64,000 bases of DNA from Gerris lacustris (taxonomy: Eukaryota > Arthropoda > Insecta > Hemiptera > Gerridae): positions 17,299,877 through 17,363,876 of the forward strand of contig OX578282.1 of assembly GCA_951217055.1 (NCBI GenBank). Direction: 5' to 3'. The notes below the pieces were generated by a model that had not been told where the DNA came from, ran no database searches, and was given only the letters and a program-made list of their open reading frames with translations. Below are positions 1-64,000 of the stretch, in pieces. Both the position numbers and the translations under genes were made by a program. Each line of letters begins with the position of its first letter. Within the stretch, counting starts at the first letter, position 1.

Positions 1-1340
1 GTTCTGTCGTTAATTACAAATATTAATAACCATGACGTAAATAAATGGGGTTTCCGGTAGCAGGTTGCTGAAACTGTTTCGAAAAAATAGCATGGAAATG
101 GGAATTGAATTGAAAACAGAATTGAGACATGCACTGCACAGTAGGTATGATAAATAGAGGTATGATAACCTTACTTAACTATAACCAGTCTGGGAGTGTA
201 TAGTTTTCAAAATTGTAGAGAAAACTGTTTCGAAAACTTCTTATGGAAACACTTTAGGTTTGAAATCAAATCAGTTCTCAAAACGGTTTTGAAAACTTAT
301 GGGAACTTGGTATATATACCAAATGTTTTTATTCAATTTTCCTATCTGAACCATTAATTTAAAGTATTGTTAAAAGTACAAAAATAACCGAAACATTAAT
401 ATCACCTAAAAATTCATCATTTTGTTCTAGTTTTATAGTTAAGAAAACTAAACATCTCTATAGTTGTACAAGGTCATGTCATAACGTGATTTAAGGTAAT
501 AACTTTTACCGAGAGAGAAAAAAGAAAAAAATCTAACTTAATATTTATAAATTTCCCACAAATCTCGTTTTAGGTTACGATATAAAAGTTTTAACATGGA
601 ATCTTGCATGCAATAAACTTAAAGGCAACACAGTCATACGAAAAATTTAGTAAAGACATTCCGCCCCATTCTTCACAATTCCTTGTCGAAAAAAACGAGA
701 TTCGTAAAAAAAAGATATTTATAGCTAGTACTAAATCCTTGGGCTAAATGTTTCCAGTGTTGATCGAATGAATTTATTAGAAGAACGACTGAAAATAGAA
801 TGAGACGGATTCTGAAAAGCAATAAATATAAAGCTGTTTACACGGAATGTTTTTTATTTTTTTACTCAGACATTTAGAAATATAAAGCACAAAAAGCTGG
901 TACGAGTTGGTTAGATAACACCGATATATTGTTATTCACTTAAAATGAAAAACGAGTCTAATAATAAATATGGGATATTTTTAGCAGGTATTTTATGATC
1001 ATTTCCACAAATTTTTTCCATGGAATTTGATAAGAGCATGTCATTTGAATACTACTTTCAAGCAATATGTTTTTGGTATATCTAATAATGTCTAATTAAA
1101 CATGATAATGATCGCTAAAAATATTTAATTAATTGGTAAATGAAGATGCAACTATTCAATTGGTTGTAAAATGTATGTATGTATGTAATTAAATAGATAA
1201 TTTCGACTTTCCTACAAGCGAAGCCCCGCAACAACAAGAATGATAGGTATTTATTTTAAATAGAAATTACCTCAGCAATAAAAACAAGATAAGATAGGCA
1301 AACGGAAAATTTGTTTTCGTGACAAAAGAGATTCGACATA
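1..1340. other. AT-rich spacer, no gene seen
   Basis: No convincing coding frame, RNA gene or transposon end was found. The only local structure is a short TATG run near 1171-1188 and scattered A/T homopolymers. Confidence 0.6.
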
Positions 1341-1344
1341 TTAT

Positions 1345-2035
1345 ATACAAAAAACTCAGCAAATGAATTAGTGTGGCACATTGCTTCCTCAAGTGGCATC
1401 CCTTATACTTTAATGATGTTATGTTTTATACAACCCATTATTATCTATGTAATTTATTTACCCCTCCCCCCCCCCCCCCCTTCCTCAACTGCTACTTAGG
1501 TTACCGGCAGAAACCTATAGGATTGTTCCAAGACAAATTTGGATGTCTCCGATTTAACAAATTTCAAATAGATAATCCGTTTTAGAGATCTGTTTGTCGC
1601 TCAATTTTTGCGAGCCAGCAATCTTTAAAATTATTTGTACGATTTTAATGAAATTTGGATGGTAGGTTATGATTAGCCTATTTTTAGTTCTATATAAGCT
1701 TCAACCATCTACGACCATTTGTTTCTCTTCGACATACGCACAAACATACATTTATTTACACCTATATCTTCAAAAGTATGTACTTCTTTTTCCTTTTTAA
1801 TTCTGATTTTTTATGAACTTGGAAGGTTTGTAGAAAGTAGACCGCAGATAATTTCAGCACCAAATTAATTTCAACCGTCTGTACTCTTTAAATTTTGTTA
1901 AATTGATACAACATTATGTTGTAGACAGACAGGAACGGGACCAAAAGTGTTTCCTTAAATCGGAGACATAAAAAGTTTCCGTTCTTTAGAACGATCACAG
2001 CTTCCGTTTACCTTAAGTAAACTCGGTGAAAAGAA
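1345..2035. repeat. Dispersed repeat family A, rearranged copy
   Basis: The left part (about 1358-1480) matches the end of family A that reads ATTAGTGTGGCACAT. From about 1500 the sequence matches the opposite strand of the same family, including CTGTTTGTCGCTCAATTTTT near 1590 and the ACATACATTTATTTACACCT block near 1745. The copy is therefore an inverted composite. A C15 run (1466-1480) sits where other copies carry a short C or G tract. The 70-codon frame inside is a by-product of the repeat. Confidence 0.6.
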
Positions 2036-3304
2036 TTAACACTGTGAATCGAACACGGTGAAATGAAAATAAACACAAATAAACAAGATCATCGCCTATG
2101 ATCCACCGCAGGCTTGCAGTCGTCAATAACTAGATAGACCACTCTGCGAGGAGGAGGACTTTGACGCCACTCTTCTAGGATTTCAATTAAAACTGGGGTT
2201 TAGAAAGTGACAACTGACTTGTCTCCTAGAAACCAAATAGCTGAAATACGAACGGAATCCCGGCTCAGCAGTCGTTTCTTATTCTTAACAGTATAGTAAA
2301 ACAAGTGGATCTGTGAGCTCTATAGGTTTAAGGCACTTTCCTAAAGGGATTTATGATCCCTAGGTTTAAGACGCACTCAACTTAAGGGGTTCTCTAAACC
2401 TTGTAGGATTAAGGCGCCCTTATCAGACACAATGTCTGAACATCAACAATAATTTGAATTTCATAACGGGAGAAGTAAGACTTGTACTACACTAATGACC
2501 ATGTGATGCAGTAGATTTCACTAAAATGTAATGACCTAATGTCCCTCTAATGTTGTCAATCGGAACGTGTAAGAAATAAAAAGAAAGAAGAAAAATCCAC
2601 AGTTAAAAATAAAACCAAACAATAATGTCGTTAACAAAAAAGGCAGTTCAAATAAGAAAGTTTGAAATATGAAGACAAACAACTTGGTTCGAATGAGACA
2701 TGCATCTTTAAGAATATTAAATGCGAGATCATGAACATAATAACAAAGGAACATTCCAATAGTGACTCTAGTCGTGGCAGATTACGAAATCAGATTGTTT
2801 GAGAGTTGTACTAAATTATCTAGAGAAAAAGTTTTAAAAAAATAAAAACTTAAAAAAAAAATTGTTGCTTTCAGAATAAAGTTTAGAAAAAAAGAGAGAG
2901 TTTAAAAGCATTATGATTGAAGTTCGTAAAAAAAATGTAATGGTAGGTATCAGAATTCTTTAAAAACAACCCTTAAGGGTATTTTGGTTTGTCGAAACTC
3001 AAGAGGAATAGATTCTTAACAGGATCTCTTCTCGATTCGACTAAAAAGGTTTTTTATGGAATATAAGTTGTGTAAATATTTCAAGAGTGTATTAGGTCTA
3101 AAGTATACAAGCATCTGTATAGGTAGGGAAATCAATTAGCAGGTTTATATAAGGAAGGCACAAGAGTCACGATTTCCTTCTTCTAACATCTAGATTAAAC
3201 TTTAATTTACAAACAACACCTTTTTACAGAAATAATAGGTACCTACTAAACAGAAACACCTTCAAAAATTGATTTTTCGATAGCAAACATATACAGGTAT
3301 AGAA
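2036..3304. other. Spacer, no gene seen
   Basis: Slightly less AT-rich at 2080-2440, but with no recognisable frame. A weak tRNA B-box-like string (GTGTTCGATTCAC, minus strand) lies near 2044-2056. It is not supported by a tRNA fold. Confidence 0.45.
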
Positions 3305-3556
3305 TAATACGAGTCTCCACGTAAATTCAAACTTTTTATTAGCCAAAGCAGCTTTCAGCCTTCATAAGGTCATCCAAAAGTACCAAGTGTGGGTCATCAT
3401 CAGTGCCTATAAGAACAAACGGTTATCAATTTAGTTTTTATTTTAATTTATTTAAGGTTTTGCTATTATTACCTGGTTTATCACCCCTATAATAGGTACT
3501 GTTCGTTCTTAGACACTGATGGGCTTTATGAAGGATGAATTTACGTGGAGAGAAAG
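3305..3556. repeat. Imperfect foldback element (family P copy 1)
   Basis: The terminal arms TCTCCACGTAAATTC (3311-3325) and GAATTTACGTGGAGA (3537-3551) are perfect inverted repeats of 15 bp. Inner segments also pair imperfectly: a CAGTGCCTATAAGAAC region around 3400 pairs with GTTCTTAGACACTG near 3505. Flanking and internal strings (AGCTTTCAG, ATTCCTTAAGATGAC) recur inverted at 61.1 kb, so this is a dispersed family. It has no coding capacity. Confidence 0.6.
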
Positions 3557-3788
3557 TTTAATTATTCCTTAAGATGACCTCCACATACGCATCTATATCT
3601 ATCATATTCAGGTATGTACCTCAAGACAAAATTAAATTTTCTTCTACTAAAGTCCATACTGAGTTGAAAAGAAAGACAAGAAAAATCTAAAAAAAAATTG
3701 TGAATTTCACTGGTTTTTAGACATAACTAATTTAATAAGGGTTTCTAGGATGAACTCGAAACCCTAAAAAAGGAATATTAATTTGTAT

Positions 3789-3924
3789 TTCTTTAGACTG
3801 TTACTCCCCTATATTTTTTTAGAATATAAATAATTTTTAAGACAAAGGTATGTTTAGTCCAATGAACTTTGGGACAAAGGAATATCACGCTTCTGTTTTT
3901 ATAAGGGGAGTAACAGTCTAAAGA
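3789..3924. mobile_element. MITE family C, copy 1
   Basis: A non-autonomous DNA transposon of about 136 bp. It has a perfect 20-bp terminal inverted repeat, CTTTAGACTGTTACTCCCCT at 3791-3810 and its reverse complement at 3903-3922, extending to TTCTTTAG/CTAAAGAA. Internal text includes the family hallmark of a CAAAGGAATATCAC-like block. Four further copies lie at 18.5, 34.2, 51.2 and 54.0 kb, with a remnant at 48.6 kb. Confidence 0.8.
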
Positions 3925-4066
3925 AGAACATTTTGTATAATTCCATTTATTTTTTTTTGACGCCTTAAAAAGTATTAAAAAAAGCAAAACAACCATTAAG
4001 TTCATTCATTGCGTAATATTTTCAAGAAAGTAAACAGGTCAAGTGTGTGCTAGTCAGCACACAGCG

Positions 4067-4745
4067 AGGGTCCGTAGGCCACACTATATAGTGTTTAACT
4101 GTAAAGTGTAAAAACAGTGTTTTTTTAAAATGCTAAAAAGCTTACTTTGAATTATTCGAAGGGTCTGATATTCTCAAAACACACTCTGATAAAGTATTTT
4201 TTTGCCACTGAACCGGACTACAACCATATAAATACATCGAAAAGACCATAATTATAAAAAAACGTATATTGTCAATAAAAAAAAAAAAAAAAATTTTATC
4301 GAAATTTCCAAAAAGTGGTATTTTTACTTTTGGTCGAAGAATGTTCAGGAATTTTTTTAAATTTTTGGCACTTCACATAAGCGAGATAGAGGGGGGGGGG
4401 GGGACACGTTTCACACCCACTTCAAACTTGCCTACGCTCGCCCTATCAAAGTTATATCCAAAGAATTATATATTTTTGCAATCAGCTCCCCTTTCATATG
4501 ATACCCCTCACGGTATCGAAAAAAATTTTTAAAAAATTAACCCTTCAGTTTTTTTACCCTAATTTTTTTGAAAAATATTTTTTTTAAGTCGCTTTTTTTT
4601 AAAATATGTGGGTAGGTACAAGACACTAACATGCCAAATTTCAAAGTGATCGGACAAAAGGTGTAGCCGTGAGATCACGCGACAGGACGGACGGACAGAC
4701 ACACGCAGGAAAATATAAGGGTCCTTGGTTTTGCCTACGGACCCT
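4067..4745. mobile_element. TIR element with internal G13 tract (family K-like)
   Basis: It is bounded by a 13-bp perfect inverted repeat: AGGGTCCGTAGGC at 4067-4079 and GCCTACGGACCCT at 4733-4745. Inside are a G13 run (4391-4403) followed by ACACG, a TTTCATATGATACCCCTCA block, and a GACGGACGGACAGACACAC stretch just before the right end. Similar architecture occurs at 22.5 and 61.3-62.2 kb. Repeats with this end style are, as far as I recall, common in several arthropod genomes. The 87-codon frame inside is not credible as a gene. Confidence 0.65.
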
Positions 4746-5595
4746 AAAAAGACAGTAAAATTCTTGTTATGCTATACCAATTAGATGGTGTAATCATCAG
4801 AACAACTAAAATTATTCATTCTTAAATGCTTATCTATTGTAAGCATTAGCAACATCGAATATTATAAAACTTTATACAAATAAAGCAATTAGTTAATAAA
4901 AGATATAAACAATGAAAGTCGATATATACAGTCTTACTTAACGTTAAATGATTTCTTTTTAAATATTACACATTGCATAAGCTGCTTATTGTTTTTTAAA
5001 AACACTAAATGAAGTAATAAGAGAGAGTTAAGAAAAAAAATAAAAAATAGTAATTGGTTTTAATAAAATGTTTTCATTTTTTTCTTTAAACAAAATTTCA
5101 TCTTCTGATAATATCTTTTTATATTTTTTATAATTTTAAATTGTTTATAATATGAAGAGAAAAAAAATCATTATAATGCACTCATATAATACATTTTTAA
5201 TTAAAAAAAAAAAAAATAAATAACGACTTAAGCTTGGTTTAACTATATAAAGGAAGCAAATCTTACGGCCATAAAAGTTCATTAAAACACCAACGTTTCG
5301 TTGGAAGATTATAATAAACGCATTTTTGAACACAACCTATTTACTTCCGTATACGTATTCAAGGTATGTGGGCATGCACTTAATGTAATAAGTCTACAAA
5401 AACATCAAAACGAAATGGTAGCGATGTTCGGACCATTAACGTGGGATTTAAATGACTCCTTCATTATTAATTTTAAATGTTGTTATTTTTATTTTAAATA
5501 TTACAATATAATAAATTAGTAACACGGTCATTTTAAACACATTAAAAAAATAACTCAATAATGATAATAATAGTATTTATGTAATAATATGTATA
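4746..5595. other. AT-rich spacer, no gene seen
   Basis: Contains only short chance reading frames and A/T runs. No repeat end or RNA fold was recognised. Confidence 0.55.
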
Positions 5596-5599
5596 ATAA

Positions 5600-5770
5600 C
5601 TATATATCATTAGCTTCCGGAACCTGATGGACGCCACTTTGCATAAGTAGCTACTCATCATAAGCTGCTGGGTAAACATCGACCCTACCGGAGTCGGCGA
5701 TCGAACCGGTAACCTAATGAATCCCAAGCAAAATTGTAAGCAATAAGGTACTAGGTTAACACAATAATAG
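5600..5770 (-). repeat. tRNA-like SINE fragment
   Basis: On the minus strand a pol III B-box-like sequence, GGTTCGATCGC (complement of 5697-5707), sits in a locally GC-rich context (CCGACTCCGGTAGGGTCG follows). This is typical of the tRNA-derived head of a SINE. No clear A box or full cloverleaf is visible, so it is a decayed or partial copy. Confidence 0.45.
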
Positions 5771-6274
5771 CACAATCATTTAAAATAAAAAAATAAAAAT
5801 GTCTACAAAAAGACAACGAAATAAAATCACGAACAATGTATTGATAATAATACACTTACAAGATCCATAACAATGCATGGATTGGGTAAAAATATAATTT
5901 AAAATAATAATTGTTACTTTTAATTTAACAGAATAGGAATGTGAAAAAATAAATACTTGGCTTTAAGTTGATGTCAATATCTATTAAATAAAATATCTAT
6001 GATCAATCTAATTTACAATTTGTTTAACTATTTAATCGCGATTCTATCCTTTAATATTTCAATTCTTATAAGTTGTATTCCCTAAAGATTAAAATGTTTC
6101 CCTAAACTTGAAATGTTTGGTTAGAATATTAAATTTTAGTAAATGCCTGAATTGGTAAATTCATTAAATTATTATCAGCTTCTCCAAGATAAGATGGAGA
6201 CTATTATGGCTTAATATATTTCAGGATTAAAGAGAAGGGATTAATGGAGGATTAAATATTAAATATTGAAATAG

Positions 6275-6375
6275 TAGATGGATCTTAAGGTGAGAAATTA
6301 TGAAACATTAATCCATTTTGATTACCATTTGGTCCGCTAGGAGCTCTGATATCATTTTATATCAAATATAGAACT
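6275..6375 (-). repeat. Dispersed repeat family F, short inverted copy
   Basis: The minus strand matches the block found at 16280-16385 and 25530-25630, including GAGCTCCTAGCGGACCAAAT and CCTTAAGATCCATCT. Only about 100 bp is preserved. Confidence 0.65.
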
Positions 6376-7139
6376 TCTATCGGCTAAATATACAACTACA
6401 ATAAGTATAAGGAAAAACCAGTGTACCTCCTATTATATTTCAACTTCCTGGCACGATATTTAAAATGTTTTTGCGATACGGAAATTTCTTCTGTACCCAA
6501 GAACTAAAACATATAACAATTTGTATTTAAGTCCCACGTCAACAGCATAAAAACACCATCCTAAGTCCCTACTAGTAAATACTATGGGATCTTATTTATT
6601 ATTATTATGTCGACGTTATTATTATTAAATAAAAATATAAGAAATGTGTTTATTGGATTCTAAAATAAATAAAAGGAAACACAAACAAAAGATAGAATTG
6701 TCAGAACAACAAATGTCAGGTTTTCACAGCTTATCTTGAGTCTAAGGGCCTACTGGTACTGTCATCCCTTATCGTAATACGCTTGAAATGTCCTCACATA
6801 ATCCGTCGCACTGAATCCCTTTATCTTAGAAATGAACAGGTTCTTTACTCGTAATAATTTTGACAGTAGAGTTAGTTAAAAACTTATTTTGTGTGAATTA
6901 CTTTGTCACTTGAGTATCAAATCCGCTAACGACTAAATTTTTCCAATCGAGAAGGCTTAAGTATAGCCTATTATAGTGTTTATTGGCAATTACTAGCTAT
7001 ATATTAGTTATGTAAGTGTTTTCTTTCATATTCCACTATTCAAACGCGGATTCTTAAAATCGAGCTAGTTCTTATACCTACAGTTCTAAGAATTAGCACA
7101 ATCTTACCCTATAGTTCTCATTATTAGCACATTCTTAGC
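6376..7139. other. Spacer, no gene seen
   Basis: AT-rich. The interval 5771-6274 on the other side of the family F copy is the same. No frame, RNA gene or transposon end was recognised. Confidence 0.5.
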
Positions 7140-7430
7140 CTCTAGTTCTTAGTCGTATGCTCCAGTAAATTGTTATTTCCAACTAGTAGTAGTAGTAAGG
7201 TCCTAATACTAGTAAGTACTAGATGGGTAGGTTGAACCTCTTGTTCGAACCAAGCAATTGGGCCATATTTTAGGCCCATTTTACTAGCCCTGTGATAGAG
7301 AGTTCCAGCCACTTCACACATCATACCTCAGTACATTGTACCGCCGAAGCGAGTATAGTGTGATTATTAGTGAGCCATATAAATCAGAACATCACGGCGA
7401 GGGATCGAACCCCCGATCTCATGCCACCCT
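7140..7430 (-). repeat. tRNA-derived SINE-like element
   Basis: On the minus strand, GGTTCGATCCC (complement of 7401-7411) is a perfect pol III B box, followed by CTCGCCGTGATG as expected for a tRNA T-arm and acceptor side. A tRNA-unrelated body continues to about 7140 and ends in ACTACTACTACTAG-type simple sequence. The A-box half is not recognisable. Confidence 0.5.
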
Positions 7431-8700
7431 TGAATAATTAAAATATTCTATTTGGATTTTTTTTAGTTTTTGAGTCAGTAATCGATTTAGCCTCAAAATT
7501 GGTTCAGAACTACCGGCTTCACGTCTCATTTGTGCAAATATTGATAGATCTTTTGAGAATAATGAAAGTTTGACACATTTCAACATAAACCAAAATAAAG
7601 TCATGTTTTAAAGATGGCAGACCACAGACATCAGAGACTTTTTAAAAACCTACATCATCGCAATATGTATATCAAAAAGTATAAAGGGTTGCAATATGAT
7701 AAGCAGAACGATTTAGAACTGTCACATAAGTAGAAGTGTCCATGTATCAAGTGTTTAAGAATATGTATAAGTGATTTTAATAATTCCTCCAAACATAAGC
7801 ACTTCTTCTATCTTCCATTATGTATTTCTATAACAATTAATATCATCTTAAATTTGTGTAGGACTAAATTATAAGTATTATTAAAAGATAGATATAAATG
7901 ATGTTCAAAGGAAGCTTAATCATCATAAAAATAATTTATTTTCATAAAGATAAAAATCTATACATTCCTGTAACTATACATTTAATAAAAGGACTGTTAA
8001 GCTCGTCAATTAACTTTATAAAAGTAGGAGGGCCAAGTAATTGAGAAACCACCGTTCTTTCAATCAATTTATCAAGCCGTCATTAGGATCGGTTTTTTTT
8101 TAAACCTTCATCAAAAGTAATAAAGTATCATGAAATCAAGTCAAGTAGTTAACAAGATAGAATTAATTGGGGGGGGGGGGGGGGATTAAACAAAAAAACC
8201 ATATTATTACACGTGACATAAAAAAAAGGTTCACCTTTTGTGCCGTTAGAATACTTAACTTGAAATCTATGAACAAAATATACTTTCTACACAAAAAGAA
8301 CAAGTTTTCAAACAAAATTAAGTAACAGAATAATGCTGATGAGATTAATAATTAATGCACCTCGTTGTATTTTCCAGTAAAAGATTATTGAAAATAAATA
8401 TATAATACTAATAATAAAATCCTAAATTATGATAATAATGGTTTTCAAATGCCTATGATAAATTAGGTAATAAATAATGCAACATGTATCTAAAGAATTT
8501 AGATGACTAATATATAAAATGGTTTAAATATAAAATAGTAATACTAGCATGTTACGATTTTAATATCTTGCCCAAGATAAATTATAAATAGATTTTATTG
8601 GTTAATTTAATTGTTAGTTATTTATTTATTCCTATTACTTACTCCCAATCCCCTCTAACAGAATAACACATTCTACTTATTGCACCCTTATTAATGTAAC
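7431..8700. other. AT-rich spacer with a G16 run
   Basis: No gene seen. A run of 16 G (8169-8184) stands out in otherwise A/T-dominated sequence. Short frames here are chance. Confidence 0.55.
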
Positions 8701-8930
8701 CCCACGTTGGGCGCCACTGTTGTGTTTTTATAATTTTCCAAACTCAATCGGCTCCAAACAGCAGCCGACTCCCGCCCCGGGAGTAGGTTATGGAATTATT
8801 TACTCCCCAGCAGCCCACTGAGTTCGGTAAAATATAAAACCCGTAATAAACACAGTCAGAAGATACCTCTGATAAAATCTTACTAGTTATTTATTTAAGG
8901 AGGCGAGGAGAAATAATGAAACAAATTTTT
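8701..8930 (-). mobile_element. LTR retrotransposon end with primer-binding site
   Basis: The complement of 8701-8716 reads TGGCGCCCAACGTGGG, a tRNA primer-binding site of the type used by Gypsy-like and related LTR retroelements. It is directly preceded (minus strand) by an ACA end plus one spacer base, as expected for the 3' edge of a 5' LTR. The LTR would extend rightwards in window coordinates through the GC-richer CCGACTCCCGCCCCGGGAG region. Its outer edge could not be fixed. No gag or pol frame is visible, so this is a solo or truncated remnant. Confidence 0.6.
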
Positions 8931-10430
8931 GCGAAGGAATTACTATGTAATCAACAGCACAGCAAGATAAAATATAAAAAACACTTTTTCCGCATAAAAA
9001 AAACATCGACTTTAATGATTTCGTTTTGTTATAATACAGTTAAATAAATATTTTTAATTTGTGATCTATAAAAACTGTGTTTGATATTTCCAAATATTTA
9101 TAATACCTATTTATTTTTGCTTAAAGAAAAGACACTAAAAAACATTATCTTTGATCAGTTTGTTAAATACACTTATTCAACATTTATCTCTAAAAGAGTA
9201 TTTCTTTTTCTCTCAGGATTCAAAGTAAACTTCAAAGTTAAAACTTCGTCCAAATAAATAAACCCCTATAAAAAGTACTTTTTAAACAACCCTACTTAAT
9301 TATATCGACCGACCACTCCAAAAAAAGACAAGTCACCTTTGAAAACTAAGTTGAAAATTGAGAACAAATGGAGCAAAAAAAAGAGAGACAACAGATAAAT
9401 TGACTGTCGGGTTTTCTGAATGAGAGTTTGTTAAACTGTTGTACTCAACTTGGCCTTCTAAAGGTCTGGATATTTTGTTTGAAATGACCTTAAAAGAGTC
9501 GTTAGGCCGGGTAGAATCGGCTCGGGAGTCTATAGTTGTTTTTATTGTATATATTGTAACCAAGGAAAAGAGGAAGAATGGTAGAGACAAGGCGTGCAAT
9601 ACAATACCTGTCAGATGAAGGCGTTTTTGCTGTAAAGCTTTCGATTTTTCTAAAAACTATGTTTTTGTCATTTCTCTTTACAGGAGTTTCAGTAAAACGT
9701 TTGTTACCAGTTTATTTCTTTTCCTTTCGGAAGCTTATACGAGAAGACAAAATGAAAAACAAAAGGTTTAAACCAGACAAAAGAGAACTCCGAGAGTAAA
9801 ACAATACAACATACCATAATGGTTTATTAGTGGATAAACTCGACGTACAACACTAATCATGTAAGCCACAAGGTCTAAACCTTTTCACCTACATAAAGAG
9901 AAACCCGTGTCTTCAAAACAATTAGATTGTAATTGAAGATCAAACTTACAGATTTAATAATAATTAATCAATTGATTAAATCGACCATTGTCTCAGAACT
10001 CAGAATGCTTTAATTATATAGGACGGCAAAGATTGATTAAACTCAATATATCAAGTATAATCAGCTTGGTAAAATCATTTACGAACCGATACTGAGGAAT
10101 TTCAACAATTTAGTTATAACCACCATATATCAGATATTACTGCTATCATTTACAATACCTAACTTTGACGATCATAAAGAGAAAATATAATTACATTATA
10201 GCGAAGCATAGATATTATTGTAATCCGATTGTATATAATAAATTAACAAAGGATTAGAGTCATAATAGAATTAAGTTTTTTTTTTTTTTAATTTAACCGA
10301 CTTATAAGGTAATTACCATGTTTTTATATTATAAATAAGAAGATTGTATGTAATGGAAAATAGCAAAAATGTATTAATAATTTTATTGAAATGCAAATTA
10401 AGTAAACAATCACTGTTAAATTGACGATGT
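8931..10430. other. AT-rich spacer, no gene seen
   Basis: Includes two overlapping short frames on opposite strands around 9333-9799 that lack family resemblance and normal start context. No other structure was recognised. Confidence 0.5.
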
Positions 10431-10434
10431 TTTA

Positions 10435-10471
10435 GGCATGAAGATGACCTGGTCATGGTCGAAATATAGCC
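10435..10471 (+). repeat. Recurrent TGAAGATG-stem-CGAAAT hairpin motif, copy 1
   Basis: GGCATGAAGAT is followed by a GACC/GGTC stem around TGGTCAT and then CGAAATATAGCC. The same layout recurs at 27435 and 62385. Elements with a GAAGATG...CGAAA core in the loop of long inverted repeats occur widely in animal genomes. It partly resembles a hammerhead core but has one extra base before the stem. Confidence 0.5.
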
Positions 10472-11099
10472 AAGTTTTGAAAACAATGTAGTTGTTTTTA
10501 AAAGAAAGTTAATTACCCTACACGACCCACACCTAAGAAGATATATAATAGAATTAAGATTAAAGGATTGTAACAATACTGGTGGGGCAGAGAGGGCTAT
10601 TTAAATATAGACCCGGTCTCTTCTCCAGTGATAAAATATAGGGCTGGTTTGATTTAAATTTGATAATTTTGGACTGTAATTATAGGTAAAAATAAATAAT
10701 AAAAAAGAATAAACATTCAATCAAGGGTTTAAAAAAGAAATGAAATGAGCTTAATTTATTAGTCATAAAAAAGAGAGAAATACAAAATAAAGTTCTTCAC
10801 ATAAAGAAATAGAAAAATTCGAGATTCTAAATAAAATTATATTTGTGACTTTAATAAATAATATTTAAAATAATAAAGATTTATTAAAAATAAAAGATTA
10901 ATTTGAATAATAAAATCATACAAGTGATTAATTAGTAATAAGGATAATGATGACATAAAAGTTAAATTAAATAAAAAACATAATAATAAATAAAAATCTA
11001 CATAAGATGAGAAAGGTGAAAGGAGATAAAATGATTAATTAAAAAATAGATAGTTCTTTGGGAAGTATTATAAGGAATGAAAGGAAATTGGGGTAAATA
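10472..11099. other. AT-rich spacer, no gene seen
   Basis: Low-complexity A/T sequence with ATAAATAA-type repeats. No gene recognised. Confidence 0.5.
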
Positions 11100-11290
11100 G
11101 TGATGTTGCAGCATTTGTCGGTGAAATGAATGATGAAATCGGTACCTTGATTCTTGATGATGGTGATGGTGGACTTTCCACAGGAAACGTCCGGTGAATC
11201 TTACTTGACAGAATGATGGTTTGATGATGATGGATGTGATGAATGACGGTTTGATGATGATGGATACAGATGATGATGATAAATGGCAAT
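11100..11290. repeat. GATGAT-rich simple repeat
   Basis: Degenerate GATGATGATGGATG-type sequence on the plus strand. The minus-strand frame through it (His/Ile/Ser rich) follows from the repeat composition. Confidence 0.6.
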
Positions 11291-11391
11291 GGTGAGGTTA
11301 AAGATGTTTAAGGTGATGGCAACTTTCACCAGGTTGAAGGTTAAATCTTTTAGTACCTTATCGATTCACTGTCAAGACTGCACTGCCTTAG

Positions 11392-11684
11392 CCAAGGATC
11401 TTATATAAAGCGGATGTAATGTTAAGAAGGGGTTTAAGGCAAAAAAGTGACCCCATGAAGGTAAGAGAAATTGGAGAAAAAATCATACTGCGCATGCTCC
11501 ACGACCTTTGAACTGGGACAAATTACCTTTTTTAACAGGTTATAACCTGACACTTATAAACAAATTCTTGGAAACCTATAACCAAGAGGAAGGTAATTTG
11601 TCCCATTGGAGCTAATATTTTACATATCTTCATGGGGTCACTTTTTTGCCTCAACCCTCTATCCCCTTTATATAAGATCCTTGG
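11392..11684. mobile_element. Long-arm foldback transposon with 6-bp flanking duplication
   Basis: Terminal arms of about 65 bp pair with each other. The left begins CCAAGGATCTTATATAAAG and the right ends CTTTATATAAGATCCTTGG. The arms also share CAAAAAAGTGACCCCATGAAG and its complement. CCTTAG flanks both sides (11386-11391 and 11685-11690), a candidate target-site duplication. The total is 293 bp and non-coding. The superfamily is not assigned because 6 bp is not diagnostic. Confidence 0.75.
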
Positions 11685-11690
11685 CCTTAG

Positions 11691-12303
11691 CAGAGGAGGG
11701 CTCGGGAGGAGGGGGTTAGATAAAGGTGTTAGTGAGAGGGATTGTACTTTGAACTATAAGCAGATAAATATATATTGTATAAAGAAAAAATAAAGATAAA
11801 GATAACGTAAATAATAATTGTGATATATTCCTTCCAAACTAGATTATTAAAAAATATATATAAAATTTATATAAGCCTAAACAAATAAAATATTCTATGG
11901 CCGCTGACTATGGACTTTTTACAAATGCCTATATTTTGAGAACTACTTGTCCGATTTTAAAAAACATAGATAGTAGGTCAGAATTCCAGAGGGTCCAAGA
12001 ATAGTTCCATAAACCTTCTGCACACATTGCTTCGTTTGTAATACTTTGACTTTTAAAATATCTCACTACGCTTTATTATTTACTTATGTGATGTGAAAGC
12101 TATGATATAAAGTTGTAACATGTGAAGAAAGTTTGATCAAAAAATTGAAAGATGGTAACATACTAACAGTAAATAAATTGACGACATATGAGAATTAAGT
12201 GATTAACCCAATCCGTTCCCAAGATTTGTTTTTGATCGGCGGACATCTTTTCTTACATCATGGGACTTCTATTTTATTTTTAGACAAAGAATAACAATAT
12301 ATT
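11691..12303. other. Spacer, no gene seen
   Basis: A purine-rich GAGGAGGG patch sits near 11695-11720, then AT-rich sequence without features. Confidence 0.5.
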
Positions 12304-12892
12304 TGCTTCCATGCTTACCGAAGGTAACGGAAGCTATGTGATCATTAAAGAACGAAAATATTTTACCTCTACAATTTCAAAAATTCCAAGACATAAATCC
12401 GTTTTAAGGCCCATACACGTCAAACATCAAGTTTGCGCAAACATCAAGCAGCCCCAATACACGTTCAAAATGCTGGTTTATAATTAGCACATTGTTGGTC
12501 TCATAAGTTTCTCATAAGTTTCAACCTCTGAGCTTATTTATTTCTCTTCCATATGCGCACAAACATATATTTATTTATACCTATTTCTTCAAAAGCACTT
12601 AATCTGTTGTTTTATGAAATTTGGATGGTGTGTCGAAAGTAGCCCGTAGGTAGCCCCAGATTAATTTCAACCGTCTCCTCTCATCGAAATTTGCTAAATT
12701 GATACTTTAATTAAAGTAAAATAGTGAAGAAGTAGATTCCTCACGTCCAATTTCTTATACTTTAATGATTCATCAAAATCATTTTGAGAGTTGTTGACTA
12801 TAATAGGTTATAAAAAGCATAAAATCATGAAAGTATAAGAAATAGGATGCGAGGAAGTAGTGTGCCATAGTAATTGGCGGACTATATTTTAG
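12304..12892 (+). repeat. Dispersed repeat family A, near full length
   Basis: Starts with the family hairpin TTACCGAAGGTAACGGAAGC and ends with a diverged GTGCCATAGTAATTGGCGGA. The central part carries an unrelated segment around 12413-12475 (ATACACGTCAAACATCAAG repeated imperfectly), so it is interrupted or converted. No coding capacity. Confidence 0.7.
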
Positions 12893-13254
12893 ATTTTTCG
12901 TTGATTTGTTAAAAAAAAATAGAGGGACATTCAAGGGCTCCTGACACAAAGATGAATTGGTGCAATGAATTTAGACAAGCACATGGATGTTTGTGGGTCC
13001 TTGTATAGAACATACTCCTCGTGAATCAAATTCCACGAGTGGTAATATAGTTAAACCACAATAGGTCAAAGCACTTCTGGTAGTGAGACGACATTTTGTA
13101 ATGAAATCAAGCATGTAGTGGGAGGAATTAGTAACATAGGCACATACATCCATTTAGATGCGGTCATCGTTCTCAGATCTAGTACTCTATAATAATTAAA
13201 ATGATATAGCTTACGTTGTTTAACAACTGCGCTTGTTGAAGATGCTTAATCAAG
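12893..13254. other. Spacer, no gene seen
   Basis: No recognisable feature. One 60-codon minus-strand frame lacks any family signature. Confidence 0.5.
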
Positions 13255-13805
13255 ATAAAGAACTTTTATCTACGATTGAATCGAAATGTACACATTGTAT
13301 CTCTGTTTAGATGCGTAGAAAGTGATTCTTTTCGTAGTTGTATTCAGTATTCATTGCGCAGGCGTGTTCATAAATTCTTCACCTTAACGCACGATTAGCG
13401 TGTTTGTTTACATTTAACAAAACTAATTTGATGTTTGTTTAATTAAAGTAACGGTTTATATCGAGTTTTTAGTGAAAAACAATGGGTGATTTAAATTATT
13501 ATGACGAAAATGAGGAGAATAATACGCCTCCCGAAATAATTAATTCGGCACAAAATACAACTAATGAATTAATGTCATCTTTATCAAAAGACAAATACGA
13601 ACTTACATACAAAAAGTTTATTAAATATTTTTTCTGCATTTATTATTAAAATCTAACAATCGTAGGTAAAGTACGGTACGCAACTCGTGGGAAAACTGGA
13701 TTTTGCTTTGAATGTGTGGTTTTACTACCCTCGCTGTCACTCGGGTGCAAACTCCACACTCGCATGCAAAGTGCTATACTTTCCGCACTAGAAGCGTAAT
13801 GTACT
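13255..13805 (+). mobile_element. Crypton-like non-autonomous element (family G), copy 1
   Basis: Holds a short frame beginning at an ATG at about 13482. It reads MGDLNYYDENEENN, then a stretch containing LSKDKYELTYKKFI, and stops after about 56 codons. Tyrosine-recombinase (Crypton-type) transposon proteins commonly start with an acidic leader followed by an SxxKYExxYxxF SAM-like segment, which this resembles. The rest of a recombinase is absent. The element continues with a GC-richer tail containing CTCGCTGTCACTCGGGTGC and CTCGCATGCAAAGTGC. It is the only copy here with both an intact ATG and an intact Tyr codon in that segment. Confidence 0.6.
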
Positions 13806-14519
13806 ATTGTTTCCATATCACACTCTTCTCAACGTAAATGAAGAACGTAATATGTAGTTGGATTGTGCATTTGAAACATTAAAAAAATAACATCCATAAC
13901 TAACAAGGAAGTCAATATTACAAGTTAAGATTAAATAAAAGTCATTTTAGGGATTTTTATTCCCAATATAAAGTCATAGATAACACCAATTCAATGAAAC
14001 TCTATCAATTCCACATTGATAAAATCAATAATGTTCGAATAAAGTGTTCAAAATAAGGATAAAAACATTAAATATTGAAAGAATATGGAAAGAATAAAAA
14101 TAAAAAGGGGAGAAAAAATACAAAGTTTATCATCGAACATAGGGGTTACGGGGTTTGATCGACAAAATGCGGGCTTCTGTTTATAGGGGCTACCATAAGA
14201 AGAAAAGAAAAATAGTTGTCAAAAAAACCGGGGAAGGAACGATTCCTAAGTCTTTACTGAGAAATAAAGAACGAATTAGAACTGACACGGATCTCATTTC
14301 AACAACCGCAAGATCCTTTATAGATAAAATACCTCATCCGTCACTCGTAAAACCTCCAACTCTAACAGTGTTAAAAACAACAAATTAGCTGTCTTTACAA
14401 GTATAATTTCATATCCGTCAAGTGTCAAATAATGAAAAATTGTTGCTTCTGCCTATCTAATACTATACGGTGTACAAATAAAGACAAAATCTCGATAATT
14501 GAGGATTCATACGATTTAA
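13806..14519. other. Spacer, no supported gene
   Basis: A 77-codon basic frame (14155-14388) begins at TTG, not ATG, and resembles nothing I know. It is left uncalled. The remainder is AT-rich. Confidence 0.4.
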
Positions 14520-16500
14520 GGTCTCCTCAGTCCAAATAATTGTTTACCACAGATATGTTTTCAGCTCTGATGTTCAGAGGGAATAAACGACATGAAAAAT
14601 GTGATGTTTTTAAATATCGTGCCAGAAAGTTAATCGGAGGTAGACTGATGTTCACTTGTATGCATTATAGTACTATACTTTGCAACCTGAATTTCTATGA
14701 TGCGAAGACTGATGTTCACTTGTATGCATTATAGTACTATACTTTGCAACCTGAATTTCTATGGTGCGAAGACTGATGTTCACTTGTATTCATTATAGTA
14801 CTATACTTTGCAACCCGAATTTCTATGATGCGAAGACTGATGTTCACTTGTATTCATTATAGTACTATACTTTGCAACCTGAATTTCTATGATGCAAAGT
14901 CTAATGTTCACTTGTATGCATTATAGTACTATACTTTGCAACCCGAATTTCTATGATGCGAAGACTGATGTTCACTTGTATTCATTATAGTACTATACTT
15001 TGCAACCTGAATTTCTATGGTGCGAAGACTGATGTTCACTTGTATTCATTATAGTACTATACTTTGCAACCCGAATTTCTATGATGCGAAGACTGATGTT
15101 CACTTGTATTCATTATAGTACTATACTTTGCAACCTGAATTTCTATGATGCAAAGTCTAATGTTCACTTGTATGCATTATAGTACTATACTTTGCAACCC
15201 GAATTTCTATGATGCGAAGACTGATGTTCACTTGTATTCATTATAGTACTATACTTTGCAACCTGAATTTCTAAGATGCGAAGACTGATGTTCACTTGTA
15301 TTCATTATAGTACTATACTTTGCAACCTGAATTTCTATGATGCGAAGACTGATGTTCACTTGTATTCATTATAGTACTATACTTTGCAACCTGAATTTCT
15401 ATGATGCGAAGACTGATGTTCACTTGTATTCATTATAGTACTATACTTTGCAACCTGAATTTCTATGATGCGAAGACTGATGTTCTTGTATTCATTATAG
15501 TACTATACTTTGCAACCTGAATTTCTATGATGCAAAGACTGAGGTTCACTTGTATTCATTATAGTACTATACTTTGCAACCTGAATTTCTATGATGCGAA
15601 TACTGATGTTCACTTGTATTCATTATAGTACTATACTTTGCAACCTGAATTTCTATGATGCGAAGACTGATGTTCACTTGTATTCATCTATTTACTATTT
15701 CGTTATAGTACTATACTTTGCAACCTGAATTTCTATGATGCGAAGACTGATGTTCACTTGTATTCATTAGAGTACTATACTTTGCAACCTGCATTTCTAT
15801 GATGCGAAGACTGATGTTCACTTGTATTCATCTATTTACTATTTCGTTATAGTACTATACTTTGCAACCTGAATTTCTATGAAGCAAAGACTGATGTTCA
15901 CTTGTATTCATTATAGTACTATACTTTGCAACCTGAATTTCTATGATGCGAAGACTGATGTTCACTTGTATTCATCTATTTACTATTTCGTTATAGTACT
16001 ATACTTTGCAACCTGAATTTCTATGATGCGAAGACTGATGTTCACTTGTATTCATTATAGTACTATACTTTGCAATCTGAATTTCTATGATGCGAAGACT
16101 GATGTTCACTTGTATTCGTTATAGTACTATACTTTGCAACCTGAATTTCTATGATGCGAAGACTGATGTTCACTTGTATTCATTATAGTACTATACTTTG
16201 CAACCTGAATTTCTATGAAGCAAAGACTGATGTTCACTTGTATTCATTGTATTACTATACTTTGCAACTTGAAGTTCTAAATTTTATATAAAATGATATC
16301 AGAGCTCCTAGCGGACCAAATAGTAATCAAAATGGATTAATGTTTCATAATTTCACACCTTAAGATCCATCTACCTTATCAATTAAATTAATGTATATTG
16401 GTTTTCTCCACTAAATGGAAAAGCATTGAAATGTCGATATGTGGATTCAATGCGCCATATCCATGATTCAATGGGTTCACATGAAATGGATAAAACTATT
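14520..16500 (+). repeat. Family F repeat carrying an internal satellite expansion
   Basis: The left flank (14540-14650, with TTCAGCTCTG and AATCGGAGGTAGACTG) and right flank (16280-16500, with GAGCTCCTAGCGGACCAAAT) match the family F copy at 25325-25745 in the same order. In that copy the middle is a single TTTTCACTTGTATTCATTG segment. Here it is about 25 tandem units. Confidence 0.75.
14641..16274 (+). repeat. 64-bp tandem satellite, about 25 units
   Basis: The unit contains GATGTTCACTTGTATTCATT, ATAGTACTATACTTTGCAAC and CTGAATTTCTATGATGCGAA. Three units (near 15686, 15828 and 15974) carry an extra segment beginning CTATTTACTATTTCG. A four-unit block recurs once with the same marker variants (CAAAGTCTAATG near 14894 and 15150), which is higher-order duplication. 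Confidence 0.9.
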
Positions 16501-17369
16501 ATTTTCTTATATATATGACTCTGTGGCCTACATTAAGAATAAAAAATTCACAATAAAAAATATGTATAAACAATTTTGTTGTAAGTAAGATTCGGACTTA
16601 AACAATTTATTTAAGAGAACCTAAGGGAATTTACAATTTAACCGTGGAATGTACAGTGAACAAAACCCCACATAAGTTAAATTGAAGGTACTAAAATAGT
16701 AAAATAAAGCTAAAACTGAAGCTGGAGCATTTCTCTTATTAATTAAATTAGGATTTTAACATATGTTTTTAAATATTAAAATTTATTTAAATCCCTTTTT
16801 ATTAAAGTAGAAACTTAGGATAATTGTATACTTTGATATTGAGCCTAAGAATAATGAAATCTTGATCACTTTAATAAAACAAATCTTTAATTTTCAAACT
16901 AATGAATACATATAATGAATATATAATTAATAATAATGAATAAGTAATTCAAAATAAGAAGAATATCTTGCCTGTGTTAGCGAAGGAGCAATTTAGACAT
17001 CTGTTTCAAATCTGCGTTGCTTTAAAAGCGAAAGTTAAAAAATATTAGAATTCTTTAACATACCTGAAACAAACAAAAAATAAAAATAAATTTAAATTTA
17101 AACTATAAAAAAATTGGCATTTTATTAATATAAATGGATAATGGTTATTTTTAGTCCTGTTTTCAACTTAAAATTTAAATCGACTTTTATTTTGATAAAC
17201 CATTTTAATTTTTGAGTAGTGTATAGGAAGAGATACATCACCAGGAAAAGGATAAAGAGAAATAATTGATTTAAAACTGTGCGAGAAACAAAATATCTTA
17301 TTTAAAAAGGCGTTTTTGAAAGTTTATCAATAATGATTAGCACGTGGTAATAATTCACTATGGTTATTT
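16501..17369. other. AT-rich spacer, no gene seen
   Basis: No repeat end, RNA gene or coding frame recognised. Confidence 0.5.
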
Positions 17370-17370
17370 A

Positions 17371-17526
<156 letters not shown>

Positions 17527-18450
17527 CAGGCATGGGCAACTTTTTCTCGTTTGGAGCCGGATTGTCACGGTTATACCATATGTAAAAAATACTGTGATCT
17601 TTGCGCCAGATATTGAATAAGCATGAATGGTGAATATCACAATTGGGTATAAGATATTTAATGTCATGGGATTTTTAAAATGACCTGGTTTTGAAAGGAA
17701 ACTTGGAAGTACGAATTAGTATTTTTCAAAATAGTAAAAAATTCTCCTGTGAGATCCTTTGTGTTAACGTTCATTGCCATGGTTTTCAATGATTTTATGA
17801 TTGAGATTTATTAAAATAAAACAAAGTTGGAATTTCGAGTAGTATATGATTTTAAAAAAAGTGATACACATTATAGAAATACTATATAAATTACATACAT
17901 AATACATTATCATAATATTATTACAGATATATCTAATCTTTCTTAACCAAAAGGGTTTTCTATTAAAATGTTTTATGAATTAAATTCCCATTTGAAAAAA
18001 TTGTTGTGGCTTTTTCTCGTTCCACCCAAGCATTTTGGTAGGTACCTTACCTACTTAAAGTATTGTAGGTGACGTTTTTGTTTTTCGTTCGAACTTGAAT
18101 TTCTCCATGAAATCGATACGGAATCGCAATGTTGATTATACCGTTCGAAAGGGTATTGAATGATGAAGTTTTTGTGAGATTTGACAGCCTCCAAGAGTTT
18201 TTCTAGGAAATAGTGAGTGAGCATTCTAAGTATTCCAGAAATTTTAATTTTTCTAATTTTTGAACGTTTGAACTGTTATTTCGATGTTTAGTTAGGAAAC
18301 CAATAGGGAATTTAACTCTAATTTCGAAAATATGGTCAAAAGTAAAAAAATAACCAGTTGGAATGGACTACATTTTTGCATGTCCGCGGGCCGGATCGAA
18401 ACATGCCACGGGCCGGATCTGGCCCGCGGGCCGGGGGTTGCCCACATGTG
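17527..18450. mobile_element. hAT-type DNA transposon remnant with 8-bp TSD
   Basis: Starts CAGGCATGGGCAAC and ends GTTGCCCACATGTG, imperfect terminal inverted repeats. It is flanked by an exact 8-bp duplication GTGTAGAT (17519-17526 and 18451-18458), the hAT signature. The right end is GC-rich and palindromic (GGCCCGCGGGCC near 18421). At 924 bp with no transposase frame it is non-autonomous. The left duplication abuts the microsatellite. Confidence 0.85.
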
Positions 18451-18458
18451 GTGTAGAT

Positions 18459-18581
18459 CTTTAGATTGTTACTCCCCTTTGTTCCTTGTTCCATTAGAAT
18501 ATAAATGACTTTGACCAAATAAATATTAAAGCAAAGGGATAATATCACACTTCTATTTTTATAAGGGAAGTAACAGTTTAA
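18459..18581. mobile_element. MITE family C, copy 2
   Basis: The left end CTTTAGATTGTTACTCCCCT starts on the base after the hAT target duplication. The right end is a diverged AAGGGAAGTAACAGTTTAAT. A second left-end sequence recurs at 18604, followed by unrelated sequence, so a truncated extra copy lies next to it. Confidence 0.7.
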
Positions 18582-18623
18582 TGGAGAACATTCCGTAAAC
18601 CTTCTTTAGATTGTTACTCCCTC

Positions 18624-19334
18624 TGATGTTTGTCTGTAAAACGAAAATAAAAAGGAGCCTATGGGCCCGGTGGTCAAAAATATCACAAGAGGTAATTTTA
18701 CCAAGCAATAATAATTATAATTAGGCCCCCACATAAACATATACTTTTGTACTCATTCAAAGCACATAACTACATAATATATAACCAGACAAGATTAAAA
18801 TAAAACAGTACTGTCAAGGACTAATCGTATTCACATAACAACGCTACAATATATTTTTATAGCTCGGAGCTATAAACAATGTAATAAAACGTGGAGGGGG
18901 GAATTATATTACAGAATTAAGATAAGAGAAAATTATTCCAAACAATGAAACTATCCATAAAAATAAAACGGCTATTAATAAAATTACTCTCAACAAGAAT
19001 TATGTGCAATAAATGATAATGTTCACATAAAATAATGTTCTATAAAAGAAGAAATGACTAGCACGTCCACTTTTATGTTGCGTACTTCATTCAACTATTT
19101 TTATGCATGTACTTGTATAATAACACATGTAATAAACAGTCAACAATTAGTTTATTGCTCGAAGTTTTAGTTCATTAAAATTTAATTAACTTAATGTTCA
19201 TATAAAATATTATTTAATTACTTAAGTTTTATTAATACAATTATTCATGAATTATAATATAAGGATGTAACCTTTGTTATATGTTTTTAATTGTTCCTAA
19301 AATGAAAATGTGAATAGGTTCAATGAATATTAAT
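18624..19334. other. AT-rich spacer, no gene seen
   Basis: No supported feature. Confidence 0.5.
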
Positions 19335-19700
19335 TTCATCTACGATTGATACGAAATATAAACATTTTATCTCTCTTTAGAAGCGTAGAAAGTGATTCAT
19401 TTCGCAGCTGTATTCAATGCGCATGCGAGATTCATAATTCTTCACCTTAACGCACGATTTGCGTGTTTGCTTACATATAAATTTTGGAGAAATACGAACT
19501 TACAGACAGGAAGTTTATTAATTTTTTTTTTTCCGTATTTATTTTTAAAATCCAACAACCGTAGATAAAGTACGGTACGCAACTGGTGCGTAACTCCATT
19601 TTGCTTTGCCCGTGTGGTTTTACTACCCTCGTTGTCGCTCGGGTGAAAACTCCACACTCGCATGCAAAATGCTGCTTTCCGTACTACACGCGAAATGAAC
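19335..19700 (+). mobile_element. Crypton-like family G, internally deleted copy
   Basis: Matches copy 1 at both ends (CTACGATTGATACGAAATAT at the left; CACTCGCATGCAAAATGC at the right). The region holding the ATG and acidic leader is missing: sequence jumps from the GTTTGCTTACAT block to GAGAAATACGAACTTACAG. Confidence 0.7.
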
Positions 19701-19934
19701 TATAACTATGTCAGGGTGAAGGGTGTAAAATTATGGAAACGTAACGACATGGAGAATTGATCGACCTTGATCTGTAATTATTTTGCTCATTATTTCCGAT
19801 CGACACACTAAACATCAGGAGATCGATGAATAAGACACCTGACACAATGACACATCGATCGATGCGATCATTATGACGATATGTAACATATATTAATCCT
19901 CTTCTAAGAAACAAATAAGCAAACCTCTTTTCCT

Positions 19935-20362
19935 CGACCAAATCGTCGACTCACTTGGGCATACCACACATCAACACTACACAAAAGCATCTACAATCTA
20001 CAAACGGTATAAACTTTTACAGAGACGTCAACAAAATATTAAAAAACAACACACACAACAAAGTACTCATATATACAACACATTACTCTGTATGGACAAA
20101 TGGAAACGAATTATGGGGCTGCACCAAAAATTCCAACTCCTACTCCTACTATATCCAATCAAAGATCCTCAGAAACAGATAAAATGCTCCTTACTATGTC
20201 TCAAACCAAATCTTACACGACGACCAAAATGTCCAAGACCTAGCTACTTCCAGCAACAGATCCTTCTGATTTTACTTCCACACAGATCTTCTTGTCCGAA
20301 ACCATTCCTGATAACCCTCCTAGGCGCTTGAAGCAGCAATGACCTCACGACTTTAACCTTTG
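19935..20362 (+). pseudogene. Jockey-clade LINE reverse transcriptase C-terminus, decayed
   Basis: Three frames together give the conserved end of a jockey-like reverse transcriptase. RRLTWAYH is followed by KVLIYTTHYSVWTNGNELWG and then QSKILRN. After a frame change comes NAPYYVSNQILHDD, then an FHTDLLVRNHS segment, and finally NPPRRLKQQ, which a stop follows. These correspond to the family's LTW, YG-x-x-LWG, NAPWYV-N and PRRLK landmarks. There are multiple stops and frameshifts and no upstream catalytic YADD, so this is a dead 5'-truncated insertion. It is an insect-type element and helps place the host. Confidence 0.8.
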
Positions 20363-20940
20363 AATATACCATAATTAAAATAAATTCGGTGAAACCTATA
20401 ATAAATTATATTGACAACCAATAAGCTCTGTCACTGGATAGTTGTCTTACATCTGTCACAATCAAGCCAATATTATACACTAAATTAGTATTATTACTAA
20501 TAAAAATTAAACTGTAGTTGCAATAGTCAATAAAAAGTTTAAATTAAAAAAAATCCTGTATATTGTTCGATATAATATGTTGACAACATAACAGCATAAA
20601 ACAAAGGGACCATATTCTTGGTATTATTCATCCTTGTATTATAAAATAAATCTAGCGTTTTATCCTTAATCTTTATGTAAGCTTATTTTATTTATAATCT
20701 AAATCCTCATCCTAAAGTTTGATTACAAAATATTGATAAAGTACGATATATCCGATAAGTTGGATAATGTAGTATATTAAGTTGACAAAATTGTGTCTCA
20801 ACACCTGTCACAATAATTGTCAACATATAAGTATTTACTACTGACAACACACATGTTGACACGTGTGTTGAAGTACGATACATTTGATAAATATGATAAA
20901 GTAGTATATTCAGGTGTGAACATGTGTTACAACTGAAAAC
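20363..20940. other. Spacer grading into satellite
   Basis: AT-rich. From about 20730 the sequence contains diverged versions of the downstream satellite words (TTGTCAACAT, ATGTTGACAC) in both orientations. Confidence 0.5.
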
Positions 20941-21635
20941 AAATGTCATCATGTACCTCTCCAACTAACAGCACAATTGTCGACATGTAACTCTCCAACT
21001 GATAACACAATTGTCAAGTGTGTCTCTACAACTGAAAACAATTGTCAACATGTATCTCTCTAACTGACAACACAATTGTCAACATGTATCTCTCCAACTG
21101 ACAACACAATTGTCAACATGTATCTCTCTAACTGACAACACAATTGTCAACATGTATCTCTCCAACTGACAACACAATTGTCAACATGTATCTCTCTAAC
21201 TGACAACACAATTGTCAAGTGTGTCTCTACAACTGAAAACAATTGTCAACATGTGTCTCTACAACTGAAAACAATTGTCAACATGTATCTCTCCAACTGA
21301 CAACACAATTGTCAACATGTATCTCTCCAACTGACAACACAATTGTCAACATGTATCTCTCTAACTGACAACACAATTGTCAAGTGTGTCTCTACAACTG
21401 AAAACAATTGTCAACATGTGTCTCTACAACTGAAAACAATTGTCAACATGTATCTCTCCAACTGACGACACAATTGTCAACATGTATCTCTCTAACTGAC
21501 AACACAATTGTCAACATGTATCTCTCCAACTGACAACACAATTGTCAACATGTATCTCTCCAACTGACAACACAATTGTCAACATGTATCTTTCCAACTG
21601 ACAACACAATTGTCAACATGTATCTTTCCAGACTT
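20941..21635 (+). repeat. 34-bp tandem satellite, about 20 units
   Basis: The main unit is CAACATGTATCTCTCCAACT plus GACAACACAATTGT. A shorter 31-bp variant (AGTGTGTCTCTACAACTGAA plus AACAATTGTC) is interspersed in pairs. The CAATTG core and the CAACATGT/ACAATTGT boundary make each unit partly palindromic. Non-coding. Confidence 0.9.
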
Positions 21636-21890
21636 ATATAAATATAGACAGTCAAATAATAATCCTTTATATTTTGTCAGTTATTACAACGAGACAGACC
21701 CGTAGAGATATTATATAATAGTTATAATTAATAGAGGAATGTCAGTTAACTTGAATATTATAGGGCAACGGCAACATTGTGTCCCAAACAGGCATGTCAT
21801 TCTATCGATCTTGACATTACCTAATATAATTCAGGACAATTCTCTATATACGATTTTTTGGAGAAAAAACGTCAAAAAATTATTAATTTT

Positions 21891-22200
21891 GCTTCCGAGG
21901 TTACTTAAGGTAACGGAAGCTATGTGATCGTTAAGAAGAAAGAAATTTTGTTGTCCCCAATTTAAAAAAAAATCCGAGACAGAACTCTGTTTTATACATC
22001 AGGGAACACATTTTTGTTCCGTGTCTGTCGAACCAACATATTTTAATAACTACCAGTCTGATTTTACTAAAATTTAAACCCATTGTTGGTCCCATATAAG
22101 AATCAACCTTCTGCACCCATTTGTTTCTCTTCCCCATGCGGACAAAATATATTTATTTACACCTATATCTTCAAAAGTTTAATTTCAATAGCATACGCTC
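21891..22200 (+). repeat. Family A, 5' part
   Basis: Begins GCTTCCGAGGTTACTTAAGG and runs through the ACACCTATATCTTCAAAAGT block before breaking into the next copy. The 68-codon minus-strand frame inside is repeat-derived. Confidence 0.7.
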
Positions 22201-22246
22201 TTTCAATTTTGCTAAAGCTAAAGTTGCAACTATATATTTGTTTATA

Positions 22247-22410
22247 AGCTTACCGAAGGTAACGGAAGCTATGTGATCGTTCTGAAGAACGAAAATATTT
22301 TACATCTCCGATTTCAAAAATTCCAAGACAGAAATCCGTTTTGGAACATATTTGGTTCCGTGTTTGTCAGTCGGTCGCTCAATTTTTACGAAGCAACAAA
22401 TATAACAATA
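22247..22410 (+). repeat. Family A, short 5' fragment
   Basis: Contains TTACCGAAGGTAACGGAAGC and GTTCTGAAGAACG, and ends within the CGCTCAATTTTT block. It lies in tandem with the preceding truncated copy. Confidence 0.7.
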
Positions 22411-22479
22411 AATTGGTAGTGCGTGAAGTCTCACGTAAAAAGGGTTTCGATGGTGTTATAAACATGAAATTAGTAGTTT

Positions 22480-22705
22480 GGGGGGGGGGGGGTGCAAAAT
22501 TTTGATATTATTTGACAAAATGGCGTAAGAAAATTAAACGCTTTACACAAGTGTTATATATTTTTGTAATCTACTCTTCAATACCTTTCACTTGATACCC
22601 CACTCAAAATTTAGAAAACATCTTTTTTTCCCCGTGACAGCAATTAGCCGCCATCTTGGATTCCCAGTTAATCCGACCAAGTTGCTATTCTTATTAAGGA
22701 AATTT
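22480..22705 (+). repeat. Family K unit with G13 tract
   Basis: G13 (22480-22492) is followed by TGCAAAATTTTGATATTATT, TTGTAATCTACTCTTCAATA and CATCTTGGATTCCCAGTTAA. The same order is found in the three units at 61.25-62.03 kb. Confidence 0.75.
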
Positions 22706-22770
22706 AAGGAAATTTTTGTATTTTGCAAACGTAAAAAAAGTTATGCAAAAATGCCTCTGTTAACTTTGGT

Positions 22771-22945
22771 AATTTATTAATTAAATCGGTAAGCTCGAAA
22801 ACAATTTATTAATTAAATCGGTAAGCTTGAAAACATTTGATTAATTAAATCGGTAAGATCGAAAACAATTTATTAATTAAATCGGTAAGATCGAAAACAA
22901 TTTATTAATTAAATCGGTAAGTTCGAAAAAAATTTATTAATTAAA
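22771..22945 (+). repeat. 33-bp tandem repeat, about 5 units
   Basis: The unit is TTAATTAAATCGGTAAG plus a variable base pair, then TCGAAAACAATTTAT. Copies differ mainly at the position after GGTAAG (CTC, CTT, ATC, TTC). Confidence 0.85.
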
Positions 22946-24240
22946 AATTGTCAAAAACAAGTTTGTATTTTTTAAATTCCAAGTGTAACGAAAAGATAAC
23001 AGAAGTGTTTAAAGTGTACATTATTTTTCTTTCTCCAAAAAATGAAAATGTTTTTTATTAATTTTAAGTGTAAAGCACTCTGTGCACTTATACAAATTAA
23101 AAGTATAAAAAGTTATTTTTATGAAGTTTTTTTTTTTTAATTAATAAATGTACTTAAAACAGTTAATTATAATCACATTTATAAAAGCAAACGAGTAAAA
23201 AGTGTTAAGTATACAAAAAAGTAATTAAAAGAATAACTATTCCTATTCTTGTTTGTTTTTTTAGCTTGTGTGTAATTACAGAAGAACTATTTAGTGCAAA
23301 CAAACAAAAAAAGCAAAATTGGCGAGAAAAATACAAGTGGGGCAAGAAGTGTGAATTAGGAAGAGCTAAAACAAGTAAGGGAAGTACTGGAGAACCATTA
23401 GTTTTTATTCATCGCAGAGGATGCGCCCCTCAGCACCCAAGACTCCGGCTACTAATTAGTATCACCCACCCTACACAGTATAAATCTTCTAATTCACAAG
23501 GGGGAATAACCCACCTTACTGTCTTTCTAATGTACTTTATATTCTTCCTCAACTATTCAAATTACCACTAATTACACAAAGGGGGCGAATAACTCTTTTA
23601 TTTTTTGGCCTCTCTTGACTTTTTATATCGACTTAAAAAAAAAAATAGGGCAATAACATTTGTAATGAACATCAATCATTTAAAACTAAGAAAGCATTTA
23701 GTAACTAAAACGAAGAACAAAAAAGAATGTTTAATAAATGATAATAGTTGAAGAAATCCATTTAAAAAAGACCATATTAATAGACCCTATTAAAATATAA
23801 ATTTAAAAAAAAAATTACTTCAATATAACATTAATTTAATCGTTGCAATACATAAAATATATTTATTTAATGATCAATATTAAAATTAATTTAAAAAAAG
23901 AAGTGTTCGTTTTAGACATATTTATAATCATTGTATGACATTACTAAAGAATATTACCTTTTAAAACGGTATTATAATTTAGCCTCATAAGATGGAGTAG
24001 CATTCTTTTGACTATAATATTTCAGTCCTACATTATAAAAATAGTCTCAAAAACCTAAAATGCATATTACTCCAAATTAAAGTGGTCACTTATCAAGGGA
24101 CAAACTAACATCACCTTGATTTTCGGTCAAATAAATAATTTTGTACTCAGGATCATGAAAATCACCTTGTCCACCATAATTGGCGAGACATGGCCGCCCC
24201 CACAATTTTTTTTTTTTTTTTTTTTTTTTAAAAGCCTATT
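22946..24240. other. Spacer with one uncertain 101-codon open frame
   Basis: The frame 23266-23571 starts at TTG. It is preceded by a pyrimidine-rich TTTTTTAG that could be a splice acceptor, but the product (basic, no motif) is not recognisable and no exon partner was found. The remainder is AT-rich, with a T-run near 24209-24229. Confidence 0.4.
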
Positions 24241-24246
24241 GCCAAG

Positions 24247-24372
24247 CTATAGACGAACTTAACGTAGACGAACTTAACCACCCACATATTCTTAAGGCAC
24301 TAAAAGATTAACTTATACACAAAATTCTTGCTTAATGTTAGTGAGACACTTTTTTTTGCATATCCTGGACTA
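24247..24372 (+). repeat. Dispersed repeat family T, copy 1
   Basis: GACGAACTTAACCACCCACA through CTTATACACAAAATTCTTGC and GAGACACTTTTTTTTGCA match the segment at 26880-27005 in the same orientation. Confidence 0.6.
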
Positions 24373-24415
24373 AATTGACTGTTCATCACGAAAGAAAGAA
24401 AATAAATACCTTTTT

Positions 24416-25041
24416 GCTTCCGAGCTTACCGAAGGTAACGGAAGCTATGTGATCGTTCTAAAGAATGAAACATTTTAGGTCTCTGATTTAAAAAAAATCC
24501 ACAAGATAGAAATCCGTTTCCGACATCAGGGAACATTTTTGGTTCCATGTCTGTCTGTCGGTCTGTCGCTCAATTTTTGCAACAACCAACATAATATCTT
24601 TATCAAAAATTTACCAACATATCTTAAAAACTACTCGTCCGATTTTATTGAAAATTGTATGGTAGGTCATAATTAGCCCATCGTTGGTCCCATATAAGTT
24701 TCAACCTTCAATGCCCACTCGTTTCTCTACCACATGCGCACAAACATACATTTATTTACACTTATATCTTCAAAAGTACTTAACTAATTTTTATAAAATT
24801 TTGATGGTTCATCGAAAGTAGTCTGGAGATAGCCCCAGATTAATTTCAACCTTCTACACTCTTTAAATTTTGACAAATTGAGACTTTAATTCGTGTGAAA
24901 AATAAAAACAATTTTGTCAGGTTTAAATAACGGGTGGGAAATTTAATAAATTAGACAGTAATATGTTGTAAAAGCATAAAATAATTAATGTATACAAAAT
25001 AGGACGCGAGGAAGCTATGTGCCACACTAATTGGCAGACTA
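24416..25041 (+). repeat. Dispersed repeat family A, reference full-length copy
   Basis: About 626 bp. It starts with the hairpin GCTTCCGAGCTTACCGAAGG, in which TTACC-GAA-GGTAA is nested in GCTTCCG/CGGAAGC. It ends GCCACACTAATTGGCAGACT. GGAAGCTATGTG occurs near both ends in the same orientation. No terminal inverted repeats and no tail are seen, so the transposon class is unassigned. At least 14 copies or fragments occur in this window. Confidence 0.8.
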
Positions 25042-25324
25042 TTCTTAATATATAAAAATATATACAAACTTATCAAAAATTATTAGCAAAATTATAGCAT
25101 ATTAACTTACAAAATTAACCCATTTCTTGGGGAATAATGTAGCATGTAGCCTAGATATGTTAACCACTTATATGAAACTGTTTAGATACCACTCAGCGAA
25201 GTGTGACAACGTTTTATTTATGGTGAAGTATTAAGGGTTGACCACCCTTTTTAAGTTGCCGACCACTCCGTCCTGCCATGACCTAATCTTCTGTCGAGCA
25301 GGATGAACCGGAAAGTCCTGAACC

Positions 25325-25745
25325 TACCGTCGTCATTTATTTTAACACGGATAATACGTTTTAGCTCTGGGGTACAGAAGAAACCTCCGTCACGCAAAAT
25401 ACGACAAAAAAATGTGACGGTCTTAAATATTGTGCAAGGAAGTTAGAATATAAAAGGAGGTAGATTGGTTTTCACTTGTATTCATTGTAGTATCTACTAT
25501 ATTTCGCCGATTTAAGTTCAAAATTTTGTATAAAATTATATCAGAGTTCCTAGCGGACCAAAGGGTAATCAAAATGGATTGTTTCATAATTTCTCACCTT
25601 AAGATCCATCTGCTATATCAATATATCAAAATAAATGTATGCTTTTCTCCACTCCATGAAAAATCTTTGAAATGATGATATGTAATATGTGGATTCAATG
25701 CCAAGAAACATATCCGTAATTCATTTTTTCCAACATGAAATGGAG
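25325..25745 (+). repeat. Dispersed repeat family F, unexpanded copy
   Basis: Matches the flanks of the 64-bp satellite locus. Contains TTAGCTCTGG, AAGGAGGTAGATTGG, one satellite-like segment, GAGTTCCTAGCGGACCAAAG, and the ATATGTGGATTCAATG end block. It supplies the ancestral state for the satellite. Confidence 0.7.
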
Positions 25746-25756
25746 ATAATGAGTAT

Positions 25757-26300
25757 TTTACTACGTTTTTATTAGCTTGCTTTCTTGTTTGTTTGTTTGA
25801 TTGATTGTTTGTTTGTCCAGTAATAATCTTGCAATTGATTTTTAACTAACTTATCCCGAGTAGCTAGACATTTGAAACTTTTAAAGGTGGAGACACACCT
25901 GAGCATTCGTCCCGAATGAGCATGCATTCGCCCCCGAATGAGCAAGCGTTCGCCCCCGAATGAGCAAGCGTTCGCCCCGAATCGCTTAGATATGGAGAGG
26001 ACGAGCCGAACGGAAACGCATGCTCATTCGGGGCGAATGCTCAGGTGTGTCTCCGCCTTTAGAATAGCTCAGAACACGATGACAATGCATTATTTTAATA
26101 CTTTTAGCCGTCTTTCAGTTGTTTTCAGCAAATTTGGTTGTATGGAAGTTAGTTCGGAAAAATCCGCAAGTTATTTAATTTATTTTGACAAGGGCCATGT
26201 GTACGATCTTCATTTTGACGGGTTTAAAATTTATGATTTATGACAAAAAATTTAAAAACGTAGAATATAAAACGCTCTTTTTATCTTGTAATTATTTTCA
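25757..26300 (+). repeat. Dispersed repeat family E, copy 1
   Basis: Contains a GTTT-rich run, the GAGTAGCTAGACATTTGAAA block, and CATTTTGACGGG near the right end. It lacks the roughly 270-bp middle present at 33.2 and 52.9 kb. It is interrupted by a palindromic MITE. Confidence 0.7.
25884..26058. mobile_element. Palindromic MITE nested in family E
   Basis: The ends AAGGTGGAGACACACCTGAG and CTCAGGTGTGTCTCCGCCT are inverted repeats. The interior is built of GCATTCGCCCCGAATGAGC-type palindromes in tandem. TTA (possibly TTTA) flanks both sides, and family E copies without the insertion read ACTTTTAGC here, giving the empty site. It is GC-rich relative to its surroundings. Confidence 0.85.
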
Positions 26301-26879
26301 TCTAATTTTTGTTCTCTATTTATCCAATACTAATTTAATTAATTTATAATAATTTTAAGAGAATACCTGCTTATCTTTTTTTTAATGGTACATTAAAGCG
26401 ATAGTGATAAAAGGTTCGTCCACTATAATGTATTTACCGTCTTAGATTTAAAATACCAGACATTAAAAAAAGTTGGACATTTTTAAAAGGGTTACTTCAT
26501 TCCTTAATAATGTGATAAGGTGGTAAAATTATAATTTATTTATTCATTTTTTTTTTAAATTTTATAGCGAGATAAAAAATAATAATATTATATTATTAGA
26601 ATATTATGAGTTTACTTGAACTCTTAGTAATTCTCGTGAAAACTTGTAGGGTTAAAACATTATTAGACCTGGAGCAGTAACAATAAAAAATCAGTTCATT
26701 TTATCTTATTTGATTTTCTTTTTTAAAACTTAATTTTCATTAAAAATGGTTCATTAGATAGGCTGATAATTAACTAAATCTTACCCCATCTCGCTGTCAT
26801 TATATATATCTATACCTCATTGTCCATGACTTTACTGAATAAAATTACCAAAATCAAACTTCTATATATTAATATTAAG
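26301..26879. other. AT-rich spacer, no gene seen
   Basis: No supported feature. Confidence 0.5.
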
Positions 26880-27005
26880 GTATGTCCCACAGATGAACTT
26901 AGCCGTCCACATATATTCTTACAAGGTACAAAAGATTTACTTATACACAAAATTCTAGCTTGATGTCAGTTAGACACTTTTTTGCACGCTATCTCCAGGA
27001 CTATT
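26880..27005 (+). repeat. Dispersed repeat family T, copy 2
   Basis: CCACAGATGAACTTAGCCGT through CTTATACACAAAATTCTAGC and AGACACTTTTTTGCA match copy 1 at 24247. Confidence 0.6.
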
Positions 27006-27434
27006 TCTATATATCTAGACTAAAGGAATTATATACACTGAAGAGCTTCAATTTCTTTGTCTTAAAGAATTATTAGACAAAGAAACATCAATCTTTTGTA
27101 CATAAAAGTGAAATAAGCAACTAAATATGATATTGGACATAAAAAATCTTGTCATCTAACTATTTTTGACTGAATTATAACGAGTACAAAAATAAAATTC
27201 TATAGGCCTTAGTAATTAACGTCAGATCGAAACATTTATTTAATTGCATGTCATTAATATAAATCAATAATTATTAAAAAAAAAAAAACATATTTATTAA
27301 TTTTTGATTGTTAAATTAATGTTTATATATAAAATAAATATAGTTGATTTATAGATAGTTTGACATTATTTTTTGTGTTAATAATTACAAATTGTTAAAA
27401 TAAATATTATATATTATATGTTATTGTTATTCTT

Positions 27435-27472
27435 AGGCCTGAAGATGCCCCAGGTTAGGGCGAAATGCAGCT
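27435..27472 (+). repeat. Recurrent CTGAAGATG-stem-CGAAAT hairpin motif, copy 2
   Basis: AGGCCTGAAGAT is followed by a GCCC/GGGC stem around CAGGTTA and then GAAATGCAGCT. CTGAAGA and GAAA flank the stem as in a hammerhead core, except for one extra T. The surroundings are AT-rich with no other recognisable part. Confidence 0.5.
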
Positions 27473-28077
27473 ATTTGTTTTTTAAAAAAATATTATAATT
27501 AAATAATAGTTGTTTTTTAAATTATTAATAATCTCTAAAGACCAAAAAAAAAATACATAGTTATAGGCCATCTTTTAAGTAAAAGATTCCTATGATGCAA
27601 CATACAGATTTATAAAATCAATATTTCATGTTATCAAATATTTAAAAAAAATCAGAGTGAGGGATTTGAGAATAACAGGGGTTGAAAGAAAAACGTGACT
27701 AGATGAGAAAAGAGGGGCTAATAATTTATTCTGTTTTCATGAAAAGAGGATTCTTGAGAAAGAATTTCCAGTAGAACTTAAAGAACAAAAAAAAAAAAAA
27801 AAAAAAAAAAAAAATGTAAATATATTATATTTGACATTTTACTAAGAGAAGAAGGTGTGCAGAACAGAAAGGAGAATTGAAATCGCATTTTGAGGATGGA
27901 TTGTAAAGCTTACGGATATTTTTATTATAATCTAGATTTCTTCGGTTTGAATTTAACCAATTTTTATAATTACACACACACACACATGCACATATAAATA
28001 TATAATATATATATATATATATATCAATGTTAACTCCCACTTAACTCGAGGTTTCGGTCAATAAAACTACAATAATT
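27473..28077. other. Spacer with poly-A run and CA/TA microsatellite
   Basis: An A-run of about 25 (27789-27813) and a short CA then TA tract (27973-28024). No gene seen. Confidence 0.6.
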
Positions 28078-28436
28078 ACAAGATAAAAAAGAACTTTTTA
28101 TATACTACGTTTTTAAATTTTCTGTCACAAATCATAAATTTGAAACCCGTCAAAATGAAGATCGTAAATATGGGATATATCAAAACAAATATAATAACTT
28201 GCGGATTTTTTCCGAACTAACTTTCTATACAGCAAAATTTGCTGAAAACGAATTAAATTCTGCTGAAAGATGTCTAAAAGTATTAAAATAATGCATTGTC
28301 ATGGTGTTCTGAGCTATTCTAAAAGTTTCAATTGTCTAGCTACTCGGGAAGTTAGTTAAAAATCGATTGTAAGATTTGTACTGGACAAACAAACAAACAA
28401 GAAAGCAAGCTAATAAAAACGTAGTAAAAAATTCAC
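28078..28436 (-). repeat. Dispersed repeat family E, short-form copy
   Basis: Inverted relative to copy 1. Contains CCGTCAAAATGAAGATCGTA, TGCGGATTTTTTCCGAACTA and CAAACAAACAAACAAGAAAG. It lacks the same central segment as copy 1. Confidence 0.75.
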
Positions 28437-28885
28437 AATAGCCTCTACAGTTCCAGCTGCTTATATATACAGTCATCATTAAGGATGAAAACTAAAACAG
28501 TAAATACAAAAATAAAACAAAATAAGGCATATTAAAGAAAACAGAGAGTTTAAAAATGATTACACAACATAATAATATAATATACATAAGTTTTTGTGTG
28601 CACATTATATTACTTACTACTCTATACTTACTACTCTCTCGTATATGTATCCCCTATTTTATGAAAACATTCATGCTTTGAAATCTATCTCACTATATGT
28701 TATTCTCTACTAGTGTGGCTATTCGTACAGTGATGTAAAACACGAGGAATCTACAAGAAATCTGCCACACTAATTGGTGTAAATGATTTTATAGTGAGTA
28801 ATTTCTCCTTTCTTACATTGTGTGTATACCACATTTGGAAGCAAATAAACAACAAAAAGGAAATTAACAAACAAAAAGAAATTAA
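28437..28885. other. Spacer with a small family A fragment
   Basis: CTGCCACACTAATTGG (near 28769) is the terminal block of family A in diverged form. Otherwise featureless. Confidence 0.5.
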
Positions 28886-29060
28886 GGAAAAAAAACGGTC
28901 CCAGACAACTCAGACTAACTTTTTCATATAATCTCGGTCCCAGAGCCCAGAAACTTTTCGTTTTCGATTTTCAACAAAATCAGATTTATTTTAATCAATA
29001 TCTCGGATTCTAGATTTAAAAAAATCGGGTACGGGGTACCTCGAAACTTTTCCTCACTTC
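28886..29060. repeat. Family B fragment
   Basis: GGTCCCAGACAACTCAGACT and ATATCTCGGATTCTAGATTT match the corresponding parts of the complete family B copy at 52001-52635. A further stub of the same end lies at about 33660-33707. Confidence 0.6.
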
Positions 29061-29062
29061 GG

Positions 29063-29150
29063 AGGCCATAAAAGTGGCATCTCCTCCTGCCTCGTAGCAG
29101 GAGGAAGCATCATTGGGCGAGGTGAGAACTTGGATGGGTGACCGTTTTGA
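29063..29150 (+). pseudogene. 5S rRNA-like module
   Basis: The sequence follows eukaryotic 5S rRNA in order: AGGCCATAAAAG (5S 5' GGCCATACCA region), CCTCGTAGCAGGAGGAAGC (5S CTCGTCCGAT...GAAGC region), then GGGCGAGGTGAGAACTTGGA and TGGGTGACCG (5S internal control region box C). The last part is almost canonical. The middle carries a strong CTCCTCCTGC/GCAGGAGGAG hairpin not found in real 5S. It is a pseudogene or the head of a 5S-derived SINE abutting family B sequence. Confidence 0.65.
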
Positions 29151-29808
29151 ACTAACTGATTTTTTATTATCATTTTTCAAAAAAAATACACTTTATTTTT
29201 ATTTATTTTATTTCATTTATTTAATTATTTGAATTTTGGCGGTATTTTGACAGACGTAGTAGTCCCAGTAATTAATAATTATGTTCGCTTATAACTTTTA
29301 AACTAATTAACGGAATTTCATCGTATTTTTTTTTATATTTGTTTCTTATTTTTTACCGGTTCCAACGATATGCTATATGTGAAAAACGTATTTATACTTC
29401 GGTATTATTAACCGTCAAAGTATCAAAATTCAAAAATCGATAACTTCAAAATGGCGGCTAAAATCAAAATTAAATTTGGTAGATTTGTTTGTCATAAAGA
29501 GAAGCACATTCGGTAAATCTGAGATATACGGTGCTGTTTACAGTATCGAATAGAAAAGTGGGCGGAGCCTAAAACTATCGACTTTTGCGGGCGGAGCTAA
29601 TGAACTATTCTTGGCGGCAAGAACTCCACTGAATAGGCGCGAAATTCAAATTTATGTATTTTTAATTATTTCAAGTTTATCTATATTTCTAAAACTATAT
29701 CCAATTTGAACGTACTGTTTAGACAAAAATACATAATTTCTCATAAATATAAATTATTAACCAAATTATGAAGTTTTGATTGGAATAAAATATATTTGGC
29801 GTACCTTT
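29151..29808. other. 3' flank of the transposase, no gene seen
   Basis: Holds GGGCGGAGC-type words (29561, 29590) that recur as CCCCGCCCAC on the other side of the transposase (31362, 31395). These may be vestigial outer repeats of the element, but a precise inverted terminus could not be defined. Confidence 0.45.
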
Positions 29809-30762
29809 TTACTCGTCCTCTACCTCAGGAAGGTCTCGGCCTGAAGGCGAGTAGACCTTGATGACGTCCTCGAGGAATGCACGCATAAGATCGTCACGAT
29901 CAGCCCGACTCCTTTGCCAGATATACTCTCCTAAGTACGAGTCGAACTGATCGGTGACGGTCCTACTGGGTAATTTCCTCTTAACGGCACTCCACGTTCC
30001 CTCAATAGAGTTCGTATGTACACCTGTCTCAGGGTCTTCAAAATGAAAAGAATGGTTTACCGTCCCGTGAGGGAAACCTTCTTCTTCAAGACAATCGTAA
30101 GACCTCCAACAGTCCGAGTAGATGGTGGTACCCGGCAGTACAGAGGCCTTAATTATCTCGAGGAGGGTACCTTTATCTCTTTTTTCAACGACCCTGAGAA
30201 AGCACTCATTCGACCCGCGCTGAACTCCACCGAACACCCACTTACCATCCACTCGCTTGCCTCTATTATACTTCCTCTTCCCGAACTTGCTCTCATCTAT
30301 TTCTACCACCTCTCCTGGTCCACCTATTTTCTTCCTATCATCCTTGACACATATATCGAAGCACACTTCCCTAAAAAAACTTCTCCAGTCACACACAGCA
30401 TGCTCAGAAACTCGGACCTGCTTAGCAATAAACTTCTGCGGTAGCTGGTTAACGAAATAGAAGGTCATCAATAATATTTCCATGATTGACACCTTACTCC
30501 TTTCGAACCAACTACCACGCCTGACCGACCTCTTAACATGGTGCTTCCCGGGATTCATGTACACTCGACACACCCATTCATACCTATCATTCAAATCGTG
30601 CCTTTTGCTCAAAGTCATCTTTTTCCCACATACCGGACACTCGTACTCTTTCGCAATCAAACCAACATCCATACAAAACTGTAACACTTTCAACATTCCC
30701 TCATCACTCTCACACTCGTTGAACAAACCCCACAGAAACCTCGCATCAATCGGAGCATTCAT
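29809..30762 (-). CDS. ISXO2-like (IS1595/Merlin superfamily) DDE transposase, intact
   Basis: Catalyses cut-and-paste movement of a Merlin-type DNA transposon. The 317-residue product is read from the ATG at 30762. The frame stays open upstream to 30990, but without an in-frame ATG and with non-conserved text. A zinc-ribbon-like segment starts with CPVCGKK (residues 42-48) and VCR near 64-66. The RNase-H-like core shows EIDESKFGKRKYNRGKR (first catalytic D156), KWVFGGVQR, IYSDCWRSY (second D217) and HTNSIEGTWSAVKRK (third acidic E254). Length and motif order fit complete ISXO2-like proteins of animals. The gene is markedly more GC-rich than its flanks and has no frameshifts, suggesting a young or still active insertion. 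No accessory gene lies beside it. Opposite-strand frames across it are shadows. Confidence 0.92.
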   Translation of the reverse strand: MNAPIDARFLWGLFNECESDEGMLKVLQFCMDVGLIAKEYECPVCGKKMTLSKRHDLNDRYEWVCRVYMNPGKHHVKRSVRRGSWFERSKVSIMEILLMTFYFVNQLPQKFIAKQVRVSEHAVCDWRSFFREVCFDICVKDDRKKIGGPGEVVEIDESKFGKRKYNRGKRVDGKWVFGGVQRGSNECFLRVVEKRDKGTLLEIIKASVLPGTTIYSDCWRSYDCLEEEGFPHGTVNHSFHFEDPETGVHTNSIEGTWSAVKRKLPSRTVTDQFDSYLGEYIWQRSRADRDDLMRAFLEDVIKVYSPSGRDLPEVEDE

Positions 30763-31739
30763 ACTAAGTGATATTAAGAGGAAACCCGGCACTCTCGAGG
30801 AAAAAATGTTTCGTGATGATACTACTACTGAACTGTAACTGTATAAGCGAACTGGAAACGACTTAAGAACTGGTAGGGATAAGGAATACGGAACGAGAAC
30901 GAAACGAACAGAAAAGGAATGGCTGGGCTGAGGGCGCGAATCGCGGATTAGGATTGTCGGGGGTAGGGGTGTCACACCCTTCACCCCCACTTAATTGCCA
31001 AAAAAGTAGGAGAAAATCAACCAAAAAAGGCGCCAACTGTCAAATTAATAGACGTTATAAAGGTCGAACTAGATTATATCGATTGTTAAAATGGCGTGAT
31101 ATCTAATTGTTTTCCTAGAATTTTGAGGGGCCGCGCCGCACTGCTTCGCGGTGCCGCTTATTTTTTGAAGAAAAAAAAACCCTCCTGCATATAGACCAGG
31201 CAGAGGTCCAAATCGAATAAAAAAATACATTTATATGCCCTTGAATTTTCTAGGGCCGTTCCGCACCGCTGCGTGATCGTGCATATCTCATATCGCTGCA
31301 TATCGAAGTACAAAAAGAATTGCTGAATTCAAATTTAGCGCCTGTTAAGAGGAGTAGTTGGCCCCGCCCACATATCTCGAAACTGTCACTTAAGCCCCAC
31401 CCACTGACAATCGACTCTCAACGCACCGTGTTTCTCAGTTTGACCGCACATTCTTGCCAAATTTCATTCGTCCAAACTCGATCGGACCACTTTTCGATTT
31501 TTTACGATTTGTTTTTTACGATTTTTTACGAAAAATGTTTGATGTCTCAACAAACTGAGTTCAAGATGGCGGAAAATGTTGATTTTCCGGGCGGCACAGC
31601 TAGAAGTAAGGACTGATTTTGCTGCCAAGTTTCAACTCTCTAGGTTAAATACCCTGGGCGCTACGATGATAACACACATACAGACGTCTTACTAAAAACC
31701 ACTCAGGAGGTCTTAAAAATACCTAAACGGATAATTCAG
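30763..31739. other. 5' flank of the transposase, no gene seen
   Basis: GC-richer patches occur here (GGGGCCGCGCCGCAC near 31129). It is probably the promoter-side end of the Merlin-like element followed by an older repeat (CAAGATGGCGG near 31562). One 98-codon plus-strand frame is not recognisable. Confidence 0.4.
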
Positions 31740-31794
31740 TTGAAATCTTTAAAAAAAAAATGGGTGAAAACAATTCTTTCCCTACCAGAGGTGA

Positions 31795-31905
31795 GGAAAA
31801 GTAAAAAACTAGAACTCAGGGGACCTCAAAACGAGTAAATCTACCCAAATCTCAAAATCCAATTCTGCGCTATCACAAAACGTTCTCTGTACATGAGAAA
31901 GTAAA
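31795..31905 (-). repeat. Family B terminal fragment
   Basis: GGACCTCAAAACGAGTAAAT and CATGAGAAAGTAAAG match the right end of the complete family B copy at 52540-52632. Confidence 0.65.
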
Positions 31906-32645
31906 GAATGTATTAATAAAACTTAATTTGAATATAGTTAAACAATTTATATACAATTTAAATCATAGTTTATTTTTATAATAAAAAATAATTATAAATA
32001 GTTTTGTTTTTTAAATTTAAAAATAAAGAAGTAAGGACACATAATAAAACAATCCCTTCGCCAAAGGTTGAAGGCGATTCTCTGTGTTAAATTCCAATTG
32101 GTTCAAATGGAGAGTCAATAGATCACTCCCGTGCATCAAAATTGTTAGATTCTATGAAACATCGAAATCCGATGACAATAACTTATATTTTTATAACATT
32201 AATAATTTACTGTTTTTACTATTTTCTGTAATTATCATTTTTAATCTCACATTGGGTGCCACTCTCACACTAACACCGTATATGATTGATGATGTGCATC
32301 TACTACAATGTATGGTTTCCTCTTAATAATGGACTTACTATCTTTTCAAATTTATGATATCTGAGCATTGAAGTCATTTATTTACACCGATTTATGGTTG
32401 GCTCTGAGCAATAGGATAACTAGACAATTTCCAAACTCCCACCAGGTTGGATATGAGCGCCCATTCCTCATTCTCAGTCAGAAACTAAAGGAAGATATTT
32501 ACGATATGATCAAAAGCGCTTACCGATGTGCACTTTCAATGGTCAAAGCTCCCGAGAGAACTTCTGATAATGATAATAATGGTTCTGTGATGTATGTGTT
32601 TGCATGCATTTTTGTATTGGTCTTAGTGATCTGATCAGATATACC
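31906..32645. other. Spacer, no supported gene
   Basis: Short frames at 32084-32326 and 32368-32634 have no ATG-supported, recognisable product. Confidence 0.45.
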
Positions 32646-32981
32646 CTTTTTTACTTTCTCATATGAAGAGAAAGTATTGTGATGGCGCGAAAATTCGATT
32701 GAGATTTTTATGGGTTTTATCCTCATCAAACATGTTCAGAAAAATCATACCCCCAGGCGAATTTAAGAAATGAATTTTAGCTTCAAATTTGGGGGTTCTA
32801 CCCAATAAAAAATCAGAGAAAACGTGAAAAAAATATTTCTTGAAAACAGTTCCGACGATTTTGGTTAAAAACAAAATCTAAAAAGTCCATTTAAATACAA
32901 ATCTAAAGGTATAAGTGGTTATTCCGGGAAAACGCGGGCGGAGAGAGGCCGGATTCGATTCTCCGTCGAAGAGAATTCTAA
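32646..32981 (+). repeat. Family B copy with degenerate tRNA-like end
   Basis: Starts TTTACTTTCTCATATGAAGA and runs through CATGTTCAGAAAAATCATAC. It ends in GCGGGCGGAGAGAGGCCGGA with a B-box-like GGATTCGATTC (32951-32961). It lies directly against a family E copy whose own outer end is missing. Confidence 0.75.
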
Positions 32982-33525
32982 CTAACTTCCCGAATAGCTA
33001 GACATTTGAAACTTTTAGCATAGCTCAGAACACGATGACAATGCATTATTTTAATACTTTTAGCCATCTTTCAGCAGAATTTAATTAGTTTTCAGCAAAT
33101 TTTGCTGTACGGAAATTAGTTCGGAAAAAATCCGCAAGTTATTTTATTTGTTTTGCCATGTCCAATATTTACGCAATCTTCATTTTGACGGGTCTCAAAT
33201 TTGTGATAGATAAACATTGAATTGAAGCAAAACAGGAAATATCGATTATATTATTTATCGATTATATTATTTCAAATATATCGATGGCACGCTTTAGATT
33301 TGGTGTTGGGGAGATCCGTTGTAAAAAGATTTATCCTTTTATAGGTTTAAGATCAGCTCTCTAGATGGTTGTCATTTATGTGAAGTAAATAAATTCGGAA
33401 CTATTTTATTTTTCACTAACATTATATAATATTATATAACAATAACAATTATATTATCAACATTACATACGATTCAACAGAAAATTTAGAAACGTAGTAT
33501 ATAAAAAGTTCTTGTTATCTTGAAA
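32982..33525 (+). repeat. Dispersed repeat family E, long-form copy
   Basis: TCTAACTAACTTCCCGAATA through CATTTTGACGGGTC, then the long-form middle (ATCGATTATATTATTT; TTTAGATTTGGTGTTGGGGA), ending near ACGTAGTATATAAAAAGTTC. The GTTT-rich end present in other copies is absent, replaced by family B. Confidence 0.75.
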
Positions 33526-33707
33526 TTTTTAATACCTATATTTTTTTATTATATGTTTGAATAAAATGTCCAATAATAATTAAATGTAGCATGTATTAAA
33601 TGTAGTATTAAAAAAACTAGAAAAGTAATAAATAGAAAACACTAGGCTACTTAATTATGAAGTCATATATAAGAAAGTTTGTCTGAGTTGTCTCGGACCG
33701 ATTTTTT

Positions 33708-33841
33708 ATTATTGTAAGTAGGAGATTTATTGGAATGAAAGTCAGTTTTATGGTTTTAAATATTTCGACCTCATGGAGATTCATTTCTCCACAAGTATTT
33801 AAAACCACTTTCATTCCAATATATCTCCTACCTACAATAAT
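33708..33841. repeat. Foldback element with about 35-bp arms
   Basis: The left arm ATTATTGTAAGTAGGAGATT continues into TTGGAATGAAAGT. The right arm ACTTTCATTCCAATATATCT continues into CCTACCTACAATAAT. A second inner pair (GGTTTTAAATA/TATTTAAAACC) surrounds a loop with CGACCTCATGGAGATTCATT, related in reverse orientation to the GAAGATG-stem-CGAAAT motif. It directly abuts a family B end stub. Confidence 0.75.
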
Positions 33842-34152
33842 TATATTCTTCAAGTTCAAATTTAAATCTCTTCAATTTGAAATTTTTTTTTTTAGTTATG
33901 GATATTAATATTTATTTGTTGTTTTAAACATGTACAACTATAAAGATTTTTTAACAAATATATACGAGTATTACTTTAACAAGAAAAATAGTTTTTTCTT
34001 CCGCTACAACTTTAACGTAACCTCAAAAAAGCACATGCTAAAAAAGTTAAAACCGTTACAAAAATTTTAAAAAAAATATAATGTAGTATGCTGCATAGAA
34101 CTACATACAATGTATTAAGAAAAGAAGAACCAATTGAAGATGGCACTTCTTT

Positions 34153-34200
34153 ACATTGTTACTCCCCTTATAAAAAAAAAACAGAAGGAGTAACAATAAT
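34153..34200. mobile_element. Miniature or deleted MITE C copy
   Basis: TTGTTACTCCCCTTATAAAA paired with GGAGTAACAA over only about 45 bp; internally deleted. Confidence 0.6.
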
Positions 34201-34221
34201 GAAGGTTCATGGGATATTCTT

Positions 34222-34340
34222 CTTTAGACTGTTACTCCCCTTATTAAAACAGAAGTGTGAGATTCCTTTGTCACATACATTGGACTAAACGTTCCTTTGT
34301 CTTATTCTAAAAAAAAACATAGGGGAGTAACAATCTAAAG
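34222..34340. mobile_element. MITE family C, copy 3
   Basis: CTTTAGACTGTTACTCCCCT at the left and AGGGGAGTAACAATCTAAAG at the right give nearly perfect 20-bp inverted ends. The interior reads CCTTTGTCACATACATTGGA as in copies 4 and 5. Confidence 0.85.
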
Positions 34341-34374
34341 AATTACTTTAAAGATAATAATTTTAATTTAATAT

Positions 34375-34501
34375 AAATCAAATTATAATTAATTTTAACA
34401 AAGGGAGACAGACAGAGAAACGATTATGGTTCAAGTCCCGGCGCTGGAGTCTATTTTTCTCTGTCTGTCTCCCTTTGTTAATAATAATTATAATTTGATT
34501 T
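34375..34501. repeat. Strong foldback whose loop carries a tRNA B box
   Basis: The arms of about 46 bp (34375-34420 and 34456-34501) pair almost completely, including AAAGGGAGACAGACAGAGAA. The 35-nt loop holds GGTTCAAGTCC (34428-34438) followed by CGGCGCTGGAG, the pattern of a tRNA T-arm and 3' acceptor side. No A box and no complete cloverleaf are present. Confidence 0.75.
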
Positions 34502-36179
34502 AAATGAAAATTTAAACTTTCCGTAGTATGAATACAACCTAAAACTTAAAAATAAAGATAATAATTTTTAGAGCGGGCTTTTTGCATCTTGACCATTATC
34601 AATGCCTATACAATTTACAAAAATATGTAAGGAATCAAGATGTATTGCATTTCGGCCGTGAAAATCCAAAAATATATTTATACTCCTTAACCACTGAGAG
34701 AACACACTAATATTTAAATACTCTAGACTCCTAAATACAATAAGAAAAAGATCCCGTGTCGTTACTGGTTACTTAAATTCTTCCAAATGCAAGCGAGCTC
34801 CATTCAGACGTATAGACTTCATTAAACCCTCTTGCATATTGACTAATCACGTTCGATCTTTCACGAGTCATTTCTCATTCGTCTCACATATCTAAAAAAA
34901 GAGTTGAATGGCCTCTAACTTAACTTAAATAAGTTTAAAAGAAAAAAACAAACTTGCATACGAAATCATTAAATAAAGAGACATCATAAAAATATAAACA
35001 GCTGAATAATAATTTCGACATTGAAAAATATAAAAAAAGTCATTTAACGTTACAAAAGAAGAATAAAAAAAAAAAAAAAAATTAGTTAAACAAAGAAAAG
35101 ATACGAAGAGAGGAGTAAGTTGAGCATGACACTGTTCAATCTATGAGAACGTGCCGAGAGAAGAAATATCTTTAGGTTTAGTTTAAGAATTAATTCAAAC
35201 AGATTAGTCTAGAGAGAGTGTTGGCAGGATTTTTAAAAGAATAAAAAATAATAGTCGATGGGTAAAGACGGGGGGAAGGTGATGAATGACTAAATCCAGA
35301 TATAGCGAGGCGAAAGACTAGGCAAAGACCCTGACTCTGACTACTATTAGATTCCCTAACTGTAGTCAAGAAATACACCTCACTCTATGACTATTTCCTC
35401 TCTTACTCACTAGACTAAACTGTCTAGACTCACAGATATAAAAACAAGAAAAACTGGAGAAACCGTCGTAAATTAAAAATTCAACACTCTACCCATATGC
35501 CCGGAAATAAAGTGAATATTGAGATACTTCTAAAATGTTTTTATATACACATAACACCTGTTTCAATATCAACATTCAAACAAAGAGGTGACAAAAAGTT
35601 TTTAAACTTGACTTTATTATAGAGAACATTTGTTTTCTAAAATGACCTTCTTGACCTTAAAACCGAGTCCCTTTTCATAAATTTAACATTCCTGCTCCTC
35701 TTGAAAAGGGATAAAACTGTCTCACCCTTGTAGAAAATGCATCTAAATTTTCAGGGTAAACAGGTGGACGACACTAATGTTATCTAGGGAGCAAAATAAT
35801 GGCCAACAGACTCTCTTATAAATACTTGTTAATCACATAGAGGGCTTATTTTTAACAACTAACGAGCTAGATCAACACAAAGAGGAAAGAACATAACTTT
35901 TTTCGTTACAAAAGGGAAATATAAATTAATTTAACATGTCTTTTTAAGTCAAATTAAGGAGGTCCGATTAGGTCATTAATTTATTTTATTAAATTAACGT
36001 GACCAAATCAATGTATGCGTTATATAAGCCCTAATAAATAAATAATAATACATCATTCACAAGTTTTAAGGCATCGTTAAATAGAAAATTCAGCTTTTTT
36101 TGCTACCGAGGATTTGTAGATAGTACTCATACTCAAAAGATCGACATTAATTATTTTGTGGTTAAAAAGAAGAAAATAG
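34502..36179. other. AT-rich spacer, no gene seen
   Basis: About 1.7 kb without a convincing frame, repeat end or RNA. The minus-strand 62-codon frame near 35190-35378 is Ser-rich and unrecognised. Confidence 0.5.
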
Positions 36180-37016
36180 ACAATCAATTAGTGTGGCAAA
36201 TAGTTTCCTTGCGTTCTATTTCGTATACATAAATGATTTTATGATATTACAACCAGTAATTAATGAAATATTTATTTGGCTTTGGCTGAACTGAAGGAGA
36301 TGAAAAGGTCTAGAATCGCTTGGCGGCACAACTTTGCTTCATTTATACACTTGAAAGATAATATTCCTTTGTCAAACAGTATAATTGTATGATTTAAACA
36401 ATTGAGAAATTATATATGTATGATTTGTTCATAGGAGAGTTGATATCCCTTTGTCAAAAAATACGATGGAGTGAGGCCCCGCCATTTATTCTATAGACCG
36501 CCTCATTTTCTTCAGTTTTACCTTTTATTTAATTTTCCCCCGTTTTTGAAATCTGGTACAATTAATTTGATTATTTACATGAATTAAAGTATTAATTTAG
36601 CAAATTTTAAGTAACCAGGACGGTTGAAATTAATCTGGGGCTATCTGAGGATACTTTCTACAAAACATCAAATTTTCACAAAAATCAAATGAGTAATTTT
36701 AAAGATATAGATGTGAATAAATGTATGTTTGTGGGCATGTAAAACAAATGGGCACAGAAGGTTGTAACTTATATGGGACCATCAATGGGCTAATTATGAC
36801 CTACCATCAAAATTTTATGAAAATAAAACGAATAATATTTAAGATATGATGGTTTGCAAAAATTGGGCGAAAAACAGACAGACACGAAACTAAAAACGTC
36901 TGAAACGGATTTTTGTCTTGGAATTTTTGAAATCGGAGACATTGAAAATGTTCGTTCTTAAGAATTAACACATAGCTTCCGTTAAACTCTAGCTTTGGTA
37001 AACTCGGAAGCAAAAT
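36180..37016 (-). repeat. Family A, inverted, with internal insertion
   Basis: Starts CAATTAGTGTGGCAAATAG and ends CTCGGAAGCAAAATC. About 200 bp of unrelated sequence (36290-36500, with CTTGGCGGCACAACTTTG) sits where other copies have none. Confidence 0.7.
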
Positions 37017-37140
37017 CAAATCAATTTTGACAGATTATAAAAAGGGGGGAAATTTAAATACTAGGTTGTAAAAGCATGAAATCATTAAAGTATACAAAAT
37101 AGGACGCGAGGAAGCTATGTGCCACACTAATTGGCAGATT
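37017..37140 (+). repeat. Family A 3' end, opposite orientation to its neighbour
   Basis: TTTTGACAGATTATAAAAAG through GCCACACTAATTGGCAGATT. It abuts the preceding inverted copy, forming a head-to-tail inversion junction. Confidence 0.7.
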
Positions 37141-37959
37141 ATTTTAAGGAGAGAACCACCTACAGCCGATATTATATTTGTGGTGTTGCACTATATAAAT
37201 ATTTACATTATCAAGTTATTATTTTATTTTATTTATTAATTTATTTTTCGTTTTACCTATCAGACATCTTTAGTAAAGTAATAAAAATTTAGATAAATTC
37301 CTACTTAATCAGTCCAAGTAAAAAGTTAAGCTAAAGGATCCGTCCGTGACAATCTGGCAAAATTATACAAAAAATAAAATAAAATAAGAATGTTGAACAT
37401 GGTAGCGATTTATTAGACAACCTCTAAAAAAATCTACAATGTCAGCAGGAAGTTATTGAAATACTGGACATGATTGAGATTAGACAGAGGAGGAATAGTT
37501 TAGAAAACGAACATAAGTGGCGCCATGATTGCCCGGGCGCCAGTACCTTTGTGTGAATGGGACTGGAACGGAGGCAGTCAGTTAACTCGACATTTACAGA
37601 CGACATCTCAGTATTTCCGTTGCCTTAAACTACGCCTCCAGTCACTAGATCTAACCTCGCCACATTATTTTCTAACATCAATTCAAAATATTTACGTCAT
37701 AAGAAGGTAACAGAACACGCGAGGAAACACAACATATTTTTCTCAAATTTCATACATTCAAACTTCCTGTTATTTAGCAATGATCAGAATACAAGGACTA
37801 TATCATTATCATGTAACATAACTTGGGAGGCATAACGGTAAAAGGTCAACAACTTTTAAGAAGACACTAGTTATTTCATCTAGAAAATGAATTTGAACCT
37901 AATAGGAAATTCATTAAATTAAAATATATTTATGACATTTCTTCTTTGCAATAACCTAT
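37141..37959. other. Spacer, no supported gene
   Basis: Contains a short GGCGCC/GGCGCC palindrome (37520-37542). The 61-codon plus frame beginning at the nearby ATG is not recognisable. Confidence 0.45.
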
Positions 37960-38100
37960 TTTTTCAGCCAAATCAGATTTGTTTTTATCAATATTTCGAA
38001 AACTAGATTTTTTTCGAACAAAACGAGTGTTTTTTAAATGAACTACAAAATAGAATGTTTTAATCAAATCGTCCGGACCGTTTTTGAAAAATAAATACAA
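37960..38100 (-). repeat. Family B internal fragment
   Basis: ATATTTCGAAAACTAGATTT and GAACTACAAAATAGAATG match the middle of family B at 52200-52310 in the same orientation as that copy. Confidence 0.6.
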
Positions 38101-38212
38101 AGTTTATAACCTGTCATTTACACAACTTTTTTATATAAATAAAATATGAGGTAAGACGGTGTTGACATTTTTTCCACTTACTTAGAACCACATATAAAAA
38201 CATTAAAGCCGT

Positions 38213-38378
38213 GTCCAGAACTGCCAAATCGAACAGAGGAAACGAGCCGAGCATTGGTCTCAGCGCATGCTCAGTCTGAGATGCGCAGGCGCACTTTAGA
38301 CTAAGCAACTGGGCATGTGCAGAGACCAATGCTGGGCTCGTTTCCTCTGTTCGGTTCGGCAGTCTGGACGAGACTTAA
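38213..38378. mobile_element. Palindromic MITE flanked by TTAA
   Basis: Arms of about 48 bp differ at only a few positions: GTGTCCAGAACTGCC...GAGCATTGGTCTC at the left against GAGACCAATGCTGGG...GGCAGTCTGGAC at the right. The centre has GCGCATGCTCAGT-type palindromes. TTAA lies at both outer edges (38213-38216 and 38375-38378), suggesting a piggyBac-like or similar target. It lies about 0.8 kb upstream of the terpene synthase start. Confidence 0.8.
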
Positions 38379-38559
38379 ATCATGGATATATTTTTGGACA
38401 TTGAATCTAGTGCATGTTTATAGCAACCTATACACCTCCCACTCTAAATACGGTTGCCATGGTGCAGGACTATGTGCAGGTTAGTTTGGACAAAACATAC
38501 AAATTTCTTAAATATCGGATATAGGTGTTAAATGTTGCTCATATCATATGGAAACGAAA

Positions 38560-38745
38560 CCAATTATATGCCCCCCAACATCGGGCTAATTATGACCTAC
38601 ATCCAAATGTTATTAAAATCGGTCGAGTAGATTTTTAAGATAATATGTTGTTTCGCGAAAATGTTGCACGAAACCAACAATGTTCTCTGGTGTCTAAAAC
38701 GTATTTCTGCGTTGGAATTTTAGAATTCGGAGACAAAAAAAAATC
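38560..38745 (-). repeat. Family A internal fragment
   Basis: CCAACATCGGGCTAATTATG through GAATTCGGAGACA corresponds to the middle of family A, inverted. It is the nearest repeat upstream of the terpene synthase promoter. Confidence 0.65.
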
Positions 38746-39090
38746 GTTGAATTTTAGTATCACTTTTTATTCATATAAAAGCAGCTTTTTGTAAAATTAA
38801 AGTTACAGCTCGTTTGTGAAATTAATTGTAACATCTATAAGTGCTCCACCATTAAAAATAATAAGAATTTAAAAAAACGAAAACAATAGAAAACTGGTTT
38901 TCTATTGCATTTCTTTTACAAATTGTTGTATACACTTAGTAGAGAGTGACCTTGTTTAAAATGACTTACATATGTAATTTTATCGAAGTCATGCATATTT
39001 ATGAGTTCAATTATTTGATTGCTGTGGGAATTTATAGTTCAGTTTACTTTTAGATTTTGGATGCGCAACATTCGAAATACTTATCAGTTA

Positions 39091-39100
39091 TATATAAAAG
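39091..39100 (+). promoter_or_regulatory. TATA box of the terpene synthase gene
   Basis: TATATAAAAG, a near-consensus TATA element, lies 99 bp upstream of the ATG at 39199. Transcription would start around 39120-39125 (CTTCTACAC), giving a leader of about 75 nt without any upstream ATG. TCAGTT, an arthropod-type initiator word, occurs at 39084-39089 but upstream of the TATA element. Confidence 0.6.
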
Positions 39101-39198
39101 TTTAAAGAAATTACTCTTCTACACGATAAATATTAGCTTATTAATTTTAAGTTTTTGTGTTTTTTTTAAACATATCTTTGAAAGCATCAGAAGAACAG

Positions 39199-40086
39199 AT
39201 GGCAGAAGCTAGAAATATGTGGAAGACAATGCGTTTAAATGTTTCGGGTTTAGAAGGGAATTTCAGCTGCGCACCTTACGTGGGAGAGGCGATTCGTCAA
39301 TCGAGAGATATCTGCAAGAAATTCGACGTGCCTTTTAAAAGTGAATTTATCGTTTTATGCGGACTGGTTTATGCACATCTACCTGAAAAAGAATTTTACG
39401 TAGCTTGTTACGTTCAGATGCTTACCGGGTTTTTTGATGATTTTTTTGACGATACGAGAAAAGATGTCAAAGATGAATTTGGGCTTCTCCATGAGTTGAT
39501 GAAATGTTTAGAGTCTGGTGTTTTGGAACACACGGACTCTAAAATCACTGCGATGACTCTCGACATAATTTATAGAATAGAGAATCAATGCTTGAGAGAT
39601 TTCGTTATCTATGGAATCACTGATTATCTAAAAACTGCGTCATCAAAGAACCGCATAAAAAAAATTATGAATCCTGATGAATACGTCAAAGTAAAACTCT
39701 TAGATATAGGTTGCCCTCATAGTTTGGCGCTGGCCTTCTTAGACAAAAAGCATTTTGAACCTTATATACAAATCCTGGATTCAGAATTCGGTCAGATCGC
39801 GAAGGATCTCGGCAGCACTAACGTGATGCTTATAAAAGACGTCGTATCACTGAAAATGGACAAAAGGAAAGGTTCGAAATACAACATTATATTTTCTCTT
39901 ATGAAGTACTAAAATATAAACGAACAACAGGCCATCCGACAAGCCTTAGAACTGGCAAAAGACGCTTACGATCAATTGACAAATTTGACGACATCTGATG
40001 AATTAAGACACGAAGTAATTCAGAGACTCGTCCAGATCTGTCGAGGATATAATTTCTGGGGTTTAACCTCTCCAAGGTATTATTAA
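39199..40086 (+). pseudogene. Class I terpene synthase, trichodiene-synthase-like, split by one in-frame stop
   Basis: Class I terpene synthases ionise a prenyl diphosphate (C10-C20) with three Mg ions and cyclise it. The frame spans 295 codons. LTGFFDDFFDD holds the aspartate-rich motif (D80, D81, D84). EYVKVKLLDIG (161-171) is the region of the diphosphate-sensor Arg, here Lys. IKDVVSLKMD (212-221), followed by GSKYNI, is an NSE-type motif with Lys213 for the usual Asn/Asp and Asp221 for Glu. FWGLTSPRYY (286-295) is the C-terminal RY motif. Codon 238 is TAA (39910-39912). The next 57 codons continue in the same frame with homologous text (NINEQQAIRQALELAKDAYD), then a true TAA at 40084. No intron is apparent. 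ATG 39199 is the first Met after an upstream in-frame stop at 39148. The whole is more GC-rich than its flanks. The best family match by layout is trichodiene-synthase-like cyclases (fungal TRI5 type, with relatives reported in some animals). It is either a young pseudogene, a null allele or a base-call error. The family call is firm; the product is unknown. Confidence 0.85.
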
Positions 40087-40299
40087 GAACAAAAATTTAT
40101 AAAAGTAATTTCCTTGGGTTACGGTAAAATAGAAGTTAATATGAATCTTTATTTTAGAAAGTAAAAATATGATAATGACTACATTTACCTATTATTGTTC
40201 AAGGATTTGGTAATGACACGCCCAGATAAGAAATTACACCTAATTTTCTTTTTCTTTTAAAATTGCCATTATCAATTGTATTATTTAAAATGAGTTAAT

Positions 40300-40305
40300 A
40301 ATAAA
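40300..40305 (+). promoter_or_regulatory. Polyadenylation signal AATAAA
   Basis: A canonical AATAAA hexamer 214 bp past the final stop of the terpene synthase, in an A-rich context. It is the first one on this strand after the gene and a plausible 3' end signal. Confidence 0.5.
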
Positions 40306-40621
40306 AAAAATATGTTATTTTAATTGAATTTTCCATTTTTCTGTTTTTCAACACCTATGTCAAATAATATCCTGAGTTTGTTAATCTGTCAGTCAATAAC
40401 GAACCTGATCTCCGTTAGTACTTTACTCTCATCAGTAGAATTTAATATTGTGATGCTTAACCTGAAATGATGTAAAATTTGAACGTACAGAGTGATTTGG
40501 GAAAGGAAATGTTTCAGTTTGTGAGGGACAGAAAATAAAGAGAGAGGGGATAGACAAACAACATAATTTACTTGCGTACTGGATGGATTTGATCTATTGC
40601 AACTTACTCGAACAGGGAACG

Positions 40622-40896
40622 ACTTGGATAAACCTATGATGTCACAACAGTTTACGCGAGACAAGTCTGACTTAAGACTTGGATAAACCTATGATGTCAC
40701 AACAGTTTACGCGAGACAAGTCTGACTTAAGACTTGGATAAACCTATGATGTCACAACAGTTTACGCGAGACAAGTCTGACTTAAGACTTGGATAAACCT
40801 ATGATGTCACAACAGTTTACGCGAGACAAGTCTGACTTAAGACTTGGATAAACCTATGATGTCACAACAGTTTACGCGAGACAAGTCTGACTTAAT
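40622..40896 (+). repeat. 55-bp tandem array, five perfect units
   Basis: The unit starts ACTTGGATAAACCTATGATG and continues TCACAACAGTTTACGCGAGA and CAAGTCTGACTTAAG. Five units follow one another without visible mismatch until the last three bases. This implies very recent expansion. It lies about 0.5 kb downstream of the terpene synthase. Confidence 0.95.
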
Positions 40897-41625
40897 TGGG
40901 ACAGAATATATAACATAATATATACAACATATATATACATAATAAATGCGGATTAAGCCATTATAAATACACATTTCTTCAGCGATTTACATTTTTTTGC
41001 ATATTATTTATGTCTTCATTTTCTGATTAAAATTCACAAGTTTGGCTATATATTTTTTTTATGGCTAATATTTAATGATAGTGTTCGCAAACAGGAGGAC
41101 ACTCCAATATAATTTAACCAGTATAATTATTATGCAAATAATAATCTAAACTAACAAAAAAATTAAGGTACTAAAAAATTATAGTTACTAATATTGACTA
41201 AAGTAAATCATTTTTTAATGGGTAAAAATGTTATAAATTTATTTGAAAAAGGCCCAGTTTGCATATGAATTATTCCACAGATTGTTCATTTTTAATGTAA
41301 ATTCGAGATAACATATATTTTTAACATATATTTACACGTTAAATGCTTCGCTGGACAGTGCCTGTAGTTCCATCTAAATTCCTAAACGAATATAACGACT
41401 CATTTATCGGAATAGCTATAATAAAGTTAAGTTATCGGTTTGAAATGAGATATGATAAAAATGTTAGCATAAATTAGAAAATTAGCAAGATTAATCTGCT
41501 TGATAAATTTATTAAAGTTGTTATCTTAACTAGAGAGTGCATCTTTATTTCTCAGCAAAACAAATTTGAATGATGAGCCTCGGACTCTATGAGGCCTTTA
41601 TGCACATAATTTATAGTGGCTATCA
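40897..41625. other. AT-rich spacer, no gene seen
   Basis: No supported feature. Confidence 0.5.
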
Positions 41626-41626
41626 A

Positions 41627-42050
41627 ATTAGGGTTGCCAAATTTCTGAAAGTCAAAGCCGGGACACTTTTTCGGAGAGTAGTCCCCTCTCCCCGATTACC
41701 AGCTCCCCCCCCCCCCCAAAAAAAAAAAAAATTGTCTGTCATTCAACACTTTGCGAACCAACATATCTTAAAAATAACCCAAAACTGTTTAATGGTTTTA
41801 CTAAAATGTACATTATTTCTACAACCGTCCGTGCACATCAACAAAACAATATTGGAAGATTTAAAAGAAAAGATGGAAAAATTAAATTAATTATAAAATA
41901 ATAGGTCGTAAAAGCAAAACATCATTAAAGTACACACACCACGGGACCAAAACAAAATGTTTCCCCAATGTCTGGAACGGATTTCTGTCTTAGGATGTTT
42001 GAATTGGGAAATATAACAAACGTTCGTTCTTCAGAACGCGATCACAATGC
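41627..42050. repeat. Mixed repeat debris with C13-A13 tract and family A pieces
   Basis: Begins with GGGTTGCCAAATTTCTGAAA, an end type seen in some hAT-like repeats. C13 (41705-41717) is directly followed by a run of A. Family A pieces follow in both orientations (AACCAACATATCTTAAAAA; then CGGATTTCTGTCTTAGGAT and CGTTCGTTCTTCAGAACG). Confidence 0.55.
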
Positions 42051-42060
42051 CATCGTGGCA

Positions 42061-42391
42061 CTTTTTTACTTTAGCACCCCCCTTGGTTCTAAACAATAGT
42101 CGGCCCTACAAAAGTCTGAAAGGTTTGTGTGTTTGTTTCCCCAAGACATTGAGACTCCTGGGGCAGTTTTATCTTTAATATTCCTTAGTCTTAATAGTTG
42201 ATTAGACTAGGGGATATGATCACAATTACATACACAAGAGTGATATTCCTTAGTCCCAAGCTACATTGGGATAAATATCCCTTCGTCTTAATAGAAATCT
42301 AGACTAAGGAATTATACTACTCTGTATAAGTTCCTTTGTCTAAATAACTATTAACTCAAATAGATATAGGGAGGTGCTAAAGTAAAAAAGT
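42061..42391. mobile_element. MITE family D, copy 1
   Basis: CTTTTTTACTTTAGCACC at the left and GGTGCTAAAGTAAAAAAG at the right are perfect 18-bp inverted ends. The interior contains CCCTTCGTCTTAATAG and CTAAGGAATTATAC, shared with the interior of family C. C and D therefore look like related elements with different termini. Confidence 0.75.
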
Positions 42392-43290
42392 ATCGCTATC
42401 GTTACCTTCTCTAAGCTCGGAAGCAATATATATAATATCTCTTATGTATAAACCTATTATTAATAATATGATATCCTATCTTTACTCATATAATTTTGCT
42501 TCCTAAAAGTAAAACTACGCATCTATCAATAGTTTTATATCATAAATCATCAGAGTATGCGGTTTTTATTGCAAAAAAAAAATTATTAATTATCAATATC
42601 TTCATTGAAAGTCAGTCAGATACAGGACTATATCAAATACCAAACATACTAGAGTTTTCTGTACTAGATGATCACTAATTTATCAGAGATAAACTGCATT
42701 TAACTTTAACCACTTACAACAAATGGTTGCACCACAAATCTGACTCTATACCAGTTAATATATAGTATCTAAAGAAAAGATTAAAGTAAGGTATATATAA
42801 GGGATATAAAGTATATAAGTTTATAAAGACTACCGTATGCAGCATATAAGATAAGTATTGAGAATTGGTTTAAAGTTTTCTAAGCTAAGGTTAATCTAGG
42901 GTAAGGTGGCTTTTCCTGGCTTTAAGCATTATTCCTAAAGGAAGACATCAAGTAAAGAGCTCATCTCACCCCTTTTCCTCCAGGGCCCTATTAACTTCAG
43001 GAATCCCAGCCTCCGGCTTGGAAATCATCCTCCTCATTTAACTTCTCCTTTAACCACGACTTACTCCCAGAAGAAACTCATAGACAGACTCAGATAACAT
43101 ATAACACTCGAGCGAGGAAAACCAGGACCGCCTTCAACCAGATATGACAAGCTATAGGTTAGATAATTATAGCTCATTTTAAATTGAGACAAACAATTTA
43201 TACTAGTACTGTAGGCAAAAGAATTTATATATTAGATGAGTTAGGCAAGGTAACAGGTGACCTTTTTAAAAAGTCAAAAGACCTGTAAAA
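42392..43290. other. Spacer, no supported gene
   Basis: A family A end stub (CTAAGCTCGGAAGCAATAT) lies at 42411-42429. A GC-richer 120-bp patch (42970-43090) has no recognisable frame. Confidence 0.45.
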
Positions 43291-43291
43291 A

Positions 43292-43740
43292 AATAGTCTG
43301 CCAAATTAGTGTGGAACATAGCTAACTCAGAGTGAGCGCAGACGGTTGAAATGAATCTGGGGTGAACTGCGGGCTACTTTGACAAACCATCAAAACTTCA
43401 TAAAAATCAGATGAGTACTTTTGAAGGTATACTCGTATAAGTGTAAATAAATGTATGTCTGTGTGCATGTGCGGAAGAGAAACAAATAGGTGCAGAAGAT
43501 TAAAATGTCTATGGGGCCAACAATAGGCTAATTTTGGCCAGCCATCCAAATTTCATGTTCAAACAATGTTGGTTCGCAAAAATTAAGCGAAAGACAGACC
43601 GACAGACACGGAACCAAAAATGTTCTCAATGAATGATGTCTGAAATGGATTTCTGTCTAGGAATTTCTGAAAAGAGGAGACATTAAACATTTTCAATCGA
43701 TCACATGACTTCTATTACCTTCGGTAAGCTTGGAAGCAAA
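43292..43740 (-). repeat. Family A, inverted, near complete
   Basis: AGTCTGCCAAATTAGTGTGG at the left and TACCTTCGGTAAGCTTGGAA at the right. It lacks the block following the first end in other copies. The 75-codon minus-strand frame is repeat-derived. Confidence 0.75.
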
Positions 43741-43787
43741 ATCTAATTTTAAATTAACTTATTAAACTTATTCTTTAATTGGAACTT

Positions 43788-44207
43788 ATTTACTTCAGCA
43801 ACATTCTTGGTTCTAAATAATAGTCTGCCCTAGAAAAGTCTCAAAGATTTGTGTGTTTGTCTCCCCAAGAAATTGAGACTCCTGGGGGCAGTTTTATTAC
43901 AGCTATTTTTTTACATCGAGTCTTATCACGTGCAAGACTAAATCTTATACAAGAAACTGTAGGACAATGAGTTCTACAGTCTTCTTAGAGTCTATTTAAT
44001 ACTTAATTAGACCAAGGGATATAATCACATTTATATACACAAGTGTGATTGTGATTATGTATATTGTCCCAAGGTACATTGAACTAAATATTCTTTTGTC
44101 TTAATAGTAATTTAGACCAAGGAATATAAACTACTCTGTATATGTTTCTTTGTCAAAATAACGACAAAGAAAAAGGGATTTAGGGGGTGCTTAAGTAAAA
44201 AAAGTAC
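43788..44207. mobile_element. MITE family D, copy 2
   Basis: TTTACTTCAGCAACATTCTT at the left and GGGTGCTTAAGTAAAAAAAG at the right, with the same interior blocks as copy 1 (TTGTGTGTTTGTCTCCCCAA; ATTGAGACTCCTGGGG). Confidence 0.65.
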
Positions 44208-45815
44208 CCTTTAATTACCATATAATGATAAATGCTATTTTTCCTGCATATGCAATAGTTAAAATTGTTTTTGTTCTTTTTGTATCTCATTTTTAAAGCA
44301 TATACATCAAAATAAAATTTAAAAACTCATGCTATTCTGATATCCTTTTCTGGTAAGGATATAAACATTTGGAATGATAACAAACGTGAATAACAAAATA
44401 AAAATTTTAGTTAGGAATTGACGCAATTAAAATGTCTACATACTCTACAGCTATGATCATTTATAATAAAAACTCCAACAATCAACTCTTGTTTCGATTA
44501 CTAGAGGTGAGGTAAGTGTTACAATAATAGCATCGATTTAATACAGCGTGTTCTTTTGTCTTGAAGACTCAAAGCTATTTAAAGGTTCGTCCAAAGTAAA
44601 AAAACTTTTTTTTCTCTTTAAGTGTCATTAAAAGTGATAATAACTTCATTTCAAATATTGATTGATCTCAAGTCCATAACTATTTATAAAGAAACGTAAT
44701 TTTTCTTTATGATTATAGTTATATTATTCCTACCAAGAAATTAAGTCATCAGCAATCAAGAAAAATGTAGTTACTCTATTATTTAAGAGTCTAGATAATT
44801 TATTACCAAGTCAAATAATAACTTAAAACATCAAACTCAATTATTATAATTTAATGCATAGGAATGGTTTTAAAAAAAGGGTAAGGTAATATCATCAACG
44901 ACCCATCAGGGTCGAACTACAAAACTAGAAGCTACTTTATAGTAAAGACTATTCATTCAGTAGAAAAAATTGTGAAGGTAGGAAATAAGAAAATTTAATA
45001 AAGAATCACAACAAAAAAAAAGGGGTTAATGGAAAGGTTCTTAGGTAAGGTTTAAACTTCAAAATGGAAAATAAAACAAAAAGTAGGAAGAACATACCAA
45101 AAAAGGTTATTTTTTTCTATCTTCTTGATGGGGTAAGAAGCCAAATACCAAAACTAGAAGCCACTTTATTAAACTCGGAGATGGTTAAAAGAGAAGGAGA
45201 GGAAGATGGGATTCTATGAATTATTGCCGGCAATACAGGAAATATTCAAGCAAGGTAAGAGGGTTTAAGAGAAGGGAAATTTAGGCAGGAGAAGAAGATC
45301 TCTTAATGGCATAAGGTTAGGTAAAGATGGCAGAGGTATGAAGAAGAATGATGGTAAGGGCAGGTAAGAAGTAAAAGCGCGGGGGCGGGAAAAAGAGAAG
45401 AAAAAAAAACCGCCAACAGTTCAGTTCAGTCCCGTAGAATTCCTCTGATTTAAAATGATTGAGGGCTGTAAAAAACAGACGAGTGGAGGGGGAAAAAGAG
45501 AAAAGAATATAAAAACCGCTTCTTCAACAACTTCAAATTTAAAGATCCAAATGGAAACCCTCTATTTCTGGGTTCCTTCCTTACTCCCTCCTAACTAAAC
45601 AAATTAAGTTTTTTGAAAAAAAGAAACCTGCTGACTAGCGTAAGATTCAATTTTCAAGAAAAACAGGTAAAAGTCGATGAAAGGATATTTCAGGGTTGCA
45701 ATACGAGGTATATAATTTTTCAAAATAAACGACAAAGAAATAATAACATTACTTATTAGCAAAATTTAATGATCAATCAGAATTAACGAAAATTATATTG
45801 ATATCAAACAAATAC
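44208..45815. other. Spacer with a short direct duplication and purine-rich tract
   Basis: AAAACTAGAAGC-ACTTTAT occurs at 44922 and 45150 with similar upstream text, a diverged local duplication. 45180-45500 is strongly purine-rich (GAAGAAGATC, GGGGGCGGGAAAAAGAG). No gene was recognised. Confidence 0.45.
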
Positions 45816-45816
45816 T

Positions 45817-46382
45817 CTGCCAATTAGTGTGGCACATAGCTTCCTCGCGTCTTATTTCGGTAAATTAAATGATTTTATGCTTATAAAACCCATTATTATC
45901 CAATGTATTTCATTTTTCCCCCATTTTTTAAATCTGTCAAAATTGTTTTTATTTTTACTTGTTTTGTCTCCATTTAGCAAAATTTAAAGAGCGCAGAAGG
46001 TTGAAATTAATCTGGGGTTATCTGTGGGCTACTTTCGACGAACCATCAAAATTTCCGAAAAATCAGATAAGTACATTTGAAAATATAGGTGTAAATAAAT
46101 GTATGTTTGTGCGCATGTAGAAGTGAAACAAAATAGCGAAGAAGGTTGAAACTTATACGGGAGCAACAATGAGCTAATTATGACCTAACTTCAAAATTTT
46201 AATAAAATCGGACGAGCAGTTTTTAAGATATGTTGGTTCACAAAAATTTAGCGGCAGACACGAAACCAAAAATGTTCATTGATGTCTAAAACGGAGTTCT
46301 GTCTAAGAATTTTAGATTTTGAAATCGGAGACATCAAATATTTTCATTTTTGAAAACGATCACAAGCTCGGAAGCAAAATAG
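45817..46382 (-). repeat. Family A, inverted, near full length
   Basis: CTGCCAATTAGTGTGGCACA at the left, and GATCACAAGCTCGGAAGCAA at the right where the inner half of the terminal hairpin is deleted. Confidence 0.8.
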
Positions 46383-46769
46383 AGATAAAATTGATACTAA
46401 AATTATACAAGGGAGACAGGCAGACAGAAAAATTAATAAAGCCACTGCTAAAAAGAACTAAAAACCACGGATTTTTTTTAGCTATGAAAGAATTGTCGTA
46501 CTACTTGTACGTACTACTTTTGACAGGAATAGCTTTGTATATTTTATAAGACATCACTTCTGTTTATAATTAATCTTTCTATAAAAAAAGTTTTCTCTTT
46601 TATACTTGATCAGGACTGACAAAGATGACAGAATATGTCACTTGAAACAACTCTGTTCCTGACCAATTAGGATCAGGAACCAAACTAAGTAAATGAAATT
46701 AACTGATACAAAATTGATCTAAACTTATATACTGGTCACAGCGCCCACACTAAAGATTTGAAGATGCAT
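46383..46769. other. Spacer, no gene seen
   Basis: No supported feature. Confidence 0.45.
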
Positions 46770-47345
46770 ACAATAGTACATTACGCGTCGAGTGCGGAAA
46801 GTAGCATTTTGCATGCGAGTGTGGAGTTTGCACCTGAGCGACAGCGAGGGTAGTAAAACCACACGAGCAATGCAAAATGCCGTTTTCACACGAGTTGCGT
46901 ACCGTACTTTATCTACGATTGTTAGATTTAAATAATAAATACAGAAAAAAATAAACTTGCTGTGTGTAAGTTCGTATCTCTCTCTTGATAAATATGGCAT
47001 TAATTCTTGAGTTGTATTTTTTGCCGAATTAACTTTTTCTGGAGGAGTATTATTCTCCACATTTTCGTCAAAGGCACTTGATTCACTCGTTGTTTTTCAC
47101 TAAAAACTCGATATAAACAGTTACTTTAATAAAATATCAGCAAATTAGTTTTGTTAAATGTAAACAAACTCGATAATTGTGCGTAAAGCTGAAGAATTCT
47201 TCTTTTTTACCGCCCTAGGGAGGTAACGAAGAGGAATTCTTCAGAACTATGAGACGCGCATGCGCAATGAATACAAGTACGTAAAGAATCACTTTCTACG
47301 CATCTAAACAGAGATGCAATGTTTATATTTCGTATCAATCGTAGA
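46770..47345 (-). mobile_element. Crypton-like family G, start codon lost
   Basis: On the minus strand the leader frame reads NNTPPEKVNSAKNTTQEL, then LSRERYELTHSKFI, as in copy 1. The position of the ATG is ACG. It contains an extra palindrome at about 47197-47250 (GAATTCTTC...GAAGAGGAATTC) absent from copy 1. The 111-codon open frame through it begins at GTG and has no independent support. Confidence 0.65.
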
Positions 47346-47800
47346 TAATAGTACATTACGCGTCTAGTGCGGAAAGTAGCATTTTACATGCGAGCGTGGA
47401 GTTTGCACCCGAGCGACAGAGAGGGCATCAGTAAAACCACACGAGCAAAGCCAAATGCAGGTTTCGCACGAGTTGCGTACCGTACTTAATTACGATTGTT
47501 GGATTTTAATACTATAAAGAGAAAAATATATTTAATAAACTTCCAGTATGTAAGTTCTTATTTCTCTTTTGATAAAGATGACATTAATTCATTAGTTGTA
47601 TTTTGTGCCGAATTAATTATTTCGGGAGGCCTATTATTCTCCTCATTTTCGTCATAATCACTTAAATCACTCATTGCTTTTCACTAAAAACTCGATATAA
47701 ACCGTTACTTTAATTAAACAAACATCAAATTAGTTTTGTTAAATGTAAACAAACACGTTAATCGTGCGTTAAGGTGAAAAATTATGAACGCTCCTGCGCA
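47346..47800 (-). mobile_element. Crypton-like family G, tandem neighbour with internal stop
   Basis: Joined head-to-tail to the previous copy at CAATCGTAGATAATAGTACA. The leader ATG is intact (MSDLSDYDENEENN) but the Tyr codon after LSKEK is TAA. It lacks the extra palindrome, so it belongs to the same subfamily as copy 1. Confidence 0.65.
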
Positions 47801-48251
47801 ATGAATATATGTCAGATGCTTGTTGTCAAATATAAATAAAGGTATAAGCAAAGATTTTTACATGCCCATGAGTTTAAAGAGTAAAACCTTAAGAGTTCTA
47901 AAACACTCTTCATATGCTTTGCAAACATGTCACTTCAAAAGTCTTTCTAACAAATATTCATTTAGTAAAAACAAGCGATAAATTAGAACCACTAAATTAC
48001 ATGCTCCACTTTGATCTCACTGTTTATCTTTTGTCATACAAGGGAAATAGATAAACACAAGTAGTATAATATTTGCTGTTATCATCTGAATTAATGTAAA
48101 TAAATCCCTATGGGTTTATATAAGGACAGGTTCATTTAAAAATTATATTTATTTATTATCCTTCACCAGAAAATAATAATAATACATAACAATTCTTAAA
48201 AGTACAGTAATCTTCTATGTATTAACTTTATTTTTAATATTTATTATACAT
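47801..48251. other. Spacer, no gene seen
   Basis: No supported feature. Confidence 0.5.
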
Positions 48252-48565
48252 ATTTTTAATTTCTCGTATAAAGAGAAAGTATTGTGATGTCTCGAAAATT
48301 CGATTTTGATGGATTTACACGTTTTGAGGTCCCATGAGTTCAAAAAAGTGGTTTTTAAAAAATATCTGCCTGTCGTCTGTGCATAAGTGGAGCCTAAACT
48401 ACTGGGCCGACTTTGACGAAATTTGGTATACATGTTCAGAAAAATCATACCCCGAGGCGAAATCGAGAAATTAATTTTACCTCCATATTTGGGGAAAAAC
48501 GTGACGCAATATTATTTCTTAAAAACGGTTCAGACGTTTTTGATTAAAAATGTTTAAGATGTAGT
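48252..48565 (+). repeat. Family B, 3'-truncated copy
   Basis: TTCTCGTATAAAGAGAAAGT through ACATGTTCAGAAAAATCATA and TTTTTGATTAAAAATG. It ends before the tRNA-like part and runs into MITE C sequence. Confidence 0.75.
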
Positions 48566-48569
48566 TCAT

Positions 48570-48682
48570 TTTTCTTTGTCCTAAAGTAAATTGGACTAAA
48601 CATCCCTCTGTTTTAATATTTATTTAGTCAGTCATTTATATCCTAAAACAAAATAGGGGAATAACAATCTAAAGAAATACCT
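48570..48682. mobile_element. MITE family C, left-truncated copy
   Basis: Interior TTGGACTAAACATCCCTCTG and right end AGGGGAATAACAATCTAAAG are present. The left inverted repeat is missing, replaced by family B. Confidence 0.65.
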
Positions 48683-49508
48683 TCATTCCTTGAATTTACG
48701 GGTATATAAATGAAACATTTAAATACACACATTAAAAATACAACATAAAAATTAAATTTGTAAAAAAGAATATATAAATAATATACAATTTACAAGTAAT
48801 AAATATGAAAGAACGTGTACTTTACTAATGTAGACGTCAACAATATCCACAAATGGCAAATAAATGTCCTTTATAATCAATAAAAATGATTGCAACTAGA
48901 AAAATACTTCAAAACTGTTGGAGGGGGGGGGGGGGGACCTGAGTAAACAAGCGATTTATGTGTGTCGTTATTACGTCGCCGCCGGTTTCTATCGCACCCT
49001 ACAAGGGCTACTGGTAAAAGACGTGACAAATACATTTTTCTCACAATTCTCGAAGTTGGTTCACAATTTATAACTATAATTGGTTTAAATTGAAGGGAAG
49101 TTAAGTAAAAAAAAAAAAAAAAGAGAAAGTGGGAGAGTTAAACAAGAAAAAGAAAAAAACTATAAATTAATAATAAAAAATGACAGAAGGGAAAAAAAGG
49201 GTTCTCTGACCTCTTAAACTAAACTCTTTTTATAATACCCTGTCAACTAGAATGACATCCATAACCAAATCTAAAGTCACATGCCCTATCTAAGTCACAT
49301 GCCCTTCATATAACACTGAAAGAGGCAAGGGAAATAATAGAAAAAAATATATATAATGTAATAAAGGAGAACAAACGAGGGATGCACGATAGTAAGAATA
49401 AAAAAAACTTTAACAAGTAAAAATAATTATTTCTAATGACATTGGTCATTAAGAAAGTATGTTTATCTATTTGTGTTATAACCTAATAATGATGTTATTA
49501 AATACACT
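48683..49508. other. AT-rich spacer with G14 run
   Basis: G14 at 48923-48936 and A15 near 49109. No gene recognised. Confidence 0.5.
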
Positions 49509-49574
49509 AGGGGGGGTCTCCAAACTACGGCCGGTGACACGTTTTATTCGGCCCACCGTGCCACGAAAAACGTC

Positions 49575-50620
49575 CCCATACACACTTCAACTTGTTATCC
49601 AACTATGTCTCTCAACCTGGTTGATCAACATCAAAAACAAGTTGAACAACATCAGTAGAGAGAGAACCGCAGCATAAATTAACAAGTTAGAGTTTTTAGA
49701 GCATAATGTTTTTTAGTTTAGAGTTACTTAATGCCAGTGTTGTCGGAAGATAAAGAAATCGCTTTATGAAAACTGATAATTACTGCGTGCACGATAAGTG
49801 AGAGGAATAGTAGAAAAAGAAAGATGTAGGCAAAAGAGTGGCTCCAAAAGAAACTGACAGATGGACACAACTAAAACTGTGCTTACGTGACGGACACAAC
49901 TGTGCTTGTTTATATTTTTAACTATGGATTTAAAATTCTTGATTTTTATTGTATATAAATTTGAATTTATATACAATAAATTTGTATTCCCCCCCCCCCT
50001 TAAAAATTTGAATTCTTCCAAGTAGCAAAAGGTAGGTTCGTATATATCTTTATCTTCTGCTCCAGATTTTTAACTTTTCATTTTTTTCTTTAGCTACCGT
50101 CAGTAACATATTCGCATATTTGTGATACGTTTCTTCATAGTATCAAGCGTGGCATCCTGTTCTACTTCTTTGAAATCAGTCAGTAATTCATCCCACCCCT
50201 TGCTTCTGGAACCTTTATTTTTATATAAATCTCACTTAACATTCCACAACTGTGGTAGACTGCGATACTTATCTATTAAGATTATCCATGCCTCGTTATT
50301 TGGTATAGTGGCCATCACGATATCAACTAGCCTGCAGTCACAATGAACAAACACAGTACAAAGTAGTAGTATCAACTATAAAACAAACCTTAACTAACCT
50401 TGTGAGAAGCTGAGCAGACTGATGTTGACAGTCAGGTTGAACAACTTACCCATACACACTCTAACAGGTTGACACAACATTATACTCCACCCACAAATAT
50501 CAAAAGGGTTTTGATGTCTTCAACATGGGTGTTCAACATGCTATTTGGTCTCTCAACTTGGCCACACACACTCCAACTTCAACTCAACCAAGTTGGACAA
50601 CAAGTTGAAGTGTGTATGGG
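49575..50620. mobile_element. Harbinger-like transposon remnant with 30-bp TIRs
   Basis: CCCATACACACTTCAACTTG and the following TTATCCAACT (from 49575) match the complement of 50592-50620 with about one difference. Subterminal variants of the same repeat occur at 50450-50570. The interior holds a broken MADF-domain gene, consistent with the second (Myb/SANT-like) gene of PIF/Harbinger elements. No transposase is present. It lies inside the hAT-like element. Confidence 0.7.
50001..50315 (-). pseudogene. MADF-domain (Myb/SANT-like) gene fragment, broken
   Basis: From the ATG at 50315 the minus strand reads MATIPNNEAWIILIDKYRSL and PQLWNVK, then a TGA (50232-50234). In frame after it come DLYKNKGSRSKGWDELLTDF and KKRITNMR. 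After a frame change comes KSGAEDKDIYEPTFCYLEEF. These are the landmarks of a MADF domain: W-x-x-LI-x-x-YR, PxLW, Y, W, a KxxxMR helix, then a KSGAxxDxxYxPxxxYxxxF extension. MADF proteins bind DNA, and in transposons assist the transposase. One nonsense codon and at least one frameshift make it a pseudogene. Confidence 0.82.
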
Positions 50621-50830
50621 TGCCTTTAACAAATGAACCTAAACAATACAAAGTTATAACTTCTCCATAATGAGATTTTTTTGGCCGAAATGGATATAGT
50701 TTATGAGCTTATCATTCATATTCCCTACCATTTTAAAGTTTGATAGCTGAATATTGCTTATTTCATCCGGCCCGCTATGGACCATCTTATCCAGATCCGG
50801 CCCTTCAACCAAAAAGATTGGAGACCCCTT

Positions 50831-51084
50831 AAATAGACTGTACTACTAATAATAATTATGTGTCATTGGCATTAGAAAGTACTAAATCAAGAATTTTAAA
50901 TCCATAGTTAAAAATATAAACAAGCACAGTTGTGTCCGTCACGTAAGCACAGTTTTAGTTGTGTCCATCTGTCAGTTTCACCGTTAAAATTTTTACAAAC
51001 GCTTAGATGTTTTTTTTTGTATAATAATTGTAACCTTCTATGCACATTTTTATCTCTCGATAATGTCTGCGGCCAAATTTGCTG
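50831..51084. other. Spacer containing an inverted copy of a nearby segment
   Basis: 50891-50985 (CAAGAATTTTAAATCCATAG; TGTGTCCATCTGTCAG) is the reverse complement of 49855-49945, a roughly 90-bp inverted duplication spanning the hAT-like element's right edge. Confidence 0.6.
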
Positions 51085-51180
51085 CCGAGCTTTACCAAAG
51101 GTAACGGAAGCATTGACATAGTTTTCAAGAACAACATTGTTTTTGTCTCCAAATTCAAAAGTTCGAAAAAATAATTCTAA
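51085..51180 (+). repeat. Family A, 5' end fragment
   Basis: GCCGAGCTTTACCAAAGGTA and ACGGAAGC form the diverged terminal hairpin. It is cut off after about 95 bp. Confidence 0.6.
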
Positions 51181-51207
51181 AAAAGGTGTACGTTACGTAA
51201 TGTTTTT

Positions 51208-51375
51208 CTTTAGACTGTTACTCCCCTTATAAAAACGAAGTGTCATATTCCTTTGTCTCAAAGTATATTGGACTAAACATCCCTTTGTCTTAATAGTTAT
51301 TTAGACAAAGGAATGTATAAATAATTATATCCATTTATATTCTAAAAAAAAACACAAGGGAGTAACTATCTAAAG
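51208..51375. mobile_element. MITE family C, copy 4
   Basis: CTTTAGACTGTTACTCCCCT at the left and GGGAGTAACTATCTAAAG at the right. The interior is the family-typical TTGGACTAAACATCCCTTTG. Confidence 0.85.
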
Positions 51376-51762
51376 AAGTAACACATATTTTACGATGAGA
51401 TAATATATTTCTGACAATATAAATAAGTTAGGAAGAAATATCCTTAAGACGCTAGAAGGGTGAGATCAAGTCAAGGGATTAAGAAAAAGGGAAAATACTG
51501 ATAGTAGGGATGCCGATAATTCCAATGGAAAAACCTATTCTTTTCCTTCTCAAATCCCTTTTACAGCTTTTAATCCGATGGATTTCGGAAGGTTACAAAG
51601 ATAAAAGGATGAAAAGATAGAAAGTATCATCCTAAAACCCGTATATATCTACGCTCTTGTACATCCTTACATATTGCACATATTTTAACAACTATGTCCT
51701 ACGACATTTCAACCTATTTTATAACATACCAGTATACAAATAGTTTAATGCAGTTATAAAAT
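51376..51762. other. Spacer, no gene seen
   Basis: Includes AGGGATGCCGATAATTCC and weakly complementary AAAGG-rich text. Nothing supported. Confidence 0.45.
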
Positions 51763-52000
51763 AGTCAGCCAATTAGTGTGGCACATAGCTTTATCTTGTT
51801 CTATTATTGGATGAATCGTCACACGGGAATTAAAGGAGGGTAGAAAGTTTACCTGCTACAATTCTCAGAGGGGGTCCTACTTATTTTTATTCATTAATAA
51901 ATGTGCAAAGAAAGTTAACATGAGACTATGTGTGGGCTACTTTTGACAAACAATCTAAATACTTTTGGAAAACTACTTTTAAATATGTTGAAGTTACTTA

Positions 52001-52635
52001 AAAAAAAATCGGTCCGAGACAACTCAGACAAACTTTCTCATATATGAGTTTATAATTACTTAGCCCAGTGTTTCCATTTATTAGTTTTCAAATGTACATT
52101 TAAATATTATTGAACATTTCATCAAAACTTATCATAAAAATAACTTCTCCTGGTCGGGGAATCGAACCCAGGCTCTCTCCGTCCGCGTTTTAAGCTAATA
52201 TCTCAGGAACTAGATTTTTCCCGGGAAAACGGCTTATATCGTTGGATTCGTATTCAAATGGACTACATTTTAGAATTTTTTAATCAAAATCGTCGGAACC
52301 GTTTTCGAGAAATAATTTTTTTTCATGTTTTTTCAGAGTTTTTGGGGGGTAGCGCCCCCAAATTTAGAGCTAAAATTCATTTCTCGATTTCGCCTCGGGG
52401 TATGATTTTTCTGAACATGTATGCCAAATTTCGTCAAAATCGGCCCAGTAGTTTGGGCTCCAGGTGTCTGCACAGACGACAGACAGACGACAGACGACAG
52501 ACGACAGACAGACATTTTTTAAAAACCACTTTTTTGGACTCAGGGGACCTCAAAACGTGTAAATCCATCAAAATCTCAAAATCGAATTTTCGCGCCATCA
52601 CAATACTTTCTCTTTATATGAGAAAGTAAAAAAGG
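52001..52635 (-). mobile_element. Family B, complete copy with tRNA-like segment
   Basis: It is bounded by AACTTTCTCATAT near 52032 and ATATGAGAAAGT at 52617-52628, inverted. On the minus strand the body leads to TAGCTTAAAACGCGGACGGA, GAGAGCCTGGGTTCGATTCC and CCGACCAGGA, a pol III B box (complement of 52158-52168) with an acceptor-like end. TTCCTGAG upstream can pair partly with ACCAGGA. It looks like a composite SINE or a MITE that captured a tRNA. The 123-codon plus-strand frame is repeat-derived. Confidence 0.75.
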
Positions 52636-52785
52636 TTTGAGCGCACGCAGAAGAGAAATCAATGGGCGTAGAAGGTCAAAATTAATATTGGACCAACAAT
52701 GGATTAATTGTTACCTGCTATATAAATTTCATTAACATTGGATAAGTAGTTTTGAAGATATTCTGGTTTATAATAATTTCATGAT

Positions 52786-53428
52786 AAAAAGAACTTTTTA
52801 TAAACTACGTTTTTAAATTTTCTGTTGTATCATATGTTATTTTGATAATATAATTGTTCTTGTTATATAATATGTTAGTAAAAAAAAAAAAAAAAAAATA
52901 GTTCTGAATTTATTTACTTTACATAAATGACAATCATCTAGAGAGCTGATCTTAAACCTATAAAAGGACAAATCTTTGTACAACGGATCTCCCCAACACC
53001 AAATCTAAACCGTGCCATCGATAAATTGAATAATATAAATAATATAATCGATATATTTCCTGTTTTGCTGTCATTCAATGTTTATCTTTTATTTGTAAAA
53101 ATCTCAGAGATAAATATCACAAATTGGAAACCCGTCAAAATGAAGATTGTAAATATTGGATATGGCAAAACAAATAAAATAACATGCGGATTTTTTCCGA
53201 ACTAACTTTCCACACGGCAAAATCTGCTGAAAACCAATTAATTCTGCTAAAAGATGGCTAAAAGTATTAAAATAATGCATTGTCATCGTGTTCTGAGCTA
53301 TGCTAAAAGTTTCAAATGTCTAGCTATTCGGGAAGTTAGTTAGAAATCGATTGCCAGATTTGTACCGGACAAACAAACAAACAAACAAACAAACAAGAAA
53401 CCAAGTTAATAAAAACTTAGTAAAAATG
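52786..53428 (-). repeat. Family E, long-form copy inserted in family A
   Basis: GATAAAAAGAACTTTTTATA at the left, the long-form middle (GGATCTCCCCAACACCAAAT), and a (CAAA)n run with CAAGTTAATAAAAACTTAG at the right. It contains an A19 run (52880-52898). Confidence 0.75.
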
Positions 53429-53576
53429 TGTAACGACTGACACAAGAACAAAATTGTTTCATGTTCATGATATATCTATAACTGATTTTTGTCCAGGAAT
53501 GTTGGAATTAGGAGACATAAAAAAATCATTCTTTACCATAATCATAATGATGCCGCTGTTTTCAGTAACCACGGAA

Positions 53577-53772
53577 AAATAGTCTGCCAATTAGTGTGGC
53601 ACATAGCTTCCTCGCGTAATTTAGTGGTGTTTTACAAATCCATTTATTTTCCCCCCTTTTTGAATATTGTCAAAATGATTTTGATATTTTACATGAATAA
53701 ACGTATCCATTTAGCAAAATGTTATGAGAACAGATAAGGTTTAAAATAATGATGGGACTATCTGTGAGCTAC
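53577..53772 (-). repeat. Family A, 3' end fragment
   Basis: AGTCTGCCAATTAGTGTGGC through CATTTAGCAAAATG and GATGGGACTATCTGTGAGCT. Confidence 0.7.
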
Positions 53773-53931
53773 GTTCATATTTCTCCACTTTAACGACTTA
53801 TTTTCTCCCGTTTTTACTGTTTTGATTCAAGAAACCAATAATTTACTAACAAGTTGGGTAATATTAGGAATGCGGTTTAATATAATGCGCCAATATTTCA
53901 TGTTAACTATTTTATTTGGCATACCTCTTTA

Positions 53932-54157
53932 GATTGTTACTACCCTTTCAAAACAAACCAAGGGGAGTTAGTAAAATTCCAAAACGGAATGTTCTTCTTC
54001 ACACTGTTACTCCCCATATAAAAACACATGTGTGATATTCCTTTGTCCTAAAGTACATTGGACTAAACATCCCTTTGTCTTAATAGTTATTTTGTCAAAT
54101 TTATTTATATTCTAAAAAAAAAAAAAAAAAAAAAAATAGGGGAGTAACAATCTAAAG
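53932..54157. mobile_element. MITE family C, truncated copy plus copy 5
   Basis: A short deleted copy (53932-53970, TTTAGATTGTTACTACCCTT) is followed by a fuller copy from 53997 (CTTCACACTGTTACTCCCCA) to 54157 (AGGGGAGTAACAATCTAAAG). The latter carries an A-run of about 23 near its right end. Confidence 0.75.
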
Positions 54158-55909
54158 AAGTATCATTTATTTTACCTAATAACAAAAAAGGGTGCAATTA
54201 ACACACTCAGTAATGCGTTCGATAGAAATTAAAAGTATTTCGAGATAAATGTAAAAGTGTTTAAACAACCCAGTTCGAGTAAACTGCTGAAAATTGTAAA
54301 AGCCAATAAGAGAGGTTCACCTAAATAAAGGAATACAATTGTTTGAGGTAATTTTAATTGAAATTTATTAATTTAAACTTTTTTTTCAGAAAATACCTAC
54401 AAAAAAGAAAAAGTTATTCACCTAACATAAAATGTTTATCTGCTTCACTATTATTAATAACGATCCACATTTTTATATTATTAAACAAAAGTGTAAAAAA
54501 CTCGTATTTCTTTTTAACTCCTTACAGTTTGAGGCAAGATTGGTGTTTGAACTTTTAACAATGTCAGCAGAAAAAAACTTTCGTAACCTCGTCTCTCGAA
54601 AGACAAATTATACAAACTCACACACGCTTAGAAATTTTCTATTACATAAAAAAAAAAGTCAATTACTGAAAGTGACCAAGAACGCCTATAAAAACTCGCT
54701 TTTGAACAAATAACTTCTCATATTTATCCAAGCAGGAGTAGGGGGGGAAGCTTGCCGAGAAAATATGAGGAGGCCCTTTCCAATGACTTTTTCTCGAGAC
54801 CGTGAAGGGCTTGAAGGGACGAGGAAAATAAATTAAACCAAGTACAACCCGCCCCCCTAAAAGAGAGGAAAAAATAGAATTTAAAAAAAAAAAATCATCA
54901 TTGACCCTAAGGGTACCCTTTAGTGAGCTAGAGAGAGAGAGAGAGGAGGAGGAGGAAGGGCAGATATAAAATTCTCTTGATAGATATGCTTAGCTGAAAA
55001 GAGAGAGATATATCAGGGCTCTTGCAAAAGAGTAGAAGAGATATGGAGACCAATAGGCTAAAGTTAAAATGAGATACACTGACCCAAGTCGAATGGAAAA
55101 GAGGTATAAAAGAAAAGATCTTAGCTAGAGTGAGAGAGAGATAGTAGCTCTTAGCGAGTAAAAGAGACACAATTAGCTAAAACTAAAAAGAAACTCATAC
55201 AATAACCCTTAGCTGAAAGGAAAAAAGAGATATTACAACCTTAAAGTGAACGAAAAAGAGATATTGCGTTCCTTAACCAAATATGAAAAAAGATAAGAGA
55301 GAAAAAAAATATTAAAAAGAGTAGAAGAACTCAGATAAAAGATACATAATACAAAGGAAAGAAAAACTAATTTCATTTTTTTAAAAACTATTCTGCTTGA
55401 AAGTATTAGTAATAAAAAAGCTAAGAATCAGTTGCTGGATACCCAGCAATTTTCTAGACAAATTTCTAAAAATAATACTGCAAAGGGTTTTTCTTTATTA
55501 TATAATTAGTTGTTTAATCTTTTTATACTCTTATTCATTTGAAAATATAATTAAAGCTATATATTTAAACTATTTTCTCTCAGTACTCAGTAAGAGGGGG
55601 ATGTTTTTCTACAATAATTACGAAGTAAGATAATTACGATGTAACCTAATTACGATTACGGTAAAATAAATGTACACATCCTTTTAAAAAGACAGAATAT
55701 AAAAGAGAGAAAAAAATATTAAAATAATAAATTTAATGTATGTATATTGTATACATAAAAATAAACAGAAATTATATAAAAAAAATTGGGAAATATTAAA
55801 CATTAAAGTTAATATAGAGAAGATAACCTTTTTTTAACTAGAAGAAATACAAAAAGAAACTTTAGAGTTATTCTAGCAAAAATTGAAACAAATACATGGG
55901 AGACATTTT
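54158..55909. other. AT-rich spacer grading into purine-rich sequence
   Basis: 54720-54850 is GC-richer (GTAGGGGGGGAAGC, CCGCCCCCC). 54925-55340 is purine-rich with a loosely repeated TTAGCTGAAA-GAGAGAT pattern of about 60 bp. Overlapping 66- and 93-codon plus frames at 54358-54713 are Lys-rich and unrecognised. Confidence 0.45.
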
Positions 55910-56371
55910 GCTTCCGAGCTTACCAAAGGTAATGAAAACTATGCGACCGTTCTGAAGAACGAAATTATTTTATTTCTTCAATTTAAAAAATTCCAAGACA
56001 AAAATCTGTTTCAGACATCAGTCAACATTTTTGGTTTCATGTCTGTCGCTCAATTTTTGTGAACCAACATATCTTAAAAACTGCTCGTCTGATTTTAATG
56101 AAATTCATATGGAAGGTCATAATTAGCTCATTGTTGGCTCCATATAAGTTTCAACCTTCTGCACCTACTGCTTAATTTCAACCATCTACGCTCTTTAAAT
56201 TTTCCTAAATTGATACTTTAATTCGTGTAAAAAATCAAAACAATTTGACAGATTTAAAGCACGGGGGGGGGGGGATGAAACAAATTTGATAGGTTAAAAA
56301 ATAAAATAAAATCATTAAAGTATAAGAAATAAGACGCGAGGATCTATGTGCCACACTAATTGGCAGACTAT
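55910..56371 (+). repeat. Family A, internally deleted copy with G12 tract
   Basis: GCTTCCGAGCTTACCAAAGG at the left and GCCACACTAATTGGCAGACT at the right. The central block with ACATACATTTATTTACACC is missing. G12 (56263-56274) sits at the family's G-tract position. Confidence 0.8.
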
Positions 56372-56499
56372 TTGTCTGTCAGTTATATTAGTAGTATTTT
56401 TACCAATCATTAACATTTAAAAGTATAAGTATTCTTTTCAAATAATATAGCATTAAAAAAATGACTAATAAATAATATAGTAAAAAATAAATTAAAAAA

Positions 56500-56603
56500 A
56501 AAAAAAAAAAAAGACAGAAAGAGAGAGAGAGGGAGGGAGGGAGAGAGAGAGAGAGACAGACAGAGAGAGAGAGAAACAGACAGAGAGAGAGAGAGAGAGA
56601 AAC

Positions 56604-56636
<33 letters not shown>

Positions 56637-56690
56637 CAGAGAGAGAGAGAGAGAGAGAGAGAAACAGACAGAGAGAGAAATAGAGAGAGC
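56500..56690 (+). repeat. GA-rich microsatellite
   Basis: A18 followed by (GA)n interrupted by ACAGACAG and GGGAGG. The Leu/Ser-rich minus-strand frames here are artefacts. Confidence 0.9.
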
Positions 56691-57156
56691 TTTGCCACCT
56701 AACCTCAAGAATGAGATAGAGAGAGCTTTGCCACCTAACCTCAAGAATGAGATAGAGAGAGCTTTGCCACCTAACCTCAAGAATGAGATAGAGAGAGCTT
56801 TGCCACCTAACCTCAAGAATGAGATAGAGAGAGCTTTGCCACCTAACCTCAAGAATGAGATAGAGAGAGCTTTGCCACCTAACCTTAAGAATGAGATAGA
56901 GAGAGCTTTGCCACCTAACCTCAAGAATGAGATAGAGAGAGCTTTGCCACCTAACCTCAAGAATGAGATAGAGAGAGCTTTGCCACCTAACCTCAAGAAT
57001 GAGATAGAGAGAGCTTTGCCACCTAACCTCAAGAATGAGATAGAGAGAGCTTTGCCACCTAACCTCAAGAATGAGATAGAGAGAACTTTGCCACCTAACC
57101 TCAAGAATGAGATAGAGAGAACTTTGCCACCTAACCTCAAGAATGAGATAGAGAGA
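56691..57156 (+). repeat. 36-bp tandem satellite, 13 units
   Basis: The unit is GAGATAGAGAGAGCTTTGCC plus ACCTAACCTCAAGAAT. Because 36 is divisible by three and the unit lacks stops, both strands stay open: PPNLKNEIERAL repeats on plus, LSISFLRLGGKA repeats on minus. Units are nearly identical (GCTTTG to ACTTTG in two). No promoter, start context or known product supports translation. Confidence 0.92.
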
Positions 57157-57180
57157 GCTTTTTCACCAAAAACAAGCACG

Positions 57181-57999
57181 ATAATATATTTTTATGTTGC
57201 AAAAGTTTAAATTAGGATTAAAAAATAATCAAGACAATAAATATAAAGATAGAAGTAGTTAATGTCTAACTTCTTTCTAATTTATAAACATGGAAAAATA
57301 ATTTTTACAAAACTAAGGATTTCTTAAAATATTATAACAGGGTTTTATTTAACAAATATTTTTTTAAACTGACTACATCAAGAATTTTATTAGTATAAAC
57401 ATAATAACGTTTTAGTGGAGATAAAAAAATGCTTATAAGCTATTTTTAATATATCTAATAACATTTTATTACTACAATATATAAAAATATGCTACTTTCA
57501 AAATACCATGGAAAATTTAATAAGAAAAAAAAATTAGATTGGAATAAAGATAATTTAAATATATTTAACATTATGGAGGTCTGGTGACTTCTGCTTGACA
57601 TTAATGTGACTGGTTTGGAAATATAAAACATTAGTTTATGTGTAGATCAAGGTAAAACTTTAACATGTTTCTCAAAAATTAATATTGCTAAAATTATCTA
57701 CAGTTGACTAAACATGAACAATTAAAATAGTCAAAAAAGAGAACCGGTCTTTAATAAATCTTCGATAAGTGATTTAGATAGAGAAGGCTTCCTCTTAGAG
57801 TAGGTTTGCTTCTTCTTAGAATAGAAAATCACGAAAAAAAAGAGAGACTAAGAGAAAAACTGTTCCAACCAACCCTACGAATGAGATTCAGTAAGTTCTA
57901 ACCTAAAAGAGCACGTGATCTTCTAACCTAACCTCATGAATGAGTGATTATGTTTTTTTTTTAAGAACAAGAAATAACTTTTCTAACCTACAAGAGCAC
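57181..57999. other. AT-rich spacer, no gene seen
   Basis: No supported feature; diverged CTAACCTCAAGAATGAG words begin near 57870. Confidence 0.5.
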
Positions 58000-58315
58000 G
58001 TGATATTCTAACCTAACCTCAAGAATGAGGCAGATTTAACCAAACTACAAGAATGAGAGAAAAATAGTTCTTTCACCTAATTTCAAGAATAAGAGAAAGA
58101 GAGAGAGAAAGAGAGCTTCTTCACGTAATTTCAAGAATAGAGAGAGCTTTGTCAACTTAACCTCATAAATGAGAGCTCATGAGGGAGAGGGAGAAAGAGA
58201 GAGAGAGTGAGAGAGAAAGAGAGAGAGAGTGAGAGAGAAAGAGAGAGAGAGTGAGAGAGAAAGAGAGAGAGAGTGAGAGAGAGTGAGAGAGAAAGAGAGA
58301 GAGAGTGAGAGTGAA

Positions 58316-58371
<56 letters not shown>

Positions 58372-58990
58372 ATTGTACGTAATTCCGAGAATAGAGAGAG
58401 CGTTTTCAACAAATCTCAAGAAAGAGACAGAGGGAGAGAGCTTTCTCACCAAACCTCAAGAATGAGACAGAGAGCTTTTTCACCAAAGCACAAGAATGAG
58501 CAAGAGACAGAGAAAGCCTTATCACCAAATTTCAAGAATATGAGAAAAAGAGCTTTTTCACCTAATTTCAAAAATGAGAGTAAAGAGAGATTTTTCACCT
58601 AATTTCAAGAATGAGAGAAAGAGAGTTTTTTCACCTAATTTCAAGAATAGAGAGCTTTGTCAACTTAACCTCATGAATGAGAGCTCATGAGGGAGAGAGA
58701 AAAAGGGAAAGAGAGAGAGAAAGAGAGAGAGAGAGCTATTGCACGTAACTCCGAGAATAGAGACAGCTTTTTTAACAAATCTCAAGAATGAGACAGAGGG
58801 CTTTTTCACCAAAGCACAAGAATGAGAGAAAAAGAGATCTGTCATCTAATTTCAAGAATGAGAGAAATAGAGAAAGAGAGAGAGAGAGAGATAGAGAGAG
58901 AGAAAGAAAGAGAGAGAGAGAGAGAGAGCTTTTACACGTAATTTCAAGAATAGAGAGAGCTATTTCAACTTAACCTCATGAATGAGAGCT
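58000..58990 (+). repeat. Degenerate CTCAAGAATGAGA-GA satellite field
   Basis: Alternates (GA)n tracts (notably 58190-58370 and 58865-58930) with diverged copies of the ACCTAATTTCAAGAATGAGA motif related to the 36-bp satellite. It is probably an older, eroded array of the same origin. Confidence 0.8.
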
Positions 58991-60255
58991 TTTAGTATCT
59001 AACTGATTGATTGAAAGCCATTTATTACCCTGCGAAGTTAGGGTCGTCCCTCTTTCTCCCTTCAGAGCTAGCCCTCATATTGTACTAGGGGGTAAAATGG
59101 AGAGGGGGAAGGAAAAGAGGCAACGAATTTGAAAATTTAAGAGGTAAGCAGAGAGTGGTAAAGTTCTGGAAGATTTATAGCACAGAACTTCATTCCTAAT
59201 GAGTGGAAATATAAGTGTGAGAGTGAGAAGATAAACAAACAACTAGGACTGTGATAGAACACATACCGGATAATTATTGTAACAAGATACGAGTATAATT
59301 ATTATATGTCTGCTATGGTCATTTGCGTACAATATATACAATTGTAACATTATTCTCACAACATAACAATGTTCAATAAATATTTATTTTACAATGTTTT
59401 GAGTCAATTTATTATATAAATCTATTTATATATTTCTATCTTTTGTTATGATATTAGATTTTATTCACCAATATTTTAATTTTTGTAAGTACCCAGGCAA
59501 CCTAGGGTACTCCACCTAGTATGAAATAAAATACAATTTTGAGTACTTTCTCTTTTAAATATTTATATTTATTCAATATTCATTATAAAGTCAGAATACT
59601 TGCTAAAATTGGTAAAAATAAATCTTGAAGTACAGCAGAGTAATAAAAATTTGTATCCATAATTGTGCTAAAATATAAAAGCTTAATTATAACAGCTTTA
59701 ATACCATGTTATAATATAAATGGAAAAACCTTCTTATATACGGTTCTTTAAAAAGAAAAAAAAATCATGTCAAAAGCGTTTTTCCCTCTTTTTTATGTAA
59801 AGGCAAAGAGGGAAAAGTAAAATCTCGTAAATCTATCTCTAAAACGGCATGAATAAAAATAATAATAAAAAATGATTGAAAACTCGCTTATTCTCTTGAT
59901 GTAAAAAGAATTTCAGTAGATAAACAAGAAAAAAGAGGGGAGAAAAGGCTTGTTATGCCGGACAAAAAAAAAAAAAAAAAAATCTCTCGATCAACAGTTA
60001 TAAAACCAATGTGACAGTTCGTTAAATTCTCAACTGCCCATGCGGAGGAGGTAGGGACATTTTTTTTTTTTTTTTTTGGTAGGAAGTTTATTTTTACGTT
60101 AATAGTCGATTTTTAGGGGTTGAAATGGGAGGGGGAAAAGAGGGAGAAAAAGGGGAAAAAGTATTTTTTCCCCACAAACAGAGGTTGAAAGAGTTGTGAC
60201 TACAAATGATTCGATTTAACATTGGGATTCATCTCGGGTATGTTTCCCCTTTAAC

Positions 60256-60317
<62 letters not shown>

Positions 60318-61080
60318 GGCGAGAGAGAGAGGAAAAAAAGTGATTTTTTTTAATACGGAGAAGTGTAGGTATGACAAAGTTGATGTTGGATATTGAAATT
60401 TGTTTGGATGTGCGAGAGATCGGAGGAGAAAAAAAGTCGGACATCAAAACATTCTCCAGACTCATTCGCACCGAAAAAACAAACAACGCCGAATATTTGC
60501 ATTGAGCTAAATTGATTCTCCTAATTTAAAAAAAAAAAGAGACGAATGTTTATTGTGGAAGAACGAGAGAGGGTTTGAAAAAGAAGAGAGGTATAGGATC
60601 AGAGTAATTAAACTGGAGAGAACGATGTTTACTCTGTACGTAGGGAACTTGTGACAGCCACGTGGTTCAGACACTAGGAAAGGACAAATAGTAAGGGGGT
60701 GTCGCTAGGGATGTTTGAGAATTAATTTAAGGCTAGGCGCACGAGACGTGGATTTGCCGAAGGGCCTAGCAGACCCAACGCTTGTAGGACAAGGGGTTGT
60801 AGAAGACCCTACGACCTGAAGGGACAAGTGGTCAAGATAATTAGCCCTAAGGGCACGTGAGCCAACTGAATAAACTACATCTAACACAATCAAATCTTCA
60901 AAAAAGACAATGGAAAGCAATTTTAACCATTTTATTAGAAATACAAACTCGTTTTACGTATTAAACTCAACTATAATAATTGTAATGTCACAAAAGTATA
61001 TAATAAAGTTATTATAATACATAATGTTACGAAGTATTATCTATTTAAAACGAGTCTAAGACAAATTAAACTAATTAACC
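58991..61080. other. Spacer with homopolymers and a GC-richer patch
   Basis: Contains T18 at 60061-60078 and an A56 run (60259-60314). A GC-richer block at 60650-60860 contains CTAGGCGCACGAGACGTGG and has no recognisable coding or tRNA pattern. No gene supported. Confidence 0.5.
60259..60314 (+). repeat. 56-nt poly-A run
   Basis: An uninterrupted A56 homopolymer. Length in the assembly may not be exact. No retroposed gene was recognised just upstream on this strand. Confidence 0.9.
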
Positions 61081-61089
61081 TTAGATATG

Positions 61090-61250
61090 GGAGAGTCTAT
61101 GAAAGGTCATCTTAAGGAATAATATAAACTGTCTCTCTGAATAATGTAAACTTACTAATTTGTTTTGTATACTAAAACGCAGCTTTCAGTGACGGAATAT
61201 GGAAGAAATAGTTACTATCACTTATTTCTTCCACATTCCAGCACTGATAA
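61090..61250. repeat. Family P copy 2 with a 24-bp stem hairpin
   Basis: CAGTGACGGAATATGGAAGA plus AATA pairs with TATTTCTTCCACATTCCAGC plus ACTG around a 9-nt loop (61188-61246), about 21 of 24 positions matched. GTCATCTTAAGGAATAA and GCAGCTTTCAG link it to the foldback at 3.3-3.6 kb. Confidence 0.7.
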
Positions 61251-62195
61251 CGTGCAAAATTTGGATGTTTTTTGACAAAATGGCGTAGAAAATAAAACGC
61301 TTTCCACAAGTGTTATATATTTTTGTAATCTACTCTTCAATACCTTTCATTTGATACCCACCCAAAATTTAAAAAAAATATTTTCTTTCCCGTGACATCA
61401 ATCAGCCGCTATCTTGGATTCCCAGTTAATCCGACCAAGTTGCTATTCTTATTTTTTCTTTGGCCCATAAGACCGCATATTTTACTATATTTTTAGTAAC
61501 AGCAAAAATACGATTTTAGGGGGGGGGGACACGCAAAATTTCGATGTTTTTTGACAAAATGGCGCCAAAAATTGAACACGTTCCCTAAGTGATATATATA
61601 TTTGTAATCTACTCTTCAATACCTTTCATTTGTTACCCCATACAAAATTTTTAAAAAATATTTATTTTCGTGTGACATGAATTATCCGCCATCTTGGATT
61701 CCCAGTAAATCAGATCAAATTGCTAATCTTATTTTTTCTATGGCCCACCAGACCACACATTTTGCATATTTTTCTATATTTTTAGTATGAGCGGAAATAC
61801 GATTTTAGGGAGGGGGGGGGGGGGGGACACGCAAAATGTCGATTTTTTTTAACAAAATGGCGCCAAAAATTGAACACTTTTCCTAAGTGGTATATATTTT
61901 TGTAATCTACTCTTCAATACCTTTCATTTGATACCCCACTCAAAATTTAAAAAAAAAATATTTTTTCGCCTGACGTGAGTTATCCGCCATTTTGGATTTG
62001 AACAGCTGATAATTTTGAGTTCGCTATATTTTTCCTGTGTGCGCGTCAAAACAATCTTTAATATTGGAAAGTTTCACGTTTCTATCTCTTTTTATTCAAA
62101 AGTTATTGGAACCGTACAGAGTGACAGACAGACAGACACATGAACGAAACTATAAGGGTTTCTTTTTTTGGTTTTACCAACGAAAACCTAAAAAC
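61251..62195 (+). repeat. Family K, three tandem units plus right end
   Basis: Units start near 61251, 61529 and 61827. Each has GCAAAAT-TCGATGTTTTTTG, AAAATGGCG, TTGTAATCTACTCTTCAATA, CATTTGATACCC and CATCTTGGATT. G10 (61519-61528) and G15 (61812-61826) separate them. The array ends with a GACAGACAGACAGACACATG and AAGGGTTTCTTTTTTTGG end block like that of the element at 4.7 kb. Confidence 0.8.
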
Positions 62196-62384
62196 AAGTT
62201 GATCAACATGTTTTCTATTCCAAAAATTACATATAATATTAGATTTTAGATTTTAACATGTATAATACAAGAATTGTACGTGTGTTGTAAGAAATGTGTA
62301 GACTACAGCTAGCAGCAGAACGTGTATATATTTAATAGAGTTCAAATTGTAAAGATAGTACGTTTACAAGTATAGTTGCATTTA

Positions 62385-62425
62385 AGGTCTGAAGATGCCT
62401 CAAGAGGAGGTGAAATATCGTAAAT
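62385..62425 (+). repeat. Recurrent CTGAAGATG-stem-TGAAAT hairpin motif, copy 3
   Basis: AAGGTCTGAAGAT is followed by a CCTC/GAGG stem around AAGAG and then TGAAATATCG. Same layout as at 10435 and 27435. Confidence 0.5.
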
Positions 62426-63470
62426 TGAAGAAGTGTTTTATTTTAATTAATGCCCTATAAAACTAACAAGAATCAAATTAGTCAGGTTACGTGAGAGTAT
62501 TATTCCTTAAACTAATTAACTTACAAAACTAAGTACACATTACCTCTACACTTAATTAAATTATAATTAGGTAGTAATTAATAGTTAATGAAATGTTTAT
62601 ATATCCATCATAATATTTATTTAAACTTACATCTCAGAAACTCCGATCCAAAATCTAAATATTAAATCAAAAAGTCTAATAATTCTTTACACTTAGCTTG
62701 ATCCTAAAACAAAAAGCTAAATAAACAAGCACAAGTAAGAATTGTGAGTATCATAATGTTCTGAGTTCTGATGAAGTTAACGAGTAGAGACAGTACGACA
62801 GTACGGAGTCCATTGGGTCTGAGAATATCCACAAACTCCATGGCATTAACTTACTACATATATTTTAACATGACCAAATACATGAATCTATTATGTTAAT
62901 AAGGCTCCTCCTAGATAACTTCTGGATACCAACTAACAACCTGCCTGGAAATAGATAAGATAAAAACTTTAAAACATTTACAGTTATACGGTAAACAATG
63001 TCACCTAAAAGGTAAAAACTGTTATCAGGACGTGACTTGTAAAGACAAGTTAGTGAGAAGAGATACTTGATGCCGGAACAAGCACTTACTTTCGAACCGT
63101 TGTGGTTTAAGTAAGTTACAGTAGAGGAAATAACTAACTTGAAACAAAAACGATCACGAAGTATCGTTATCACCTGAAGTATTTGTTACTGCTTTATTTA
63201 GACATGCTGGTAATTATAATTATTAAGGGCACATTTAAGGCAAAATCTATTGTAGTATTTTGCTGTAATACAAAAGAAAGGATTAAAATAAAGTAGAGGC
63301 AGGCTTTATAAGTGCAGAACAGAATCAGAAATCACTCATGCGTAGAAGAGGAGTAAGCGTAATGATTATTTGTCAAGAATAATAGAATAAGAAGAGTTAA
63401 ATATAAGATTAACTTGAGAAATCTTAATAAATAAAAAGAAACAGTCTCTCCACGGAACATAATATATTAG
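62426..63470. other. AT-rich spacer, no supported gene
   Basis: A 102-codon minus frame (62865-63173) has no recognisable motif and is not called. Confidence 0.4.
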
Positions 63471-63474
63471 TACA

Positions 63475-64000
63475 TTACGCGTCGAGTACGGAAAGTAGCA
63501 TTTTGCATGCGAGTGTGGAGTTTGCACCCGAGCGACAGCGAGGGTTGAAAAACCACACGAGCAATGCAAAATGCCGTTTTCGCACGAGTTGCGTACCGTA
63601 CTTTATCTACGATTGTTAGATTTAAATTATAAATACAGAAAAAAATAAACTTGCTGTATGTAAGTTCGTATCTCTCTCTTGATAAAGATGGGATTAATTC
63701 TTGAGTTGTATGTTTTGCCGAATTAATTATTTCTGGAGGAGTATTATTCTCCACATTTTCGTCAAAGTCACTTGATTCACTTATTGTTTTTCACTAAAAA
63801 CTCGATATAAACAGTTATTTTAATAAAAGAACTGCAAATTAGTTTTGTTAAATGTAAACAAACTTGCTAATCGTGCGTAAAGCTGAAGAATTCCTCTTCT
63901 TTACCGCACACTGTGTGGTAAAGAAGAGGAATTGTTCAGTTCTATGAGACGCGCATGCGCAATGAATGCAAGTACGTAAATAATCACTTTCTACGCATCT
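63475..64000 (-). mobile_element. Crypton-like family G, cut by the window edge
   Basis: The minus strand carries NNTPPEIINSAKHTTQEL and LSRERYELTYSKFI. The start codon position reads ATA. A near-perfect 22-bp palindrome (63889-63933, AATTCCTCTTCTTTACCGCA and complement) is present as in the 46.8-kb copy, so both belong to one subfamily. The element continues beyond 64000. Confidence 0.65.

Follow-up and report, generated by a model that had tools for sequence, protein, structure and literature searches.

The interrupted frame and its motifs

The window, that is, the whole stretch of 64,000 bases analyzed here, corresponds to C7:17299877-17363876 in a genome of 937 Mb assembled into 69 contigs, and has a GC content of 31.8%. 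In extracts from the literature, a chromosome-level assembly of G. lacustris is reported (PMC13359435), and the genome of G. buenoi is given a size of ~1.0 Gb and a GC content of 32.46% (PMC6249893). Translation of positions 39199-40083 yields 237 amino acids, a TAA codon, 57 further amino acids ending with SPRYY, and then a stop codon. The first part of this frame (39199..39909, on the forward strand, like all the features of the gene given below) comprises 237 codons and begins at family residue 10, which is the first in-frame ATG of the focal copy; an open run of this length is expected ~0.0004 times per random window of equal composition. The TAA occupies codon 238 (39910..39912, family position 247), and the same frame resumes behind it, as the preliminary description had claimed. 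The 57 post-stop codons (39913..40083) are homologous to those of an intact copy, based on the translation, the alignment and the model of the intact copy. At 39172..39174, where the codon alignment places the start codon of three sister copies (family residue 1), no ATG is present in the focal copy. A TATA-like stretch, the function of which is putative, was read in the sequence upstream of the frame at 39090..39099, in a flank that was aligned among four copies. The duplicated unit detected by blastn (38751..40153) consists of the gene plus its 5' and 3' flanks and is common, wholly or partly, to the sister copies on contig C7. Five perfect head-to-tail units of 55 bases are located shortly downstream of the gene (window 40621-40895).

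Class I terpene synthases carry an aspartate-rich motif DDxxD/E, an NSE triad NDxxSxxxE and a diphosphate-sensing Arg. The translation and the family alignment show that the focal copy has retained the aspartate-rich metal-binding motif, in the form DDFFDD (39436..39453), as well as the C-terminal Arg-Tyr pair (40075..40080). The NSE-type motif (39835..39861) is degenerate in the 10-copy family alignment: in comparison with NDxxSxxxE, a Lys stands at the N position, the Ser is retained, and an Asp stands at the E position. The class I motifs previously listed from the aspartate-rich motif to the Arg-Tyr pair are thus preserved at both ends of the series but not in the NSE triad. Likewise, the TAA is the sole in-frame stop, as had been stated, but not the only lesion, since the ATG of the sister copies is missing and the Lys occupies the N position of the triad. 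Owing to the TAA, the C-terminal helices (the last two long ones in the model of the intact copy) and the Arg-Tyr pair lie outside the focal frame, from which the family start codon is also missing.

The first half of the frame matches the Pfam family PF19086 (Terpene_syn_C_2; E 4e-10, 40.2 bits, cut-off 23.7), and a score of 57.7 bits was obtained in the genome-wide profile search when the stop was read through. The second half taken alone gave no Pfam family above the cut-off, so that the profile check proposed for both halves was positive for the first half only; in NCBIfam, the second half gave a weak match with cadinene synthase (E 0.097). Its homology was accepted because the intact relative aligns straight across the focal stop (304 residues, 73% identity), and the terpene synthase homology previously proposed was therefore upheld. 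Since this relative consists of one uninterrupted frame of 304 codons running through that point, introns removing the stop, which had been suggested as a possible refutation, are very unlikely. In structure searches with two models, those of the intact C7 copy and of a C4 copy, the 50 matches listed for each were bacterial, fungal or viral terpene synthases. The focal gene falls within the class I terpene synthase fold. The copies tested against Pfam matched PF19086, along with PF03936 in some cases, while NCBIfam gave weak matches with mixed bacterial terpene cyclase names among the seven open copies, though nothing for the one on C7. When the first half and the seven open frames were used as queries against protein databases, no match was listed at E <=0.01; the method requires shared 5-residue words, and distant mite or gnat genes could escape it.

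Distribution, organization and motifs of the gene family

Searching the genome at the DNA level identified four copies, all of which are on C7. A protein search with the intact copy added seven more distant copies showing 27-28% identity (five on C4 and one each on C8 and C10), together with a match on C5 at chance level (E 0.2), and the whole-genome PF19086 search recovered the same 11 loci, all above the cut-off. Seven of these 11 loci are open single frames (L003, L009, L010, L011, L013, L014, and L015). The four broken ones are the focal copy and L012, which have a TAA in different places, L002, which has a TAG, and L004, which has two indels. In the C7 sister group, three of the four copies are broken, in differing ways, and one (L003) is intact, while six of the seven copies located elsewhere are open. 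The picture of a lone gene with one fault, as first described, was not supported. All seven open copies form one frame of 297-308 codons, with no sign of an intron.

The copies are partly grouped: three of them, along with a fragment, lie within ~37 kb on C4, two others within 17 kb on the same contig, and a C7 pair within 23 kb. Near 50.366 Mb on C4 (from the end of L020 to L021:370) there is a twelfth terpene synthase sequence, a broken fragment that does not figure in the genome-search listings. By blastn, the window and the copy at 26.02 Mb on C7 show 76% identity over 1456 columns. A retrocopy origin was ruled out, since the 5' and 3' flanks were duplicated along with the gene; judging from these alignments, the C7 copies arose by DNA-level duplication. 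Contamination was ruled out as well, since the loci are distributed among four contigs, which measure 43 to 85 Mb, and the C4 cluster is adjoined by tetraspanin and reverse transcriptase frames. The tetraspanin frame (L024:5541-6254 on C4; PF00335, E 2e-49) is intronless and lies ~9 kb away from this cluster.

The catalytic motifs were compared in ten aligned sequences (L004 was left out). The N position of the NSE triad is occupied by Lys in the focal copy, Ser in two C7 sisters, and Asn in all seven non-C7 copies; at the third position of the triad, nine of the ten copies have Asp and the one on C10 has Asn. The six open non-C7 copies all have the Arg-Tyr pair and the Asn and Ser of the triad, and their third residue is Asp in five cases, Asn in one (C10), and Glu in none. 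Variants of the aspartate-rich motif were observed in C4_65.71, where the second Asp is replaced by Asn, and in the C8 copy (DDCLDN). The residue aligned with the diphosphate-sensing position, as placed by the sequence alignment alone, is Arg in the seven non-C7 copies and Lys in the three C7 copies included. In L003 (C7:26045172-26046083), residue 175 is a Lys at the diphosphate-sensing Arg, and at residues 222-230 SxxxSxxxD replaces NxxxSxxxE. This copy may possibly encode an altered enzyme kept by selection, given its dN/dS of 0.30 versus the sister copy C7b. Since Ser stands for Asn, Asp for Glu, and Lys at the diphosphate-sensing Arg, the activity of the aligned C7 copies, including the intact one, seems doubtful.

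Coding constraint and probable loss of the focal copy

By the Nei-Gojobori method, dN/dS was 0.363 between the focal and intact copies (dS 0.396), 0.333 between the focal copy and C7b, and 0.301 between C7b and the intact copy (dS 0.266); the comparison of the intact copy with the frameshifted sister gave a higher value (0.50, dS 0.083). Downstream of the stop, the values ranged from 0.26 to 0.33 across the three focal comparisons, each involving few sites. The changes private to the focal copy comprise 47.5 nonsynonymous versus 31.5 synonymous ones, as compared with a neutral ratio of ~3 to 1 (p 0.004). At the level of these substitutions, the family shows signs of purifying selection. Relaxation on the focal branch with respect to the sisters was not significant (48:31 vs 28:28, p 0.22), and the timing of the loss is therefore loose.

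No indel separates the focal from the intact copy in 918 aligned coding bases, in line with the previous statement that no frameshift is needed. Two gap openings were obtained between the focal copy and C7b within the bounds used, and the multiple alignment is gap-free in frame for the focal copy, the intact copy and C7b. Neutral evolution is expected to yield ~43 stops per unit of divergence; with only one present, the divergence since the loss may be put at ~0.02 substitutions per site, with a wide error, which suggests a recent loss. The recent loss previously proposed gains support from the constraint still visible and the absence of indels.

The focal copy is very probably a recently inactivated duplicate in an intronless family of canonical, that is, microbe-type, class I terpene synthases of the water strider. 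This reading is based on the homology, the fold predicted for two intact copies, the existence of sister and distant copies, the signs of purifying selection, and the differing lesions. The focal copy would yield no active enzyme, since its product would end before the last two long helices and the Arg-Tyr pair, and a Lys stands at an expected metal ligand. The open copies presumably bind Mg2+ through the aspartate-rich and NxxxSxxxD motifs, and might turn prenyl diphosphates from the host mevalonate pathway into mono-, sesqui- or diterpenes.

There is a small chance that the TAA reflects a base-call or assembly error, or marks a null allele carried by the sequenced individual, in an otherwise living gene. 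The single in-frame stop, the lack of frame indels with respect to the intact copy, and the constraint visible both up to and past the stop are what would be expected in this case; but the start codon of the sisters is also missing in the focal copy, a Lys occupies a metal-ligand position, and three of the four C7 copies, the focal one included, are broken, which indicates that loss is common in the C7 clade. Recoding or readthrough of the stop, or a truncated but functional protein of ~237 residues, is highly improbable. The codons past the stop are still conserved, but at a neutral divergence of ~0.02 substitutions per site they would look conserved anyway. The other stop-bearing C7 sister has a different stop at a different site and another sister carries a frameshift, as would result from decay rather than from a programmed site; the recoding option put forward in the preliminary description fares poorly in view of these unrelated lesions lying elsewhere. 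A truncated protein would lack the two final long helices seen in the model as well as the Arg-Tyr pair. With the focal copy taken as a recently inactivated duplicate, its breakage amounts to ordinary duplicate decay and could usefully serve to time gene birth and death within the family.

Origin of the family and other elements of the genome

Terpene synthases of the isoprenyl diphosphate synthase type occur in stink bugs, flea beetles and termites. These insect genes are also thought to make terpenes but belong to a different family, characterized by PF00348, which is unmatched here at the thresholds used. That the water strider family is a derivative of an insect isoprenyl diphosphate synthase, and was not gained horizontally, is barely credible: such enzymes are known in Hemiptera, according to an extract of PMC13143122, but the Pfam and structural matches described above point to terpene synthases of the microbial type, and PF00348 was absent from the focal first half (E <=10), the intact C7 copy (E <=1) and the six other open copies (E <=0.01), so that a prenyltransferase-type origin was not supported at the thresholds used.

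The family would rather have entered the genome by horizontal transfer, after which DNA duplication multiplied it, in part as local clusters. Canonical terpene synthases not derived from prenyltransferases have reportedly been found in arthropod nuclear genomes by Chen et al. (PNAS, 2024, doi 10.1073/pnas.2413007121). Compared by description only, the genes of the water strider are likewise canonical and nuclear and form a small multi-copy family. In a paper citing that work, the insect example is the fungus gnat Bradysia, in contrast with the present host, a hemipteran water strider; the preliminary description had called the copy arthropod-like, and its host is indeed an insect. According to extracts from the literature, classical terpene synthases are a rare, horizontally gained case in insects, which otherwise do not have them (PMC13143122); the fungus gnat has five such genes, apparently acquired from mites (PMC12051294); and those of trombidid mites are multi-copy, of the bacterial/fungal type, with <=30% identity to their nearest microbial relatives, and are thought to be laterally acquired (PMC6275457). 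By description only, the latter resemble the present family in being multi-copy and of microbial type, but their hosts are mites, not insects. No water strider terpene synthase was found in the open-licence PubMed Central literature, where the one paper containing both terms is a plant study, judging by its title and the beginning of its abstract, and where no paper was found that brings together terpene synthase, Heteroptera and horizontal gene transfer. In the genome paper on G. buenoi, no word of the main text begins with "terpene" (PMC6249893).

Among the PDB sequences, the best match of the intact C7 copy was the terpene synthase of Orpheovirus IHUMI-LCC2 (8jw3; 39.9 bits, next 20.2), which also ranked first with the seven-copy profile (64.4 bits, next 49.5) and, weakly in one case, with two of three other open copies run singly; the single match in BFVD at E <=0.001 was the same protein. 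It shows ~22% identity and, in the printed alignment with the seven-copy profile, also has an Asp at the third NSE position. A giant-virus origin is a tentative lead provided by this PDB ranking. It was unsupported by three other searches, none of which favors 8jw3: L015 matched a fungal synthase best and 8jw3 was missing at E <=0.1; with the focal first half, 8jw3 came second behind pentalenene synthase, both weakly; and in the structure searches, 8jw3 was level with bacterial enzymes when the C7 model was used and was not among the 50 matches listed for the C4 model. Scans of viral and of prokaryote contigs gave pattern matches and no relative, and the two papers retrieved for 8JW3 were unrelated. 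A broader scenario, in which water striders acquired their canonical terpene synthases by a route separate from that of fungus gnats, through a giant virus or its amoebal host, have expanded them to at least 11 loci, and are losing copy by copy a C7 branch which had evolved an unusual metal triad (SxxxSxxxD) under selection, is a speculative one that we regard as unlikely in its entirety.

The finding worth following is the canonical, multi-copy, mostly open family in a hemipteran. With a family of this kind in a water strider, a second insect order would join the list, and the number and source of the transfers would become testable; its members are also candidate enzymes for gerrid scent or signaling chemistry.

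Several other elements were observed. On the reverse strand of the window, an open frame of 393 codons (29812-30990) carries an ISXO2/IS1595-type transposase domain (PF12762, E 3e-20) and presumably resembles a Merlin-type DNA transposon; the inverted arms around it are weak at most. An interspersed repeat (window 51999-52633) matches up to 13 times in a 200-kb sample of other sequence from C4, C7, C8, and C10, with which ~25% of the window is shared. Long minisatellite arrays occur at 14642-16279, 20930-21630, and 56680-57161, their repeat units measuring 64, 34, and 36 bases, respectively. Contig C69 carries a mitochondrial-type COX1 and shows the order I-Q-M-nd2-W-C-Y-cox1-L2-cox2-K-D-(atp8-atp6), where the tRNAs were identified with aragorn and the protein genes by eye. 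Translated with code 5, this COX1 shows full-length identity of 100% with Gerris gibbifer and 99% with Aquarius among the 120 of 7999 matches listed, in keeping with a gerrid host, most likely of the genus Gerris. COX1 was found both at C69:3452-4792 and inside C1 (C1:5210962-5212302), with equal scores and equal numbers of TGA codons (12), and the C1 sequence is either a nuclear copy of very recent origin or an artefact of the assembly.
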